Shown piece by piece: positions 1 to 64,000 of a stretch of DNA of 64,000 nucleotides; position 1 is the stretch's first letter; each line of letters opens with the position of its first letter. The notes under the pieces were generated by a model that worked only from the letters and a program-made list of their open reading frames with translations, did not search any database and was not told where the DNA came from. The translations under genes and the position numbers were made by a program. The stretch is from Rhabdaerophilum sp. SD176 (lineage in GTDB: Bacteria; Pseudomonadota; Alphaproteobacteria; Rhizobiales; Beijerinckiaceae). The stretch lies in contig NZ_JARJNS010000001.1 in the NCBI RefSeq assembly GCF_030143245.1, forward strand, positions 620,001-684,000. Reading direction: 5' to 3'.

Positions 1-49
1 GCGTCCGCCCTTTCCCGAAAGGGGACGGGACCGAGCCCGGGAAGCCGTC

Positions 50-724
50 ATGCGTCATTCGTCGATCCGCTCCGTCTATGCCTACTGGAACCATTTGCGG
101 GCCCACCGACCGGCACCGTTCCGCACGGAGGTCGATCCGCGCGCGCTCGCGCGGGAGCTGGGAGACCTGTTCCTGCTGGAAGGCGAACGCGGGGACATGC
201 AGTTCCGCCTCGCCGGATCACGCATCGTCCAGGCCCTCGGCGACAGCCTGACCGGCCGGCGCTTTGCCCTCCTCTGGGAGGACGGGGCGAAAGCCGGCGC
301 CGAGGAAGCCATTGCGACCGTGCTGGAGGCCGAAGAGCCGATGCTCCTTGGCATACGGCTGTCCGAACCCGAAATCCGGCCCGAGCCGTCCCCGACGCCG
401 CCGCCGCCATCCCGCCCGGCTCCGTGGCTCAATCTCCGCCCGTTACCCGGCCCCCGGATCGAGCGCCGCGCGCCGCTGGGCCTTGCCGGCGAATTGCTGC
501 TGCTGCCGCTGCGCCACCCTGCGGGGTCCGGCCGGCGCATCTTCGGGGCGATGGCCCTGTTCGCCCCCCCGGCAATACCGCGCACCACACCGGCCCGGCT
601 GGTGATTTCCGGCGGTCGCATGCTCGGCCGCGATGCCCTGCCCCTGCGCGGCTTCGATCTGGTTCCGGGCGGTGTCGAGCGGCGCGCGCACCTGCTGGTG
701 CTGAAGGGCGACCGCGATAACTGA
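50..724 (+). CDS. PAS_5-family (PAS-like) domain protein
   Basis: A 224-residue protein whose first ~110 residues match the alphaproteobacterial PAS_5 pattern: an N-terminal YAYWN motif, then an L-x-L-E segment and an F-R-L-A-G-S-R-I core (about residues 50-65). PAS_5 proteins are small cytoplasmic proteins of unknown signal, often encoded beside PilZ proteins, as here. The middle (about 105-130) is proline-rich and low in complexity; the C-terminal third is mostly hydrophobic and arginine-rich with no recognised domain. There is no output domain such as a kinase or GGDEF, so any role must depend on partners. The next gene is a PilZ protein on the same strand. Family assignment is fairly safe; function is unknown. 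Confidence 0.75.
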   Translation: MRHSSIRSVYAYWNHLRAHRPAPFRTEVDPRALARELGDLFLLEGERGDMQFRLAGSRIVQALGDSLTGRRFALLWEDGAKAGAEEAIATVLEAEEPMLLGIRLSEPEIRPEPSPTPPPPSRPAPWLNLRPLPGPRIERRAPLGLAGELLLLPLRHPAGSGRRIFGAMALFAPPAIPRTTPARLVISGGRMLGRDALPLRGFDLVPGGVERRAHLLVLKGDRDN

Positions 725-877
725 TCCCGGAGCCGCATGGAACCGGGGGCGAACAGGCTTAAGCTTTCGTTTCCGGCTTCATGGCAAAGTGCATCATCGT
801 GCTTTTCCACGGGAAATCGGATGTCTTTGCCTTTGATGAAACCTCGGGATTCTGCTGTCCCGGCGCGCCTTTTCCGG

Positions 878-1465
878 ATGAGCGACGAGCAGCGCCAGGG
901 GCCGCGCGTCAAACTGTCGATCGGTGGCCGCTTCATGCGCCCGGACCGGAGCGAACATGGCGCCACGATCACCGAGGCATCCCTGCGAACCATGGAGATC
1001 GAGTCGGACGCCCTTGTGGCCACGGGCGAGCGCATCGTCGGCTATTTCTACACGATCGGCCGGATCGAAGGCAAAGTCCTCCGCGTGAAGTCGAGGACCT
1101 TCATCCTTGAGCTGGTGACAACCCTGGTGAAGCGCGATCGCCTGGCCAGCCAGCTGATCTGGCTCGCCAACCGCGAGATCCTCAACCTGCCCGAAGACCG
1201 CCGCCATGACCGCGTGGTGCCGAACGACCCGCGCATCAGCGTCCGTCACAAGCTGTCGCCGCATGTGGAGCCCGTCAACGGCCATCTGATCGACGTTTCG
1301 CGCTCGGGCGCGGCGCTCTCGATCCGGGGTGATTTCGGGAAGGGCGATGAGATCATCATCGGCACCACGCCGGCCCGCGTGGTCCGTGTGTTCGATGGCG
1401 GCATCGCGGTCGAGTTTCACGGCTCGGTCCCCGAAGCGATGTTCGACGTCAAGATGCGGCTCTAG
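878..1465 (+). CDS. PilZ-domain protein, tandem PilZ-like halves
   Basis: About 195 residues. The C-terminal half is a clear PilZ domain: a basic RRHDR stretch, then D-V-S-R-S-G-A (the D/N-x-S-x-x-G motif that contacts c-di-GMP) and a closing V-E-F. The N-terminal half has the same fold rhythm but has lost the motif residues, suggesting one binding and one degenerate PilZ unit. The chosen ATG begins MSDEQRQG, just before the first domain. In-frame ATGs at 821 and 737 also exist, and 737 has a GGAG upstream, but the added 47 residues look non-coding. Probably a cytoplasmic c-di-GMP effector; target unknown. The downstream hairpin at 1541 would end its transcript. Confidence 0.8.
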   Translation: MSDEQRQGPRVKLSIGGRFMRPDRSEHGATITEASLRTMEIESDALVATGERIVGYFYTIGRIEGKVLRVKSRTFILELVTTLVKRDRLASQLIWLANREILNLPEDRRHDRVVPNDPRISVRHKLSPHVEPVNGHLIDVSRSGAALSIRGDFGKGDEIIIGTTPARVVRVFDGGIAVEFHGSVPEAMFDVKMRL

Positions 1466-1540
1466 GACCTGCACCTGCACGCTGCTCCCGCAATGACGCG
1501 GGGGTGCCGGCCGTCAGGATGCCGGCTGTATCGGAAGGAA

Positions 1541-1563
1541 GCCGCCCCCCGGGCGGCTTTTTT
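1541..1563 (+). terminator. Rho-independent terminator after the PilZ gene
   Basis: A GCCGCC/GGCGGC stem with a very short C/G-rich loop is followed by six T residues. It lies 76 bp after the PilZ stop codon, reading in the same direction. Confidence 0.8.
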
Positions 1564-1879
1564 GTGCCTGAAACGAGAGAGCAGCCCACCGGCCGGAAGG
1601 CCGTCTTTTCGCTAGCCTTTATTCGCGCCTAACTGGCCTAGTAAATCCTGATTAATTCTGGAAGCTGCAATTTGATCGATCTTTTCGAGGATCTTCAGAT
1701 AGTTGTTTTTATTCAATATCTTATATGGTTAACAAATTTTTCTCTCCGCTCTTTGGAAAATGTACCGGGCGGGCATGCTTAGAAATCCCTTAATCCGACA
1801 TCGAAAATCCGAGCACTGAAAATCGCCGGATTTGAAAAGGACCCATGCGATCACTCATCTCGACGAACGGGAGGGGTGC
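1564..1879 (+). promoter_or_regulatory. Long AT-rich leader before the BTLCP peptidase gene
   Basis: Part of a gap of over 400 bp without a gene. From about 1610 to 1800 the base composition drops sharply in GC compared with the rest of the window, with runs such as TTGATCGATCTTTTCG and TTTTTATTCAATATC. I see no ORF with coding character. It most likely holds the promoter and 5' leader of the secreted peptidase gene, ending in a strong GGGAGGGG ribosome-binding site at about 1869-1877. I cannot assign specific -35/-10 boxes with confidence. Confidence 0.4.
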
Positions 1880-2479
1880 ATGAAAAGCGTTATCGTCAAG
1901 ACTGCAGGTTTTATTGGTCTATTGATGCTTGCGAATACTGGGGCGCAGGCACAGCAGACAGCAAGCATCGGTGCGGCAACATCGCCGCCTCTGGGCTTCG
2001 TGCAATTCTGCCGTGATTACCAGGAGCACTGCGAGAACCGCAGCTTCGCGCGAACCACCATCCAGCTCTCTGAAGCGAGCTGGCGGACGATCGTGAAGAT
2101 CAATGCCGATGTGAATCGCGAGATCATCGCAGTGACCGATCAGGATCACTGGGGAACGCCCGAGCATTGGTCTTTCCCTGAAGATGGAAAGGGCGATTGC
2201 GAGGATTTCGTCCTCGAGAAGCGTCGGCGCCTCGTGAAGGCCGGCTTCCCGATCCAGACCCTGCTGGTCACCGTGGTCCGTGACCACAAGGGTGACGGGC
2301 ATGCCGTGCTCACGGTCAAGACCGATCGCGGCGATTTCGTTCTCGACAACCAGGTCGGCAAGATTCTCGCCTGGAAGGAGACCGGCTACCGCTTCATCAA
2401 GCGGCAGGCCGATGACAATCCGGCCCGCTGGGTTTCCCTTGGCGGCATCGATACCAGCACGGTCGCGGCAAGCCGCTGA
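1880..2479 (+). CDS. Transglutaminase-like cysteine peptidase (BTLCP family)
   Basis: A 199-residue exported protein. The start at 1880 follows a GGGAGGGG site and gives a clean signal peptide (MKSV..., hydrophobic core, AQA-QQ cleavage region); an in-frame ATG at 1832 would put 16 extra residues before it. The family's Cys-His-Asp triad is visible: GDCEDF, GHAVLTV and VLDNQ. BTLCP members (PF06035; LapG is the best known) are periplasmic proteases, and some are controlled by c-di-GMP through LapD. No LapD or large adhesin is seen here, so a LapG role is only a possibility. It sits downstream of the PAS/PilZ pair, behind its own AT-rich leader and between two terminators. Confidence 0.88.
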   Translation: MKSVIVKTAGFIGLLMLANTGAQAQQTASIGAATSPPLGFVQFCRDYQEHCENRSFARTTIQLSEASWRTIVKINADVNREIIAVTDQDHWGTPEHWSFPEDGKGDCEDFVLEKRRRLVKAGFPIQTLLVTVVRDHKGDGHAVLTVKTDRGDFVLDNQVGKILAWKETGYRFIKRQADDNPARWVSLGGIDTSTVAASR

Positions 2480-2556
2480 CCTCGACAGACGGAGTTTCGC
2501 AAGTCACGGTCAGGTCCCCACCCCACCCCGTCCCCCCGGATCGGGCTTGCGAGATA

Positions 2557-2598
2557 GGGCCGGTTCACGTCACCCGCGTGAGCCGGCCCGCCTTTTTT
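2557..2598 (+). terminator. Terminator after the BTLCP peptidase gene
   Basis: A 13-bp stem (GGGCCGGTTCACG pairing with CGTGAGCCGGCCC, one G-T wobble) with a 7-nt loop is followed by GCC and six T residues. It separates this gene from the convergent carbonic-anhydrase-like gene. Confidence 0.8.
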
Positions 2599-2616
2599 CA
2601 GAGCGGTCGATAGGGG

Positions 2617-3147
2617 TCAGCCGACAATCTTGAGGCCGGCAGCAAAGCGCTTCCAGTTTCGGGCATAGCCCGCGGCCGAACCCCGGAGCCCCTCCAGAGC
2701 CTTCTCGTCCAGCGTCCGGATCGACCGCGCGGGCGAACCCACGATCAGCGACCCCGGCGGAAATTCCTTGCCCTCGGTCACTAGCGCATTGGCACCCACC
2801 AGCGAGCCTGCGCCGATCTTCGCGCCGTTCAGCACGGTGGCGCCCATCCCGATGAGCACATGGTCGCCAAGGACGCAGCCATGCAGGATCGCCCCGTGGC
2901 CGATCGTGCAGCCGCGCCCGAGGATCATCGGGAAACCCATATCGGTATGGAGCATCGCATGCTCCTGGATATTGGTCTCGGGCCCTATCGTGATCGTCTC
3001 GTTGTCGCCACGGATGACGGCGCCGAACCAGATGCCGACATCGGCCCCGATCACCACCTTGCCGATCACATGGGCATCCGGCGCCACCCAGAACTGCCCC
3101 TCTCCCGGGGTTTCCGGTGCATGGCCATCGAGCGCGTAGAGCGGCAT
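2617..3147 (-). CDS. Gamma-carbonic anhydrase family hexapeptide-repeat protein
   Basis: A 176-residue left-handed beta-helix protein built from hexapeptide repeats (for example IGKVVIGADVGI and IGAGSLVGANALV), matching the YrdA/PaaY/CaiE group of gamma-carbonic anhydrase homologues. Candidate metal ligands are present: the His of NIQEHAMLH and the pair in CTIGHGAILHG. Length and the C-terminal helix (about residue 150 onward) fit the family. Members are cytoplasmic trimers; only some have carbonic anhydrase activity, so the reaction is not certain. A GGAGAAT site precedes the ATG. A small membrane-protein gene lies 21 bp upstream on the same strand and may be co-transcribed. Confidence 0.9.
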   Translation of the reverse strand: MPLYALDGHAPETPGEGQFWVAPDAHVIGKVVIGADVGIWFGAVIRGDNETITIGPETNIQEHAMLHTDMGFPMILGRGCTIGHGAILHGCVLGDHVLIGMGATVLNGAKIGAGSLVGANALVTEGKEFPPGSLIVGSPARSIRTLDEKALEGLRGSAAGYARNWKRFAAGLKIVG

Positions 3148-3168
3148 CGCGATTCTCCTGTCGTTGCC

Positions 3169-3480
3169 TCAGCCTTGCATAAGCTTCAGCAACTGGAAAC
3201 CGATCGCGATGGACCAGAACGAGGCGATGATCGTCGACATCGCCACGAAATGGATCGGACGACGCTCGTATTTGCGGCCCCGGAGCGTGTTCCGCATGAT
3301 GATGGCCGGCCCGGCTGCGGCCAGAAGCGGCAAGGCGGCGAGCGAGCCTGTCCCGCCCGCCAGGAGCAGGCTGAAGCTGACGGGCTGGTGCCGCCACGCG
3401 CTGTAGACCGAGGCGATCAACCCGGCAAAGGCAAAGCCGAGGCCGAGGGCGAGAAAGGAATCGATTTGGTGAGCCGACAT
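3169..3480 (-). CDS. Small conserved membrane protein
   Basis: About 103 residues with three probable membrane segments (roughly residues 7-25, 34-58 and 78-100) and a basic loop (RGRKYERRP). The chosen ATG (MSAHQIDSF) has a GGAG about 10 bp upstream; an upstream in-frame start would add 14 residues. It resembles short uncharacterised membrane proteins of Hyphomicrobiales, but I cannot assign a function. It is immediately upstream of the gamma-carbonic-anhydrase-like gene, so the two may share a transcript. Confidence 0.65.
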   Translation of the reverse strand: MSAHQIDSFLALGLGFAFAGLIASVYSAWRHQPVSFSLLLAGGTGSLAALPLLAAAGPAIIMRNTLRGRKYERRPIHFVAMSTIIASFWSIAIGFQLLKLMQG

Positions 3481-3754
3481 GACGCTGAACTCCGCAACCT
3501 GTGTTTGCGAGAGGCGTTGCAAACCTCATGCTGCGATGTACTGCGCCAGATCGGATCAGGAAAACCGGTTTCGTAACCTTTGGTTAACGCTAACGACACG
3601 TTACAGCGCTGATTTCACAGCGCTTCGGCGCAAGCCTGCCTGATCTTGTGCCCAATGAGGCCCGATCCACCCCCGTCCCGTTCCGGCACGTTCCCGGCGC
3701 GAGCGGAATCGGGCCTTAAGGGCGGATTAACCATGATCTGGCTTCCATACGGGC

Positions 3755-4504
3755 ATGAACCGCCTGATCCTCGCTTTGGCCCTGTTCGGAATCGCCCTTG
3801 GCGCCAATGCTGCCCTGCTGATGCGGGCCGGCCCCGGCCATGCGCCTCAGCTGGGCACCGCCCGGGTGGAACTGGGCCGGATCACGTTGGCCGTGCCGCA
3901 GGCGCTGATCCGTGAGAAGGTCCAGTTCGCCGGAGGCTGGCTCGACCGGCTCGATCTCGCCGTCGGGATCCAGGATTTCGAGCCCCTGCCCCAGCCCTCG
4001 GCGGAGGACCCGTTTCGCCCGATTCCGGAGCGGCTGACGCTGATCCTCACGGCATCCCGCGGCGAGCCAGTCGCGGCAGAATTGTTCCACACAGTCTATG
4101 CCCGGTTCCTCGCGCGGGAGACCTGGTCGAATCCCGGCGGTCTTGTCATGCGGCGCTTCCGCCAGGGCACGCCCTACGAGGACCGGGAACTCTATCTCGG
4201 CGTCGGCGGGCGCAGGCCCTTCGTCGCGCTGTGCCCCCTTGACGCGCATCGCGAGATGGAACCCTGCCTGACCCGGATCCGCGTTGGAGATCTGGATGCA
4301 GAACTGCGTTTCAACGCCCGCCATCTGCCGGAATGGCGGCGGATCCTTCAGGAAGCGAGCCTGCTGGTGGAAAACCTGCCGGTCCCGCAAGACCAGAGCC
4401 GTTCTGGCGGGACGCGCGCTCACTCAACTCCGGCGATGAAGACCAGCATCAGCGCAACCAGCACGATCCCGCCCAGCAACGAGAAAATCAGCGGCACACC
4501 GTAA
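3755..4504 (+). CDS. Conserved hypothetical membrane-anchored protein
   Basis: 249 residues with a hydrophobic N-terminal segment (about residues 4-24) that could be a signal anchor, followed by a soluble, probably periplasmic region; no catalytic motif is recognised. The region to about residue 215 has normal coding character. The last ~30 residues are rich in Ser/Thr/Pro and are read antisense to the neighbouring small membrane-protein gene, so the natural C-terminus may have been extended by loss of a stop codon or a frameshift. Expressed from its own start, facing the DUF3126 cluster. Function unknown. Confidence 0.65.
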   Translation: MNRLILALALFGIALGANAALLMRAGPGHAPQLGTARVELGRITLAVPQALIREKVQFAGGWLDRLDLAVGIQDFEPLPQPSAEDPFRPIPERLTLILTASRGEPVAAELFHTVYARFLARETWSNPGGLVMRRFRQGTPYEDRELYLGVGGRRPFVALCPLDAHREMEPCLTRIRVGDLDAELRFNARHLPEWRRILQEASLLVENLPVPQDQSRSGGTRAHSTPAMKTSISATSTIPPSNEKISGTP

Positions 4505-4611
4505 TAAAGGCAGATTGCCGCGCCGGCGGCGGTGCCGAGCCCGAAGGCCGCTGCCACCTTCACCAGTTCCTGCACGATTCCGCGGATCAGCTTGCTGAAG
4601 AAATCGCCCAT
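4420..4611 (-). CDS. Small two-helix membrane protein
   Basis: 63 residues: a short amphipathic N-terminus (MGDFFSKLIRG) followed by two close hydrophobic segments separated by CLYYGVP. It lies 24 bp downstream of the DUF3126 gene in the same orientation and overlaps the 3' end of the convergent gene by 85 bp. Its codon pattern is regular, so I treat it as the real reading frame in the overlap. Function unknown. Confidence 0.6.
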   Translation of the reverse strand: MGDFFSKLIRGIVQELVKVAAAFGLGTAAGAAICLYYGVPLIFSLLGGIVLVALMLVFIAGVE

Positions 4612-4635
4612 GGATGGGTCACCCTTGCGAAGGGG

Positions 4636-4845
4636 TTACTCGAGATCGGTATCGAGAATGGCCATTTCGAAGAAATACGACTTGTCGCCGTCCTCGTTAT
4701 CCTCGGACACCACGCCGATGAACTCGTCGCCGATATAGACCTCGGCTGAATCCTTCTTCTTGGGACGGGCGACAACCCGGATCGCCGCATTTGCAAAGGT
4801 CCGCCGCAGATAGGTTTCCACCTTCTGGAGATCCGCCTTGTCCAT
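4636..4845 (-). CDS. DUF3126 family protein
   Basis: 69 residues matching DUF3126 almost throughout: an N-terminal helix (LQKVETYLRRTF), the highly conserved IRVVARPKKKDSAEVYIGDE core, and an acidic C-terminus ending AILDTDLE. The family is short, cytoplasmic, restricted to Alphaproteobacteria, and of unknown function. It is typically encoded next to cysE, as here (cysE begins upstream on the same strand). The conserved neighbourhood hints at a link to cysteine metabolism, but that is inference only. Confidence 0.9.
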   Translation of the reverse strand: MDKADLQKVETYLRRTFANAAIRVVARPKKKDSAEVYIGDEFIGVVSEDNEDGDKSYFFEMAILDTDLE

Positions 4846-4981
4846 GATTGTCCCCCCCCTCTCATCACGCTATGACAGCCGATCCGGAATCGCGGCGGCC
4901 ATCCGTGCGGGACTTGCCATCTTGCCGGGACGAGGACAACCGGAAAAACACAGACTGGCTGCGCCTTCCCCGGTTACGCGC

Positions 4982-5803
4982 TCAAATGCCGCTGTCGATC
5001 ACCTGGTCCATCGAACGCGACGGCTCGGCGCAGCCCGCCTCGCCGACCACGCGCGCCGGCACGCCGGCCACGGTCTTGCAGCTCGGAACCGCCTGCAGCA
5101 CGACCGAGCCGGCCGCCACGCGGGCGCAATGGCCGATCTCGATATTGCCGAGGATCTTCGCGCCGGCCCCGATCAGCACGCCGCGCCGGATCTTCGGATG
5201 CCGGTCGCCATGCTCCTTGCCGGTCCCGCCGAGCGTCACGCCCTGGAGGATCGAGACATCATCCTCGATCACCGCCGTCGCGCCGACCACGAGGCCCGTG
5301 GCATGGTCAAGGAAGACACCCTTGCCCATTGGCACGGCCGGGTGGATATCCGTCTGGAACACGGCCGAGGCGCGGCTCTGCAGGTAGAGCGCGAAATCCC
5401 GCCTTCCGTTGGTCCAGAGCCAATGGGCGAGACGATGCGTTTCGATCGCATGGAATCCCTTGAAATAGAGCACGGGCTCGATCACCCGCTCGCAGGCCGG
5501 ATCGCGGTCGAGCACCGCCATGATATCGGCGCGCAGGCTTTCCCGGAAAGCCGGCTGGGCCTCGACGAATTCAGCGAAGGCCTGTCGGATCAGGCTGGCG
5601 GAAAGATCGGTATGGTCGAGCCGTTCGGCGATGCGATGCGCAACGGCGGCCTCGAGCGAGCGCTGCTGCAGGATCGTCGCCAGCACGAGGCCGGCAAGCG
5701 AGGGTTCACCGGTGCGCACGGTTTCCGCCTCCTGGCGGAGCTGCGCCCAGACCGGGTCGAGTTGGGCGAGGGACTGCACCCTCTCGGCGATGGCCTTGAC
5801 CAT
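4982..5803 (-). CDS. cysE: Serine O-acetyltransferase
   Basis: 273 residues. CysE transfers acetyl from acetyl-CoA to L-serine, giving the O-acetylserine used in cysteine synthesis. The N-terminal helical domain (about 1-140) and the left-handed beta-helix (about 150-250) are both present. The active-site region reads FLDHATGLVVG with the catalytic Asp-His pair, followed by LQGVTLGGTGKEHGDRHPKI, which is diagnostic. The C-terminus ends in Ile, the feature of CysE needed to bind cysteine synthase (the usual ending is -D-G-I/-G-I), so complex formation is plausible. The DUF3126 gene follows on the same strand. Confidence 0.96.
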   Translation of the reverse strand: MVKAIAERVQSLAQLDPVWAQLRQEAETVRTGEPSLAGLVLATILQQRSLEAAVAHRIAERLDHTDLSASLIRQAFAEFVEAQPAFRESLRADIMAVLDRDPACERVIEPVLYFKGFHAIETHRLAHWLWTNGRRDFALYLQSRASAVFQTDIHPAVPMGKGVFLDHATGLVVGATAVIEDDVSILQGVTLGGTGKEHGDRHPKIRRGVLIGAGAKILGNIEIGHCARVAAGSVVLQAVPSCKTVAGVPARVVGEAGCAEPSRSMDQVIDSGI

Positions 5804-5903
5804 TTTCAGGTCCTTTCCGCTGTGTTGCCCATGAATGTATCATCCCCGCGGGAAAAATCGACTGCCCGGCGCCGGCGGCGTTAACACGATTGCTTGAGGC
5901 CGT

Positions 5904-6677
5904 TCAGCCCGCGCGGATCCGCTCGAAGAACCCGAGCACCGCCTGCCGGTGCGCGCGGTCGCCCACCGCAAGATTATGGTCACGCCCCTCGATGGCAAAG
6001 GCCTCCGCCGCGGGCATGAGCGCGACGAGCGGCTCCGGCGCACCGGCAATCGGATCATTGGTCCCGACACAGACGATCGCCGGCGTGGTGATCCGGCCCG
6101 CCTCGTCCGGCGTCAGCGCCTGGCGCGACCCACGGATACAGGCGGCCAGCGCTGCCAGATCCTGGCGGTTCCGGTCGGCAAAGGTGCGGAACATCTTCTG
6201 CGTCGGATCGGTGATCGCCTCCGGGTCCGGGCGCTCCAGCGCCTCGGCGATCCCGAGCGGCAGGCCGACACCGTCGACAAGATGGATTCCCAGCCCGCCA
6301 AGCGCGAGGCCACGCAGCCGCTCCGGCGCCCGGAGCGCGACGAAGGCGGAGATCCGTGCCCCCATCGAATACCCCTGCAGGAAGGCGCGCTCGATCCCGA
6401 GATGGTCGAGCAGGGCCAGCGCATCGCCGGCCATCCTGTCAGTATGGTAGGCTGCCGGCTCGGTCGGCTTCTCGGAAGCGCCATGGCCGCGATTCTCGAT
6501 CGCGATCACGCGGTAGCCGGCATCGCCATAGGTCTTGAACCAGCCCGGGAAATTCCAGTTCACCTCGATGGACGAAGCGAAGCCGTGCACCAGAAGCACA
6601 GGCATGTTGTGGCCATCCGCGGCCGGTTCATCGCGATAGGCGAGCCGCAGCCCGTCGGAATGGAAATGATGCAGCAT
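5904..6677 (-). CDS. Alpha/beta-fold hydrolase
   Basis: 257 residues with an alpha/beta hydrolase core: an oxyanion-region VLLVHGFASS, the IENRGHGASEKP loop, a nucleophile elbow GYSMGA (Ser about residue 102), an Asp in CVGTNDP and a His near the C-terminus (RDHN). Length fits a single-domain esterase or lactonase; the substrate cannot be told from sequence. It lies upstream of cysE on the same strand, 100 bp away, and may be transcribed separately. Divergent from the zinc-finger gene at 6810. Confidence 0.85.
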   Translation of the reverse strand: MLHHFHSDGLRLAYRDEPAADGHNMPVLLVHGFASSIEVNWNFPGWFKTYGDAGYRVIAIENRGHGASEKPTEPAAYHTDRMAGDALALLDHLGIERAFLQGYSMGARISAFVALRAPERLRGLALGGLGIHLVDGVGLPLGIAEALERPDPEAITDPTQKMFRTFADRNRQDLAALAACIRGSRQALTPDEAGRITTPAIVCVGTNDPIAGAPEPLVALMPAAEAFAIEGRDHNLAVGDRAHRQAVLGFFERIRAG

Positions 6678-6809
6678 GCCCTTCGCCTAGCCGCCTTTGC
6701 GGGTGGGTGCAACCGGGCGCAACGCGCGGGATGACCGGAAGTTTAGCTTGGCCGGACCGTTCAATCCCGCTATTCACAGGGGAGCCAATGCCATCAGGAG
6801 AGACGCGCC

Positions 6810-7058
6810 ATGGCCGAGAAGTCGGTGCCACATTTCCAGAATTCCGCCGGCCTCCGGGAAATCCGGGTTGGCGCACGGGAATTCATGTGCATCGGCGCGC
6901 TGCCGCCCTTCGATCACCCGCATGTCTATCTCGATATGGGCTCGGACAGCGAGATCATCTGCCCCTATTGCTCGACACTCTATCGTTTCGATGCGGCCCT
7001 GAAGGCCGGCACCTGCGCGCCGCCAGATGCCGGCTGGCAGGAACCGGACGCCGCCTGA
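6810..7058 (+). CDS. Zinc-finger protein (zf-CHCC, NDUFS6-like)
   Basis: 82 residues with the short C-x-G...H-x-H/P...C-x-x-C pattern of PF10276: Cys in EFMCIG, His in FDHPHV and the CPYC pair. In eukaryotes the homologous NDUFS6 is a zinc-binding subunit of respiratory complex I; alphaproteobacterial proteins of this size are assumed to play a similar role or act in its assembly. The start has an AGGAGAG site. The FAD monooxygenase gene starts 10 bp after its stop. Confidence 0.88.
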   Translation: MAEKSVPHFQNSAGLREIRVGAREFMCIGALPPFDHPHVYLDMGSDSEIICPYCSTLYRFDAALKAGTCAPPDAGWQEPDAA

Positions 7059-7068
7059 GCCCTTTCCG

Positions 7069-8310
7069 ATGCCCGAGGATCGAGAACGGCCCGACGCGCT
7101 TGAGGCCAAACCGCATGTCCTGATCGCCGGCGCCGGCATTGGCGGGCTGTCGGCTGCGCTTTTCGCGGCCCGTGCCGGCTGGCGCGTCACGCTGGTTGAC
7201 CGCGAACCCGCCTTGCAGGAAGCAGGGGCAGGGCTGCAGATTTCCCCGAATGCCGCCCGCCTTCTGGCCGGGATCGGCGTGCTCGGCGCGCTGGATGACA
7301 TCGCTGTGGAGCCGAACGGCATCCTCGTGCACCGCGCATCGGACGACCGTATCCTGACCCATGCCCGGTTCGGCCATCGCATCCTCGCGAAATTCGGCGC
7401 GCCTTTCCTCGTCGCCCACCGGGCAGACCTCCAGCGCGCGCTGCTCGACAAGGTCGAGGCGCATGTGGCCATCACCCTGAAACTGGGCCTTGCCCTGCAG
7501 GAGATCCACGAACGGCCGGAGGTCATCGAGGCCGATTTCGTAGCCGCCGACGGCACCCCCCTCCGGATCGGCGCGGATCTCCTGGTCGGCGCTGACGGAC
7601 TCTGGTCCCGCGCGCGGAAGCTCTGCGGCCTGCCCTCGCCCTCGCGCTATTCGGGCAAGACCGCCTGGCGGACGCTGATCCCGCGCGAGGAGGCCCCGCT
7701 TTTCGCCCGCGAGCCGGATATCCATCTCTGGCTCGGTGCGAATGCCCATCTCGTCCACTACCCGGTCCGCGGCGGCCACGAGATCAACGTCGTCGCCATC
7801 ATCGAGGATGACTGGCGCGAGGAAGGCTGGTCAGCGCCCGGCTCCCCGGATGTGCTGGCCTCGCGCTTCGCCGGCTGGCATGCCCGCGCCCGCAGCCTGA
7901 TCGCCGCCGCCGAAAGCTGGAAGCGCTGGGCGCTGGTTGACCGCGCGCCGGAAACGCGCTGGTCGCGCGCCCGGATGACATTGCTCGGCGATGCCGCCCA
8001 TCCGATGATGCCTTTCCTCGCGCAAGGGGCCAGCCAGGCCATCGAGGATGCGGCATGCCTCGGCTCGCTGATCGCCGGGGTCGGCGCTGACCCGGCCGCC
8101 CTCGCCGCCGCGCTTCTGCGCTATGACCGGCTGCGCATTCCGCGCACGGCGCGCATCCAGAAAGCGGCGCGGAGCCAGGGTCGGCTCTATCACGCCACCG
8201 GCCTGCAGGCCCGCCTTCGGGATACCGCCCTCTCCGTCCTCCCGGGTGATGCCCCGCTGGAGCGCTTCGGCTGGATCTACCGGCACGATGCCCGCGTTCC
8301 GGGAGCCTGA
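7069..8310 (+). CDS. FAD-dependent monooxygenase (salicylate hydroxylase-like)
   Basis: 413 residues. The N-terminal Rossmann dinucleotide motif GAGIGGLSAAL, the mid-protein DG motif (LLVGADGLWSRAR) and the C-terminal GD motif (TLLGDAAHPMMPF) are all present, so this is a complete group A flavoprotein hydroxylase. Family members hydroxylate aromatic acids with NAD(P)H and O2, but this substrate is unknown. The chosen ATG lies 10 bp after the zinc-finger gene; an upstream in-frame ATG would overlap it. The EamA transporter gene begins directly after its stop codon, so the two are probably one operon. Confidence 0.88.
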   Translation: MPEDRERPDALEAKPHVLIAGAGIGGLSAALFAARAGWRVTLVDREPALQEAGAGLQISPNAARLLAGIGVLGALDDIAVEPNGILVHRASDDRILTHARFGHRILAKFGAPFLVAHRADLQRALLDKVEAHVAITLKLGLALQEIHERPEVIEADFVAADGTPLRIGADLLVGADGLWSRARKLCGLPSPSRYSGKTAWRTLIPREEAPLFAREPDIHLWLGANAHLVHYPVRGGHEINVVAIIEDDWREEGWSAPGSPDVLASRFAGWHARARSLIAAAESWKRWALVDRAPETRWSRARMTLLGDAAHPMMPFLAQGASQAIEDAACLGSLIAGVGADPAALAAALLRYDRLRIPRTARIQKAARSQGRLYHATGLQARLRDTALSVLPGDAPLERFGWIYRHDARVPGA

Positions 8311-8311
8311 C

Positions 8312-9235
8312 ATGGAGCAGGAAACCGGCGGGCCGGGGCAAACGGCGGAGCAGATCCGGGAACGCAAGAACCGGATGAAGGCCATACTGCTGATTTTCCT
8401 CGCCTTCGCCTGCTTCTCGGCGCTGGATGCGACGGCAAAATGGCTCTCGCCCCGGATCGGCGTCGTCGAGACCACCTGGGCCCGCTACCTCTCCAGCTTC
8501 CTGATCGTCTCGGTCTTCCTCAACCCCTGGTCAAGGCCCGGGCTGATGCGGACCAGCCGCCCGATGCTGCAGGCCATCCGCTCGGCCACGCTGCTGATCT
8601 CGACCGTGCTGAACTTCATTGCCCTGCAATATCTGCAGTTGGCGGAAACCACGACGATCCTTTTCCTCCAGCCCCTGCTGGTCGCGCTGCTGTCCGGCCC
8701 GCTCCTCGGCGAATGGCCCGGGCCGCGCCGCCTGATTGCAATCGGCGTCGGCTTTATCGGCGTCCTGCTGATCACCCGGCCCGGCGCCGGGGGCATCCAC
8801 TGGGCGGCGATCTTCTCGTTCCTCGGCGTCGGTGCCTATGCCGCCTATTCGATGATCACGCGCGTGCTGGCGGCGCATGATTCCTCCGAAACCACGATGT
8901 TCTATTCCGCCATTGCCGGCGTGGTCGTGCTGACGCCGATCATCCCCTTCATCTGGCGCATGCCGGCCGATTCCTTGACATGGGCGCTGATGGTACTGGT
9001 CGGCTTCTGGGGCGCGCTGGGCCACTGGCTGCTGATCCTCGCGCATCGCCATGCCTCGGCCGCCACGCTCTCGCCGTTCCTTTACACCCAGATCATCTGG
9101 ATGATCGGCCTCGGCTATTTCATCTTCGGCGACGTGCCCGATCTCTGGACTCTTGCTGGCGCCAGCATCGTGATCATGTCCGGCATCTACCTGTTCCACC
9201 GCGAGCGTGTCCGCGGCGTGTCGCCCGGAAAATAG
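8312..9235 (+). CDS. DMT-superfamily transporter (EamA domains)
   Basis: About 307 residues with ten predicted membrane segments arranged as two EamA repeats. The first repeat starts near residue 25 and contains the conserved FSALDATAKW; the second begins near residue 160 (SFLGVGAYAAYSMITR). The soluble N-terminus (about 1-22) is charged. Such transporters export or exchange small metabolites at the inner membrane. The ATG at 8312 sits one base after the stop of the FAD monooxygenase gene, so coupling is likely; the pair may handle a related compound. Substrate unknown. Confidence 0.88.
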   Translation: MEQETGGPGQTAEQIRERKNRMKAILLIFLAFACFSALDATAKWLSPRIGVVETTWARYLSSFLIVSVFLNPWSRPGLMRTSRPMLQAIRSATLLISTVLNFIALQYLQLAETTTILFLQPLLVALLSGPLLGEWPGPRRLIAIGVGFIGVLLITRPGAGGIHWAAIFSFLGVGAYAAYSMITRVLAAHDSSETTMFYSAIAGVVVLTPIIPFIWRMPADSLTWALMVLVGFWGALGHWLLILAHRHASAATLSPFLYTQIIWMIGLGYFIFGDVPDLWTLAGASIVIMSGIYLFHRERVRGVSPGK

Positions 9236-9465
9236 CCTCTGCATTCGGATTCACGAAATTTAAGGCAATATCGTCGAATCCGGCCGCCGCGGCGCGCATT
9301 TGTTCCGGCAACCATCGCAATTCCATGAAGTATTAACGGCCCGCCGCCTAGCGTCTTGGCACGGGCATGACGGGGGATCAGGAGCCTCCCCGCCGGCATG
9401 CCCCGGAGAAACGATTCTTTCAGCGCCAGAAGAACGCGCTGTCCACGACCCAGAAGGGAGCTGCC

Positions 9466-9747
9466 ATGTTCAACAATCGACGCGAGCCACGCAATCTCTG
9501 CTACCTCCGGGCCGAGATCTACACTGATCCTTCGTCGCCACCGATCATGGCGGAAGCGCACGACATTTCGGAAACCGGCATCCGGCTCAAGGTCCTCAAC
9601 GCCCGGACACTTCCGCCGAAATTCTGGCTGTCGATTCCGCGGCGGCATTTCCGCGAGTTCGTCGAGATCAAGCGGCGCGGCGACGGTGAAGTCGGCGTGG
9701 TCATTCACCGCATCGAACCGTCGAAGGTCGCAGGCCAGAGGCGCTGA
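9466..9747 (+). CDS. Single-domain PilZ protein
   Basis: 93 residues, essentially one PilZ domain. It opens with the RREPR arginine motif (residues 5-9) and carries HDISETG at about 32-38, matching the second c-di-GMP motif D-x-S-x-x-G. The chosen ATG follows AAGGGAG; longer in-frame starts add residues without homology. Expected to be a cytoplasmic c-di-GMP receptor or domain donor. It lies just upstream of the tRNA-Leu gene on the opposite strand, and is one of several c-di-GMP-linked genes in this window. Confidence 0.85.
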   Translation: MFNNRREPRNLCYLRAEIYTDPSSPPIMAEAHDISETGIRLKVLNARTLPPKFWLSIPRRHFREFVEIKRRGDGEVGVVIHRIEPSKVAGQRR

Positions 9748-9762
9748 ACGCTTTGCTGCTGG

Positions 9763-9846
9763 TGCGGACGGCGGGGCTCGAACCCGCACGGCCTTGCGGC
9801 CGAGAGATTTTAAGTCTCTTGCGTCTACCGGTTTCGCCACGTCCGC
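9763..9846 (-). tRNA. tRNA-Leu (anticodon UAA)
   Basis: On the minus strand the acceptor stem GCGGACG pairs with CGTCCGC, and the CCA end is encoded at 9760-9762. The D-arm, a five-base-pair anticodon stem (AGAGA/TCTCT) with loop CTTAAAA, an extended variable arm and a GGTTCGAGCC T-arm are all visible. The anticodon is TAA, so it reads UUA codons for leucine. A long variable arm is expected for tRNA-Leu. Confidence 0.96.
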
Positions 9847-9937
9847 ATCGCGCCCGGTATAGTCGAGCCGGCTGCATCCGCAAGGCAATCCCTAGCGACA
9901 ATTCCTCGAGGCAATCTCCTCTCGGCCGGCATCGGCC

Positions 9938-11527
9938 TCAGATCATCGCCCGCATGGTCCGCGCGAGTTCGGCGGTTCCCACATAATCCACCTTGCCGGA
10001 GCCAAGCACCGGCACCGCGCTGACGACAAGGATCGCGCGCGGGATGAAAAGCTCGCTGATCCCCTCCTTCCGGCCATGCGCCAGCAAAGCCGCGCGCTCG
10101 GCATCGGGCCGGTCGGTGACCAGCACGATCTGCTCGCCCTTCTTGGCATCCGGCAGCGTCACGGCGACATGGGTCGCATCCGGCCAGAGCGCGGCAGCCT
10201 GCGCCTCGATGGCAGCCAGCGACACCATCTCCCCGCCGATCTTGGCGAAGCGCTTGGCCCGGCCGCGGATGATGATCTCGTTTGATGGGCCGATCGCCAC
10301 GATATCCCCGGTATCATGCCAGTCCGAATGGCGCGGCTGCAGCCGGCCCGGCTCCGAGGGCAGCATGTAGCCGAGCATGACATTGCCACCGCGCACATGC
10401 AGCCGCCCGCCTTCCTCGATCCCCTCGACCCTCTCGAGCCGCCACTGGATGCCCGGCAGCGCCGGGCCGACAGAGCCGGGCAGGTTGTTGCGCGGATGGT
10501 TGCAGGCAATCACCGGCGAGCATTCCGTGCAGCCATAGCCCTCGACAATGGCGGCCGGCAGGTGTGACCAGAGCCGGCGGGTCTCGTCCTTCACCTTCTC
10601 GGCACCGGAAACGATGAGGCGCAGCCCTTCGAGATCGCCGGGATCAGCCGCGCGGATGTAGCCGAGCAGGAAGGTGTCCGTGCCGAAAAGCAAGGTCGAG
10701 CGCGTCTCGCCGACCAGCCGCGGCACCTGCTTGAAATGCAGCGGCGAGGGGTAGAGCACGATCTTGTAACCCGAAAGCAGCCCGAACAGCGTGCCTGCCG
10801 TCAGCCCGAAGGAATGGAAGGCCGGCAGCGGGTTGAACACCACCTCGCGGGTCAGGAAATCCGCGCCATAGGCGGCGATCTGCTGGGCATTGGCGATCAG
10901 GTTCGCATGCGAGAGCACGACGCCCTTGGGCTCGCCCTCGGAACCCGAGGTGAAGAGGATCACCGCCGGATCATCCGGCCCGTTCGTGCAGGAACGCGCC
11001 GCAAGGCCGGCCAAGCGGCTGCGGATCAGCCCGCCGATCTTGGCAACGAGGCCGATTCCCTTGCGGATATCCTCGAGATAGACGATCCGGCATTGCTCGC
11101 CCAGCCCGGCGACAAGCTCGTCGAGCTTGGCCGTGTCAACAAAACGGCGCGAGGTAACGATGGTCTTCAGTTCGGCAGTCCGGCAGGCGGAACGCAGGTT
11201 CTTCAGCCCGGCCGTGAAGTTGAGCATCACCGGCACGCGGCCCTCGAACCACAGGCCGAACAGCGTCACCACCATGCCGTTGACATTGGGCAGCAGCACC
11301 CCGATCCGCCCGCCCCGGGGCGCGAAGGGCGAGAGTTGGCGCCCGAGGACCAGCGCCCCGAGAACAAGGCGGTCGAAGCTGAGCGGCTGGCGTTCCGGAT
11401 CCTCGAGCGCCTCGGCAGCCCCGCCGACCTTCCGCCGGGCGGCGAGCAAGGCCTGCGGCAACGAACGGAAGCGCTCGAAGCGCGCATCTTTCCCCTGCCC
11501 TTCGGCAAGGATGGCCCGATCCAGCAT
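9938..11527 (-). CDS. AMP-dependent acyl-[ACP] synthetase (Aas C-terminal domain-like)
   Basis: 529 residues of the ANL adenylating superfamily. Visible motifs are the phosphate loop ILFTSGSEGEPKGVVLSH, GYGCTE, the W-H-D-T-G-D hinge region, and the C-terminal GRAKRFAKIGGEMVSL with the expected Lys. The overall pattern resembles the ligase half of Aas (2-acylglycerophosphoethanolamine acyltransferase/acyl-ACP synthetase), but the acyltransferase half is missing. It probably activates fatty acids with ATP for transfer to ACP or a related carrier. Convergent with the PilZ and tRNA region; the gpt gene lies upstream on the same strand. Confidence 0.85.
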   Translation of the reverse strand: MLDRAILAEGQGKDARFERFRSLPQALLAARRKVGGAAEALEDPERQPLSFDRLVLGALVLGRQLSPFAPRGGRIGVLLPNVNGMVVTLFGLWFEGRVPVMLNFTAGLKNLRSACRTAELKTIVTSRRFVDTAKLDELVAGLGEQCRIVYLEDIRKGIGLVAKIGGLIRSRLAGLAARSCTNGPDDPAVILFTSGSEGEPKGVVLSHANLIANAQQIAAYGADFLTREVVFNPLPAFHSFGLTAGTLFGLLSGYKIVLYPSPLHFKQVPRLVGETRSTLLFGTDTFLLGYIRAADPGDLEGLRLIVSGAEKVKDETRRLWSHLPAAIVEGYGCTECSPVIACNHPRNNLPGSVGPALPGIQWRLERVEGIEEGGRLHVRGGNVMLGYMLPSEPGRLQPRHSDWHDTGDIVAIGPSNEIIIRGRAKRFAKIGGEMVSLAAIEAQAAALWPDATHVAVTLPDAKKGEQIVLVTDRPDAERAALLAHGRKEGISELFIPRAILVVSAVPVLGSGKVDYVGTAELARTMRAMI

Positions 11528-11580
11528 GGTTCCCCCTCGATTTTTCGAGGATCATGCAGGCCGCGCCGGCGCTTGTCCAC

Positions 11581-12096
11581 TCAGCCGCTGGCGCCGTCAG
11601 CAATCGGCGGCAGGAAGGCGTAGCCCATATCCCAGGGGAAATAGATCCAGGTATCCTGGCTCACTTCGGTCACGAAGGTATCGACCAGCGGCCGCCCCTG
11701 CGGCTTGGCATAGACGGTGGCGACATGCGCCTTCGGCAGCATGTCCCGAACGACGCGCGCGGTCTTGCCGGTATCGACCAGATCATCGATGACCAGCACG
11801 CCCTTGCCGCCATCGGTGCCGGAAACAACGCTGTCGATGCCCTTGATCACCTGCAGGCCGCCCTGCTCGGTATAGCTGTGATACGAGGCGATACAGACCG
11901 TCTCGATCATCCGGATCTCCAGCTCGCGCGCCACGATCGCCGCCGGCACCAGCCCGCCCCGCGTGATGCAGACGATCGACTCGAACGGGCCGGAGCCCGC
12001 AAGGCGCCAGGCCAGCGCCCGGGCATCGCGGTGGAACTGGTCCCAGGAAACCGGGAAGGCCTTGGCCGGCAGGGCCTTGGGTGCGGGTTGCTGCAT
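11581..12096 (-). CDS. gpt: Xanthine (guanine) phosphoribosyltransferase
   Basis: 171 residues. The type I PRTase signature [14 protein letters not shown] binds PRPP, and the N-terminal ITRGGLVPA and [10 protein letters not shown] regions match Gpt. The enzyme salvages xanthine and guanine to XMP and GMP at the inner face of the membrane. The start follows a GGGGAGGA site. It lies downstream of the molybdopterin-binding protein gene on the same strand with a 53 bp gap. Confidence 0.92.
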
Positions 12097-12149
12097 GGGA
12101 TCCTCCCCTGATCTGGTTCTTGGTTGGGCGGCGGCTTTTCGGCGGAGTC

Positions 12150-12896
12150 CTAGATCGGCACGGAATCGGAGCGCAGCCGCGCCAGCAACGCCAGCACATC
12201 GGCTTCGGCGGCGGCAAGGATCGCAGCATCGCGGGCGCGCAGGACGATCTGGTTGCGGAAATTGCCCTGACTGAAGGACGGGTAGGAGCCGATGCTCACC
12301 CCCGGATGCACCTTGGCAATCTCGCCGAGCGCGGTGCCGTAGAGGCCCTCCGGCAACCCGCCAGCATCGAGCGTGATGACCTGCATCTTGACGCCGGTCT
12401 TCAGAGTGGGCGCGACATTGTCGAGCATGGCCTGCATGATCGAGGGCACGCCGGCCATGACGATGACATTGCCGATCCGGAACCCCGGCGCCTTGGAGAT
12501 CGGGTTCTCGATCAGGTCGGCGCCGGCGGGAATGCGGGCCATGCGCAGGCGGGCCTCGTTGAGGTCGGCTTCGGCATAGCGCTCGCGCAGAATCGCCACG
12601 GCCCGGGGGTCGATATCGATCGTCACGCCGCAGGCCTTGGCCACGCAATCGGCGGTGATGTCATCATGCGTCGGGCCGATGCCCCCCGTCGTGAAGAGAT
12701 AGGTGTAGCGGCTCTTCAGCGCCTGGATCGCGGTGACGATCTCTGCCTCGACATCCGGCACCACGCGCACCTCGCGGAGGTCGATCCCGATCGTGGTGAG
12801 ATATTCGGAGATATAGCCGATATTCTTGTCCTTGGTCCGGCCGGAGAGGATCTCGTCGCCGATGACCAACAGGGCGGCCGTGACGGGATCGCTCAT
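12150..12896 (-). CDS. CinA-type molybdopterin-binding domain protein
   Basis: 248 residues. The N-terminal ~170 match the MoaB/Mog-type fold: [17 protein letters not shown] at the start and the diagnostic [13 protein letters not shown] motif near residue 70. Length corresponds to CinA without its C-terminal amidohydrolase (nicotinamide-nucleotide deamidase) domain. Stand-alone CinA-N proteins are annotated as competence/damage-inducible protein A homologues, possibly NMN- or ADP-ribose-processing; real activity is unclear. Its start overlaps the FkbM gene stop by 4 bp (ATGA). Confidence 0.88.
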
Positions 12897-13741
12897 GCCT
12901 TCAGCTCCAGCAGGTGGTTGTTGCGCGTGCCGCCGATCGGGGCGTAGCCGCGCTCGGCGAGATAGGCCAGGAGGTCGAAGCTCCAGCGGTCCTCGCCGCG
13001 CTCGACGATGATCAGCTTCGGCCAGAGCGAGGCCGGGGCCTCGCCGAAGAACTGCTTGAGGATCATGTCCTCGGCGCCCTCGACATCGAGCTTCACCGCA
13101 TCGATATGGCCGAAACCCTCATCCTGCACGATGCCGAACAAGGTGCGCGCCGCGACCCGGACCTGCCGGGCATGGTCGGCGCTGACGATCTTGACGCTGG
13201 CCTCGCCCTTGTTGCGCGGATCGAGGAACAGGGTGATCTCGCCATCGCGGTCCGCTACGGCCACCGCCAGCGCCTTGACGGTCCCGAACGGGTTGGCGCG
13301 GATATTATAGACCAGCCGCTCGAAGACATCCGGCTGCGGCTCCATCGCGAGAATGCGGGCGCGCGGCCCGGCCTTGGCCGCCACCGCCAGCGCATAGCCG
13401 CCGATATTCGCCCCGATATCGAGGAACACGAAATCCGGATGCAGCCGCGAGACCAGCAGGTTGCGCTCGGCCTCGTCGAAATCGCGCGGGGCGAACAGGA
13501 TCCGCTTCTCGCAGACATTGTTGTAGGGGTAGAGGCGGAACCGCGCGCCGAGGGATTCCGCATCGACCGGCCGCCCGTTGAGCCGCGAGATCGCGATGCG
13601 CCTGAGCAGGAAGCCGAGGCGCTTGCCGAGCCAGGTCGCCGGCATCTTGCGGGTCCAGTTCAGAAGCGTGGCCACGAGGCCCCGTGCGGCGAAGGTGCCG
13701 AATTCCGATGGCCCGGTCTCGGAAGGGATGCTTTCTGTCAT
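12893..13741 (-). CDS. FkbM-family methyltransferase
   Basis: 282 residues. An SAM-binding Rossmann segment reads FVFLDIGANIGGYAL (about residue 105-119), followed by AMEPQPDVF and the FkbM core VKLDVEGAEDMIL around 215. FkbM enzymes methylate hydroxyls of polyketides, sugars or glycans; the acceptor here is unknown. The basic N-terminus (about 25-60) may be amphipathic. The chosen ATG begins MTESIPS; other start codons far upstream in the same frame run through the antisense of map and are rejected. Transcribed with the CinA-like gene (ATGA overlap) and probably gpt. Confidence 0.87.
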   Translation of the reverse strand: MTESIPSETGPSEFGTFAARGLVATLLNWTRKMPATWLGKRLGFLLRRIAISRLNGRPVDAESLGARFRLYPYNNVCEKRILFAPRDFDEAERNLLVSRLHPDFVFLDIGANIGGYALAVAAKAGPRARILAMEPQPDVFERLVYNIRANPFGTVKALAVAVADRDGEITLFLDPRNKGEASVKIVSADHARQVRVAARTLFGIVQDEGFGHIDAVKLDVEGAEDMILKQFFGEAPASLWPKLIIVERGEDRWSFDLLAYLAERGYAPIGGTRNNHLLELKA

Positions 13742-13930
13742 GATGGCCGTCCTTAGCGAGCCTTCCGCAAAAAAGCGAGAGCCGAAAGTGCATTGCCACC
13801 CTGACGCGAGGGTCTGGCGCCGGATTTCGTTTTCACAACTCCTGCCCTCTTGGATCAGCGGGCGAGTCCCGCTACATCTCGCCCCTCGCCTCTCGCTCCG
13901 GAAGGGGCGCCATCCGGGAACACCAGACGC

Positions 13931-14776
13931 ATGAACCTGCATGTCGCCGAAGAGCCGGTCCGCCGGCAACCGGGCACGATCAAGCTGCACGGGGCGGAAG
14001 CTTTCGCCGCGATGCGCAAGGCCGGCCGGCTGACGGCGGAAGCACTCGATATGCTCGTCGACAGGGTCAAGCCGGGCGTGACGACCGACGCGATCGACCG
14101 TGCCGTCTTCGAATTCGCGATGGATAACGGCGCCTTCCCGGCCACACTTTATTATCATGGCTATCCGCGATCCTGCTGCACCTCGATCAACCATGTCGTT
14201 TGTCACGGCATCCCGACCGACAAACCCCTGCGGGACGGCGATATCGTCAATATCGATGTCACGCTGATCGTCGATGGCTGGCACGGTGATTCCAGCCGCA
14301 TGTATGGCGTGGGCGAGGTGCCCCGCCGTGCAATGCGGCTGCTCGAGATCACCCATGAATGCCTCGAGCGCGGCATGGCTGCCGTCCGGCCCGGCAACAC
14401 GACCGGCCATATCGGGGCAGCGATCCAGAGTTTCGCCGAAGCCGAGCGCTGCTCGGTCGTCAGGGATTTCTGCGGCCATGGGCTTGGCCAGCTCTTCCAT
14501 GACGAGCCGAACATCCTGCATTACGGCCGTGCCGGCGAGGGCGTTGTCCTGAAGCCGGGCATGCTCTTCACCATCGAGCCGATGATCAATCTCGGTCGGC
14601 CGCACGTGAAGATCCTCTCCGATGGCTGGACCGCCGTCACGCGGGATCGCTCGCTCTCGGCACAGTTCGAGCACACGATCGGCGTCACGGAGACGGGCGT
14701 CGAGATTTTCACCCGCTCGCCGAAGGGCCTCGATTTTCCGGATCGTCCCGGCGCGCCGCTTCCCGCCATCCTATGA
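13931..14776 (+). CDS. map: Methionine aminopeptidase, type I
   Basis: 281 residues. Removes the initiator Met from nascent proteins using two metal ions. The five metal ligands can be placed: D109 (NIDVT), D120 (HGDSSR), H183 (CGHGLG), E216 (IEPMIN) and E247 (FEHTI), and substrate-binding H92 is in VCHGIP. The type I lack of an insert and the length agree. Start ATG at 13931; upstream in-frame codons lack support. The stop overlaps the radC start by 4 bp (ATGA), giving a coupled map-radC operon. Confidence 0.95.
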   Translation: MNLHVAEEPVRRQPGTIKLHGAEAFAAMRKAGRLTAEALDMLVDRVKPGVTTDAIDRAVFEFAMDNGAFPATLYYHGYPRSCCTSINHVVCHGIPTDKPLRDGDIVNIDVTLIVDGWHGDSSRMYGVGEVPRRAMRLLEITHECLERGMAAVRPGNTTGHIGAAIQSFAEAERCSVVRDFCGHGLGQLFHDEPNILHYGRAGEGVVLKPGMLFTIEPMINLGRPHVKILSDGWTAVTRDRSLSAQFEHTIGVTETGVEIFTRSPKGLDFPDRPGAPLPAIL

Positions 14777-15486
14777 ACACCCGCAAGCCGGGCCCTCGCG
14801 GGCCGGGAATGGGCGAGGTGCCGCATTATCACGGCCATCGCCAGCGCCTGCGCGAGCGGTTTGCGCAGAACCGCGACATCGTCCCCGATTATGAATTGCT
14901 GGAAATGATCCTGTTCCGGTCAATCGCGCGGGGGGATGTCAAGGGCATCGCCAAGGAGCTGATCGCGCGGTTCGGATCCTTCGCCGAGGTGGTGGCAGCG
15001 CCGGCGGATCTCCTGCAGGAAACGAAGGGCGTCGGCCCCTCGATCGTCCATGACCTCAAGCTGATCGAGCAGGCGGCCCGCCGCGTGGCCCATGGCGATA
15101 TCCGCCAGCGCCCGGTCCTCGCTTCCTATGCCGGCGTCGTCGATTACTGCAGGACCGCGATGGCCTTCGCCGAGCGGGAGGAATTCCGCCTGCTCTTCCT
15201 CGACAAGAAGAACGGCCTGATGGGCGACGAAGTGATGCAGCGCGGCACGGTGGACCATACCCCCGTCTATCCGCGCGAGATCATCCGCCGCGCGCTCCAG
15301 CTCAATGCCTCGGCCATCATCCTGGTGCACAACCACCCCTCGGGCGATCCGACCCCCTCCCGGGCCGATATCGAGATGACGCGCGAGATCGTTGCCCTCG
15401 CCACCCCGCTCGGCATTTCCGTGCATGATCACCTGATCGTCGGGCGCAATGGCCATGTCAGTTTCCGGGCGCTCGGGCTGCTGTGA
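14773..15486 (+). CDS. radC: RadC-family JAB/MPN+ protein
   Basis: 237 residues. A helix-hairpin-helix-like N-terminal region (about 20-110) is followed by the MPN+ domain with the JAMM metal motif HNHPSGDPTPSRAD (H186, H188, D199). RadC was long labelled a DNA-repair protein, but the repair role is disputed; the JAMM residues suggest a metalloprotease-like or nuclease-like activity. Start overlaps the map stop (ATGA), an arrangement found in many alphaproteobacteria. Confidence 0.94.
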   Translation: MNTRKPGPRGPGMGEVPHYHGHRQRLRERFAQNRDIVPDYELLEMILFRSIARGDVKGIAKELIARFGSFAEVVAAPADLLQETKGVGPSIVHDLKLIEQAARRVAHGDIRQRPVLASYAGVVDYCRTAMAFAEREEFRLLFLDKKNGLMGDEVMQRGTVDHTPVYPREIIRRALQLNASAIILVHNHPSGDPTPSRADIEMTREIVALATPLGISVHDHLIVGRNGHVSFRALGLL

Positions 15487-15633
15487 TGCTGCGGCGGCCG
15501 GCCGGAAACGGCGCGAACACGCTTCAGGTTTCCGGGCAATTCCAGCAAAAAGCCGGGCGGGAAACCTCCTATTCACTTTCTTCGCGCATCCTCGCGCCGA
15601 CGAGTAAAGCTGTTGTTGCGTTGAGTTCCTTGA

Positions 15634-17781
15634 ATGAAAATTGTGCCGCCCCGAGCCCAGAAGGGACAGGGAGCCTCTCTTTCCATCGTGCCGATTTTCC
15701 TCCTTGTCCTTTGCGTCATGGGCTCGATGGTGCTTGTCGCCAACCGCGCAGCTGATCGCCAGCACGAATACGAGCTTGACCGCGAGCGCCGCCAGGTTGC
15801 CCAGACCCTGAGCTTCGAAGCCGAGCGGCTGCTGACCGGGGTCTCGCGGGACGAGGCCCTGGGGGAATTGTTCCAGATCCAGCGCCAGCGCGAGCAGGCG
15901 GAACGCATCCTCGCCGGGCTCAACCGGCGCCAGGCGACGGATTTCGCCATCCTGATCAACCGGATGGAGGGTGAAGTCATCGCAGAGGCCGGTGATTCCG
16001 AGAGTTTCGACCAGCGCCGCTCCTTCATCCGGCAGTTCATCGACGGCAGCCGCCTGCGCGGGCTCGACGCCACGACCCTGGGGATCGGCCGCGAGGCGCG
16101 GATCGTCCAGGATGGCGTCAATGTGATCAATCTCGCGGCGGTACCGATCGGCCGCAACCATGTGTTGATCGCCACGCGGGCCATCGGGGCGAATGGCTTC
16201 CGCCGCCTCTCGAGCATGCTCGCCATTCCGAACCTTCGCGCGATCCCAGGGACGACGAATGCGGAAACCAGCTACGCCATTCCCAGCCTCGGCGGCAGCG
16301 AGCAGCTCTCCATTGTCTGGAATCCGAGCCGCTTCGCGGCCGACACCCTCGCCGATCTGGCATTCTACGGCCTGTTTGCCTCGATCGCGATCGGCATCGT
16401 CTCGATTTTCCTGATCAAGCGGATGCAGGCTTCCACCGCAGCCATCCTCAAGCGCGAGGCGAAGGCCAGCCACGAGGCCCGGCATGACCCGCTTTCCGGC
16501 CTGCCAAACCGCGCCGTCTTCTGCGAGCGGCTCGCCGAAAACATCGAGGATCTGGTCAATCGTGACACCAATATCGCGGTGCTGCTGCTCGACCTCGACA
16601 AGTTCAAGGATGTCAACGACACCTACGGCCATGCGGCCGGCGACAAGGTGATCGTCGATTTCGGCACCCGCGTGAAGCCGCTGCTCAAGCAGACAGACCT
16701 CATCGCCCGGCTGGGCGGCGACGAATTCGCCATCCTGCAGACGGGCATCCACTCGCATCTCGAGCCGAGCCGACTTGCCCAGGCCATCATCGATGCGACC
16801 AACAGGCCCTTCACGATGGATGGCGCCCAGATGCGCGTCGGCGTCACGGTGGGCATCTCGATCTCGCCCGATGACGGCACCGATGTGGCAACGATCCTGC
16901 GGGCTGCCGACACGGCGCTCTACCGGGCGAAGAACGAGGGCCGCAACCGCTTCGCCCTCTATGAGCACCGGATGACCGAGGCCGAGCGGATCCGCAAACT
17001 GGTCGATGACGAATTGCTTCGCGCCATCGAGAATGATGAGCTGACCCTCGCCTACCAGCCGCAGGTCCATGCCGACACGGCGCGGATCGCCAGTGTCGAG
17101 GCACTGGTCCGTTGGCGGCACCCGACGCATGGCCTGATCGCGCCCGGAGTCTTCATCGCCGCCGCCGAGGAACGCGGGCTGATCGTGGCCCTTGGCGAAT
17201 GGGTGATGCGCCGCGCCTGCCAGGATGCCGCCCGCTGGCCGGGCCTGCGCGTCGGCATCAATGTCTCGGCCTTGCAGTTCCGGCAGGCGAATTTCGTGCA
17301 GGATGTCCACCGCATCATGCGCGAGACCAATCTCGAGACCGGGCGCCTCGAAATCGAGCTGACCGAAAGCGTGCTCGTCGAGGATGCCGATCAGGCCGAA
17401 GCCGCGATGATGGAGCTGCGCGCGATCGGCGTGAAGCTGGCGCTTGATGATTTCGGCACCGGATATTCCTCGCTGATCTATCTGCGGCGCTTTGCCTTCG
17501 ACAAGATCAAGATCGACAAGTCCTTCCTCGACTCGATGGAAGCCACCGGCGAAAGCGCGATCCTCGTTCATTCCGTCGTGCATCTCGGCCGCGCGCTGGG
17601 GCTGGAAGTAACGGCCGAAGGCGTCGAGACCGAGGAGCAGCGCCGCTTCCTGCAAGCCGTGGGCTGCCATTACCTGCAGGGCTTCCTGTTCTCCCGGCCG
17701 GTGCCCGCCGAGACCATCGACGAATTGCTGGCTGCCGAGCGGGCCGAGGATAGCGCTCGCAACGCGCCGAATGCGGCCTGA
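15634..17781 (+). CDS. Membrane GGDEF-EAL protein (c-di-GMP turnover)
   Basis: 715 residues. A periplasmic sensor region (about 37-242) lies between two membrane helices (about 16-36 and 243-262). It is followed by a GGDEF domain with intact GGDEF at 361-365, then an EAL domain with EAL at 489-491, DDFGTGYSS at 605-613 and EVTAEGVET further on. The catalytic motifs of both domains are preserved, so it could be a diguanylate cyclase, a phosphodiesterase or both. The RxxD allosteric inhibition site is KQTD (352-355), so product inhibition may be lost. The ExoD gene follows in the opposite orientation with stop codons abutting. Confidence 0.94.
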   Translation: MKIVPPRAQKGQGASLSIVPIFLLVLCVMGSMVLVANRAADRQHEYELDRERRQVAQTLSFEAERLLTGVSRDEALGELFQIQRQREQAERILAGLNRRQATDFAILINRMEGEVIAEAGDSESFDQRRSFIRQFIDGSRLRGLDATTLGIGREARIVQDGVNVINLAAVPIGRNHVLIATRAIGANGFRRLSSMLAIPNLRAIPGTTNAETSYAIPSLGGSEQLSIVWNPSRFAADTLADLAFYGLFASIAIGIVSIFLIKRMQASTAAILKREAKASHEARHDPLSGLPNRAVFCERLAENIEDLVNRDTNIAVLLLDLDKFKDVNDTYGHAAGDKVIVDFGTRVKPLLKQTDLIARLGGDEFAILQTGIHSHLEPSRLAQAIIDATNRPFTMDGAQMRVGVTVGISISPDDGTDVATILRAADTALYRAKNEGRNRFALYEHRMTEAERIRKLVDDELLRAIENDELTLAYQPQVHADTARIASVEALVRWRHPTHGLIAPGVFIAAAEERGLIVALGEWVMRRACQDAARWPGLRVGINVSALQFRQANFVQDVHRIMRETNLETGRLEIELTESVLVEDADQAEAAMMELRAIGVKLALDDFGTGYSSLIYLRRFAFDKIKIDKSFLDSMEATGESAILVHSVVHLGRALGLEVTAEGVETEEQRRFLQAVGCHYLQGFLFSRPVPAETIDELLAAERAEDSARNAPNAA

Positions 17782-18411
17782 TCAGCCGAAGCCGAGCAGC
17801 CTCGGCAGCAGCACGAAGAACTTCCACAGGATGAGATAGGTCAGCGAGACGGTGAAGATCAGCGCGATCACCGCCGCAAACGCCGCGACCAGCATCACGA
17901 CGCCATCCCGCTCCACCATCGCAAGGCCGACAAGGATCACCGCGATCCCCGGCGGAATCCCGCCGATGAAGGGGATCGGCGACATCAGGCACAAAGCCAT
18001 CATCATAACGAGCGCGCCGATCGCCCGCTGCGCCTGGACATCGGTCAGGGCGAGCAGTCGGGGCCGCATCACACGCTCGAACCAGCGCAAGGTCGGCTCC
18101 GATTTTTCCAGCACGTTCTGGAGGTCGCGCCGCTTCACCCGTCTTTGCGCCAGCCAGCGCGGCAGGACGAGCGCATCATGTCCGCGCAGCATCTGCAGCG
18201 CGACAACGCCGACGATCACGCCGCAGAGGATGGGCAGGCCCGGCAAGGGCAGCAGGTTCGGCAGGCCGAAAAGCACCAGCACGATGCCGAAGGAGCGCTT
18301 GCCGAGCAGTGCGACGAGATCGCCCAGCATGGGCGTCGGATCATCGGCCTCGCCCTTGCCCCGGACCGTCTCGGCGAGCACATCGGAAATGCGGGCCGAG
18401 AGCGGCTTCAT
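17782..18411 (-). CDS. ExoD-family exopolysaccharide synthesis protein
   Basis: About 209 residues, membrane protein of the ExoD family (PF06055). Conserved stretches are GKRSFGIVLVLFGLPNLLPLPG (residues 40-61 region), a mid-protein basic helix-rich loop and SPIPFIGGIPPG before the last hydrophobic segments. The Rhizobium ExoD homologue affects exopolysaccharide production and alkali tolerance, but the biochemical role is unknown. The chosen ATG gives MKPLSARISD; an upstream TTG would add six residues. Convergent with the GGDEF-EAL gene and divergent from the BcsS-like gene. Confidence 0.88.
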   Translation of the reverse strand: MKPLSARISDVLAETVRGKGEADDPTPMLGDLVALLGKRSFGIVLVLFGLPNLLPLPGLPILCGVIVGVVALQMLRGHDALVLPRWLAQRRVKRRDLQNVLEKSEPTLRWFERVMRPRLLALTDVQAQRAIGALVMMMALCLMSPIPFIGGIPPGIAVILVGLAMVERDGVVMLVAAFAAVIALIFTVSLTYLILWKFFVLLPRLLGFG

Positions 18412-18595
18412 ACGGACGTCACCACGCAAGGGAAGAACCTCGTCCGCTCATACGGCGATTGGACGGGAAAGGAAAGGCCCCGCCCCGGCGGAGCCGGCGA
18501 CGGGCGCGGGTCCTCCCGGATTCAACCGCTCCTTGGTAGCCAGACAAACATAGGTGTTTATTCCTAACGCATTCCTCCACCCCGGAGCTGCGCTC

Positions 18596-19501
18596 ATGTT
18601 CGGGATCCCGCGCCTTGCCGTCGCCCTTGCCGGAAGCTTCCTGCTCACACTCGCCCTCCCCGTCAGCCTGCATTCGTACGTTCCGGATCCACGCAGCGTC
18701 AGGGGTCAGCGTGGCGCGCCGGAAGGCGAACCGCAGCCGCCGGATCCACGTTTTGCCGGGCTTTCGCGGGCGCTCGGGCTCGCCTTCCTCTCCCGCGGCT
18801 TCGGGCGAGCCGGGGATCTCTGGTTCCGCCCGGAGCCCGCCCGCACGCGGCTGGCCCTCGCCCTGGGCAGTGACAGCCGCTATGTCGCAGCCGCAACGGA
18901 GCTGCGGCACAGCCTGTCGGGCGCCCTTGACCGCTCCGGATGGTTCCTTGCCTTCGGCAGCCTTGTCCGGCTGAGCGGCGGCAATGCCGGCGCAGAGCCC
19001 CGGCTGCTCCAGCAGCGGATGGTCGTCGGACGAACGTGGCGGCATGCCGATCTCCAGCTGACCGTGCAGGCTGGCCTTTCGCGGATCGGGCTGGATTCAC
19101 TCGCCACCACGCTGACAGGCCGGGCGGAACGGCTCGGGCTCGTCGCGGCGATGCAGCTCTGGCACGACTGGCCGGAAGGCGGGCCGGCCGGGTTGCGCTT
19201 CATCCAGCTCGCCCTCGAGGCCGATCGCGCGCGGGAGGGCGTGACGGCCATCGCGCGGATCAGCTTCTCGCTGGGCGCGAGCAGCCTTGCCCTTGGGCCG
19301 GAATGTCTTGCCTCGGCCGGGGAACGCTGGCGGCTCGGCCCTCTGACCTACCGCGATCCCTATCGCCACCTGCGCCTCGGCGCCCATGCCTCGGGCCTGC
19401 GGCTCGGCCGGGCCAGCCTCACCCTGTCGGCTGGCGCCCTGTTCGACAGCCGGGAAAAGCCGCGCCCCTACGCGGCGTTCGGCCTCGTCTTCGCCTATTG
19501 A
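18596..19501 (+). CDS. Exported BcsS-like beta-barrel protein (probable)
   Basis: 301 residues with a signal peptide (hydrophobic core about residues 8-22). The mature region alternates short beta-like strands and ends in an aromatic residue (VFAY), as outer-membrane barrels do. The spacing of features resembles the cellulose biosynthesis protein BcsS family: a tandem strand block, then LALGPE..ASAGERWRLG, then LRLGAHASG and LTLSAG near the end. I assign BcsS-like only tentatively; no bcsA/bcsB is in the window. The start follows a GGAG site. Divergent from exoD, and its last 7 bp overlap the photolyase stop. A link to exopolysaccharide secretion is inferred from the neighbours. Confidence 0.5.
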   Translation: MFGIPRLAVALAGSFLLTLALPVSLHSYVPDPRSVRGQRGAPEGEPQPPDPRFAGLSRALGLAFLSRGFGRAGDLWFRPEPARTRLALALGSDSRYVAAATELRHSLSGALDRSGWFLAFGSLVRLSGGNAGAEPRLLQQRMVVGRTWRHADLQLTVQAGLSRIGLDSLATTLTGRAERLGLVAAMQLWHDWPEGGPAGLRFIQLALEADRAREGVTAIARISFSLGASSLALGPECLASAGERWRLGPLTYRDPYRHLRLGAHASGLRLGRASLTLSAGALFDSREKPRPYAAFGLVFAY

Positions 19502-21027
19502 GCCGCCGGCAGGCTGTCGAGAAAGGCGTTCGCCTCGGCCACGATCTCCGCCTTTCGCGCCGGCGCCATTTTCGCCAATGTCCGGTAGGGCATAGCCATG
19601 CGCGGGTTGCCGGAAAGGCGCTTTTCGTTGGCGATCAGGAAATTCCAGTAGAGATAATTGAACGGGCAGGCCTTCGGACCGCTCTTGACCCCAGGGTCGT
19701 AGTGGCAGCCCGTGCAATAATCGCTCATCCGGTCGATATAGGCGCCCGAAGCGGCATAGGGCTTCGAGGCCAGCAGCCCGCCATCGGCGAAAAGCGCCAT
19801 GCCATGCGTATTGGGCAATTCCACCCATTCATAGGCATCGGCATAGACCAGCAGGTACCATTCCTCGACCGCTTTCGGCGCGATGCCCGCAAGCAAGGCG
19901 AAATTGCCCGTCACCATCAGCCGCTGGATATGATGGGCATAGGCGTTGCGCGCCGTCGCCTGCACCACCTCGGCAAGGCAGCGAAGGTCGGTCCTGCCGG
20001 TCCAGTAGAAATCCGGCAGCGGACGATGCGCCGCGAGTGCATTGGTTTCCGCATAGCCCGGCATTTCCAGCCAGTAGAGACCGCGCACATATTCCCGCCA
20101 GCCAAGGATCTGGCGGATGAACCCCTCCACCGCATTGAGCGGCGCGCGCCCCTCGAACCAGGCCCGTTCGGCCGCCCGGCAGATCTCCTCCGGAAGGAGC
20201 AGGCCCATATTGAGCGCCGGCGCCAGCAGGGCGTGATGGACGAAATCCTCGCCCCGCTTCATCGCATCCTGGTAATCGCCGAACCAGGGCAGCGCATCGG
20301 CAATGAAATGGTCGAGCGCCTCCAGCGCCTGATCGCGCGTCACCGGCCAGCCAAACCCGTCAAGGCTGCCGAAATGCCCGCCGAACCGGGCCTCCACCAC
20401 GGCCATGACCTCGCGCGTCAGGGCGTCGGGCGGGAAGCGCAGGCGTTCGGGCAGGTGATGGCCGGCCGGCAGGGATTTCCGGTTCTCCGCATCGAAATTC
20501 CATTGCCCGCCGACCGGCTGCTCGCCCTCCATCAGCAACCCTGTCTTGCGGCGCATCTCGCGGTAGAAGAACTCCATCCGGTAGGTCTTCCGCCCCTCCG
20601 CCCAGCGCGCGAAATCCTCGATCCGTGCAAAAAAGCGCGTATCCGGGCGGATCTCCACCGGCGGGCCGAGCGTTTCCGCCCAGTCGCGCATCATCTCCAG
20701 CACGCGCCATTCGCCAGGCTCGGTGAGGATCACCGCCTCGGGCCGGTGCCAATCGACGGCCAGCCGCAGCGCGGCATCGAGCGAGCCGGGATTGCCCGGA
20801 TCCTCGATCCGCCAATACTCGACCGCCAGCCCCTCGGCGCGGAGGCTTTCGGCGAAATGCCGCATGGCCGCGAAGACCATCACCAGCTTCTGCTTGTGAT
20901 GGCGCACATAGGTGGCCTCGCTGGCCACCTCCGCCATGAGAATGCGGTCACGTGCAGGGTCGAACCCCTCCAGCGCGCTGATCGACCGGCTGAGCTGGTC
21001 ACCGAGCAGCAGGACGAGGCGGCTCAT
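19495..21027 (-). CDS. Iron-sulfur bacterial photolyase, (6-4) type (PhrB-like)
   Basis: 510 residues. The FeS-BCP family repairs UV (6-4) photoproducts using FAD and blue light. Four cysteines fall at 350, 438, 441 and 454; the last three form C-x2-C-x12-C, and as I recall these are the same positions as the [4Fe-4S] ligands of Agrobacterium PhrB. The YAHHIQRL segment (H365, H366) matches the active-site histidines. The N-terminal antenna-binding Rossmann-like domain ([10 protein letters not shown]) and the C-terminal FAD region are both complete. The start overlaps the DUF2256 gene by 4 bp (ATGA). Confidence 0.93.
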
Positions 21028-21203
21028 GGCCTGGCCATTCGGTTGCCGGTTTCGCGGCTGCGGCGCGCTGCGGCCCGGCAGCGATCCGAGCAGAACCGCA
21101 CTTCGTCCCACACCTTTTCCCATTTCTTCCGCCAGGTGAACGGCCGGCTGCACTGGGCGCAGGGCTTTTCCGGCAGATGGGCTTTCTTGACGCCGCGCGG
21201 CAT
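21024..21203 (-). CDS. DUF2256 small zinc-ribbon protein
   Basis: 59 residues matching DUF2256: [20 protein letters not shown], then RFCSDRCR. The pattern C-x2-C...C-x3-C predicts a zinc ribbon. The family is often encoded beside FeS photolyases, but its function is unknown. Its stop overlaps the photolyase start (ATGA) and the SDR gene ends 8 bp upstream, giving an SDR-DUF2256-photolyase operon. Too short to be called by size alone, but the motif is diagnostic. Confidence 0.88.
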
Positions 21204-21211
21204 GGCCTGCC

Positions 21212-21940
21212 TCAGCCCTTGGTGCGCAGCCGCGAGCGGCCGCCATCCACCGCCATGACCTGCCCAGAAATCCAGCCGCTTTCCGCGCTGGCGAGGAAGG
21301 TTGCCAGCCCGGCCACGTCCTCCGGCTGGCCGAGGCGCGGCACGGCATGCAGCTCGGCAATCGCCTTGGCCATGGCCTCGTTGCCGGTCAGCGCTGCCGC
21401 CATCTTCGTCCGCGTCAGCGAGGGCGCGATGCAATTGACGCGGATCCGCGGCGCGAGTTCCGCTCCGAGCGCGCGGGTCAACCCTTCGATCGCGCCTTTC
21501 GCCATCGAGACCGAGGCATGGGCAGAGAAGCCCTGCGCGACCGCCACGGTCGAGAACAGCACGATCGACGCCGCCTCGCTGCGTTTGAGCGCCGGCAGCA
21601 GGGCCTGCACCGCACGCGCCGCGCCCAGGGCGTTGAGCGTGAAATCGCCGAGGAAGTCCTCGTCCTTCAGCCGGTTGAGCGGCTTGAGATTGATCGAACC
21701 GACCGCATAGACAAGCGCGTCGACGGGCCTGTCGCCGAGAGTAGCGGCGAGATCGGCGAAATGGGACGGCTCGCGGGCATCACCGGCCGTGAACCCGGCA
21801 CCCAGCTCGCCGGCCAGCGCCGCGAGCCGCGCGGCATCCCGCCCCGCGAGATGAAGCGTATAACCCTTCGCCTTGAGTCCATGGGCCGTGGCCGCACCGA
21901 TGCCCCCGGTGCTGCCGAAAATCACTGCCGTCTTCGTCAT
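21212..21940 (-). CDS. SDR-family protein lacking the catalytic tyrosine
   Basis: 242 residues. Rossmann start [13 protein letters not shown], catalytic Ser (S130) and Lys (K148) remain, but the Tyr of the Y-x3-K motif is V144 (HASVSMAK), and the usual NNAG is YAVGS. The end [11 protein letters not shown] is normal for SDRs. Without Tyr, ordinary dehydrogenase chemistry is unlikely; it may bind a nucleotide or catalyse something unusual. Operon partners are DUF2256 and photolyase, so a UV or light-related role is inferred. I recall similar photolyase-associated SDRs, but the substrate is unknown. Confidence 0.85.
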
Positions 21941-21985
21941 GGAAAATCCTGCCCTTGCCCACGCGGAAAACCGCGCCTGCCGGGC

Positions 21986-23614
21986 TTACGCAGGAAGCGC
22001 CCCTGCCGGACCACCCGCCGCCGCCTCGAGTGCGGCCCGCGTGTCGAAATCCGCAAGGATGCCGGGATCCTGGACCGGCACCTCGGCCACCCGGTCGCGC
22101 CGCGCCTCCAGCAACCGCCGCGCACCCTGGTCGCCCGTCAGGGCCATGAGGTCCGGAAACAGGCCCCGCCGCACCAGAACCGGGTTGCCCCACTGGCCAT
22201 GATGCACCGGCACATAGGCGTCCATCTCCGGCTGCTCATAGGACTGCTGCGCAAGGCGCTGCAACGTCTCCGGCAGCAGGCGGGGCATATCCCCCAGCAT
22301 GATGAACGCGGCCCCGGTCTCCGGGGGCATGGCCGCAAGCCCTGCCCTGAGCGAAGTGGCAAGCCCCTCGCGGTAATCAGGGTTCGCGATGAGCCGGGCT
22401 CCCATGCCGGCCGCCAGCGCCTCGATCGTTTCGGCCTCATGCCCGGTCACGACAACAACCGGCCCCAGCGCCGCCGCCCGAGCCGTATCCAGCACATGGG
22501 CCAGCATCGGCCGCCCCTCGAACGAAGCAAGCAGCTTGTTCTCCGCGCCAAACCGGGTCGATCGCCCGGCCGCGAGAATGACAATCCCGAACGCGCCCGG
22601 ACCGGCAGGCCGAACCTCGCCGGCACGGGGCTGCGGCCGCGAGACAATCTCCATCAGCAACCCGCCCGTGCCCATGCGCTGGAGATCGCGCCCGCTTACC
22701 GGAAGATCGGCGCAGAGCCGCGCCAGCACCCAGTCAAAGCCGTTCTCGCGCGGCGAGCGGGCACAACCCGGCGCGCCGATCACCGGCTTGCCCTGCCATC
22801 CCGCCAGCATCAGAAGATTGCCGGGATCGACCGGCATTCCGAGATGGACGAGCCGCCCGCCCTGCGCCTCGATGGACGCGGGAATCACATCGCGCCGGTC
22901 GGCGATCGCCGCAGCGCCGAACACGATGAGAATGTCGAAACCGGCAGGATCAAGCGCTGCGAGGCTGGCTTCCAGCGCTTCCTGCCGATGCTCGATCCGT
23001 GCTTCCGAAACGAGCCGGCTGCCGAGGGCGGCAAGCCGCGCCTCCATCACCCGCCGCGTCTTCTCGATCACACTCTCCTTCAGGCCCGGCAGGCGCAGCG
23101 ACAGCAGCGCCACCCGTTTCGGCCGGAACGGCGCGACCCGCATCGCGCCGGCGGCGAGTTGCCGGCAACCAGCCTCGACCAGCGCGCCCGGCACGGCGAA
23201 GGGGATGATCTTGACCGTTGCCACCATCTCGCCCGGCACCACCCGGCGGAAGGCCGGCAGGGTGGCAAGCGTCAGATCGGGATCGATCAGATTGAAAGCG
23301 TCAATCGCGGCTGGTTCCGGTACGAACAGCCCCGCTTCCGTGGCGAAGAGATTGGCCCGCCCCGTAAAGGCCGGGTCGGCCCGCAGGCCCGGTCCGAGCG
23401 CCGCCTCGGCCAGCCGCGCGGCCGCCTCGTCCTCGGAAAGATCGCCCGGTTCAAGCCGGGCAATCGTCACCTCCGCCATCCCCGCTGCGGCGAGCGAGCG
23501 GCAATCCGCCCCGTCGAGCCGATGGCCCTTGCGGAAAGCGGTCTCGCCCGCCCGGACCTGATGCGCCAGCACGGCGCCCTCGGCCTCGCTGACGGGAACC
23601 CGCCCGAAAAACAT
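21986..23614 (-). CDS. Molybdopterin-binding domain / NTP-transferase (MocA-like) fusion
   Basis: 542 residues in two parts. Residues about 1-330 are a MoeA/MogA-like molybdopterin-binding region (opening FFGRVPVSEAEGAVLAH; DILIVFGAAAIADRRD in the middle). Residues about 340-530 are a nucleotidyltransferase with GIVILAAGRSTRFG and LGDMP motifs, like MocA, which makes the cytosine dinucleotide form of the molybdenum cofactor used by xanthine oxidase-family enzymes. The fusion is known in alphaproteobacteria. It sits at the end of the maturation operon for the CoxSLM enzyme, so it most likely prepares that cofactor. The next upstream gene overlaps its start by one base. Confidence 0.88.
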   Translation of the reverse strand: MFFGRVPVSEAEGAVLAHQVRAGETAFRKGHRLDGADCRSLAAAGMAEVTIARLEPGDLSEDEAAARLAEAALGPGLRADPAFTGRANLFATEAGLFVPEPAAIDAFNLIDPDLTLATLPAFRRVVPGEMVATVKIIPFAVPGALVEAGCRQLAAGAMRVAPFRPKRVALLSLRLPGLKESVIEKTRRVMEARLAALGSRLVSEARIEHRQEALEASLAALDPAGFDILIVFGAAAIADRRDVIPASIEAQGGRLVHLGMPVDPGNLLMLAGWQGKPVIGAPGCARSPRENGFDWVLARLCADLPVSGRDLQRMGTGGLLMEIVSRPQPRAGEVRPAGPGAFGIVILAAGRSTRFGAENKLLASFEGRPMLAHVLDTARAAALGPVVVVTGHEAETIEALAAGMGARLIANPDYREGLATSLRAGLAAMPPETGAAFIMLGDMPRLLPETLQRLAQQSYEQPEMDAYVPVHHGQWGNPVLVRRGLFPDLMALTGDQGARRLLEARRDRVAEVPVQDPGILADFDTRAALEAAAGGPAGALPA

Positions 23615-24300
23615 CAGCTGCGCCGCCGCTGGCGCTGCGTGCCGATAATCTCGGCGAGGATCGACACGGCAATCTCCGCCGGGCTGACCGCGCCGATATC
23701 GAGCCCGATCGGCGCGTGGATCCGCGCGAGATCACGCTCGGAAAACCCGGCCGCCGCCAGCCGTTCAAGCCGTTTGGCATGCGTCTTCCGGCTGCCCAAT
23801 GCGCCGATATAGAAGCACCCGGCCCGGAGCGCGACCGTCAGGGCGGGATCGTCGATCTTGGGGTCATGCGTCAGCGCGACAAAGGCGGTGTAGCGGTCCG
23901 GCTTCAATGGCGGCAGCGCCACATCCGGCCATTCCGCGATCAACCGCACATTCGGAAAGCGCTCCGGCGTGGCAAAGGCCTCGCGCGGGTCGATCAGCGT
24001 GCAGTCGAGTTCGACCAGCCGCGCCATCTCGGCCAGCGCCTGGCTGATATGCACCGCCCCGATCACGATCAGCCGCACCGGCGGGACATGGACATCGATA
24101 AAGGTTTCCCGGTCCCCGGCCATCGATTTCATGGACTTGCCGGTCCGGAAGGCCTCGGCCAGAGCTTCGGCGGCGGGGTCACCGGCCAGCCCCTCCGGCG
24201 TCACCAGCCGGGCGGCGGCGCTGGCGAGATCGGTGACGAGCGCCACCGCCTCGCGGGCGGCGCGATGGCGGTTCAGGGCGGAGAGCAGGGCGAGATCCAC
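23614..24300 (-). CDS. XdhC C-terminal (Rossmann) domain protein
   Basis: 228 residues matching the Rossmann-like C-terminal half of XdhC/CoxF (VRLIVIGAVHISQAL near residue 78, LTHDPKID, then IGALGSRKTHAKR). XdhC proteins bind the molybdenum cofactor, help its sulfuration and insert it into molybdenum hydroxylases. The N-terminal domain is encoded as a separate gene upstream. The stop overlaps the fusion gene start by one base, so translation is probably coupled. Cytoplasmic. Confidence 0.9.
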   Translation of the reverse strand: MDLALLSALNRHRAAREAVALVTDLASAAARLVTPEGLAGDPAAEALAEAFRTGKSMKSMAGDRETFIDVHVPPVRLIVIGAVHISQALAEMARLVELDCTLIDPREAFATPERFPNVRLIAEWPDVALPPLKPDRYTAFVALTHDPKIDDPALTVALRAGCFYIGALGSRKTHAKRLERLAAAGFSERDLARIHAPIGLDIGAVSPAEIAVSILAEIIGTQRQRRRS

Positions 24301-24309
24301 CGGAAATCC

Positions 24310-24654
24310 TCAGTTGACCGGTACGACATGCACGGCGATCCGCCCGCCGCAGGACAGGCCGACGCGCCAGGCCGTCTCGTCCGCCACGCCGAATTCGAGC
24401 CGTTTCGGCACCCCGCTGGCGATGACATCGATCGCCTCCGTCACCACTGCGCCCTCGACGCAGCCCCCGGAAACCGAGCCGAGGAAATTCCCCTCTCCGT
24501 CAATGACAAGATGCGAGCCGACCGGCCGCGGCGCGGAGCCCCAGGTCTCGGTGACGGTCGCAAGCGCGACGCCGCGCCCGGCTTTCCGCCAGGCCTCGGC
24601 CGTGGCGAGGATTTCGGTTTCGGTGGCCAGCCCACCCGCAACAGGTTCGCTCAT
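24310..24654 (-). CDS. XdhC/CoxI N-terminal domain protein
   Basis: 114 residues covering only the N-terminal XdhC_CoxI domain: VALATVTETWGSAPRPVGSH, then LGSVSGGCVEGAV and LSCGGRI. The two cysteines in SGGCVEG and LSCGG are those usually conserved. The ATG follows GGAGGG and overlaps the VWA gene stop by 4 bp (ATGA). Together with the following gene it makes a split XdhC, probably acting as a heteromer on the CoxL-type enzyme. Confidence 0.9.
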   Translation of the reverse strand: MSEPVAGGLATETEILATAEAWRKAGRGVALATVTETWGSAPRPVGSHLVIDGEGNFLGSVSGGCVEGAVVTEAIDVIASGVPKRLEFGVADETAWRVGLSCGGRIAVHVVPVN

Positions 24655-25877
24655 GGTCCCTCCCGGAGGTAGCGACGCGGATCCGCGCCTGTGCCCTGCC
24701 CGTCCGCCAGCGCCCGGCACAGATCGGCCATGGCGTTCAGGCTATGACAGGTGCGGAATTCGTCAACATGCGGCAGCATCGCCCGGATGCCCGCCGCTTT
24801 CGCCTCGAACCCGTCGAAACGCAGCAGCGGATTGAGCCAGATGAGCCGCCGTGCCGAGCGCCGGAGCCGCGCGAGTTCGCGCGCGAGATCGGGGCGGAGG
24901 TCCCGTTCCAGCCCGTCGGTGATGAGCAGGACCACCGCGCCGCCGCTCATCACCCGCCGTGCCCAGCGTTTGTTGAACCGCTCCAGCGTCTGGCCGATCC
25001 GCGTGCCACCATCCCAGTCGCGCACCATTTTCGCCGCGCCGCGCAAGGCGAGATCGGGGTCCTTGGTGCTCTTCAGCGCATGGCTGACATTCGTCAGCTC
25101 CGTGGCGAAGGTGAAGGCCGAAACGCGCCGCCCGGTCTGGGCCACGGCATGCATGAAATGCAGGAAAATCCGCGAATACTGGCTCATCGAACCGGAAATA
25201 TCGCACAGGGCGACAAGCGGCGGCACTTTCTCCGCCCGCGCCCGGAAGCGCAATTCGAATGCATCGCCGCCGGCCCGCAGGCTGGCGCGCATCGCCCGCC
25301 GCGGATCGGGCCGGTTGCCGTGTGGATCGGCCACGAAACGCCGCGTCTTCACATGCTGGAGCGGCATGACCAGCCGCGCCACCTCGCGCTTCGCTTCGGC
25401 CAGTTCGAGCGCTGACATGCCGTCAAAATCGCGGCTTCGGAACACCTCGATATCCGAAACGGTAAGCCGGGAATCGAGATCGACCCGCTCGCGCTCCGGC
25501 TGGTCCTCGGGCGGCTTCGGCTGGAACAGCGCCTCGGTCAGCCGACGAAGCGCCTCCTCGCGCCGCGAGTCCGGATCGCCCGGCGCCACCGGCATCATCG
25601 AGGCCATCATTTTCTCGAGCAGCGCCCGCCGCCGCCAGAACAGCCGGAAGGCCTGGTCGAACAGGTCCGCATCCTGCCGCCGCTTGACGAAGACGGCCTC
25701 AAGCGCTGCTCGGAACTCCTCCTTGTGGCCGATTCCGATCGCCTCGATCGCTGCCACGGCATCGAGCATCGCCCCCGGCCCGACCGCCATTCCCGCCTGA
25801 CGAAGCGCGCGGCCGAAAAAGGCCACGTTCTCGGCGAGATGTCCGCCGGCAGCTGCGGGCGGGTCGATTGTCGTCAC
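24651..25877 (-). CDS. coxE: VWA domain-containing protein, CoxE-like
   Basis: 408 residues. An N-terminal helical region is followed by a VWA domain with the MIDAS motif DISGSMSQYS (about residue 232). In carboxidotrophs CoxE acts with the MoxR-type ATPase CoxD to build the [CuSMoO2] or Mo site; by analogy it matures the CoxSLM-like enzyme here. The GTG start overlaps the stop of the NTF2-like gene (GTGA), a four-base overlap that strongly supports this start. No membrane segment is visible. Confidence 0.88.
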   Translation of the reverse strand: MTTIDPPAAAGGHLAENVAFFGRALRQAGMAVGPGAMLDAVAAIEAIGIGHKEEFRAALEAVFVKRRQDADLFDQAFRLFWRRRALLEKMMASMMPVAPGDPDSRREEALRRLTEALFQPKPPEDQPERERVDLDSRLTVSDIEVFRSRDFDGMSALELAEAKREVARLVMPLQHVKTRRFVADPHGNRPDPRRAMRASLRAGGDAFELRFRARAEKVPPLVALCDISGSMSQYSRIFLHFMHAVAQTGRRVSAFTFATELTNVSHALKSTKDPDLALRGAAKMVRDWDGGTRIGQTLERFNKRWARRVMSGGAVVLLITDGLERDLRPDLARELARLRRSARRLIWLNPLLRFDGFEAKAAGIRAMLPHVDEFRTCHSLNAMADLCRALADGQGTGADPRRYLREGP

Positions 25878-26275
25878 GCGCGTGTCTCGGTCATGAAGAC
25901 CTTCTGGGCAACCAGCCATCGCCCATCGATTTTGAGGAAAGACAGCAGATCTGTGAAGAAGCGGGGCGGAATGGCGCAGGCGAGTTTCACATGCGCCATG
26001 CCGGGGCCAGCAAGGTCGATCGTCAGGATGCGATCATGACGCGGAAGGCCGGCGGCACGCGGCGACGGCCGGTTGCGCACGGCATCCAGCCAAGCGTCCC
26101 TCGGGGTAATCCGCAAGGCGCCCTCGCTGAACTGCGTCAGGGCCGACGTCGGATGAAAAACGGCCGCGAGCTTTTCCGCATCGCCCTCGTAAAGCCCGTC
26201 GAGATAGGTTTGCACCGCCGACCGGATGCTGGCGAGATCATCATCGTCCATTGGCCCCTGCGCTCCTGTTCTCAC
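25874..26275 (-). CDS. NTF2-like (Lumazine_bd_2) protein in the cox maturation operon
   Basis: 133 residues matching the SnoaL/NTF2-like cone fold of the Lumazine_bd_2 family: an N-terminal helix (VQTYLDGLYEGDAEKL), FHPTSAL, and strands ending FLKIDGRWLVAQKVF. Members are cytoplasmic and mostly uncharacterised. It overlaps the MoxR stop with GTGA (start at 26275; an internal ATG at 26251 is a less likely alternative), and its stop overlaps the CoxE start. Its position between CoxD-like and CoxE-like proteins suggests an added factor in cofactor assembly. Not part of the classic cox gene set as I know it. Confidence 0.75.
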   Translation of the reverse strand: MRTGAQGPMDDDDLASIRSAVQTYLDGLYEGDAEKLAAVFHPTSALTQFSEGALRITPRDAWLDAVRNRPSPRAAGLPRHDRILTIDLAGPGMAHVKLACAIPPRFFTDLLSFLKIDGRWLVAQKVFMTETRA

Positions 26276-27174
26276 AACCCGGCCCTCACCTCATCAAGGA
26301 TTTCCTTGGCGCGGCTGCCCTGCAGCTTGACGATGTCATCCTGGTATTTCAGCAGCACGCCGAGCGTGTCGGAAACGAGAGCCGGGTCGAGTGCCACGGC
26401 ATCGAGTTCAACCAATGCGGTGGCCCAGTCCAGCGTCTCGGCGACGCCGGGCACCTTGAACAGGTCTTCCTGACGGATCGCCTGGACATAGGCCACGATC
26501 TGCTTCGAGAGCTGCGCCGGCACCTTCGGCGCCTTGGCCTTGAGGATCGCGAGTTCCCGCGCGGTATCCGGGTAATCGACCCAATGGTAGAGGCAGCGGC
26601 GCTTCAAGGCGTCATGCACCTCGCGGGTGCGGTTCGAGGTGATGATGACGATCGGCGGCGCCGGCGCGCGGATCGTGCCGAGTTCCGGGATCGTCGCCTG
26701 GAAATCGGAAAGGATTTCCAGCAGGAACGCCTCGAAGGCCTCGTCCGTGCGGTCCAGCTCGTCGATCAGCAGCACCGGCGGGCCGGCCGGATCAGCCTCC
26801 AGCGCTTGCAGCAGCGGCCGCTTGACGAGGAAGCGTTCGGAAAACACGTCCGCGGCGAGCTTCGCCCGGTCATGCTCGCCCGAGGCCTCGCCGAGGCGGA
26901 TCGCCATCATCTGGCCTGCATAGTTCCACTCATAAAGCGCAGCAGCGCTGTCGAGCCCTTCATAGCATTGCAGCCGGATCAGCTTGCGGCCCAAGGCCCG
27001 CGCCAGCACCTTGGCGATCTCGGTCTTGCCGACGCCGGCTTCCCCCTCGAGGAAGAGCGGCCGGCCGAGCCGCAGCGCGAGAAACAGCACGGTCGCGAAG
27101 CCGCGCTCCGCGACATAGGATTCGGCGCGGAGCAGATCGAGCGTGGCATCGATCGAGGCAGGCGCATGGATCAT
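26272..27174 (-). CDS. MoxR-family AAA+ ATPase, CoxD-like
   Basis: 300 residues. Walker A is GEAGVGKTEI (about residue 43), Walker B is VLLIDELDRT, sensor 1 is IITSN and an arginine-finger region is RRC. MoxR/CoxD ATPases act with VWA proteins to mature metalloenzymes. The ATG begins MIHAPASID and overlaps the LysE gene stop (ATGA). Its own stop overlaps the next gene (GTGA). It belongs functionally with CoxE and the form II CoxSLM enzyme upstream. Confidence 0.9.
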   Translation of the reverse strand: MIHAPASIDATLDLLRAESYVAERGFATVLFLALRLGRPLFLEGEAGVGKTEIAKVLARALGRKLIRLQCYEGLDSAAALYEWNYAGQMMAIRLGEASGEHDRAKLAADVFSERFLVKRPLLQALEADPAGPPVLLIDELDRTDEAFEAFLLEILSDFQATIPELGTIRAPAPPIVIITSNRTREVHDALKRRCLYHWVDYPDTARELAILKAKAPKVPAQLSKQIVAYVQAIRQEDLFKVPGVAETLDWATALVELDAVALDPALVSDTLGVLLKYQDDIVKLQGSRAKEILDEVRAGL

Positions 27175-27773
27175 CGACGGGTCCCCCAGAAAAACCAGAC
27201 CGCGACCAGCGCGATCGACACCGCCAGCAGGCGGCGGACCAGCCGCTCGCGCGGCCCTTCCACGAGATAGGGCCGGAGCGCGGCGGCGAACAGCACGATC
27301 AGGGCATGGACCGCCGTCGCGACCAGCACATAGATCAGCACAAGCAGCAGGGTCTGCCCAGCCACGCCGCCGGCTGCCGGTGTGAGGAAGAGCGGCAGGA
27401 CCAGCACATAGAAGGCTGCCGCTTTCGGGTTGAGCAGGTTGGTGACGAGCGCCCTCCGGAACGCCGCACGCGGGCCTGCCCCGTCGCCGTTCTCGGCGGC
27501 AGCGCCGCGCCACGCGTCCCAGGCGAGGTAAAGCAGGAAGGTGGCCCCGCCATAGCGCAAACCGTCATAGGCCATCGGCACGGTCTCGATCAGCGTGGCG
27601 AGGCCGAACATCGAGGCGAGGCCGATGCCCGTCAGCCCGAGGGCCACCCCGGCCACGGCCGCCAGCCCCACGCGACGGCCTTCGGCCAGCGCGAGCGTGG
27701 CGAGATAGGCCATGTTCGGCCCGGGCGTCATCTCGATCAGCAGCGAGGCCAGGGCAAATTCCAGAACGCGCAC
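27171..27773 (-). CDS. LysE-family translocator
   Basis: About 200 residues with six membrane segments and the LysE/RhtB N-terminal signature MTPGPNM near residue 15. Such proteins export amino acids or related compounds. The GTG start at 27773 has a GGAG about 13 bp upstream and sits in front of the hydrophobic N-terminus; a longer in-frame start adds 37 non-hydrophobic residues. It is the first gene of the maturation operon and overlaps MoxR by ATGA. Its link to the Mo enzyme is unclear. Confidence 0.85.
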   Translation of the reverse strand: MRVLEFALASLLIEMTPGPNMAYLATLALAEGRRVGLAAVAGVALGLTGIGLASMFGLATLIETVPMAYDGLRYGGATFLLYLAWDAWRGAAAENGDGAGPRAAFRRALVTNLLNPKAAAFYVLVLPLFLTPAAGGVAGQTLLLVLIYVLVATAVHALIVLFAAALRPYLVEGPRERLVRRLLAVSIALVAVWFFWGTRR

Positions 27774-27862
27774 GCTGACCTGTCTCCGGATGCCGCCCGT
27801 TGCAAAGGCGTCATATTGATGTTCTATTTCTGTTCTCGTCCAACCTGCAAGGAGATTGAACA

Positions 27863-28225
27863 ATGAACCCGAAGGAAACCGCAATCGCTTTCGCGGCGCT
27901 GCTGAAGGATGGCAAGCATATCGAAGCTGCCACTCAGTTCAACGCGCCGGATATTGCCAGCTTCGAGGCGATGGAAGGGCCGATGGCGGCTTGCCATGGC
28001 GCCGAAGCCGTGAAAGCCAAGAGCGACTGGTGGTATGCCAACCATGAGGTCCATTCCGCCAATGCCGATGGCCCCCTGATCAACGGCAACCAGTTCCTGA
28101 TGCGGTTCTCGCTGGACGTCACCCCGAAAATGACCGGCCAGCGCATGCAGATGGAAGAATTCGGCCTCTATACCGTCCGCGACGGGAAGATCGTCGAGGA
28201 GCGCTTCTTCTATCCCACCGCTTGA
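27863..28225 (+). CDS. SnoaL-like (NTF2 superfamily) protein
   Basis: 120 residues, single SnoaL/NTF2-like domain. It has the helix-loop at residues 1-20, FEAMEGPMAACHGAEAVKAK in the middle and EFGLYTVRDGKIVEERFFY at the end. An AAGGAG site precedes the ATG. It lies between the divergent LysE operon and the convergent coxM gene, and is the second NTF2-like protein in this cluster. Substrate or partner unknown. Confidence 0.82.
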   Translation: MNPKETAIAFAALLKDGKHIEAATQFNAPDIASFEAMEGPMAACHGAEAVKAKSDWWYANHEVHSANADGPLINGNQFLMRFSLDVTPKMTGQRMQMEEFGLYTVRDGKIVEERFFYPTA

Positions 28226-28231
28226 GGGAAG

Positions 28232-28255
28232 GCCGGCCGGATAGCTCCGGCCGGC
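28232..28255. terminator. Strong hairpin between convergent SnoaL-like and coxM genes
   Basis: A perfect 9-bp stem (GCCGGCCGG pairing with CCGGCCGGC) around a 6-base loop (ATAGCT) between two convergent genes. There is no T-run on either side, so it may end transcription only weakly or protect the 3' ends. Confidence 0.5.
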
Positions 28256-28262
28256 TCCGCAC

Positions 28263-29069
28263 TCATTTTGCCGTGGCGGCCGTGACAGCCCGGCGGGCCA
28301 TCACGCCGATGAGATGGCTGCGATATTCCGCCGAGGCGTGGATATCGCTGTTCAGATCCTTGGCCGGCGGATTCGTCACGCCCTCGAGCGATTTCGCGTT
28401 GAAGCGCTTGCCGAGCGCCGCTTCGGCTTCCGCCCAGCGGAACACGCCATCCGAGCCGGCGCCCGTCACGGCGACGACCACCGACGAACCCTTCTTGCCG
28501 ACGGCGACACCCACCATCGCATAGCGCGAGGCCGGGTTGCGGAACTTCGCATAGGCGAACTTGCCGCCCGTCGGCACAATGACCTTCGTGATGATCTCGC
28601 CCTCGTCGAGCGCGGTCGAGAACATGCCGGTGAAGAACTCGCCCGCCGGGATCTTCCGCCGATTGGTGACAATCGTCGCACCGAGGGCCAGCAGTCCGGC
28701 CGGATAATCCGCTGCCGGATCATTATTGGCGATCGAGCCGCCGATCGTGCCCTTGTGGCGCACATGCGGGTCACCGATGCCGCCCGCCAGGGCGGCAAGC
28801 CCGGGCAGCAACTCCCGGACGAGCGCGGAGGAAGCCACTTCGGCATGGCTCGTCATCGCACCGATGACAAGGTTACGGCCCTTCTGCTCGATCCCTACCA
28901 GTTCCGGCACGCCGGACAGGTCGATCACGGCAGCGGGGCTGGCCAGCCGCTGTTTCATGGTGGGGAGCAGGGTCTGCCCCCCGGCGAGGATCTTCGCATC
29001 CTCGACCTTGCCGATCAGGCTGTTGGCCTGGCGAAGGGTGGCGGGACGATGGAAATCAAAGGCGTACAT
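28263..29069 (-). CDS. coxM: FAD-binding subunit M of a CO-dehydrogenase/xanthine-oxidase-type enzyme
   Basis: 268 residues. FAD contacts are visible: KILAGGQTLLPTMKQRL near residue 30 and AGGIGDPHVRHKGTIGGSIANNDPAADYP near 95-123, plus the C-terminal lobe (about 180-260) that packs on the small subunit. It passes electrons from the CoxS iron-sulfur clusters to the acceptor. Third gene of the coxS-coxL-coxM order typical of form II enzymes; a hairpin lies in the 91-bp gap after coxL. Cytoplasmic or membrane-associated. Confidence 0.92.
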   Translation of the reverse strand: MYAFDFHRPATLRQANSLIGKVEDAKILAGGQTLLPTMKQRLASPAAVIDLSGVPELVGIEQKGRNLVIGAMTSHAEVASSALVRELLPGLAALAGGIGDPHVRHKGTIGGSIANNDPAADYPAGLLALGATIVTNRRKIPAGEFFTGMFSTALDEGEIITKVIVPTGGKFAYAKFRNPASRYAMVGVAVGKKGSSVVVAVTGAGSDGVFRWAEAEAALGKRFNAKSLEGVTNPPAKDLNSDIHASAEYRSHLIGVMARRAVTAATAK

Positions 29070-29102
29070 GGTGGATCTCCTGAATTCAGTGAGGCGGTCG
29101 GG

Positions 29103-29145
29103 AGTTGGCCATCGGCAGTTGTGCTCGGACTGCCGAAGGCCAACT
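29103..29145 (-). repeat. Intercistronic hairpin between coxL and coxM
   Basis: A 17-bp inverted repeat with one mismatch (left arm 29103-29119, right arm 29129-29145) and a 9-base loop. In the transcript it would form a very stable stem just after the coxL stop, which could set relative levels or protect the 3' end of the upstream mRNA. No T-run follows, so it is not a simple terminator. Confidence 0.65.
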
Positions 29146-29160
29146 GCCCATGCCCCGATC

Positions 29161-31524
29161 TTATTCCGCAGCCCGCGCGAGGCCGGCCTGCGCCGCCTGC
29201 CAGACGGCCTGCGGCGTGGCCGGCATGGCGATATTCTCGTGGCCGAGCGCGTCGGTGATCGCGTTCATCACCGCCGCAGGCGCAGCGATGGCGCCAGCCT
29301 CGCCACAACCCTTGATGCCCAGTGGGTTCGATGGGCACGGTGTGGTGGTGTGGTCGACGCGGAAGGACGGCAGGTCATCGGCGCGCGGCATGGCGTAATC
29401 CATGTAGCTCGCGGTCAGAAGCTGGCCGTTGGAGTCGTAGACGGCTCCTTCGAGCAGCGCCTGCCCGATCCCCTGCGCAATGCCGCCATGGACCTGCCCT
29501 TCCACGATCATCGGGTTGATGATCACGCCGAAATCATCCACCGCCGTCCATTTGGCGATGGTGGTGACGCCGGTATCGGGGTCGATCTCGACTTCGGCAA
29601 TATGCACGCCCGAGGGGAAGGTGAAGTTGGTCGGGTCATAGAAGGCCCCCTCCTTCAGCCCCGGCTCGAGCTGTTCGCCGGTGAACTTGTGGGCGATATA
29701 GGCCTGCAGGGCGACCGAGGCAAAATCGATCGACTTGTCGGTACCCTTCACCGAGAACTGGCCGTCCTTGAAGTCGATATCAGCCTCGGAGGCTTCCAGC
29801 ACGAAACTGGCCACCTTCTTGGCCTTGGCCTCGATCTTGTCGAGCGCCTTGACGATGGCGGACATCCCCACCGCGCCGGACCGGGAGCCATAGGTGCCCA
29901 TGCCCATCTGCACCTTGTCGGTATCGCCATGGACGATCGCGACATTCTCAATCGGGATGCCGAGCCGCCCGGCCACGAGCTGGGCGAAGGTGGTCTCGTG
30001 GCCCTGGCCGTGGCTGTGCGAGCCGGTCAGCACTTCCACGGTCCCGACCGGGTTGACGCGCACCTCGGCCGATTCCCACAGGCCGACACCCGCGCCGAGC
30101 GAGCCCACCGCCGCCGACGGCGCGATGCCGCAGGCTTCGATATAGGCCGAATAGCCGAGGCCGCGCAGCTTTCCGGCCTTGGCGCTCTCGCGCTTGCGGC
30201 GGGCGAAGCCCTTCACATCATGGATCTCCATCGCCTTGGCCAGCGAGGCGTTGTAGTCGCCCGTGTCATAGCACATGATCACCGGCGTCTGGTGCGGGAA
30301 GGACTTGATGAAGTTCTTCTTGCGGAATGCCGCCGGATCCATGCCGAGTTCACGGGCCGCCACTTCCATCAGCCGCTCGATCACGAAAGTGGCTTCCGGC
30401 CGGCCGGCGCCGCGATAGGCGTCGACCGGGGCGGTGTTCGTGTAAACGGCCTCCACCTCGCCGTAGATGGCGGGGATATTGTACTGCCCCGACAGGAGCG
30501 GCACATAGAGATAGGTCGGCACCGAGGAAGCGAAGGTGGAGAGGTAGGCGCCGAGATTGGCCCGCGTCTTCACATGAAGCCCGAGGATCTTGCCATTCTC
30601 GTCAATCGCCATCTCGGCATGGGTGAGATGGTCGCGGCCATGGGCAATGGCGAGGAATTCCTCGGTCCGGTCCGCCACCCATTTCACCGGCCGCCCGACC
30701 TTCTTGGCCGCCCAGACGCAGATCGTCTCCTCGGCATAGATGAAGATCTTGGAGCCGAATCCGCCGCCGACATCCGGCGCGATCACGCGGAGCTTGTGCT
30801 CCGGCGCAATGCCGATGAAGGCGGAAAGCACCAGCCGCGCGACATGCGGGTTCTGGCTGGTCGTGTAGAGCGTGAAGGCTTCCTCGCCGGGATTGTAGTC
30901 GCCGATCGCCGCGCGCGGTTCCATTGCGTTGGGAATGAGGCGGTTATTGACGAGGTCGATCTTCGTGACGTGTTTCGCCTTCCTGAAGGCTGCCTTCACG
31001 GCAGCCTCGTCGCCGAGATGCCAGTCATAGACCTGGTTGTCCGGCGCGGCATCATGGATGGCGGGGCTGCCCTTCTTCGTCGCGGAGGCAAGGTCGACAA
31101 CCGGCTTCAGCGGCTCGTAATCGACGATGATCGCTTCCGCTGCGTCGCGCGCCTCGGCGAGCGTCTCGGCGATGACGACGGCGACATGATCCCCGACATA
31201 GCGCACCTTCCCGACCGCCAGCGCCGGATGGGCGCCGGCCTTCATCGGGGTGCCGTCCTTCGAATGGATCATCCAGCCGCAGATCAGCCCGCCGACCTTG
31301 TCCGCCTCGATATCGGCGCCGGTGAAGATCCCGACAACGCCCGGCATCGCCGCAGCTTTGGCGGTATCGATCTTGCGGATCTTCGCATGGGCATGCGGCG
31401 AACGCAGGAAATAGGCATGGGCCTGCCCGGGACGGTTGATATCGTCCGTGTAATTGCCCTTGCCAGTGATGAAGCGGAAATCTTCCTTGCGCTCGACGCG
31501 CGCACCAATTCCGGTGCCAGCCAT
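29161..31524 (-). CDS. coxL: Molybdopterin-binding large subunit, form II CoxL-like
   Basis: 787 residues, full length for the xanthine oxidase family. The active-site loop is AYRGAGR at 369-375. This is the form II signature; true CO dehydrogenase (form I) has AYxCSFR with a Cys that binds copper, which is absent here. The catalytic Glu is in GCGEAG near residue 742. Mo-cofactor-binding stretches such as DVGGGFGSK (251-259) are present. The natural substrate cannot be told from sequence; CO oxidation is unlikely. A GGAGGG site precedes the ATG. Confidence 0.94.
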   Translation of the reverse strand: MAGTGIGARVERKEDFRFITGKGNYTDDINRPGQAHAYFLRSPHAHAKIRKIDTAKAAAMPGVVGIFTGADIEADKVGGLICGWMIHSKDGTPMKAGAHPALAVGKVRYVGDHVAVVIAETLAEARDAAEAIIVDYEPLKPVVDLASATKKGSPAIHDAAPDNQVYDWHLGDEAAVKAAFRKAKHVTKIDLVNNRLIPNAMEPRAAIGDYNPGEEAFTLYTTSQNPHVARLVLSAFIGIAPEHKLRVIAPDVGGGFGSKIFIYAEETICVWAAKKVGRPVKWVADRTEEFLAIAHGRDHLTHAEMAIDENGKILGLHVKTRANLGAYLSTFASSVPTYLYVPLLSGQYNIPAIYGEVEAVYTNTAPVDAYRGAGRPEATFVIERLMEVAARELGMDPAAFRKKNFIKSFPHQTPVIMCYDTGDYNASLAKAMEIHDVKGFARRKRESAKAGKLRGLGYSAYIEACGIAPSAAVGSLGAGVGLWESAEVRVNPVGTVEVLTGSHSHGQGHETTFAQLVAGRLGIPIENVAIVHGDTDKVQMGMGTYGSRSGAVGMSAIVKALDKIEAKAKKVASFVLEASEADIDFKDGQFSVKGTDKSIDFASVALQAYIAHKFTGEQLEPGLKEGAFYDPTNFTFPSGVHIAEVEIDPDTGVTTIAKWTAVDDFGVIINPMIVEGQVHGGIAQGIGQALLEGAVYDSNGQLLTASYMDYAMPRADDLPSFRVDHTTTPCPSNPLGIKGCGEAGAIAAPAAVMNAITDALGHENIAMPATPQAVWQAAQAGLARAAE

Positions 31525-31616
31525 GGTGTTCCCTCCTGATGATCCGGGCATTGGGCTTCCGGCAATCGGTGCGGATCTCGCCTCGACTGCCGACCGCCTT
31601 GTTCGGACTGCCCTTG

Positions 31617-32105
<489 letters not shown>

Positions 32106-32436
32106 GAAACTCTCCTTGAGCGAAAATGGGCACAAAACCGCGCCCAACGTTTCCTGGCGGGGCCTTGTAATGCCGTTTTTGGGTCTTTTTCCCCGGTTTT
32201 TCTAAGGTGGACCCGTTCTAAAGAAACCGTCAAGCGGCCAATTGCACGCAAACCGGCAAATTCGTTTGCGCATCGCAGCAATTCAAAAGCTGATAGCCGG
32301 CAAGAAAACCGCCGGAAACACCCGCTTCATGAAGAAGGCCTTCCGCCGAAGAAGCCGTGCCGCTTTCGCTTGTTTTTCCATCCGATTGCCATGAAGCTAG
32401 GCAGGTTCGCGACGAACCCTTCCCGAGGATCTCCCT
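32106..32436. promoter_or_regulatory. Divergent intergenic region (coxS / PcaD-like gene)
   Basis: About 330 bp without a gene. It must contain the promoter for coxSLM on one strand and for the PcaD-like gene on the other. There are short T-rich tracts at about 32170-32205 but no box I would defend. A small ORF can be read but has no coding signs. Confidence 0.35.
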
Positions 32437-33234
32437 TTGTCTTCCGAAATCTCCTTCATCGATGCCGGCGATGTCCGGTTCCGCATCGCGCGTGACGGCT
32501 CCACGGCCAACCCGCCGCTCATGTTTTCGAACAGTCTCGGCGCGACGCTTGAAATGTGGGATGCCCAGATCCCCGTCTTTGCCGAAACCCACCGCGTGAT
32601 CCGCTATGACGTGCGCGGCCACGGCGGCTCCTCCTGCCCGCCCGGCCCCTATTCGCTGGCCATGCTGGCGCAGGACGCCCTGCGCATCCTCGACACGCTC
32701 CATATCCACAAGGCCGACTGGGTCGGCTGCTCGATGGGCGGCATGGTCGGCATGTATCTGCTCACGTATCACCCGGACCGGATCAACCGCGCCGTCCTCG
32801 GCAACACCGCCGCCTTCATGGGCCCGCCCTTCACCGACTGGAATGCCCGGATACGGCTCGCCCATCGCGAGGGCATGGGCGCCATCGCCGAGGCGATGAA
32901 GATGCGCTGGTTCACGCCCGCCTTCAACCAGTCGAACCCCGGCGAAGTGGCCCGCATCACCGATCAGGTGCGCGAAGCCACCGTGACCGGCTACACCGCC
33001 TGTTGTGCTGCCCTGCGCGACATGGACCAGCGCGAGGCGATCAAGTCGATCTCGAACCCGGTCCTCGTGGTGATCGGGGAGAAGGACATCGCCACCACGC
33101 CGGCCATGGGCGAGATCATGGTGAGCAACATCCCGGGCGCAAAAAAGGCCGTTGTGCCTGGCTCGCATATCGCCAATTGCGAATCTCCGGCCGATTACAA
33201 CCGCGTCGTCGCCGCCTTCCTCGGTACGGCCTGA
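32437..33234 (+). CDS. 3-oxoadipate enol-lactonase-like alpha/beta hydrolase
   Basis: 265 residues, PcaD-like. Features: SNSLGATLEMWDAQI near the start, DVRGHGGS, the nucleophile elbow GCSMGGM (Ser about residue 100), an Asp in VVIGEKDIATTP and the His in PGSHIANCE. PcaD hydrolyses beta-ketoadipate enol-lactone in aromatic degradation, but no other pca genes are here. The start is TTG at 32437 after a GAGGA site; the next in-frame ATG would remove conserved residues. Stop and the SDR start overlap (TGATG). Confidence 0.85.
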   Translation: MSSEISFIDAGDVRFRIARDGSTANPPLMFSNSLGATLEMWDAQIPVFAETHRVIRYDVRGHGGSSCPPGPYSLAMLAQDALRILDTLHIHKADWVGCSMGGMVGMYLLTYHPDRINRAVLGNTAAFMGPPFTDWNARIRLAHREGMGAIAEAMKMRWFTPAFNQSNPGEVARITDQVREATVTGYTACCAALRDMDQREAIKSISNPVLVVIGEKDIATTPAMGEIMVSNIPGAKKAVVPGSHIANCESPADYNRVVAAFLGTA

Positions 33235-33929
33235 TGCCGGTCGCGATCCTCACCGGCGCCGGCAAGGGCATGGGCGGCGCCTGCGCGCGCGAACTCGTCT
33301 CCCGCGGCTGGAATGTCGCGCTGCTCTCCCCCTCGGGCAATGCGGAAACCCTGGCGAAGGAACTCGGCGGCATCGGCATCACCGGCTCCGTCACCGATCC
33401 GGCGGATCTCGCCCGGCTGGTGGATGGCGCAATGGGCGCCTGGGGGCGCATCGACGGGGCTGTCCTTTCCACCGGCCATCCCCCGAAGGGCGATCTGCTC
33501 GCCCTCTCGGACGAGGACTGGGCGAAGGGCCTCGACCTGATCATCCTCAATGTCGTCCGGATCTGCCGGCAGATCACCCCGATCATGGAGAAGCAGGGCG
33601 GCGGCGCCATCGTCAATATCTCGACCTTCGCCGCTTTCGAACCCGATCCCGCCTTTCCGATCTCCTGCACCTTGCGCGCCGGCCTGGCTTCCTTCGCCAA
33701 GCTCTACGCGGATCGCTATGCCGCCCAGAATATCCGGATGAACAACCTCCTGCCGGGCTTCATCGATTCCCTGCCGGAAAAGGAAGTGTTCAAGGCCCGC
33801 ATTCCGATGAAGCGCTACGGCACGGTGGCGGAAATCGCGAAGACTGCCGCTTTCCTGCTTTCGCCCGATGCCGGTTACATCACCGGCCAGAATATCCGGG
33901 TGGATGGCGGAATTACCCGTTCGGTCTGA
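33234..33929 (+). CDS. SDR-family protein with a replaced Tyr-x3-Lys motif
   Basis: 231 residues. The Rossmann start ILTGAGKGMGGACARE and the C-terminal GYITGQNIRVDGG are normal. In the catalytic tetrad, Tyr is S144 and Lys is R148 (in PISCTLRAG), while Ser 130 remains. Ordinary SDR oxidoreductase chemistry is therefore doubtful. It overlaps the PcaD-like gene by one base in TGATG, so the two are translated together and may act on the same pathway. Confidence 0.85.
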   Translation: MPVAILTGAGKGMGGACARELVSRGWNVALLSPSGNAETLAKELGGIGITGSVTDPADLARLVDGAMGAWGRIDGAVLSTGHPPKGDLLALSDEDWAKGLDLIILNVVRICRQITPIMEKQGGGAIVNISTFAAFEPDPAFPISCTLRAGLASFAKLYADRYAAQNIRMNNLLPGFIDSLPEKEVFKARIPMKRYGTVAEIAKTAAFLLSPDAGYITGQNIRVDGGITRSV

Positions 33930-33956
33930 GGGAAACGCCCTGCCCTGAAGGACCGT

Positions 33957-34475
33957 TCACACCGCGTGGTAGGCCCGGCGGACATAGACCAGCCCGCCAT
34001 GGGCATGGCCAAGGCCGATCCCGAGAATCTCGCCGATCACCACGAAATGGCTCGCCACAGGGCGGAAATCGATCACCCTCGCCTCGAAATGAACCAGCGC
34101 ATCGCCAAGCAGCGGCTGTCCGGCCGCGCCGTTGCGCCAGGCGCCATGCGTGAACCGCGCCTCGCCCCGGGCCGGAGTCCGCCCGGCGAAGACATTGGCC
34201 AGTTCCTGCTGGCCGGCCCCCAGCGTATTGACGGCGAAGGCCATGTTCTGCCGGAGGATCGCGGCCGTGCGGCTATTCTGGTTGAGGCAGACGAGCAGGG
34301 TGGGCGGCGCATCGGAAACCGAGGTGACGGCGGTTGCGGTCAACCCGCCGCGGCCGGCCGGGCCATCGGTCGTGATCAGATGCACGGCACCGGCAACCCG
34401 GCTCATGGCATCGCGGAAAAGGGCCTGCCGATCCGGCGAGGCCGCATCCGGGGGCGCCGAAGCTGGTGCAGTCAC
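33957..34475 (-). CDS. Flavin reductase family protein
   Basis: 172 residues of the FMN-binding split-barrel type. Landmarks are LTATAVTSVSDAPPTLLVCLN around residues 45-65, NTLGAGQ, and the C-terminal HFVVIGEI...LVYVRRAY. Such proteins supply reduced flavin to a two-component oxygenase, but no partner oxygenase is adjacent. It lies convergent with the SDR gene and divergent from the aconitase-X operon. Confidence 0.88.
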   Translation of the reverse strand: MTAPASAPPDAASPDRQALFRDAMSRVAGAVHLITTDGPAGRGGLTATAVTSVSDAPPTLLVCLNQNSRTAAILRQNMAFAVNTLGAGQQELANVFAGRTPARGEARFTHGAWRNGAAGQPLLGDALVHFEARVIDFRPVASHFVVIGEILGIGLGHAHGGLVYVRRAYHAV

Positions 34476-34684
34476 GCTTGGTCTCCTTACCCCTCAAGTG
34501 ACGACATTCGGCCGAATCGGCAAGGGGAATCCGCAACGATTTCACGGAGGCGATTTACGCGGTCACCGGAGCCGCTATGCTCCTGCGCGGGTGGCCTTGC
34601 CAGAACCCGTTTCCCGTGCCACCGTGTCCTGATCGTATATTGGATACAATTTCTGGCTGATCCTCCTGCCTCTGGGAAGTTTGC

Positions 34685-35938
34685 ATGAGCCTTGCCTTGA
34701 CCCCGGAAGAAACCCGCCTGCTCGCCGGCGATCAGGGTGAGGGCATGGCTTTGGCCATGCGCATCATCACCGAAACCGCGCGCCTGATGGGCGCCGCCCG
34801 GCTTGTGCCGGTCGTCTCCGCCCATATTGACGGCGCGCTGTATCATGGTGATTCCGGCACGCTCTTCGCCGAGCATCTTGTCCGTCTCGGCGCGAAACTC
34901 GCCATCCCGACCACACTGAATGTCGGCGCGCTTGATCTTGCCTGCGGCGCGAAGACGCGGTTGCCGCCCCACCAGCATGACATGGCCTACCGGATGATGC
35001 GCGCCTACGAGGCGATGGGCTGCGCCCCGACCTGGACCTGCGCGCCCTATCAGGCCGGGCATCGCCCCGCCCTGGGCAGCGATGTCGCCTGGGGGGAATC
35101 CAACGCGGTCGCCTTCTGCAATTCCGTGCTGGGCGCGCGCACCAACCGCTACGGCGATTTCCTCGACATATGCTGTGCCATGACCGCCCGCGCCCCCTAT
35201 TACGGGCTGCATATCCCGGAAAACCGCCGCGCGGTCTTCGCGCTCGATTGTTCCGGCCTGTCGCCCGCCTTGCGGAACTCGGATGTCTTCTGGCCGGTCA
35301 TCGGCACCCTGTTCGGCCAACGCGCGGGCACGGATATCGGCGTCGTGATCGGCCTCGAGGGCTGTGCCACCGAGGACCGGCTGAAGGCTTTCGGCGCCGC
35401 CGCTGCCTCGGCGGGCGCAGTTGGCCTGTTCCATATTCTCGGCGCGACACCGGAAGCCCCGGACCTTGCCACCGTCACCGGCGGAGAGAGCATTCCGGTG
35501 GTGCCGGTCAACGCCGCCATGCTGAACGCCGCGCGGGCCGGGCTCTCGACCACGGGCGAGACCGCGATCGACGCCGTGGCGATTGGATCGCCGCATTGCT
35601 CGGCCGAGGAATTGCTCGAACTTGACCGCCTGATCGCCGGTCGCCGGCTTGCACGCCCCTTCTATGCCTGCACCGGGCGCCATGCCGTGGCCGAACTGGA
35701 AGCGGCCGGCCGGCGCCGCGCCCTCGAGGCAGCGGGTGTCACGTTGGTCGCCGATACCTGCGTCGTCGTCACACCGATCCTCGACGGCGTGAAAGGCGTG
35801 CTGATGACCAATTCCGGCAAATTCGCCCATTATGCGCCGGGCAATACCGGCTATGCCGTGCAATACGGTGCCATGGCGGAATGCGTCGAAAGTGCCGTGT
35901 CGGGCCGCCTCGTCCGCGAGGAAAGGCTCTGGTCATGA
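34685..35938 (+). CDS. Aconitase X large subunit (cis-3-hydroxy-L-proline dehydratase type)
   Basis: 417 residues of the AcnX catalytic domain (DUF521). Conserved cysteines and motifs include VPVVSAHIDGALYHGDSG, WGESNAVAFCNSVLGARTNRYGDF and VIGLEG, as in two-subunit AcnX enzymes. Bacterial members with this small partner dehydrate cis-3-hydroxy-L-proline to Delta1-pyrroline-2-carboxylate, or act on related substrates. The start at 34685 gives the full N-terminus. It overlaps the small subunit gene by ATGA; the racemase gene follows. Confidence 0.88.
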   Translation: MSLALTPEETRLLAGDQGEGMALAMRIITETARLMGAARLVPVVSAHIDGALYHGDSGTLFAEHLVRLGAKLAIPTTLNVGALDLACGAKTRLPPHQHDMAYRMMRAYEAMGCAPTWTCAPYQAGHRPALGSDVAWGESNAVAFCNSVLGARTNRYGDFLDICCAMTARAPYYGLHIPENRRAVFALDCSGLSPALRNSDVFWPVIGTLFGQRAGTDIGVVIGLEGCATEDRLKAFGAAAASAGAVGLFHILGATPEAPDLATVTGGESIPVVPVNAAMLNAARAGLSTTGETAIDAVAIGSPHCSAEELLELDRLIAGRRLARPFYACTGRHAVAELEAAGRRRALEAAGVTLVADTCVVVTPILDGVKGVLMTNSGKFAHYAPGNTGYAVQYGAMAECVESAVSGRLVREERLWS

Positions 35939-36345
35939 CGTTCCCCGCACTCAACCCGCTCCTTCCCGGCGAGGCATCCGGCCCCGTGCTGCAGCTTTCT
36001 GCGCCGCTCTCCTTCTGGGGCGGCGTCGACCCGGCAAGCGGGCGGATCATCCAGGTCCGCCATCCGGAATGCGGCCGCACCATCGGCGGGGCGATCCTTT
36101 GCCTGCCGGCCACGATCGGCTCCTCCTCCTCATCGGCCGTGCTGCTCGAACTGATCCGCCTCGGCATCGCGCCCGCCGCCCTCGTCATGGGCACGCCGGA
36201 TGCGATCCTGATGATCGGCTGCCTCGTCGCGCGCGAGATGGGCTGGGCATCGCCGCCCGCCTTCGCGCTGGATCCGGCCGGGCAGGCCCGCCTGCCCGAT
36301 GCGGCGCGGATCGATCCCCGCGGCCACGTTTCTCCCCTTTCCTGA
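35935..36345 (+). CDS. Aconitase X small (swivel) subunit
   Basis: 136 residues matching the AcnX swivel domain (DUF126): PLSFWGGVDPASGRIIQ, then GCxIGGAI-like GRTIGGAILCLPATIGSSSSS and VMGTPDAILMIGCLVA. It completes the active site of the large subunit. The ATGA overlap with the large subunit gene supports co-translation. Start and length are in line with other small subunits. Confidence 0.9.
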   Translation: MTFPALNPLLPGEASGPVLQLSAPLSFWGGVDPASGRIIQVRHPECGRTIGGAILCLPATIGSSSSSAVLLELIRLGIAPAALVMGTPDAILMIGCLVAREMGWASPPAFALDPAGQARLPDAARIDPRGHVSPLS

Positions 36346-36364
36346 AAGCAGGGCATTCAAGACC

Positions 36365-37375
36365 ATGGCAAGGCACACGTTCTTCTGCGTCGACGGGCAT
36401 ACCTGCGGCAATCCGGTCCGCATGGTCGTCGGCGGTGGCCCCGACCTCAAGGGCGCCACGATGAGCGAGAAGCGCGACCATTTCATGCGCGACTATGACT
36501 GGATCCGCACCGCGCTCATGTTCGAGCCACGCGGCCATGACATGATGTCCGGCTCCATCCTCTATCCGCCGACGCGGCCCGATTGCGACATCGCGATCCT
36601 CTATATCGAAACCACCGGCTGCCTGCCCATGTGCGGTCATGGCACGATCGGCACGGTCACGATGGCGCTGGAACAGGGGCTGGTGAAGGCCCGCACGCCG
36701 GGCATCCTGCGGCTCGACACGCCGGCTGGCCTCGTCGAGGCGCATTACCGCGAGGAAGGCGGCCGCGTCACCTCGGTCAAGCTGATCAACATCCCCTCCT
36801 TCCTGTTCGTGCGCGATCTTGCCATCGAGGTGGAAGGGCTCGGCAAGCTGGTGGTCGATATTTCCTATGGCGGCAATTTCTACGCGATCATCGACCCGCA
36901 GCCCGCCTTTGCCGGCGTCGAGGCGGTGCAGCCCTCCGACATCCTGCGCTGGTCGCCGCGTGTCCGGGCGGCGGTGAATGCGGCGATCGACCTCGTCCAC
37001 CCGGAAAACCCCGCCATCCGCGGCTGCCGCCATGTGCTCTGGGCCGGCAAGCCGACCGTCCCCGGCGCCACCGCACGCAATGCGGTTTTCTATGGCGAGA
37101 AGGCGATCGATCGATCGCCCTGCGGCACCGGAACCTCTGCCCGGCTGGCGCAATGGGCAGCGCGCGGCCGGCTGAAGCCGGGGGAGGACTTCATCCACGA
37201 GAGCATCATCGGCTCGCTCTTCACAGGCCGGATCGAGGGCGAGACGCGGGTCGGGGAATACCCCGCCATCATCCCCTCGATCGAGGGCTGGGCCGTCATG
37301 ACCGGGCTGAACACGATCTTTGTCGATGACCATGATCCCCTAGCGCATGGCTTTGTTTTGGCGGACCGGGCCTGA
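36365..37375 (+). CDS. Proline racemase family protein, likely 4-hydroxyproline 2-epimerase
   Basis: 336 residues. Both catalytic cysteines are present: C90 (MCGHGTIG) and C253 (SPCGTGTSA). Racemase and epimerase members keep both; trans-3-hydroxyproline dehydratases change the second to Thr, so a dehydratase is unlikely. With the AcnX pair next to it, the best guess is 4-hydroxyproline 2-epimerase, making cis-4-hydroxy-D-proline from trans-4-hydroxy-L-proline. The ATG lies 20 bp after the AcnX small subunit, in one operon. Confidence 0.88.
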   Translation: MARHTFFCVDGHTCGNPVRMVVGGGPDLKGATMSEKRDHFMRDYDWIRTALMFEPRGHDMMSGSILYPPTRPDCDIAILYIETTGCLPMCGHGTIGTVTMALEQGLVKARTPGILRLDTPAGLVEAHYREEGGRVTSVKLINIPSFLFVRDLAIEVEGLGKLVVDISYGGNFYAIIDPQPAFAGVEAVQPSDILRWSPRVRAAVNAAIDLVHPENPAIRGCRHVLWAGKPTVPGATARNAVFYGEKAIDRSPCGTGTSARLAQWAARGRLKPGEDFIHESIIGSLFTGRIEGETRVGEYPAIIPSIEGWAVMTGLNTIFVDDHDPLAHGFVLADRA

Positions 37376-37545
37376 TGAACGGCGAAATCCATGCCCTTTC
37401 CTGTATTCTTTGGCGGTATTCCCTAGTTCGGGGTGATTTTTTCGATTGAAGCCCTAAACGGGCTGGTCCATGTCTTACCGCCACGTGATTGCCGGCCTTG
37501 CGGCTTGCTGCTAGCGTGGTTTCGTCGGTTGACGGTTTCGCCAAC

Positions 37546-37561
37546 TGGCACAATTCCCGCA
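37546..37561 (+). promoter_or_regulatory. Possible sigma-54-like promoter element before livH
   Basis: TGGCAC followed by CGCA gives the GG-N10-GC spacing of -24/-12 promoters, although the usual TTGC block is CCGC. The site is about 40 bp before the livH start. It is weak evidence by itself. Confidence 0.25.
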
Positions 37562-37599
37562 TAGAACGGGAGACGTTATGGGGAGGCGTTCGTTTCAGG

Positions 37600-38523
37600 A
37601 TGGAAGTATTCGTCCAGCAATTGATTAATGGCGTCACGCTTGGCGCTGTCTACGGGCTCATCGCCATCGGCTACACGATGGTCTTCGGCATCATCGGGAT
37701 GGTGAACTTCGCCCATGGCGATGTGTTCATGATCTCGGCCTTCGTGGCCCTCATCTGTTTCATGGCCGTAACGGCCCTGGCGGGCATGACCGGAGGCGCC
37801 GTCTTCCTGGCGTTGCTTGTCGCGCTCATTGTATCGATGATTGTGACATCGCTTTTCAGCTGGACGATCGAACGGGTCGCCTACCGGAAGCTGCGCGGTT
37901 CGTTCCGCCTGGCGCCGCTGATCTCGGCGATCGGCATGTCGATCCTGCTGATGAATTTCGTGCAGGTTGCACAGGGCGCACGCAACAAGCCCATCCCCCC
38001 GATCATGCGCGACACGATCAGCCTCTTCGAGAAGGACGGCTTCGTTGTCGCCATTTCCTACAAGCAGATCCTGATCATCCTGGTGACGGCGGTTCTGCTG
38101 GGGATCTTCTGGTATGTCGTCCAGAAGACGCCGCTCGGCCGCGCGCAGCGTGCCTGTGAACAGGACCAGAAGATGGCGGCCCTGCTTGGCATCAATGTCG
38201 ACCGCACCATCGCCGTCACCTTCATCATGGGTGCGGCCCTCGCAGCGGTCGCAGGGACCATGTTCCTGACCTATTACGGGGTCGTCGTGTTCTCCGACGG
38301 GTTCGTGCCCGGCGTGAAAGCCTTCACGGCGGCCGTGCTCGGAGGCATCGGCTCCTTGCCCGGGGCGGTGCTCGGCGGGATGCTCATCGGCCTGATCGAG
38401 ACTTTCTGGTCGGCGTATTTCTCCATTGATTACAAGGATGTCGCCGCGTTTTCGATCCTGGCCATCGTTCTGATCTTCATGCCGCAAGGCCTCCTGGGCA
38501 AACCCGAAGTCGAGAAGGTGTGA
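37600..38523 (+). CDS. livH: Branched-chain amino acid ABC transporter permease (LivH type)
   Basis: 307 residues with about eight membrane segments. The motif VYGLIAIGYTMVFGIIGMVNFAHGD near the start and AVLGGIGSLPGAVLGGMLIGLIE near the end are typical of LivH. It forms half of the inner-membrane channel with LivM. The ATG (MEVFVQQL) follows a GGGGAGG about 15 bp upstream. First gene of the transporter operon, with a gap of 224 bp after the epimerase gene. Confidence 0.93.
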   Translation: MEVFVQQLINGVTLGAVYGLIAIGYTMVFGIIGMVNFAHGDVFMISAFVALICFMAVTALAGMTGGAVFLALLVALIVSMIVTSLFSWTIERVAYRKLRGSFRLAPLISAIGMSILLMNFVQVAQGARNKPIPPIMRDTISLFEKDGFVVAISYKQILIILVTAVLLGIFWYVVQKTPLGRAQRACEQDQKMAALLGINVDRTIAVTFIMGAALAAVAGTMFLTYYGVVVFSDGFVPGVKAFTAAVLGGIGSLPGAVLGGMLIGLIETFWSAYFSIDYKDVAAFSILAIVLIFMPQGLLGKPEVEKV

Positions 38524-39938
38524 TGATGATGGAAGCGCCTGCACGTGAGCCGGTGAATTTCGCCGGCCTGCTGAAGGATGCGGTCTTCGCGGCCGCCATC
38601 GCCTTCGGCCTTTTCTCGCTGATGCTCGGTCTGAAAACCGATCAGACACTCAACAACCAGATGGTGCTCGTGCCGCGGCCGGGCCTGCTCGCCACTGTTG
38701 TCGGCCTTGTCTTTATCGGCCGGTTCCTGATCGGCTACTGGCAGGCGATCAATGCCGGCAAGATCAAGAAGCGCAAGGCCGCGGCAACGCCGCTCGCCCT
38801 CAAGATCGAGAAATACGGTACGGCGGCCTTTGTCGGCTTCCTCTTCGTCTACCCGATGATGGTTCTCGGCACGGCCGGCCCCTCGGGCGCGATCAAGTGG
38901 ATCGATAATTTAGGCATCCAGATCCTGATCTACATCATGCTGGGCTGGGGCCTGAACATCGTGGTCGGCCTCGCGGGCCTGCTCGATCTCGGCTATGTCG
39001 CCTTCTACGCCGTCGGCGCCTATTCCTATGCGCTGCTGGCCACCTCGGAGCCGGTGAAGGAATTCATGGCCGGCGCGGTCGGCCCGACCTTCTGGCCGCT
39101 CTGGGCCTTCTGGATCTGCCTTCCGGTTGCCGGCATCCTCGCCGCCTTCTGGGGCGTCCTGCTCGGCTTCCCCGTCCTGCGGCTGCGCGGCGACTATCTC
39201 GCCATCGTCACCCTCGCCTTCGGGGAAATCATCCGCCTCGTGCTGATCAACTGGGTCGAGTTCTCGGGCGGCTATGCCGGTATCTCCTCGATCCCGAGGC
39301 CAAGTTTCTTCGGTGTGCCCTTCAATGCCACGGAGAGCGGATTTGCCGCGACATTCGGGCTCGAATTCACACCGATCTACCGAACGATCTTCCTTTTCTA
39401 CGTCATCCTGATCCTGGCGCTGATCACGGCCCTGGTGTCCACCCGGCTGCGGCGATTGCCGGTCGGCCGGGCCTGGGAAGCCCTGCGCGAGGACGAGATC
39501 GCCTGCCGGTCGCTGGGCATCAATACGGTGAACACCAAGCTGACGGCCTTCGCGATCGGCGCGATGTTCGGCGGTTTTGCCGGGGCCTTCTTCGCGGCCC
39601 GTCAGGGCTTCATCTCGCCGGAAAGCTTCGTCTTCCTGGAATCGGCGCAGATCCTGGCCATCGTCGTTCTCGGCGGCATGGGCAGCCTGCTCGGTGTCGT
39701 GATCGCCTCGATCCTGCTGGTGGGCGGCGTCGAACTCCTGCGCGAACTGGATTTCCTGAAGGCCTATTTCGGCGACAATTTCGACCCGGCCCAATACCGG
39801 ATGCTGATTTTCGGCGCCTGCATGGTGCTGATGATGCTCTGGAAACCGCGCGGCCTGATTTCGGTGCGCGAGCCTTCCGTCTTCCTCAAGGAGAAGAAGG
39901 CCGTGTCGTCCGACCTGGTGAAGGAGGGGCATGGATGA
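38523..39938 (+). CDS. livM: Branched-chain amino acid ABC transporter permease (LivM type)
   Basis: 471 residues, longer than the E. coli protein because of an N-terminal extension with two or three extra hydrophobic segments (about residues 20-40, 55-75, 100-120). The core starts near 135 (LGWGLNIVVGLAGLLDLGYVAFY) and has the FPVLRLRGDYLAIVTLAFGEIIR signature. The start is uncertain: GTG at 38520 or one of three ATGs at 38523-38531, all overlapping the livH stop. It pairs with LivH. Confidence 0.92.
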   Translation: MMMEAPAREPVNFAGLLKDAVFAAAIAFGLFSLMLGLKTDQTLNNQMVLVPRPGLLATVVGLVFIGRFLIGYWQAINAGKIKKRKAAATPLALKIEKYGTAAFVGFLFVYPMMVLGTAGPSGAIKWIDNLGIQILIYIMLGWGLNIVVGLAGLLDLGYVAFYAVGAYSYALLATSEPVKEFMAGAVGPTFWPLWAFWICLPVAGILAAFWGVLLGFPVLRLRGDYLAIVTLAFGEIIRLVLINWVEFSGGYAGISSIPRPSFFGVPFNATESGFAATFGLEFTPIYRTIFLFYVILILALITALVSTRLRRLPVGRAWEALREDEIACRSLGINTVNTKLTAFAIGAMFGGFAGAFFAARQGFISPESFVFLESAQILAIVVLGGMGSLLGVVIASILLVGGVELLRELDFLKAYFGDNFDPAQYRMLIFGACMVLMMLWKPRGLISVREPSVFLKEKKAVSSDLVKEGHG

Positions 39939-39996
39939 TCCGCCGGCTCCCGCCTGTTCACCCCGCGCTCCGGCTCCTGCGGAAAGAAGAATTCTG

Positions 39997-40904
39997 ATGC
40001 GTGCGCTTTCGGATCCGATCCTCAAGGTCCAGAACCTGACGATGCGCTTTGGCGGCCTCGTCGCGGTCAATGACCTGACCTTCACGGCCGGCCGTGGGGA
40101 CATCACGGCCCTGATCGGCCCCAACGGGGCCGGCAAGACCACGGTGTTCAACTGCATCACCGGGTTCTACAAGCCGACGACGGGCCGCATGGCCCTGCGT
40201 CACGGCGCGATCGACATTGACGCCCATGTCGAGCGGCTGACGGACACACCGAACGACCACATCTCAACCGCCGATGGCAGACTCTACCTGCTGGAGCGGA
40301 TGCCGGATTTCCAGGTCTCGGCGCGGGCGAAGGTCGCCCGGACGTTCCAGAATATCCGTCTTTTCTCCGGGATGACCGTCCTCGAGAACCTGATGGTGGC
40401 GCAGCATAATCCGCTGATGGTCGCCTCGAACTGGACCATCGGGGGCCTGCTCGGCTTTGCCGGCTTCCGCAATCGCGAGAAGGCCGCGATCGAGTCCGCC
40501 AAATACTGGCTCGAGAAAACCAGGCTGATCGACCGTGCTGATGATCCCGCCGGGGACCTGCCCTATGGCGACCAGCGTCGCCTCGAAATCGCGCGCGCCA
40601 TGTGCACCGAGCCCGTCCTGCTTTGCCTTGACGAGCCGGCGGCAGGCCTCAACCCGCGCGAAAGCCTCGAGCTCAACGCGCTGCTGCGATCGATCCGCGA
40701 TGATCACGGTACGTCGCTTCTGCTCATCGAGCATGACATGTCGGTTGTCATGGAGATTTCCGATCACGTCGTGGTGCTGGATTACGGCACCAAGATTTCG
40801 GATGGCACGCCCGACCAGGTCAAGTCCGATCCCCGGGTCATCGCCGCCTATCTCGGTGCCGAGGACGAAGCGGAAGTGGAGAAGATCGAAGCGGAGGTGG
40901 GCCT

Positions 40905-40908
<4 letters not shown>
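39997..40908 (+). CDS. livG: Branched-chain amino acid ABC transporter ATPase (LivG type)
   Basis: 303 residues from the chosen ATG (MRALSDPILKV) after a GGAAAGAAG site. Walker A is GPNGAGKTTVFN, the signature region is LPYGDQRRLEIARAM as in LivG, and Walker B is LLCLDEPAAGLN. There is an insert of about 40 residues after Walker A compared with E. coli LivG, common in rhizobial proteins. An upstream ATG at 39931, preceded by AAGGAGGGG and overlapping livM, is a serious alternative that would add 22 residues. Confidence 0.92.
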
Positions 40909-41642
<734 letters not shown>

Positions 41643-41674
41643 GGCCCGGGCAAACCCGAACAAGGAAAACCCCG

Positions 41675-42025
41675 ATGCAAGGAATTCTCTACGAGGAACC
41701 GTCGATCTGGTTGTTCCTGCTCGTCACCGTGATCATGGGCGGCTGGGCCGCCTGGCGGACGGGCAAGGCCATCGCGAAGACCTGGCGTCCGTCCTGGATG
41801 CTGGTTCCCTATATGGCGCTGCTCGGCATGGCGGTCCGGTTCATCCACTTCGCCCTTTTCCACGGCACGCTGTTCTCGCTGCATTTCTACTTGATCGACA
41901 CGGTGCTGATCTCGGTTTTCGCTTATCTAGGCTGGCGGAATGAACGGGCCAATGCCATGGCGCGCCAGTATGGTTTTGCCTTCGAGAAGACCTCGGCGAT
42001 CAGCTGGCGGCGCAAGGTGGCATGA
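41675..42025 (+). CDS. Small membrane protein of the rhizobial liv operon (DUF6867-like)
   Basis: 116 residues with three membrane segments. It opens MQGILYEEPSIWLFLLVTV and contains VRFIHFALFHGTLFSLHFY. Homologues sit between livF and the binding-protein gene in many Hyphomicrobiales; I recall this family as DUF6867. Function unknown, perhaps an accessory part of the transporter. It lies 32 bp after livF. Confidence 0.8.
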   Translation: MQGILYEEPSIWLFLLVTVIMGGWAAWRTGKAIAKTWRPSWMLVPYMALLGMAVRFIHFALFHGTLFSLHFYLIDTVLISVFAYLGWRNERANAMARQYGFAFEKTSAISWRRKVA

Positions 42026-42200
42026 GCCCGGCTTGCTGTACCGGAGCCGAATTTTTGGGCATTGCGCGGGGAAAATCGGTTCCGCGCGGGACGACCGGAA
42101 AATCGTCGTTGGTTGCGGTGAAATGCCCCGAATTTTATCGAATTTTGCGTGAATTTGGCTGGTGACAGAGACAAAAAAACCGGCTTTGATGGTTTCAGGC

Positions 42201-42214
42201 GTGTTAACAAACAC
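42201..42214. repeat. Short inverted repeat before livK
   Basis: GTGTT-AACA-AACAC, a 5-bp perfect inverted repeat with a 4-base centre, in the 250-bp gap upstream of the binding-protein gene. It could be an operator, but it is short enough to occur by chance. Confidence 0.25.
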
Positions 42215-42275
42215 GACTGGAGACGCTTGCGGGTGGCGAGATCAACCCGTCTTATCAGTCACAGGGAGAGACCTG

Positions 42276-43391
42276 ATGAAGAAAACCTTGTTGGCCGGCG
42301 TCGCGCTTGCCGCCACGCTCGCTTTCGCGGGCGCTGCCAATGCTCAGCTGAAATTCGGCGTGACCGGCCCGATCACTGGGGCCAATGCCGCTTTCGGCAA
42401 GCAGCTCACCGACGGCGCCGAGCAGGCCACTGCCGACTTCAATGCAGCCGGCGGGATCATGGGCCAGAAGATTGCCCTCTCGAAGGGCGATGATGTCGCC
42501 GATCCGAAGCAGGGCGTCTCGGTTGCGAACAAGTTCGTCGGTGACGGCGTGAAGTTCGTGGTCGGCCCCTTCAACTCGGGCGTCACCATTCCGGCCTCGG
42601 AAGTCTATGCCGAGAACGGCGTTCTCATGATCACGCCGTCGGCGACCAACCCGCGCGTCACCGAGCGCAAGCTCTGGAATGTGTTCCGCACCTGCGGCCG
42701 CGACGACCAGCAGGGCGCCGTGGCGGCGGACTATATCTCGAAGAACTTCAAGGGCAAGAAGGTCGCTGTCATCCATGACAAGACCACCTATGGCCAGGGC
42801 CTCGCGGACGAAACCCGCAAGGCGATGAATGCTAAGGGCGTGAAGGAAGCGCTCTATGAAGGCGTGAACACCGGCGAGAAGGATTTCTCGGCCCTCATCA
42901 CCAAGATGAAGAACGCCAATATCGATGTCGTCTATTGGGGCGGTCTGCACACGGAAGGTGGCCTCATCGTCCGCCAGATGCGTGACCAGGGCGTCAAGGC
43001 TGTCATGATGTCGGGCGACGGCATCACCTCCGACGAATTCGCCACCATCGGTGGTCCGGGCGTCGAAGGCACCCTGATGACCTTCCCGCCGGATCCGCGC
43101 AACCGTCCGGAAGCCGCCAAGATCGTGGCGGCGTTCAAGGCCAAGGGCATCAACCCGGAAGCCTATACGCTCTACACTTACGCCGCGTTCGAAGTGATCA
43201 AGCAGGCGGCAGAATCCGCCAAGTCGCTCGATCCGAAGAAGGTTGCCGAGAAGATCCATTCGGGCATGACTTTCAAGACCGTCATCGGCGATCTCTCCTT
43301 CGACAAGAAGGGCGACATCACCCGTCCGGATTACGTCATGTACACCTGGAAAAAGGGTGCGGACGGCAAGATCACCTACGTCCAGAACTGA
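42276..43391 (+). CDS. livK: Branched-chain amino acid-type ABC substrate-binding protein
   Basis: 371 residues with a clear signal peptide (MKKTLLAGVALAATLAFAG, cleavage near ANA-Q). The mature region starts LKFGVTGPITGANAAFGKQ and contains the paired lobes of Leu/Ile/Val-type binding proteins (ITPSATNPRVTER near residue 120). The substrate may be branched-chain amino acids or, given the neighbours, hydroxyproline-type compounds. The start has a GGGAGAG site; an ATG 114 bp upstream would put the signal peptide inside the protein. Ends in a strong terminator. Confidence 0.93.
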   Translation: MKKTLLAGVALAATLAFAGAANAQLKFGVTGPITGANAAFGKQLTDGAEQATADFNAAGGIMGQKIALSKGDDVADPKQGVSVANKFVGDGVKFVVGPFNSGVTIPASEVYAENGVLMITPSATNPRVTERKLWNVFRTCGRDDQQGAVAADYISKNFKGKKVAVIHDKTTYGQGLADETRKAMNAKGVKEALYEGVNTGEKDFSALITKMKNANIDVVYWGGLHTEGGLIVRQMRDQGVKAVMMSGDGITSDEFATIGGPGVEGTLMTFPPDPRNRPEAAKIVAAFKAKGINPEAYTLYTYAAFEVIKQAAESAKSLDPKKVAEKIHSGMTFKTVIGDLSFDKKGDITRPDYVMYTWKKGADGKITYVQN

Positions 43392-43417
43392 TCGGGGCTC
43401 ACGCCTTGAAACGGAAA

Positions 43418-43440
43418 GCCCGCCATCCGGCGGGCTTTTT
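43418..43440 (+). terminator. Rho-independent terminator after livK
   Basis: A 7-bp stem (GCCCGCC/GGCGGGC, extended by A-T pairs) with a 4-base loop is followed by TTTTTGTTTTTG. It ends the liv operon. Confidence 0.88.
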
Positions 43441-43475
43441 GTTTTTGTACGGGACATAGGTGGTTGCGGGGTCGG

Positions 43476-44024
43476 TCAGCCTCGATGGATCCGGCAGAAA
43501 AAGCAGCCACGCCGCATCGAATGCACGTCGACATGGGCGATGCCGGGCTGCCGCAGCCACTGGCGGGCAAGGTCATCGATCTCGCCCTTGTCGGCGATTT
43601 CCGCCTCGACCATCATCATCGCCTCGTCATAGGCGCGCACGGCCATTGGCCGCTGGATGATGACCGGCGGCAGCTGGTCTACCGCATCGAAAGCCGGTAC
43701 ACCGCGCCGCACGAAGATCGGCCCCTCCGCCCGATAAGGCGAGGCGGGGTGGTCGAGATGCCGATGGTTGAGCAGAAGCATTTCCTCGCCGGCCTCCGGG
43801 TAATCGAGGCTGACCCGGCAAGGAAACATGATGCCGGGGTTCTCCGGCACAACAACCTTGCGGATGCCACGCGCCACCAGGTCAGCCGGACCCATCCGGA
43901 ACAAGGGGGCAAACGGTGCGGGGTCGAGGCCGCGAATGGCAAGCCGGATCGCAGCCGGGCGGAGGCTTGGGGCAGGAACCTGAGGTGGCGAGGCGGGGTG
44001 CGGCTGAATGTGGGTTGCAGGCAT
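43476..44024 (-). CDS. DUF1203 family protein
   Basis: 182 residues matching DUF1203: IRKVVVPENPGIMFPCRVSLDYPEAGEEMLLL, then HRHLDHPASPYRAEGPIFVRR and the C-terminal GCFFCRIHRG. The family is found in proteobacteria and fungi and has no known function. The ATG follows GAAGGAGAT. Convergent with the liv operon terminator. Confidence 0.88.
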   Translation of the reverse strand: MPATHIQPHPASPPQVPAPSLRPAAIRLAIRGLDPAPFAPLFRMGPADLVARGIRKVVVPENPGIMFPCRVSLDYPEAGEEMLLLNHRHLDHPASPYRAEGPIFVRRGVPAFDAVDQLPPVIIQRPMAVRAYDEAMMMVEAEIADKGEIDDLARQWLRQPGIAHVDVHSMRRGCFFCRIHRG

Positions 44025-44253
44025 GGACAATCTCCTTCGGGATCATCCAGCCTTGCGCGCCCGCCTCGCCTCCGCCACCCGATTCCAGAGATGAGGCGGA
44101 AAGCGATCCCGGCGGGCGGCAAAGCCCCCTGATCCAGCCCAGGCATTCATGTGCCCAAGCCTTGAATTCCTGCCGATCCTTGAAAGCGCGTACACGCGTG
44201 AACCGGGTCAAGCCGCTGCGTCACACGGGCCGGAGGCGAAGGCCTGCCGGCCT

Positions 44254-44655
44254 TCAGGCGGGGTCGGTCGGCTGGCGGAAGATTTCATCCACGGGAACCT
44301 GCATGCCCGTCGCAAGCCGGTTGGTTCGGTTGGCGAGATTCACAAGCGCGATCAGCTCGATATACTGCCCCTCCGTCATGCCACGCGCCCGCGCCTGGCT
44401 CTTGTGCTGGGCGATGCAATAGGGGCAGGCATTGCTGATGGAGAGCGCGAGATAGATCATCTCCTTGACCAGCGGATCAAGCTCTCCTGCGCGAAGGACC
44501 GGGCGCATCTCGTCCCAGACGCTGCGCAGTTGTGACGGGTTATGTGCCAGCGCCCGCCAGAAATTGGTGATGTAGGGCGTCTGCCGGACCTTGCGGATCT
44601 CGTCAAAGACCGCCTCTGCCTCGGGCGACAATTCATCATCGCTCAATAGCCGCAT
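44254..44655 (-). CDS. Carboxymuconolactone decarboxylase / AhpD-like protein
   Basis: 133 residues with the AhpD redox motif: C77-x2-C80 in NACPYCIAQH and H84 nearby. Length and helices fit a small CMD-domain protein; such proteins are either decarboxylases of the protocatechuate pathway or peroxidatic partners, and the CxxC points to redox. It lies 9 bp downstream of the CcdA gene on the same strand. Confidence 0.85.
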   Translation of the reverse strand: MRLLSDDELSPEAEAVFDEIRKVRQTPYITNFWRALAHNPSQLRSVWDEMRPVLRAGELDPLVKEMIYLALSISNACPYCIAQHKSQARARGMTEGQYIELIALVNLANRTNRLATGMQVPVDEIFRQPTDPA

Positions 44656-44664
44656 GGTCTGCCC

Positions 44665-45402
44665 TCACCCCAGCCGGCCGAGCACCGGAAAGGCCTCGAG
44701 CAGGTAGAATCCGAGTTGCGAGAAGGACCCCGTCAGGAAAGCGAGCCCGGTCAGAACGAGGAGCACGCCCATCACCTTCTCGACCTTGCCGATATGGGCC
44801 CGGAATTTCTGCAGGAAGCGGACGAACGGCCCCATCATGAAGGCGGCCAGCAGGAAGGGCACGCCAAGCCCGGCCGAATAAACCGCCAGCAACCCGGCCC
44901 CGCGTGCGACGCTGCTCTCGCTGCCGGCTACCGCCAGAACCCCGGCCAGGACCGGCCCGATGCAGGGCGTCCAGCCAAAGGCAAAGGCCAGCCCCATCAC
45001 GAAGGCCCCGAGGAAACCCGCCGGCTTGTCCACCTCCATCCGCGCCTCGCGCGCCAGCATGCCCAACCGGAACAGCCCGAGAAAATGCAGGCCCATCAGG
45101 ATGATGGCGACACCCGCCACCTGTGCGAGAATATGGGCATAGGCGCGCAGCAGCGCCCCGACCAGCGAGGCCCCGGCCCCGAGGGCGATGAACACAGTCG
45201 AGAAGCCGAGCACGAAAAACAAGGCGGCCAGCAGCGCATGGCGGCGCAGGCTGCGATCGATCTCGCCGGCTCGGGACAGTTCCGACACGCTGGTCCCCGC
45301 GAGATAGCACAGATAGGGCGGCACAAGCGGCAGCACGCAGGGGCTCAGGAAGGAGAGCAATCCCGCGAAGAAGATGACAGGCAGGGTCAGTTCGGGCGTC
45401 AT
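44665..45402 (-). CDS. ccdA: Cytochrome c biogenesis protein CcdA
   Basis: 245 residues, six membrane segments. Both CcdA cysteine regions are present: SPCVLPLVPPYLC near residue 20 and FGWTPCIGPVLAG near 140. CcdA carries electrons from thioredoxin across the inner membrane to periplasmic thiol proteins for haem attachment. No other ccm gene is in the window. The start gives MTPELTLP; the in-frame upstream stretch has no coding support. Confidence 0.9.
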   Translation of the reverse strand: MTPELTLPVIFFAGLLSFLSPCVLPLVPPYLCYLAGTSVSELSRAGEIDRSLRRHALLAALFFVLGFSTVFIALGAGASLVGALLRAYAHILAQVAGVAIILMGLHFLGLFRLGMLAREARMEVDKPAGFLGAFVMGLAFAFGWTPCIGPVLAGVLAVAGSESSVARGAGLLAVYSAGLGVPFLLAAFMMGPFVRFLQKFRAHIGKVEKVMGVLLVLTGLAFLTGSFSQLGFYLLEAFPVLGRLG

Positions 45403-45491
45403 GGCACTTCCGTCGGATGTTCCCCTGCTTTCTATAGCAACAAGGGTTGAGAAAATCCCACGGGCCGGACACCTTGTCGTGAACATGTGCG

Positions 45492-46529
45492 ATGTCCCGG
45501 AAGGTTCGCTTGCCCCAGACCCGCTCCCCTGCCGTCCCGGTTGTTCCTGCGGGTCTTTCCATCGGCCATGCCGGGGATGCCGCCATCGCCAGCGGCGTGA
45601 CGGCTTTGGTCTTTGCTGAGCCCGCCACCGCCGCAGTGGCGATGCTTGGCGGTGCGCCCGGCGGGCGGGACACGGCCCTCCTCGCCCCGGAAATGACCGT
45701 CGAGCAGGTCGATGCGCTTTTGCTCTCGGGCGGCTCCGCCTTCGGCCTCGATGCGGCGGGCGGCGCCATGGCGGCTCTGGCCGCGAGCGGGCGCGGCTTT
45801 CCTGTCGGGGCGATCCGCGTGCCGATCGTGCCGCAGGCGATCCTCTTCGACCTGCTGAACGGCGGTAACAAGGCCTGGGACAACCCGCCTCCCTATTGGG
45901 AATGGGGCCGGCAGGCCGTGCTGCAGGCCGGGAGCGCGACACATGAAGGCTCGGTCGGCGCCGGCCTCGGCGCGACCCTCGCCAACCTGAAAGGCGGTTT
46001 CGGCATAGCCAGCGCGAGAACGCGGACCGGCCTTGCCATCCAGGCCTTCATCGCGGTGAATGCAATCGGCGTTGCGACCATCGGCGAGACCGGCCGTTTC
46101 TGGGCGGCGCCCTACGAACAGGGCGCTGAGTTCGGCGGGCGGGGCTGGCCCTCGCCGCTGCCGGCGGATGCCCTTGCCTTGCGCATCAAGGGCCATGCCG
46201 CCGAGCCCGCCACAACGATCGGCGCGGTGGTGACGGATGCCCGCCTCACCAAGGCGCAAGCGCACCGCCTCGCCCTCATGGCGCATGATGGCCTCGCCCG
46301 CGCCATCCGCCCCGCTCATGCGGCCATGGATGGCGACACACTCTTCGCCGCGGCGACCGGACGGGAGGCTCTGGCGGACCCTTTGCGCGATCTGACGGAA
46401 CTCGGCATGCTGGCGGCGGATTGCGTAGCCCGCGCCATTGCCCGCGGGGTTTATCACGCCCGCGCGCTGCCGTTTCCGGAAACACTGCCGGACTGGCAAA
46501 CGCGGTTTGGCGGTCAAACCTCTGCCTGA
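45492..46529 (+). CDS. P1-family peptidase (DmpA/NylC superfamily)
   Basis: 345 residues. The region VEQVDALLLSGGSAFGLDAAGG (about 70-91), the GSVGAGLGA segment and TTIGAVVTDARLTKAQAHRL around 241 match P1 peptidases, which cleave themselves between two subunits and use the new N-terminal Ser/Thr as nucleophile. The likely nucleophile is T241, preceded by Ala rather than Asn as in NylC. Substrates of this subgroup include short peptides and amides. Divergent from ccdA. Confidence 0.85.
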   Translation: MSRKVRLPQTRSPAVPVVPAGLSIGHAGDAAIASGVTALVFAEPATAAVAMLGGAPGGRDTALLAPEMTVEQVDALLLSGGSAFGLDAAGGAMAALAASGRGFPVGAIRVPIVPQAILFDLLNGGNKAWDNPPPYWEWGRQAVLQAGSATHEGSVGAGLGATLANLKGGFGIASARTRTGLAIQAFIAVNAIGVATIGETGRFWAAPYEQGAEFGGRGWPSPLPADALALRIKGHAAEPATTIGAVVTDARLTKAQAHRLALMAHDGLARAIRPAHAAMDGDTLFAAATGREALADPLRDLTELGMLAADCVARAIARGVYHARALPFPETLPDWQTRFGGQTSA

Positions 46530-46639
46530 AGCAGCGGAATCAGGCTGTGTGCCAGCCGAAGCAAGCCTCTGGACATGCGCTGTTTTCCACCGGCTTGAAT
46601 CAATCTGGCAGGGGCCTCAACTCCTGCGCGAGGCGGGCT

Positions 46640-47884
46640 TCAGTTGAACCGCGCCAGCGAATACGGGGCCGGATCGGTATAGGGCGCCTCGCCGGTGATC
46701 ATCTCGCCGAGCAGCCGCGCGGCTGAGCCGGCCAAAGTCAGCCCGTGATGGGCATGGCCGAAATTGAGCCACAGGCCCTTGTGCCGCGGCGCCTTGCCCA
46801 TCACCGGCAGCATGTCCGGCATGCAGGGCCGCGCGCCCTTCCAGGGCTGCGCCTCGACCCGGCCCTCCAGCGGCATGATCTCGCGGGCATAGGGCTCGAT
46901 CATGTCGATCTGGCGCGGCGTGGCCGGGCTGTCGCGATGGGCGAATTCCGCACCCGAAGTCAGGCGGATGCCGCGCGCCATCGGCACCAGCATGTATCCG
47001 ACATCGGCATCGAGCACCGGCAGGCCGAGCGCGGCATTGCCCTTCGGCCGCATATGGACATGGTAGCCGCGTTTGACACCCATCGGCACCTTGTAGCCCA
47101 TCGGGCGCAACAGGTCGGGCGCCCAGGGGCCGAGCGCGACCACACAATCGCGCGCCGAGACCGGCCCCGTCTCGGTCTTGACGGACCAGCCATCGCGCTC
47201 CTCGGCCAGCGACATGGCGTTGCCGCTGAGGAAGCGCCCGCCCAGAGCCTCGAACCTGCGGGCATAGGCGAGCGTCAGCGCCTCGGGATCGTTGAGGCTG
47301 TAGGGCGTCGTCCAATGGATGCCGCCCACGACGACATCCGACAGCGAGGGCTCCATCGCCTGCAGGGCCGGCTTGTCGAGCACCGCATATTCGACACCGA
47401 ACGGCTCGAGATCACGCCGCGTGTCCTCGAGCACCTTCCGCAGGCTCTCCTCCTTGCGGAACACCTTGAGCCACCCTCCGGGGCGCAGCATCGCTTCCAC
47501 GCCGGCCTCGCGGGCGAGGCGCCGGTGCTCGGCCAGGCAGGCGCCGAAAATCGGGGCATTGGCGGCTGCGGTCTTCAGCTGGCCGGCCCGGTTCGAGGCC
47601 ATGAAGTAGCGCGCCATGAAGGGCGCGATCTTGAACAGGTCTTTGATGTGATAATGCGCTTCCGGCTTGAGGTTGAGCGCATATTGCAGGAGAAGGAGGG
47701 GGTCACGCGGGAAGGCATAGGGCATGACGGCTTCGCTCTGGATCAGGCCGGCATTGCCGAACGAGGTCTCCGCCCCCGGGCGACCCCGGTCGATGAGGGC
47801 CACCGTGCGGCCGCGCAGGGCCAGATCGAGGGCAAGCGAGGTGCCGACAATGCCGCCCCCGAGAACAAGAACATCGAACCGCAT
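46640..47884 (-). CDS. FAD-dependent D-amino acid dehydrogenase (DadA-like)
   Basis: 414 residues. N-terminal Rossmann motif FDVLVLGGGIVGTSLAL, a DAO-like central part and the C-terminal LWLNFGHAHHGLTLAGSAARLL are typical of DadA and of D-hydroxyproline dehydrogenases. It probably oxidises a D-amino acid and passes electrons to the respiratory chain. A hydroxyproline epimerase lies about 9 kb away, so cis-4-hydroxy-D-proline is a candidate substrate. The ATG follows GAGGGGAG. Divergent from the BASS-family transporter. Confidence 0.87.
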   Translation of the reverse strand: MRFDVLVLGGGIVGTSLALDLALRGRTVALIDRGRPGAETSFGNAGLIQSEAVMPYAFPRDPLLLLQYALNLKPEAHYHIKDLFKIAPFMARYFMASNRAGQLKTAAANAPIFGACLAEHRRLAREAGVEAMLRPGGWLKVFRKEESLRKVLEDTRRDLEPFGVEYAVLDKPALQAMEPSLSDVVVGGIHWTTPYSLNDPEALTLAYARRFEALGGRFLSGNAMSLAEERDGWSVKTETGPVSARDCVVALGPWAPDLLRPMGYKVPMGVKRGYHVHMRPKGNAALGLPVLDADVGYMLVPMARGIRLTSGAEFAHRDSPATPRQIDMIEPYAREIMPLEGRVEAQPWKGARPCMPDMLPVMGKAPRHKGLWLNFGHAHHGLTLAGSAARLLGEMITGEAPYTDPAPYSLARFN

Positions 47885-48009
47885 GGAAACTCCCCTCTCG
47901 TTGCCGCCAATCTGCCCAAACCAGCCCCTCAACTCAATCACGATATCCCGCCATTCCCCGTGATTGCGTTGGAATATCTGCCCGGATCTAGTGAAAATCG
48001 CGGCACTTC

Positions 48010-48978
48010 ATGCTGAACCCCTTGCGCACCTTCCTCGCTTTCCTCGGCCGCCACGCGACGGTTGCCTATGCCCTGTCGATGTTTGTCGGCCTTGCGCTCC
48101 CGGCTCTGGCGGCGACGCTGAAGCCGATGATCCCGATCTCGATCTTCACCTTCATCGTGCTGTCTTTCGCCCGGGCCAACCTGCCGGGCCTGAAAGCCGT
48201 GCTGCAAAGGCCGGGCCATCTGGCCCTCGGCCTTGCCCTCTCCACCTTGCTGCCGCCGCTGATCGGCTGGATCGTCCTGCAGGCCCTGCCGGGGCTTGAC
48301 CCCGCGATCCGGCTCGGCATCGCGCTGATGGCCGCCGCTCCGCCGCTCATGGCCTCGCCGGTCTATGCCGCCGTGGTCGGACTGGAGAACAGCTTCGCCC
48401 TCTCCATGCTCGTTCTCGGCATGGTGGTCGCGCCGCTGGTCTCGCCGGCCCTCGCCTCGTTCCTTGTCGGGGCGGAAGTGCCGATCTCGCCCCTCGCCCT
48501 CGCCCAGCGCCTCGCCATCTTCATCGGCGGCGGCATCCTTGTCGGGCTGGTCTTCCGCCGGCTGGTCGGCCTGCCGCGCATCGCCGCGCTGAAGAACGAA
48601 CTCGATGGTTTCGGCGTCGTGCTCTATTTCCTTTTTGCGATCGCCGCGATGGACGGCGTGATCGATGCCACGCTGACGCGGCCCTGGCTCGTGGCCGGCA
48701 TGATCGCCGGTTCGACCCTGTTCTGCATCCTCGGCTTCGCGGCGGCCTATCTGGTCACCGGGCTTTTCGGCTTCAATGATCGCTTCTCCATCGCGATCTC
48801 GATCGGCCTGCGCAATATGGGCCTGCTGGTCGCGCCGATCATTTCACTGGTGCCGGGCGATACGTTCCTGTATTTCGCGCTGGCCCAGGTGCCGGTTTAC
48901 ATGGCACCGATGATGCTGAAATGGGCGAAGGCCCGGCTCGAGCCCCGCCCCGCCGCCCCGAGCCTCGATGCCGCCTGA
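48010..48978 (+). CDS. Bile acid:sodium symporter family (BASS) transporter
   Basis: 322 residues, about ten membrane segments. The pattern [18 protein letters not shown] in the middle and the C-terminal [14 protein letters not shown] (crossover helix) suit the BASS superfamily, sodium-coupled organic anion carriers. The substrate is unknown. Probably transcribed with rpe, which starts 17 bp after its stop. Confidence 0.85.
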
Positions 48979-48994
48979 TACGGAGCCCCATGCC

Positions 48995-49666
48995 ATGCGC
49001 CCCCTGCTGATCGCCCCCTCCATCCTCTCGGCCGATTTCGCCGATCTCGGTGCCGATGTTGCCGCCATGATGGGCGCCGGCGCGGACTGGGTGCATATCG
49101 ACGTGATGGACGGTCATTTCGTGCCGAACATCTCCTTCGGCGCGCCGATCATCAAGGCGATCCGGAAGGCGACACCCGCCTTGTTCGACACCCATCTGAT
49201 GATCGCCCCGGCCGATCCCTACCTCAAGGATTTCGCCGAGGCCGGCTCGGACCTGATCTCCGTCCATGTCGAGGCCGGTCCGCATATCCACCGCTCGCTC
49301 CAGGCGATCCGCGCGCTCGGGAAGAAATCCGGCGTCGTGATCTGCCCCGGCACGCCGGCCAGCGCCATCGCGCCGGTGATCGACATGGTCGATCTCGTGC
49401 TCTGCATGAGCGTCAATCCCGGCTTCGGTGGCCAGAGCTTCATCCCGTCCGTGCTCGGAACCATCCGCGATGTCCGCGCGATCATCGGCGATCGCCCGGT
49501 CGATCTGGAGGTGGATGGCGGCGTGACACCCGAAAATGCCGGGGCCATTGCCGCGGCCGGTGCCAATGTGCTGGTCGCTGGCTCCGCCGCTTTCCGCGGC
49601 GGCCGCCAGGCCTATGCCGGCAACGTCGCGGCCATCCGCGCCGCTGCGGAAGCCGGGCGCCAGTGA
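48995..49666 (+). CDS. rpe: Ribulose-phosphate 3-epimerase
   Basis: 223 residues, TIM barrel. Key residues are in [24 protein letters not shown] (metal-binding His and Asp), [10 protein letters not shown] and EVDGGV. It interconverts ribulose 5-phosphate and xylulose 5-phosphate in the pentose phosphate pathway. The start at 48995 has GGAG upstream; an ATG at 48968 would overlap the transporter gene. The stop overlaps the next gene by GTGA. Confidence 0.96.
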
Positions 49667-50175
49667 CGGAAGCGGCCGACCAGCCGGCTGCACGCCGGGT
49701 GCAGGCTCTTCTTGTCCTGCCGGCTATGGCCATGGCCCTGTTCGCCCTGCGCATTGTCGAGCGCGGCGAAATCTGGCTCGACCGGACCTACTGGCTGACG
49801 GGCCTTGCCGGCCTTGGCGGGCTCGGCGGCGGCCTGCTGGTGCTGCTGCTGGCGGGGCCGCTCGACCGCCTCCGCCGCACGGCCCCGCGCATCCTCGTCA
49901 CCGGCCTCGTCTTCTGCGCCGGCTTCATCGCCGCCATGCTGGCTGGCTATCTGGTCTATGTGATCGCGATCAGCGGCCAGTTCGAAGGCCGGCCGGACCG
50001 CTATCTCCGTAGCGTCGCCTTCGCCTCGATGCAGACCTCCCTGCTCTTCCTCGTCTCGGTGCCGCCCTATCTCCTGCCCTGGCCGCTGCCGCTGCTCGCC
50101 GGATGCGCAGCCTGGCTGCTGGCAGGGCCCGCACCGGCTGCAAAGCCGGTTGAGCCGGCGTCCCCCCGGGTGTAA
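49663..50175 (+). CDS. Uncharacterised four-helix membrane protein
   Basis: 170 residues with about four or five hydrophobic segments (near residues 15-33, 45-66, 75-100, 120-150). Starts with GTG overlapping the rpe stop (GTGA), so translation is probably coupled. The tail is rich in Ala and Pro. I do not recognise a family or function. Confidence 0.65.
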
Positions 50176-50230
50176 CGAGAGGCCGCGTGCCAGCCTTGCC
50201 GGCCCCGCCTCCCAGCCAGAAAGAACATCG

Positions 50231-51532
50231 ATGATCCCCCGTTACGCCCGCCCCGACATGGTCTCCATCTGGTCGCCGGAAACGCGCTTCCGTATCTGGT
50301 TCGAGATCGAGGCCCATGCGACCGATGCGCTGGCCGAACTTGGCGTCGTGCCGAAGGAAGCTGCGCGCAAGGTCTGGGAAAAGGGCGGCCCGGCCACGTT
50401 CGATGTCGCGCGGATCGACGAGATCGAGCGCGAGGTGAAGCATGATGTCATCGCATTCCTGACCCATCTCTCGGAAATCGTGGGCCCCGAGGCCCGTTTT
50501 GTCCATCAGGGCATGACCTCGTCCGACGTGCTCGATACCACCCTGGCCGTCCAGCTCACCCGCGCCAGCGACATCCTGCTCGCCGATCTCGATGCCTTGC
50601 TCGCCGCCCTCAAGCGCCGGGCGATGGAGCATAAATTCACGCCCACGATCGGCCGCAGCCATGGCATTCATGCCGAACCGGTCACCTTCGGGCTCAAGCT
50701 CGCGCAGGCCTATGCCGAATTCGAGCGCTGCCGCGCCCGCCTGCTCAATGCACGGTCGGAAGTGGCGACCTGTGCCATTTCCGGCGCGGTCGGGACTTTC
50801 GCCAATATCGACCCGCGCGTCGAAGCGCATGTCGCCCAGCAGCTTGGCCTCGCCGTCGAGCCGGTCTCCACCCAGGTGATCCCGCGTGACCGGCACGCCA
50901 TGTTCTTCGCCACGCTGGCGGTGATCGCCTCCTCGGTCGAGCGGCTGGCCACGGAAATCCGCCATCTCCAGCGCACCGAGGTCTATGAGGCCGAGGAATA
51001 TTTCTCGCCGGGCCAGAAGGGCTCCTCGGCCATGCCGCACAAGCGCAACCCGGTCCTGACCGAGAACCTGACCGGCCTGGCCCGCATGGTGCGCTCCTAT
51101 TGCATCCCGGCCATGGAGAATGTGGCGCTCTGGCACGAGCGCGACATCTCGCATTCCTCTGTCGAGCGCTATATCGGCCCGGATGCCACGATCACGCTGG
51201 ATTTCGCCCTGCACCGCCTGACGGGCGTCATCGAGAAGCTGCTCGTCTATCCCGACAACATGAAGAAGAATCTCGACCGCCTCTCCGGCCTGCACAATTC
51301 GCAGCGCGTGCTGCTGGCCCTGACGCAGGCCGGTGTCAGCCGGGAGGACAGCTACCGCCTCGTCCAGCGCAACGCGATGAAGACCTGGGAACATGGCGCG
51401 GATTTCCTCGCCTCGCTGAAGAACGACCCCGAGGTTTCCTCACGCATCGCAGCCAGCGAACTCGAGGCCATGTTCGATCTCGGCTATCACTTCAAGCATG
51501 TTGAGACGATCTTCGACCGGGTGTTCGGTTAA
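50231..51532 (+). CDS. purB: Adenylosuccinate lyase
   Basis: 433 residues. The fumarase/ASL superfamily signature GSSAMPHKRNP (about residue 262-272) is intact, and GMTSSDVLDT near residue 85 and the catalytic His in GRSHGIHAEP near 140 match PurB. It catalyses two steps of purine synthesis. The ATG at 50231 is the start nearest to homologues; there is no strong Shine-Dalgarno. Confidence 0.97.
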   Translation: MIPRYARPDMVSIWSPETRFRIWFEIEAHATDALAELGVVPKEAARKVWEKGGPATFDVARIDEIEREVKHDVIAFLTHLSEIVGPEARFVHQGMTSSDVLDTTLAVQLTRASDILLADLDALLAALKRRAMEHKFTPTIGRSHGIHAEPVTFGLKLAQAYAEFERCRARLLNARSEVATCAISGAVGTFANIDPRVEAHVAQQLGLAVEPVSTQVIPRDRHAMFFATLAVIASSVERLATEIRHLQRTEVYEAEEYFSPGQKGSSAMPHKRNPVLTENLTGLARMVRSYCIPAMENVALWHERDISHSSVERYIGPDATITLDFALHRLTGVIEKLLVYPDNMKKNLDRLSGLHNSQRVLLALTQAGVSREDSYRLVQRNAMKTWEHGADFLASLKNDPEVSSRIAASELEAMFDLGYHFKHVETIFDRVFG

Positions 51533-51591
51533 CCCGGTCAGACTGTCTCATCGATGGGACAAGCCCGCGCTGGCCCCGAGGACCACTGACC

Positions 51592-52143
51592 ATGAAAACC
51601 GCTGACGCTGACATCCTCATCATTCCGGGGCTGGGCAATTCCGGCCCGGACCATTGGCAGAGCCGCTGGGAGGCGAAGCTCTCCACCGCGCGGCGCGTCG
51701 TCCAGCCCGATTGGGACAGGCCCGACCGCGCGCAATGGACAGGTGCCATCCACCAGGCGGTCGAGGCAGGCGGGCGGCCCGTTATCCTGATTGCCCATTC
51801 CCTCGCCGTGGCGGCCATCGGCCATGCAGCCGCGAGCCTGCCGCCGGGCAGGGTGCGCGGCGCCTTTCTGGTCAGCCTGCCGGACTGCAACCGGCCCGAT
51901 CTCCTGCCGGGAATGAGCCATGATTTCGGGCCGATGCCGCGTGATCCGCTGCCTTTCCCGTCGCTGCTGGTGGCAAGCCGCAACGATCCCTATTGCGAAT
52001 TCGACGTCGCCGCCGATCTGGCCAATGCCTGGGGCTCGGCGCTGGTCGATGCCGGCGAAGCCGGGCATATCAACAGCGCCTCCGGCCATGGCCCCTGGCC
52101 CGAGGGGCTGCTGCGCTTCGCCGGGTTCCTCCGCCAGCTCTGA
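51592..52143 (+). CDS. RBBP9/YdeN-family serine hydrolase
   Basis: 183 residues. The opening ILIIPGLGNSGPDHWQSRWE, the nucleophile elbow IAHSLAV (Ser about residue 71), ASRNDPYC with the Asp and GHINSASGHG with the His are characteristic. The family are small serine hydrolases of unknown substrate. It follows purB by 60 bp. Confidence 0.9.
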   Translation: MKTADADILIIPGLGNSGPDHWQSRWEAKLSTARRVVQPDWDRPDRAQWTGAIHQAVEAGGRPVILIAHSLAVAAIGHAAASLPPGRVRGAFLVSLPDCNRPDLLPGMSHDFGPMPRDPLPFPSLLVASRNDPYCEFDVAADLANAWGSALVDAGEAGHINSASGHGPWPEGLLRFAGFLRQL

Positions 52144-52166
52144 TCCGCGCCAGGGCCTGCTGCCTG

Positions 52167-52370
52167 CTAGGTGCTGCGGGTCTGGGCGAGGATCTTCCGC
52201 GAGACATAGGCGCTGATCGGGATGGCCCCGAAAAAGCCGACCAGTGCCGCAAGCGGGATCAGGCGCATGCCCTGATCATAGAGTTCGGGAACAGTGACGA
52301 TCACGATGACGAGGATGCCCATCAGGACCGTCATCAGCATGATGTGAACAAGGGCCGCTACCTTCAGCAT
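52167..52370 (-). CDS. Small two-helix membrane protein
   Basis: 67 residues: two long hydrophobic stretches (about 3-28 and 37-55) and a basic C-terminus. There is GGAGG about 7 bp before its ATG. Function unknown. It lies between two serine/metallo-hydrolase genes, convergent with the RBBP9 gene. Confidence 0.6.
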   Translation of the reverse strand: MLKVAALVHIMLMTVLMGILVIVIVTVPELYDQGMRLIPLAALVGFFGAIPISAYVSRKILAQTRST

Positions 52371-52438
52371 GGCAGCCTCCTTCCGGTGTTGAACGGAAAG
52401 AGACTAGGCTCGCCGGCCCGGGCCGGCATTGACATCCG

Positions 52439-53365
52439 TCAACCCGGCGCGCCGGCAACAAACCGGTAGGCACTGCCCTCCTTCACCGCATGGCCGAGGC
52501 CGGGCGAAGGCAGGTGATAGCCGATGAAGGGCAGCTTGTCGGCGACCAGCCGGTCGAGCAAAGCCTTGCGGGTCGCGGCGCCCTTGTCGGGATCGGTATC
52601 CGACCCCGTCCGCCATTCCGGATGGCGGAAGGAAATGGCCCGATGTGTCAGCGCATCGCCGAGGATCATGACCTGTCGGCCGCCCCCGGCCACGACGAAG
52701 GAAAGATGCCCCGGCGTATGGCCCGACGTGTCAACCGCCAGGATGCCCGGCGCCACTTCCTGCCCGGCAGCGATGCGCTTCGTCTTCTCGGCAATGCTCT
52801 TGAAGATCCTTTGCGCCCCGGCCGCGAAGGCATGCCTGTCCTCCGGCAGCTTCGAATAGACATCGGGCGACGCCCAGAAATCCCATTCCACGGCCGATAT
52901 CTGATAGGTGGCATTCGGGAAAAGATCGGAATCGAAATCATCGATCGCCCCCCAGAGATGATCCGGATGGGCATGGGTGAAGATCACGCGCTTCACCTCG
53001 TCCTTGTTGATGCCCGCCGCCTCGAGGCTGGCCGCCAGCTTGCCCGAACCGGGCAGGAAATTGGCGCCGGCGCCGCAATCGAAGATCGTCCAGCCATCCG
53101 GATCCTTCAGCAGCGTGACATTGAGGACCGAGCGGGAAACATCCGTCGGCATGCCCTCCGCCGTGAGCAGGGCCTTGATCTCCGCCTCCGGCACCTGCCG
53201 CGCCACCATGGACATCGGCAATTCGAACCCGCCATCGGAGAGCACATGCAGGCTGCGCGGACCGAGCGTCATCACGCTCTGCGCGCGGGCTGCCCCCGGC
53301 AACGCCATCGTGGCGGCAAGTCCGGCAGCCAGCGCAAGCACCTCGCGGCGGTTCAGATTGTCCAT
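52439..53365 (-). CDS. Exported MBL-fold metallo-hydrolase (Tat signal)
   Basis: 308 residues. The N-terminus NRREVLALAAG is a twin-arginine signal peptide with a hydrophobic core and ARA-Q cleavage region, so the protein is probably folded with metal in the cytoplasm and exported. The metal motif is THAHPDHLWG; further His in SGHTPGH and Asp in LGDALTH complete the site. Substrate unknown; it resembles lactonase/quinoprotein-associated MBL proteins. Confidence 0.85.
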   Translation of the reverse strand: MDNLNRREVLALAAGLAATMALPGAARAQSVMTLGPRSLHVLSDGGFELPMSMVARQVPEAEIKALLTAEGMPTDVSRSVLNVTLLKDPDGWTIFDCGAGANFLPGSGKLAASLEAAGINKDEVKRVIFTHAHPDHLWGAIDDFDSDLFPNATYQISAVEWDFWASPDVYSKLPEDRHAFAAGAQRIFKSIAEKTKRIAAGQEVAPGILAVDTSGHTPGHLSFVVAGGGRQVMILGDALTHRAISFRHPEWRTGSDTDPDKGAATRKALLDRLVADKLPFIGYHLPSPGLGHAVKEGSAYRFVAGAPG

Positions 53366-53448
53366 GGCGTTCTCTCCCGGCCTGTCTTGCCTGCAGGCGT
53401 CATATAGTTTGATTTGAATATATAAGGCCCGGCTTGTCCGGCGCGCAA

Positions 53449-53477
53449 CAAAAAAGCCGCCCCGGAGGGCGGCTTTT
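53449..53477 (-). terminator. Terminator after rpsD
   Basis: Read on the minus strand: a 7-bp GCCGCCC/GGGCGGC stem with a 4-base loop, then six T residues. It could also work weakly in the other direction, where four T residues follow. Confidence 0.85.
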
Positions 53478-53501
53478 GCATTCCTTGCGTGGATCGATCG
53501 A

Positions 53502-54119
53502 TCAGCGCGAATAGAATTCGATGACGAGGTTCGGTTCCATCTGCACCGGATAGGGCACATCGGTCAGAACCGGGATGCGGGCGAACTTGGCCGTCATCTT
53601 GCCGTGATCGACTTCGAGGAAGTCCGGCGTGTCGCGCTCGGCAAGGCCGGCAGCTTCGAGAACGAGCGTGAGCTGCTTCGAGGCTTCCTTCACTTCGACG
53701 ACATCCCCCACCTTCACGAGATAGCTCGGAACGTTGACGCGCTTGCCGTTGACGCGGATATGGCCGTGGCTGACGAACTGGCGCGCGGCGAACACGGTCG
53801 GGACGAACTTGGCGCGATAGACGACGGCGTCGAGGCGGCGCTCGAGCAGGCCGATCAGGTTGGCACCCGAGTCACCCTTCATGCGGACGGCTTCGGCATA
53901 GTAACGGCGGAACTGCTTTTCCGAAATCGAGCCGTAATAGCCCTTCAGCTTCTGCTTGGCGCGGAGCTGGGTGCCGAAATCCGACATCTTGCCCTTACGG
54001 CGCTGGCCATGCTGGCCCGGGCCGTATTCGCGCTTGTTCACCGGGGACTTCGGACGGCCCCAGATATTCTCGCCCATGCGGCGATCGATCTTGTATTTGG
54101 CTTCGTGACGCTTGGTCAT
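53502..54119 (-). CDS. rpsD: 30S ribosomal protein S4
   Basis: 205 residues. The N-terminal [20 protein letters not shown] and the S4 RNA-binding domain around residues 95-155 ([29 protein letters not shown]) are typical. It nucleates small-subunit assembly. The start at 54119 fits the family; upstream in-frame residues are not coding. Transcribed alone, with its own terminator. Confidence 0.97.
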
Positions 54120-54392
54120 CGCAGTTCCTCTCAAGGGCAGGAGGAACGAAAACAGCCGCGCCCGGCCCGAAGGCGGGTGCGCGCCGACCACGTTCCCCGA
54201 ACGCCCGATTAGGGTTCAAGTTCAGGAGGAACGCGCCCTCCTCTCCCCATCCCGTGCGGGATATGCGGGGCGACAGATCAACCGGGAGGCTTCAGCCGGT
54301 TCCGGACAATCGCGGGTGCGTGCGGGAGGTTCCCCTCCCCGGCCGGGTTTCCCCGACCGAAGCGGGGTCGATAGGGGAAAATGCCGTCCGCG

Positions 54393-55352
54393 TCAACCGG
54401 CAAGGAGGGCATGAAGTTCTGCAATGGCCTGCCGGGTGGCGTCGCGCAAACCAGGATTCTGCCGGTCATGCCCCGCCCTTTCGACAACGACCAGCCGGGC
54501 CGCCGGCCATGCCAAGGCCAGCCTGTAGGCCGTCTCGAGGGGGGAACCAAGGTCCAGGCGCCCATGCACCAGAAAAGCCGGGAGATGGCTGATCTGCGCC
54601 GTTCCGGCCAGCAGCGCATCCTCTGCCAGCCACGCCGCGTGATGCCAGTAATGGACAACAAGACGCGCAAAGCCGAGCCGGTAACGCGGATCATCGAAAC
54701 GGACAGACCGGACATGCCCCGGCTCGGCCGAGAGAACCGCCTCCTCCCAGTCGGTCCAGGCGATGGCTGCCGCATCGTGCACAGTCGGATCCGGGTGGCG
54801 GAGCCGCTCCAGATAGCCACCGAGCACCTGATCGGGGTGCCCGACCTCGGGCACATGCGCGCAGAAGGCCGCGTGGGCTTCGGGGAGGTACCGTCCGACG
54901 CCATCGGTCATCCAGCGGATTTCCCGCCGCGTCGTGGTGGCGACAGCATAGAGCACCAAACCGGTCACACGGGTCGGATGTGCCTGCGCATAGGCCAGAG
55001 CCAGCGTCACGCCCCAGGATCCGGCAACGATCGCCCAGCGTTCGACACCGGCAAGGTGCCGCAAAGCCTCGATATCGGCGATCAGATCCTGCGTGGTATT
55101 GTTCTCCAGCGCCGCCACGCCATCGCCGGCATGGGGGCTGGACTGGCCACAGCCGCGCTGGTCGAATTGCCAGATCTGCCAGCATGCCGGATCGAACAGC
55201 CCCGGCATGCTGGCCGAGGAACCCGAACCCGGGCCACCGTGCAGAATCAGGACAGGCTCACCCGCCGGCTGTCCGTGCCGTTGCCAGAACAGGCTGTGCC
55301 CGCCGGAGACCGGCAAGAAGCCGGACACAGCTTTCTCGCCTTCAGGCGGCAT
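54393..55352 (-). CDS. pip: Prolyl aminopeptidase
   Basis: 319 residues. Alpha/beta hydrolase with HGGPGSGSS near residue 40, DQRGCGQS around 70 and the nucleophile GSWGVTLAL near residue 110; the His is in RAGHDRQN. These are the markers of proline iminopeptidase, which removes N-terminal proline. It overlaps the start of murI by 11 bp, so it is the downstream gene of a murI-pip pair. Confidence 0.9.
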   Translation of the reverse strand: MPPEGEKAVSGFLPVSGGHSLFWQRHGQPAGEPVLILHGGPGSGSSASMPGLFDPACWQIWQFDQRGCGQSSPHAGDGVAALENNTTQDLIADIEALRHLAGVERWAIVAGSWGVTLALAYAQAHPTRVTGLVLYAVATTTRREIRWMTDGVGRYLPEAHAAFCAHVPEVGHPDQVLGGYLERLRHPDPTVHDAAAIAWTDWEEAVLSAEPGHVRSVRFDDPRYRLGFARLVVHYWHHAAWLAEDALLAGTAQISHLPAFLVHGRLDLGSPLETAYRLALAWPAARLVVVERAGHDRQNPGLRDATRQAIAELHALLAG

Positions 55353-56100
55353 CCAGCAGCGCCTCCGGCGGGTTACCGGCCGTCATCACCATTCGCGCCG
55401 AGCCGGGGTTGTCGAGGGAGCTTTCCCCCAGCACCTGCACCACCCGGCGGGCAATGGCCGGGGCCGGGTCGATCCATTGGACCGGCCAGGGCGCGAGCGC
55501 TCCCAGTCGGTCGAGCAGCAGCGGATAATGCGTGCAGGCCAGTACCACCACATCGGTGCGCCGTCCCTCCGCCTCGACGAAGCAGGGCGCGATCTCGCCT
55601 GCAAGCGCCTCATCCGGCACCGCCTCGCCGCGCAGGGCCCGTTCGGCCAGACCGGCGAGCGCCCGGGAGCCAACCAGCGTCACCGCAACCCCTTGCGCGA
55701 AATCACGGATCAACTCGGCGGTGTAATCGCGGCTGACCGTACCCGGCGTGGCGAGAACCGAGATCATCCGGCTGCGTGTCGCGGCCGCTGCCGGCTTGAT
55801 CGCCGGGACGGTCCCGACAATCGGCATGGCATGCCGCGCCCGGAGCGGCGGCAGCACGAGCGTCGAGGCTGTGTTGCAAGCGATCACGATGGCATCGGCG
55901 GGAAAATCGGCCAGCGCATCGCCGATCACCGCTTCGACACGCGCCACCAGCGCCTCCGGCGCCAGCGCGCCATAGGGGAACAGCGCGTCATCGCCGAGAT
56001 AGAGATAATCGGCATCCGGCCGCACCTTCCGGATCTCGCGGAAGACCGTGAGACCACCGAGGCCGGAATCGAAAACGAGGATCTTCTGGCGCGTGGACAA
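55342..56100 (-). CDS. murI: Glutamate racemase
   Basis: 252 residues. FDSGLGGLTV at the start, the two catalytic cysteines in IACNTAS and LACTHYP, and the usual spacing are present. It makes D-glutamate for peptidoglycan. No ATG is available: the best start is TTG at 56100 (MSTRQKILVF); another TTG at 56157 would overlap the amine oxidase gene and add residues without homology. It follows the amine oxidase gene by 28 bp. Confidence 0.9.
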   Translation of the reverse strand: MSTRQKILVFDSGLGGLTVFREIRKVRPDADYLYLGDDALFPYGALAPEALVARVEAVIGDALADFPADAIVIACNTASTLVLPPLRARHAMPIVGTVPAIKPAAAATRSRMISVLATPGTVSRDYTAELIRDFAQGVAVTLVGSRALAGLAERALRGEAVPDEALAGEIAPCFVEAEGRRTDVVVLACTHYPLLLDRLGALAPWPVQWIDPAPAIARRVVQVLGESSLDNPGSARMVMTAGNPPEALLDAA

Positions 56101-56128
56101 GGGGCATCGGGCCTGTGACGATCTCTCG

Positions 56129-57484
56129 TCAATCGCGCCGAATCGTGCCCGTGGCAAGCCGGCGGGCCAGGTCGTCCACCGCGCGTTGCGCCGAGAGGGC
56201 GGCGCCGCCGGCCGTCATCGAGGCCGGCCCGGCATTCGCCTCGCCGGCCAGCCAGAGGCGGTCCCGCACGGGACGTTCCAGAACGCGCCGCGCCTCCATC
56301 CGGCCCGGCAGGGCGACGGAATAGGAGCCAAGGGCATGCTGATCGGCGCTCCAGCCGGCGAGCCGGCCCTGCGGCAGCCGCGTGCGTTGGGACTCGCCGA
56401 GAATGGCCACCAGCCGGTCGCGGATCGTCGAGACGGCGGTTGCCTCGCCGGCCTTCGCGAGGCTGCGCGCATAATCGCCGCCGAATGTCGCGACGATGAG
56501 CGGCCGGTCGAAGGGCCAGAACTCGAAATTCACAAGTTCGTCGCCATCACCCTGGTCAAAATACTGCGTCCAGGGGCTGAGGCCGAGCCGGTCGCCATCC
56601 ATCCGCAGCGCGACCTTGGTCATCGCCCCCATCCGCAGGCCGGACAGGGCGCGCTGCGTGTCTGCCGGCCAATCGGGCGTGATGCGGATGCCGCCGGCCT
56701 GCAGCACCCCGATCGAGACCGTCAGCAGCACGGCCCGCGCCGTCACCACCCCGCCAGGCACGGTCAGGCGGACGCCGGGTCCGGAAAGGTCGATCGCGGA
56801 AACGGGGCTGTTGAGCGCGATGTCCACCCCCTTCCCATGCGCCTCGAGCAGATGCCCATAGCCAGCGGGAAGAACGAGATCATCGCCCGAATCGAGCGCC
56901 TGGTAATCGCGGATCGACACATGTTCCGGATCCTCGCCGAGGGAGAGCAGGGTCAGCCCCCGTGCGGCCTCGAGCAGTTCCGGTGCATGGCGGCGCGCGG
57001 CCTCGGCGAAAGAGAGATCGGCATCGCGGCCCTCGCGTTCGAGTTCCATCGACAGACGCCCGAAGGCGCCGCGCCGCCGGCTGCGCTCTTCCGCCGGCAA
57101 GGGCTTGCCATGGCGGAACACGTTGAAGCCGCCCCAGAGCGTGTTGTCGTCGACCAGCTCGAATTTCTGGCGTTCGGCAATCTCGCGCCAGGGATTCCGT
57201 TCGGCGAAATGGATGTAGAAGGCCCCGGCCTCGAACCCGGCGCCGAGGCTCTCATCCGTATGGACACGGCCACCGATCCGGCCCTGCGCCTCGAAGATCC
57301 TCGCGGTAAGCTTCTTCTCCCGGGCCCGGTGCGCCGCGACAAGGCCGGCAGCGCCTGCCCCGACAATGGCGAGATCGAGATCGGCCCGAACCTGCGCACG
57401 AGCGGTCGCGGAAAGGACAGCCGGCGCAGCGATGCCTCCGGCAGCAAGAAGGGTTCCGGCAGTGAAATGGCGGCGCGAGATCAT
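56129..57484 (-). CDS. Tat-exported flavin amine oxidase-like protein
   Basis: 451 residues. The N-terminus SRRHFTAGTLLAAGG is a twin-arginine signal with a clear hydrophobic core. The Rossmann motif LAIVGAGAAGLVAAHRA begins near residue 38, GRIGGRVHTD follows, and the C-terminal FAD motif LWLAGEANAG ends the fold. This is the flavin monoamine oxidase family; the substrate (polyamine or other amine) is unknown. A hairpin overlaps its ribosome-binding site. Upstream of murI on the same strand. Confidence 0.87.
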   Translation of the reverse strand: MISRRHFTAGTLLAAGGIAAPAVLSATARAQVRADLDLAIVGAGAAGLVAAHRAREKKLTARIFEAQGRIGGRVHTDESLGAGFEAGAFYIHFAERNPWREIAERQKFELVDDNTLWGGFNVFRHGKPLPAEERSRRRGAFGRLSMELEREGRDADLSFAEAARRHAPELLEAARGLTLLSLGEDPEHVSIRDYQALDSGDDLVLPAGYGHLLEAHGKGVDIALNSPVSAIDLSGPGVRLTVPGGVVTARAVLLTVSIGVLQAGGIRITPDWPADTQRALSGLRMGAMTKVALRMDGDRLGLSPWTQYFDQGDGDELVNFEFWPFDRPLIVATFGGDYARSLAKAGEATAVSTIRDRLVAILGESQRTRLPQGRLAGWSADQHALGSYSVALPGRMEARRVLERPVRDRLWLAGEANAGPASMTAGGAALSAQRAVDDLARRLATGTIRRD

Positions 57485-57491
57485 GGCAGGC

Positions 57492-57519
57492 TCCTGAAGT
57501 CAGCCATAGGCCTTCAGGA
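57492..57519 (-). promoter_or_regulatory. Hairpin overlapping the amine oxidase ribosome-binding site
   Basis: TCCTGAAG and CTTCAGGA form a perfect 8-bp stem with a 12-base loop. On the minus strand the right arm contains the AGGA of the Shine-Dalgarno site for the gene starting at 57484. Pairing could limit translation. Confidence 0.35.
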
Positions 57520-57565
57520 ATACGGCCAGAAGTGGTCACTGGACCGGCCTCGCGCCGATCCCCGC

Positions 57566-58351
57566 TCACATTTCCGTGTTCGGATCGCCCCGGCGCGGCG
57601 CCGGTTTGCCGCGCTTGACCAGCCAGTCCACAGCCCCGCGAAGGGTGCGGATATCCTGCTCGCTCGGCTGCAACCGGTGGATGATGTTGCGCATGTTCCG
57701 CACCATTTGCGGGCGCTTGCTCTCCGGGAAGAAATAGCGCGCCCGTTCGAGATGGCCTTCGAGGAAATCGAAGAAGGACAGCAGGGTCTCGCGTGTGGCC
57801 GGCGGGCTCATTTCCGGCATGGCGAAGGGCGCGGCATCGCCCTCGGCCTGGCGGAACCATTCATAACCGGTCAGCAGCACCGCCTGCGCGAGATTCAGCG
57901 AGGCGAAGTCGCGGTTGACCGGAAAGGTGATGATCGTGCTGGCCAGGGCCACATCCTCGTTCTCGAGGCCGGTGCGTTCCGGCCCGAACAGGATGCCCAC
58001 CCGCTGCCCCTGGCCAATCCGCCCCCTCGCCTCCTCCATCGCCTGATGCGGCCCGAGCACCGGCTTGGCCTGCCCGCGCTCCCGCGCCGTGGTGGCATAG
58101 ACATGGTGCAGATCGGCAATGGCGCTCGGCAGGTCCGGGAAGAGCTGCGCCCGGTCGAGAATGGCCGTTGCGCCGGCTGCGGCCGAGACCGCGCCCTTCT
58201 TCATCCGCGTCTTCTGCGGCCAGCCATCCCGGGGGGCGACGAGCCGCATCTCCGTCAGGGAGAAATTCGCCATGGCCCGCGCACACATGCCGATATTTTC
58301 GGCAAGCTGCGGGCGGACGAGGATGATGACGGGGCGCGGGAGGTCGTTCAC
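57566..58351 (-). CDS. trmJ: tRNA (Cm32/Um32) methyltransferase, TrmJ family
   Basis: 261 residues of the SPOUT class. The N-terminal [20 protein letters not shown], the motif [14 protein letters not shown] (around residue 115) and [16 protein letters not shown] are typical of TrmJ. It methylates the 2'-hydroxyl of residue 32 in some tRNAs. The GTG start at 58351 follows AGGA and fits homologue lengths; a longer in-frame start at 58414 would add 21 residues without similarity. Confidence 0.9.
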
Positions 58352-58542
58352 ACCGGGATCCTGCAAAAAAGCGTGACAGGGCTGGCAGATGCCCCTCTCT
58401 CCGCCCTTCGTCAATCTTTGCCTCGAGGGAAAGCAGTGCTATAGCCCGCTCCGGTGCTTCGTCCGTTCCTGAGGGAGCGAAACAGATACAAAAAGACGAA
58501 TGCGACTTCCCGGTTTGTCCCTGCTCTGAAGGTCTGCTCACG

Positions 58543-59757
58543 ATGAAGAAAATCAAGGTCGCCAACCCGGTCGTCGAAATGGACGGCGATGAGATGACGC
58601 GGATCATCTGGGCCTTCATCAAGGAGAAGCTGATCCATCCCTACCTGGATATCGACCTGAAATATTATGATCTCTCGGTCGAGAACCGCGACGCGACGAA
58701 TGACCAGGTCACGATCGATTCCGCGGAAGCGACCAAAAAATACGGCGTCGCCGTGAAATGCGCGACCATCACGCCGGATGAGGCCCGCGTGAAAGAGTTC
58801 AACCTCAAGGAAATGTGGAAATCGCCGAACGGCACCATCCGCAATATCCTCGGCGGCACGATCTTCCGCGAGCCGATCATCTGCAAGAACGTGCCGCGCC
58901 TTGTGCCGGGCTGGACGCAGCCGATCGTCGTCGGCCGCCACGCCTATGGTGACCAGTATCGCGCCACCGATTTCAAGTTTCCCGGCAAGGGCACCCTCTC
59001 GATCCGGTTCGTCGGCGAGGATGGGCAGGTCATCGAGAAGGAAGTTTTCAAGGCGCCGGGCGCCGGCATCTCGCTCTCGATGTACAATCTCGACGAGTCG
59101 ATCCGCGATTTCGCCCGCGCCTCGTTCTCCTACGGCCTGCTGCGCAATTATCCCGTCTATCTCTCGACCAAGAACACCATTCTCAAGGTCTATGACGGTC
59201 GCTTCAAGGATATCTTCCAGGAAGTGTTCGACGCAGAATATGCCGCGCAGTTCAAGGAAAAGGGCCTGATCTACGAGCATCGCCTGATCGACGACATGGT
59301 CGCGTCTGCGTTGAAATGGTCCGGCGGCTATGTCTGGGCCTGCAAGAACTACGATGGCGACGTGCAGTCGGACGTTGTGGCCCAGGGCTTCGGCTCGCTC
59401 GGCCTGATGACCTCGGTGCTGATGACGCCGGATGGCAAGGTGGTGGAGGCCGAGGCCGCCCACGGCACCGTGACGCGCCATTACCGCGAACATCAGAAGG
59501 GCAAGGAAACCTCGACCAACTCGATCGCCTCGATCTTCGCCTGGACGCGCGGCCTCGCCCATCGCGCCAAGCTGGATGGCAACGAGGATCTGGCGAAGTT
59601 CTCCAAGACGCTCGAGAAGGTCTGCGTTGACACGGTCGAGGCCGGCCACATGACGAAGGATCTCGCGCTCCTCGTCGGAGCCGACCAGAAATGGCTCTCG
59701 ACCTCGGGCTTCCTCGACAAGGTCGACGAGAATCTCAAGAAGGCGATGGGCGCCTGA
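58543..59757 (+). CDS. icd: Isocitrate dehydrogenase (NADP-dependent)
   Basis: 404 residues, the eukaryote-type homodimeric IDH found in alphaproteobacteria. The start [20 protein letters not shown] is conserved, as are the substrate-binding SPNGTIRN, the metal-binding YDGRFKDIF and DDMVA stretches and the [12 protein letters not shown] region. It makes 2-oxoglutarate in the TCA cycle. Followed by a strong terminator. Confidence 0.97.
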
Positions 59758-59781
59758 TCGCGCCTGCCTGACGGATGAAAA

Positions 59782-59803
59782 GGGGCCTCGCGGCCCCTTT
59801 TTT
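59782..59803 (+). terminator. Terminator after icd
   Basis: A 6-bp GGGGCC/GGCCCC stem (extended by A-T pairs) with a 4-base loop is followed by six T residues. Confidence 0.85.
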
Positions 59804-59828
59804 GTTGGCGGGACGGCCCCGCCCCCTG

Positions 59829-59915
59829 GTCATGCCCGCCCTTGGGGCGGGCATCCACGACTTCAGACCCGCAGGAAAGCCAGTCGTGGATGGCCGGGAC
59901 AGGCCCGGCCATGAC
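59829..59915. repeat. Palindromic intergenic repeat (MAGxVPAIHD-type)
   Basis: 87 bp with inverted ends (GTCATG ... CATGAC) and two internal hairpins: GCCCGCC/GGCGGGC on the left and GGCCGGG/CCCGGCC on the right. The two halves are imperfect inverted copies of each other, sharing CATCCACGACT. Reading across it gives a spurious peptide beginning MAGPVPAIHD, a mark of repeats widespread in rhizobial genomes. It lies between icd and the thioesterase gene. The origin is probably a non-autonomous mobile repeat. Confidence 0.75.
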
Positions 59916-60021
59916 AAGGAAGCGAAGGCGATGGACACAAGAATCCCGGTCACTCCGCTTGCAGGGCCGCTCGGGCCCCCTAGACTGCCGGATCCTGTCT
60001 CCAGCCTTCCGGATCCTGCCC

Positions 60022-60471
60022 GTGACGTCACCGCCCGCCCGCTCCGATTTTCCCTTCTTCTTCCCGTTCCGCGTCCGTTATTCAGAGATCGACGGCCAGA
60101 GGGTGGCCTACAACGCCCATTATCTGACCTGGTTCGACACGGCGATCTTCGAGTTCTACCGCGCCATCGGCTATGACCAGACGCGCGAGGCCGAAGACCT
60201 GCAGGAGGATTGGCATGTCGTGCGGGCGCTCGTCGAATACCGTGCGCCGCTGCTCTACGATCAGGCCTTCGAGGTCGGCGTTCGCGTCGCACGGATGGGC
60301 CGCTCCAGCCTGACCTATGCGCTCGCCATCTTCCCGCTGGGCGAGGACAGGCTGCTGACAACCGGCGAGGTGGTGCAGGTCTATACCGATCAGAAAAGCC
60401 ATCGCGCCACCGCCATTCCGGAGCGTGTCCGCAATCTCTATCGCGCTTTCGCGCCCTTTCCCGAGGGATGA
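60022..60471 (+). CDS. Acyl-CoA thioesterase (hotdog fold)
   Basis: 149 residues. The hotdog signature FRVRYSEIDGQRVAYNAHYLTWFDTA (residues about 17-42) matches the 4-hydroxybenzoyl-CoA thioesterase/YbgC group, with the catalytic Asp in EID. Start is GTG at 60022, just before the domain; the ribosome-binding site is weak, and longer starts would run through the palindromic repeat. The substrate is unknown. Confidence 0.8.
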   Translation: MTSPPARSDFPFFFPFRVRYSEIDGQRVAYNAHYLTWFDTAIFEFYRAIGYDQTREAEDLQEDWHVVRALVEYRAPLLYDQAFEVGVRVARMGRSSLTYALAIFPLGEDRLLTTGEVVQVYTDQKSHRATAIPERVRNLYRAFAPFPEG

Positions 60472-60531
60472 TGCACAGCACCGTGCGCTGGCGCACTTGT
60501 TGCCGCAGGACGCGCTGTAGAGAATGCCCCG

Positions 60532-61623
60532 ATGAATGCTGACGCCCGATTCTCCCCCCGCGATCTTGACGCTGCTGTCGAGGCCGGCCTGCTCGAACCC
60601 GTTGCCGCAGAGCGCCTCAAGGGCTTCCTCGCCGGGCGGGCGCCCGCCCCGGCCGCCAGCGCCCTGCCAGCCGCGCGTTCGCGCTTCGATCTGACCCATG
60701 TGCTCTGGTATGCCGGCGCGCTCATCATCATGAGCGCCATGGGCCTGTTCTCCACCCTCGCCTTCTCGGCCATGGGCGGCGCGGGCCTTGCGGTGACCGG
60801 CCTGATCTACGGGCTCGGCCTTTGGGCCGGCGGGCACCGCCTCTGGCAGCGCGAGGAGACGCGCACCCCCGGCGGCCTGCTGATCGCCGCCGCCCTGTCC
60901 ATGGTGCCCTTGATTGTCTTTGGCGTGCAGAGCGCGGCCGATATCTGGCCTGGCTCATCCGCGCCCGGGCAATACCGCTCGTTCTTCCACTATATCAAGG
61001 CGGGCTGGATCCCGATGGAACTGGCGACGCTCGTCGTCAGCCTCCTCGCCCTCCGGCGTTACCCGTTCACCTTCATCGCCTTCCCGGCGGCCGTCTGCCT
61101 CTGGTTCCTGTCGATGGATCTCGCGGCCTGGATCGCGGAGGAACAGAGCTTCAACTACACATTGCGCCGGCAGGTCTCGCTCGCATTCGGGCTGGTGCTG
61201 TTGGTTGCCACCTGGGCGAGCGAGCTGAAGGCCCGGCGCTCAGATTACGGCTTCTGGTTGCACCTTGTCGCTGCAGTCACGCTCTGGGGCGGCCTCACCT
61301 TCCAGTCCTCCGGCAGCGAATGGGGCAAGTTTGTCTATTGCCTGATCAATATCGGGCTGATCGGCCTGGCCATTTTCCTCGGGCGGCGCGTCTACTCGGT
61401 CTTCGGCGTGATCGGGGTGATGGTCTATCTCGGCCATCTCGCCTACGGCGTGTTCAAGGACTCGCTGCTGTTTCCCTTCGCGCTCTCGGCCATGGGGCTG
61501 GTCATGGTCGGGCTCGGCATTGCCTATGCCCGGCGCCGCGTGGCGATCCAGCACTGGGTGGAAGCCCGGTTGCCTGCCGGCACGCAGAGCCTGCGCCCGT
61601 TTCACGCCCGCCGGCAGGATTGA
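60532..61623 (+). CDS. Multipass membrane protein (DUF2157-like)
   Basis: 363 residues. An N-terminal soluble part (about 1-50, FSPRDLDAAVEAGLL) is followed by eight or nine membrane segments. Such an arrangement is seen in DUF2157 proteins; I am not sure this one is a member. Function unknown. It is downstream of the thioesterase gene by 60 bp and convergent with alaS. Confidence 0.65.
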   Translation: MNADARFSPRDLDAAVEAGLLEPVAAERLKGFLAGRAPAPAASALPAARSRFDLTHVLWYAGALIIMSAMGLFSTLAFSAMGGAGLAVTGLIYGLGLWAGGHRLWQREETRTPGGLLIAAALSMVPLIVFGVQSAADIWPGSSAPGQYRSFFHYIKAGWIPMELATLVVSLLALRRYPFTFIAFPAAVCLWFLSMDLAAWIAEEQSFNYTLRRQVSLAFGLVLLVATWASELKARRSDYGFWLHLVAAVTLWGGLTFQSSGSEWGKFVYCLINIGLIGLAIFLGRRVYSVFGVIGVMVYLGHLAYGVFKDSLLFPFALSAMGLVMVGLGIAYARRRVAIQHWVEARLPAGTQSLRPFHARRQD

Positions 61624-61710
61624 AGGCACCCTCTCAGGAGCCGACCCCGGCATGGAGTCGGCGCCGAATCCGGATCAACCGATGGCGGGGAGCCCCCCGA
61701 CCGGCCGGCC

Positions 61711-64000
61711 TCAGCCGACAGCAGCCAGACGGCTGGCAATCGCCTGCAGGGCTTCCGGCAGCTTGCCGCCATCCGGCCCGCCGGCCTGGGCCATGTCCGG
61801 CCGGCCACCGCCACCCTTGCCACCCAGGATTTCCGATGCCGTGCGGACAAGATCAACCGCATTGACCTTGCCGGCGAGATCCTCGGTCACAGCCACAACG
61901 ATCCCGGCGCGCTGGTCCTCGCCCACCACGCCGAGCGCGATCACGCCCGAGCCGATTTTCGCCTTGTGTTGGTCGGCAAGGCCCTTGAGATCCTTCACCT
62001 CGACGCCCTCGACCTGCTTGCCGAGATAGGCGAAGGCCCCGATCTGCTGCGGTGCATCCGCTGCCTCGCCCCCGCCCATGGCCAGCTTGCGCCGGGTTTC
62101 GGCAAGATCACGCTCGAGCTTGCGGCGCTCCTCGGCGATCTGGACGACGCGGCCCGGCGCCTCTTCGACGCCGACCTTGAGGCTGGCCGCGATATCCCGC
62201 AGGCGCTCGCGCTCGGCATTGAGATGCCGCCGCGCCGCCATGCCGGTCAGCGCCTCGATCCGGCGAACACCGGCCGAAACCGCACCCTCGCCGACAATCG
62301 AGACAAGACCGATATCGCCGGTCCGGCCGACATGGGTGCCGCCGCACAGTTCGATCGAATAGGCCCGGCCATCCGTCTCCAGACCCATCGACACAACGCG
62401 GACCTCGTCGCCGTATTTCTCGCCGAACAGCGCGCGCGCGCCCGAATTGATCGCCTCGTCCACGGCCATCAGCCGGGTCACGACCGGGCTGTTCTGCAGG
62501 ATGATCTGGTTGGCGCGATCCTCGACCTGAATGAGTTCATCGCCGAGGATCGGCTTGGGATGCGAGATATCGAAGCGCAACCGCTCCGGCTCAACCAGCG
62601 AGCCCTTCTGCGCGACATGGTCGCCCAGAACCTGACGAAGCGCCTCATGGAGCAGATGCGTCGCGGAATGATTGGCGCGGATCGCGCCCCTGCGGGCGGA
62701 ATCGACGGTCAGCACGGCTGCGGCGCCGACCTTGACCACGCCCTCCTCGACACGGCCCTGATGCACGAAGACATCCCCGGCGCGCTTGATCGTATCGGTC
62801 ACGCGGAAACGGAAACCCTCACCGGCAATCACGCCTTCATCGCCGACCTGCCCGCCGGATTCGCCATAGAACGGCGTCTGGTTGAGAACAAGCGCACCCT
62901 CGCCCGTCAGGCTGTCCACCTGCCGGCCACTCTGGACAAGCGCGGTGACCACGCCCTCGGCCTGCTCGGTCTCGTACCCGAGAAACTCGGTGGCACCGAC
63001 AACCTCGCGCACCGCAAACCAGATCGTCTCGCTCGCCGCATCGCCCGAGCCAGCCCAGGCCGCACGGGCCTCCGCCTTCTGCCGCGCCATGGCCGCATTG
63101 AACCCGTCGAGATCGACGCCGATGCCGCGGGCACGCAACGCATCCTGCGTCAGATCAAGCGGGAAACCGAACGTGTCGTACAGGCGGAACGCGGTCTCGC
63201 CCGAAAGCTTCTGCCCGGATCCCAGCGACGACGTCTCGCTTTCCAGAAGGCCAAGCCCGCGCTCCAGCGTCTTGCGGAACCGGCTCTCCTCGAGTTTCAG
63301 CGTTTCGGTGATCAGGCCCTCGGCCCGCACCAGTTCCGGATAGGCCTGGCCCATTTCGCGCACCAAGGCAGGAACCAGCCGGTACATCAGCGGATCTTTC
63401 GCGCCAAGCAACTGCGCATGCCGCATGCCGCGCCGCATGATCCGGCGGAGCACATAGCCGCGCCCCTCATTCGAGGGCAGCACGCCATCCGCCACCAGGA
63501 AGCTCGAGGCGCGGAGGTGGTCGGCGATCACGCGATGGCTCGCCCCCTGCGGTCCGTCCGGATCGACCGAGACAAGATCCGCCACCGCCCGGACGAGGCT
63601 GCGCATCAGGTCGGTGCGGTAATTGTCATGCGTGCCCTGTAGCACGGCCGCGATCCGCTCAAGCCCCATGCCGGTATCGATCGAGGGCTTCGGCAGGCGG
63701 ATCCGCTCGCCGCCTGGCAATTGCTCGAACTGCATGAAAACGAGATTCCAGATCTCGATGAACCGGTCACCATCCTGGTCAGGCGAGCCGGGCGGGCCAC
63801 CGGGAATATGCGGACCGTGATCGTAGAAGATTTCCGAACAGGGACCACAGGGCCCTGTATCGCCCATCGCCCAGAAATTGTCGGAGGTCGCGATGCGGAT
63901 GATCCGCTCGTCCGGCAGGCCCGCGATTTTCTTCCAAAGGCCGAAGGCTTCGTCATCCTCGTGATAGACTGTAACGCTGAGCTTGTCTTTGGAAAGGCCG
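61711..64000 (-). CDS. alaS: Alanine--tRNA ligase, N-terminus outside the window
   Basis: The last ~763 residues of AlaS. Visible in order: the end of the catalytic domain with [16 protein letters not shown], the tRNA-recognition part, the editing domain with [16 protein letters not shown] and the zinc-binding [13 protein letters not shown], and the C-Ala domain ending [20 protein letters not shown]. It charges tRNA-Ala and clears misacylated Ser or Gly. The reading frame is open to the last base of the window, so only the start (roughly 120 residues) is missing. No internal stop. Confidence 0.97.

Follow-up and report, generated by a model that had tools for sequence, protein, structure and literature searches.

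The gene for an NTF2-like protein between the MoxR and CoxE genes of the window (the whole 64,000-nucleotide stretch of Rhabdaerophilum sp. SD176 DNA analysed here) looks like an optional accessory of its operon rather than a required assembly factor, because close relatives either lack it or have a different small gene at the same place. It is not an accidental neighbour, as the gene order is found in 38 of the 46 genomes with a homologue, recurs in eight genera and is accompanied by a low dN/dS.

The gene chain and its NTF2-like product

The window contains a coxDEF-type set (MoxR ATPase, CoxE VWA and XdhC proteins) beside coxSLM-type genes, with the following features.

21986..23614, minus strand: MobA/MocA-like nucleotidyltransferase with a long N-terminal part (PF12804, E 2.6e-42, residues 345-507)
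23614..24300, minus strand: XdhC Rossmann domain, own gene (PF13478, E 2.1e-45)
24310..24654, minus strand: XdhC N-terminal domain (XdhC-N), own gene (PF02625, E 7.6e-25)
24651..25877, minus strand: CoxE-like VWA protein, GTG start (PF05762, E 4.6e-68)
25874..26275, minus strand: NTF2-like protein (PF12893, Lumazine_bd_2, E 7.9e-31)
26272..27174, minus strand: MoxR-type AAA ATPase, CoxD-like (PF07728, AAA_5, E 4.6e-12)
27171..27773, minus strand: LysE-family transporter, first gene in the overlapping chain (PF01810, E 2.1e-26)
27863..28225, plus strand: SnoaL-like protein between CoxM and LysE (PF20409, E 8.9e-20)
28263..29069, minus strand: CoxM-like FAD subunit (PF00941, E 2.4e-49)
29161..31497, minus strand: CoxL-like molybdenum subunit with the form II motif AYRGAGR (PF20256 and PF02738; motif from the translation)
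31617..32147, minus strand: CoxS-like 2Fe-2S subunit (from the translation and from matches adjoining CoxL in related loci)

The original observation of a minus-strand chain running from LysE through MoxR, NTF2 and CoxE to XdhC-N with four-base overlaps was confirmed: ATGA at 27171-27174 (LysE/MoxR), GTGA at 26272-26275 (MoxR/NTF2), GTGA at 25874-25877 (NTF2/CoxE) and ATGA at 24651-24654 (CoxE/XdhC-N). The MoxR/NTF2 overlap hinges on a GTG start at 26275, which gives a protein of 133 amino acids. Judged from the sequence, the more likely start is the in-frame ATG at 26251, about 13 bases behind AGGAG, which gives 125 amino acids and a gap of about 20 bases in place of the overlap. This ATG aligns with the start chosen for most homologues in alignment A1, where starts were chosen by rule and several of the ORFs extend further upstream. 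The tight chain is largely local, since the gap between the NTF2 and CoxE matches ranges from -7 to 501 bases across the 38 genomes in which NTF2 precedes CoxE. Against the MadB_ATPase profile the MoxR protein scores 270.5 bits, under the cut-off of 475.

The NTF2-like protein matches PF12893 with 107.7 bits (gathering cut-off 22.1) over profile positions 2-115 of 116; the name Lumazine_bd_2 is Pfam's label. An NTF2-like fold is predicted by the AlphaFold2 model (pLDDT 94.2), whose closest structures, 3blz, 3fka and 3duk (Z 18.0-19.3, 3blz 19.3; rmsd 1.5-1.8), share the fold across 118-120 residues but have just 20-25% identity and are titled as of unknown function. Profile matches to the three have E values of 3e-8 to 1.9e-6, and we take them to be PF12893 members. 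Structure comparison also places enzymes in this fold (AtzH, LinA and scytalone dehydratase); a shared fold by itself shows no function. AtzH, like the protein here, is a small NTF2-fold protein encoded in an operon, that for cyanuric acid, but it belongs to DUF3225 rather than PF12893 and fits the model less well (Foldseek rank 24, TM 0.64). It is described as an NTF2-superfamily protein of a catabolic operon whose role was once unclear and which was proposed to be an enzyme (PMC6219798).

The CoxL of the window lacks the form I motif (A/S)YRCS(F/L)R. The cox gene order in Oligotropha carboxidovorans is D-E-F, and the window resembles this form I CO dehydrogenase system in encoding counterparts of CoxD (a MoxR-type ATPase), CoxE (a VWA protein) and CoxF (an XdhC-type protein); it differs in its form II CoxL, in an XdhC split into two genes and in the NTF2 gene between MoxR and CoxE. 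Mutants of O. carboxidovorans in coxD, coxE or coxF are described as unable to grow on CO and as lacking a mature active site (PMC4240915). CoxL motifs distinguish form I from form II enzymes, and form II CoxL-like enzymes are presented as close kin of true CO dehydrogenases whose activity is called unresolved (PMC13240472). The order MoxR-NTF2-CoxE was not found in the titles or abstract openings of the mostly open literature searched. LysE recurs as well: among loci partly selected through NTF2 hits, it stands between CoxM and MoxR at 18 of 64 and separates the two XdhC halves at 40 of 66.

Presence and absence at the MoxR-CoxE junction

An NTF2 homologue with at least 54% identity was found in 46 of the 298 genomes of the family, and the 38 in which it lies directly upstream of CoxE belong to eight genera. 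Bosea lathyri DSM 26656 (L106) is one strain with this order. That the order recurs in other genomes had been named beforehand as a check. MoxR precedes NTF2 in all 22 loci read among the 38 genomes (window included). At L031 other ORFs lie between the two. In one genus (g12), by a hand count, 22 of the 24 genomes having CoxE carry NTF2 upstream of it. The dN/dS of NTF2 is 0.02-0.14 in eight cox-linked pairs; CoxL of the window/L044 pair and LysE of L063/L066 and L069/L070 were omitted from the dN/dS set as apparently mismatched matches. At L074 and L075 NTF2 lies between MoxR and CoxE, and no CoxS or CoxL match was found in the fetched stretch of about 6 kb upstream of MoxR, an arrangement that points to the maturation module.

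The position between MoxR and CoxE, kept at L074 and L075, suits an explanation in which NTF2 joins the MoxR-CoxE pair as an optional third component. It would bind CoxE or MoxR, or present the cofactor, and so improve maturation in some lineages, while others would have a cysteine-rich protein instead or no such component. Conflict systems are described in which MoxR-vWA pairs are accompanied by third components (PMC7159879). A cysteine-rich gene, unrelated to NTF2, does occupy the same slot in eight members of the window's genus. We call its product CxxCxxCC-like from its sequence and from a PF03692 match below the cut-off (E 0.022, 15.9 bits against 23); no NCBIfam match to it was found. 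Against a third component are the close operons without NTF2 and the finding that, in 36 of the 40 loci sampled across the order, no ORF of at least 80 amino acids separates MoxR from CoxE, and on balance we regard this explanation as rather unlikely.

A required maturation factor would be present in every close orthologous operon. In the window's genus CoxE is found in 17 of 17 genomes, with NTF2 upstream of it in three. NTF2 is missing from three of a group of five close operons (L043-L045), where MoxR and CoxE overlap directly and CoxE is 95-97% identical. Across the order, none of 40 sampled loci (39 from other families) has NTF2 between MoxR and CoxE, which agrees with the earlier statement that the usual cox set has no such gene between its CoxD- and CoxE-type members.

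The four remaining loci of the 40, which belong to other families, have other genes in the slot, including ParE-type toxin genes (L168, L188) and a GNAT gene (L184); the gene at L166 resembles a ParE-type toxin by appearance. The junction may thus tolerate insertions, and NTF2 could be a hitchhiker that gains operon expression without a functional link to the enzyme. Composition and divergence are in keeping with this: GC3 is 0.74 in NTF2 and 0.81-0.86 in the other chain genes, and dS between the window and L023 is 0.74 for NTF2 compared with 0.28-0.51 for LysE, MoxR, CoxE, both XdhC genes, CoxL and CoxM. The position kept in g12 and in eight genera overall, and the low dN/dS in all eight cox-linked pairs, argue against a hitchhiker, which we consider improbable.

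Sequence evolution and relatives elsewhere

Among the five close genomes, residues sorting with the presence of NTF2 number 0 of 300 in MoxR, 1 of 408 in CoxE and one each in XdhC-N and CoxL; co-adaptation of these proteins to NTF2 was rejected, as no more than single residues were found. In a DNA tree of the five, the window and L023 pair with weak support (75/89), so that gain and loss of NTF2 fit alike. In a tree of 98 NTF2 rows (50 cox-linked, 48 off-locus; 122 columns) the cox-linked copies do not form one clade (8 changes, AU p 0.0005); with 13 off-locus rows removed, picked after seeing the tree and all inside one cox-containing group, p is 0.07. The window's genus contributes three copies, which are compatible with one clade (p 0.57) and may form one. 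Repeated insertion into the slot was not retained as an explanation, since copies leaving the slot fit the tree equally well.

Relatives of the same subfamily are found at varied sites without MoxR or CoxE, and 19 cox-linked and six off-locus copies have all 24 invariant columns of alignment A1 in common. Sixteen off-locus neighbourhoods were viewed, with neighbours scanned at L027, L030, L084, L088, L090 and L105; names other than Pfam's were assigned by eye. At L088 a two-subunit molybdenum hydroxylase adjoins NTF2, with no MoxR or CoxE match within 8 kb on either side. Acyl-CoA ligases are neighbours at L084, L088 and L090, and a CaiB-type CoA-transferase at L027. Elsewhere the neighbours are of other kinds: at L105 and L078 an ArgC-like semialdehyde dehydrogenase that follows ribosomal protein genes, at L131 and L142 SecG and CTP synthase-like genes, at L113 a phosphoesterase-like gene, and at L116 and L154 transport genes. 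Such housekeeping or transport neighbours led us to reject the view that every off-locus copy has a catabolic setting.

The original proposal, that NTF2 is an assembly factor or escorts CoxE, is not supported as a general rule, given the close operons without NTF2, the unrelated slot genes, the near-zero covariation and the subfamily, with the same invariant residues, at sites without MoxR or CoxE. The last two points, and L031, also weigh against a third component.

A possible role for the NTF2-like protein

Our tentative reading is that NTF2 is a pocket protein for an enzyme-linked metabolite and an optional insert at a tolerant MoxR-CoxE junction. The soluble NTF2-fold pocket would bind or act on a small organic metabolite, tied to the substrate or product of the adjoining form II CoxL-like molybdenum hydroxylase. 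In relatives that lack NTF2, the MoxR stop codon overlaps the CoxE start codon, so a gene placed at this junction would be made in step with the operon, by co-transcription and probably translational coupling. NTF2 would also be dispensable, since operons without it show no visible change in MoxR, CoxE or CoxL.

This metabolite reading is consistent with the conserved order under low dN/dS, the three of five close operons without NTF2, the near-zero MoxR and CoxE covariation, the invariant columns common to both kinds of copy, the organic-acid metabolism genes at L027, L084, L088 and L090, and the enzymes among proteins of this fold. Against it stand the seven loci whose neighbours have no such link, the position of L088 as one locus of 38, and the retention of NTF2 with MoxR and CoxE at L074 and L075, with no CoxL match close by. 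The mixed, partly housekeeping off-locus neighbours slightly lowered our confidence in the metabolite reading and slightly raised that in a hitchhiker. More doubtful than any of these is a broader scheme in which the junction of form II operons is an exchangeable slot, with an NTF2-fold or a cysteine-rich CxxCxxCC-like protein as alternative third component tuning cofactor maturation per substrate type.

The natural operons that differ by NTF2, with nearly identical CoxE proteins, offer a clean test of the importance of a small accessory protein to its enzyme, and the off-locus relatives provide leads to NTF2 chemistry. The comparison takes its relevance from the question, raised in PMC13240472, of what form II CoxL-like enzymes do.

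The chain and its NTF2-like gene

The five-gene chain of the original prediction (LysE, MoxR, NTF2-like, CoxE and XdhC-N, joined by 4-base overlaps) was borne out, with all genes and overlaps located in the window.

24651-25877, CoxE
25874-26275, minus strand, NTF2-like gene
26272-27174, MoxR
27171-27773, LysE-type gene, start of the chain
27863-28225, SnoaL_5 gene between CoxM and LysE, on the strand opposite to both

The NTF2-like protein is a member of PF12893 (Pfam match), a family with one match in this genome. The overlap with MoxR depends on a GTG start; an alternative ATG at 26251 lines up with the start chosen for most homologues in the alignment, where start codons were the analyst's choice, which favours, without proving, the ATG as the true start. 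The remaining genes of the unit encode CoxS, CoxM and a CoxL that carries AYRGAGR, which make up a form II-type molybdenum hydroxylase, together with a MobA-like protein and an XdhC split in two. LysE, the first gene, is divergent from the SnoaL-like gene, which occupies the same CoxM-LysE position in 26 of 64 related loci; the NTF2-like fold is common to SnoaL domains. LysE-type genes recur at two operon sites, ahead of MoxR and between both XdhC genes (the window and loci L063, L069 and L071 are among the examples).

Distribution of the NTF2-like gene

NTF2-like matches were present in 19 of 61 genomes at E 1e-5, the window's own included. Across the family (298 genomes), 56 have a match at E 1e-10 and 169 have a CoxE match at E 1e-60. 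The best NTF2-like match is at least 54% identical in 46 family genomes. In 38 of these, which fall in eight genera, NTF2 lies directly upstream of CoxE (hand count: g1, 3; g5, 3; g12, 22; g13, 3; g20, 1; g164, 1; g170, 2; g175, 3). Six of the other eight carry the gene on another contig or far from CoxE. Genome G488 has no CoxE match among the matches listed, and G484, whose CoxE position is absent from the listing and which was judged from the stretch of its locus L082, has none in the 16 kb around the gene. Among the matches listed, none at 47% identity or below adjoins CoxE (judged by eye). MoxR lies upstream in all 22 loci read of the 38 (window counted), with further ORFs between MoxR and NTF2 in L031 and a cysteine-rich ORF between NTF2 and CoxE in L025.

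In the contig search, CoxE is nearby in 42 of the best 80 of 503 relatives and not in 38. The former are titled Bosea, Boseaceae, Methylobacterium, Microvirga, Beijerinckiaceae or unplaced Rhizobiales/Hyphomicrobiales. The loci of this set whose titles name Bradyrhizobium, Roseomonas-like organisms or Burkholderiales are off-locus. Two MAG contigs titled Klebsiella pneumoniae (L137, L152) carry a copy close to alphaproteobacterial and gammaproteobacterial MAG copies; these titles may be wrong.

Occupants of the MoxR-CoxE slot

The window's genus is represented by 17 genomes, and each of them has CoxE. Two (the window and G013) have NTF2 alone in the slot, G004 has NTF2 together with a cysteine-rich gene, eight have the cysteine-rich gene alone and five have no gene there; in G006 a contig end makes the slot unreadable. 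G003 and G007 lack NTF2 in the slot and carry a 61% identical copy elsewhere. In the 69 operons of the tree set (68 loci and the window), which is NTF2-enriched by the manner of finding, 49 have NTF2 in the slot and 10 have the cysteine-rich gene; one has both and nine have neither. The cysteine-rich ORF (about 163-175 residues, CGTCTLCCK...), found in the slot of eight genus members and two other genomes, has a sub-threshold match to PF03692 as its sole match.

Cysteine-rich ORF between MoxR and CoxE: L046, L048, L049, L051, L052, L054-L057, L059
Cysteine-rich ORF after NTF2: L025/L101

Across the order, CoxE was matched at E 1e-60 in 189 of 397 genomes; 40 of these loci were read, 39 from other families, and none has NTF2 in the slot. 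In 36, no ORF of at least 80 residues intervenes between MoxR and CoxE. The other four (L166, L168, L184, L188) hold other genes, by Pfam ParE in L168 and L188 and GNAT in L184. Given these ParE-type toxin and GNAT genes in other families, the junction behaves as if tolerant of insertions. The proposal that the NTF2-like protein is a general, hitherto unknown assembly factor is not supported, since the slot lacks it in the close operons of G012, G011 and G015, where CoxE is 95-97% identical to the window's and its start is overlapped by the MoxR stop codon.

Off-locus copies, history and possible role

Cox-linked and off-locus copies are intermixed in the NTF2 tree, which fits a slot filled once or more than once. 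GC3 is lower in NTF2 (0.74) than in the other chain genes (0.81-0.86), and its dS to L023 is higher than that of its neighbours; both are compatible with a separate history. The gene appears functional because dN/dS is low in cox-linked pairs (0.02-0.14, eight pairs) and in one off-locus pair (0.07). Cox-linked and off-locus copies have 24 invariant alignment columns in common.

AlphaFold2 gives a confident model (pLDDT 94.2, pTM 0.87), whose nearest structures are three NTF2-like ones of unknown function. The fold leaves function undecided, because further matches in these searches span enzymes, a designed ligand binder and oligomerisation hubs.

Off-locus neighbours are heterogeneous. Some are set in organic-acid metabolism: L027 has a CoA-transferase and, further up, an aldehyde dehydrogenase-like ORF; L084, L088 and L090 have acyl-CoA ligases, L105 an FAA hydrolase and L030 a TPP enzyme; Bradyrhizobium has a large ORF that resembles a flavoprotein monooxygenase (named by eye). 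Others are housekeeping-like, with names mostly assigned by eye: L105 and L078 have an ArgC-like semialdehyde dehydrogenase close to genes for ribosomal proteins, L131 and L142 have SecG and CTP synthase-like genes, and L116 and L154 have transport genes. Among the best 80 of 503 relatives, the off-locus copy closest to that of the window is L088 (77% identity). It lies between a two-subunit molybdenum hydroxylase, which comes before it, and the acyl-CoA ligase, which comes after it, with no MoxR or CoxE match within 8 kb either side. On balance, these neighbourhoods weakly favour a small-molecule role. Against it, NTF2 stays with MoxR and CoxE in L074 and L075, which keep the order CoxM-MoxR-NTF2-CoxE-XdhC although the sequence retrieved, reaching about 6 kb upstream of MoxR, has no CoxS or CoxL match. 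An optional third component is a tentative possibility, and so, with somewhat lower probability, is a gene that has no role in the system. The NTF2-like gene is a genuine accessory gene, optional and specific to certain lineages.
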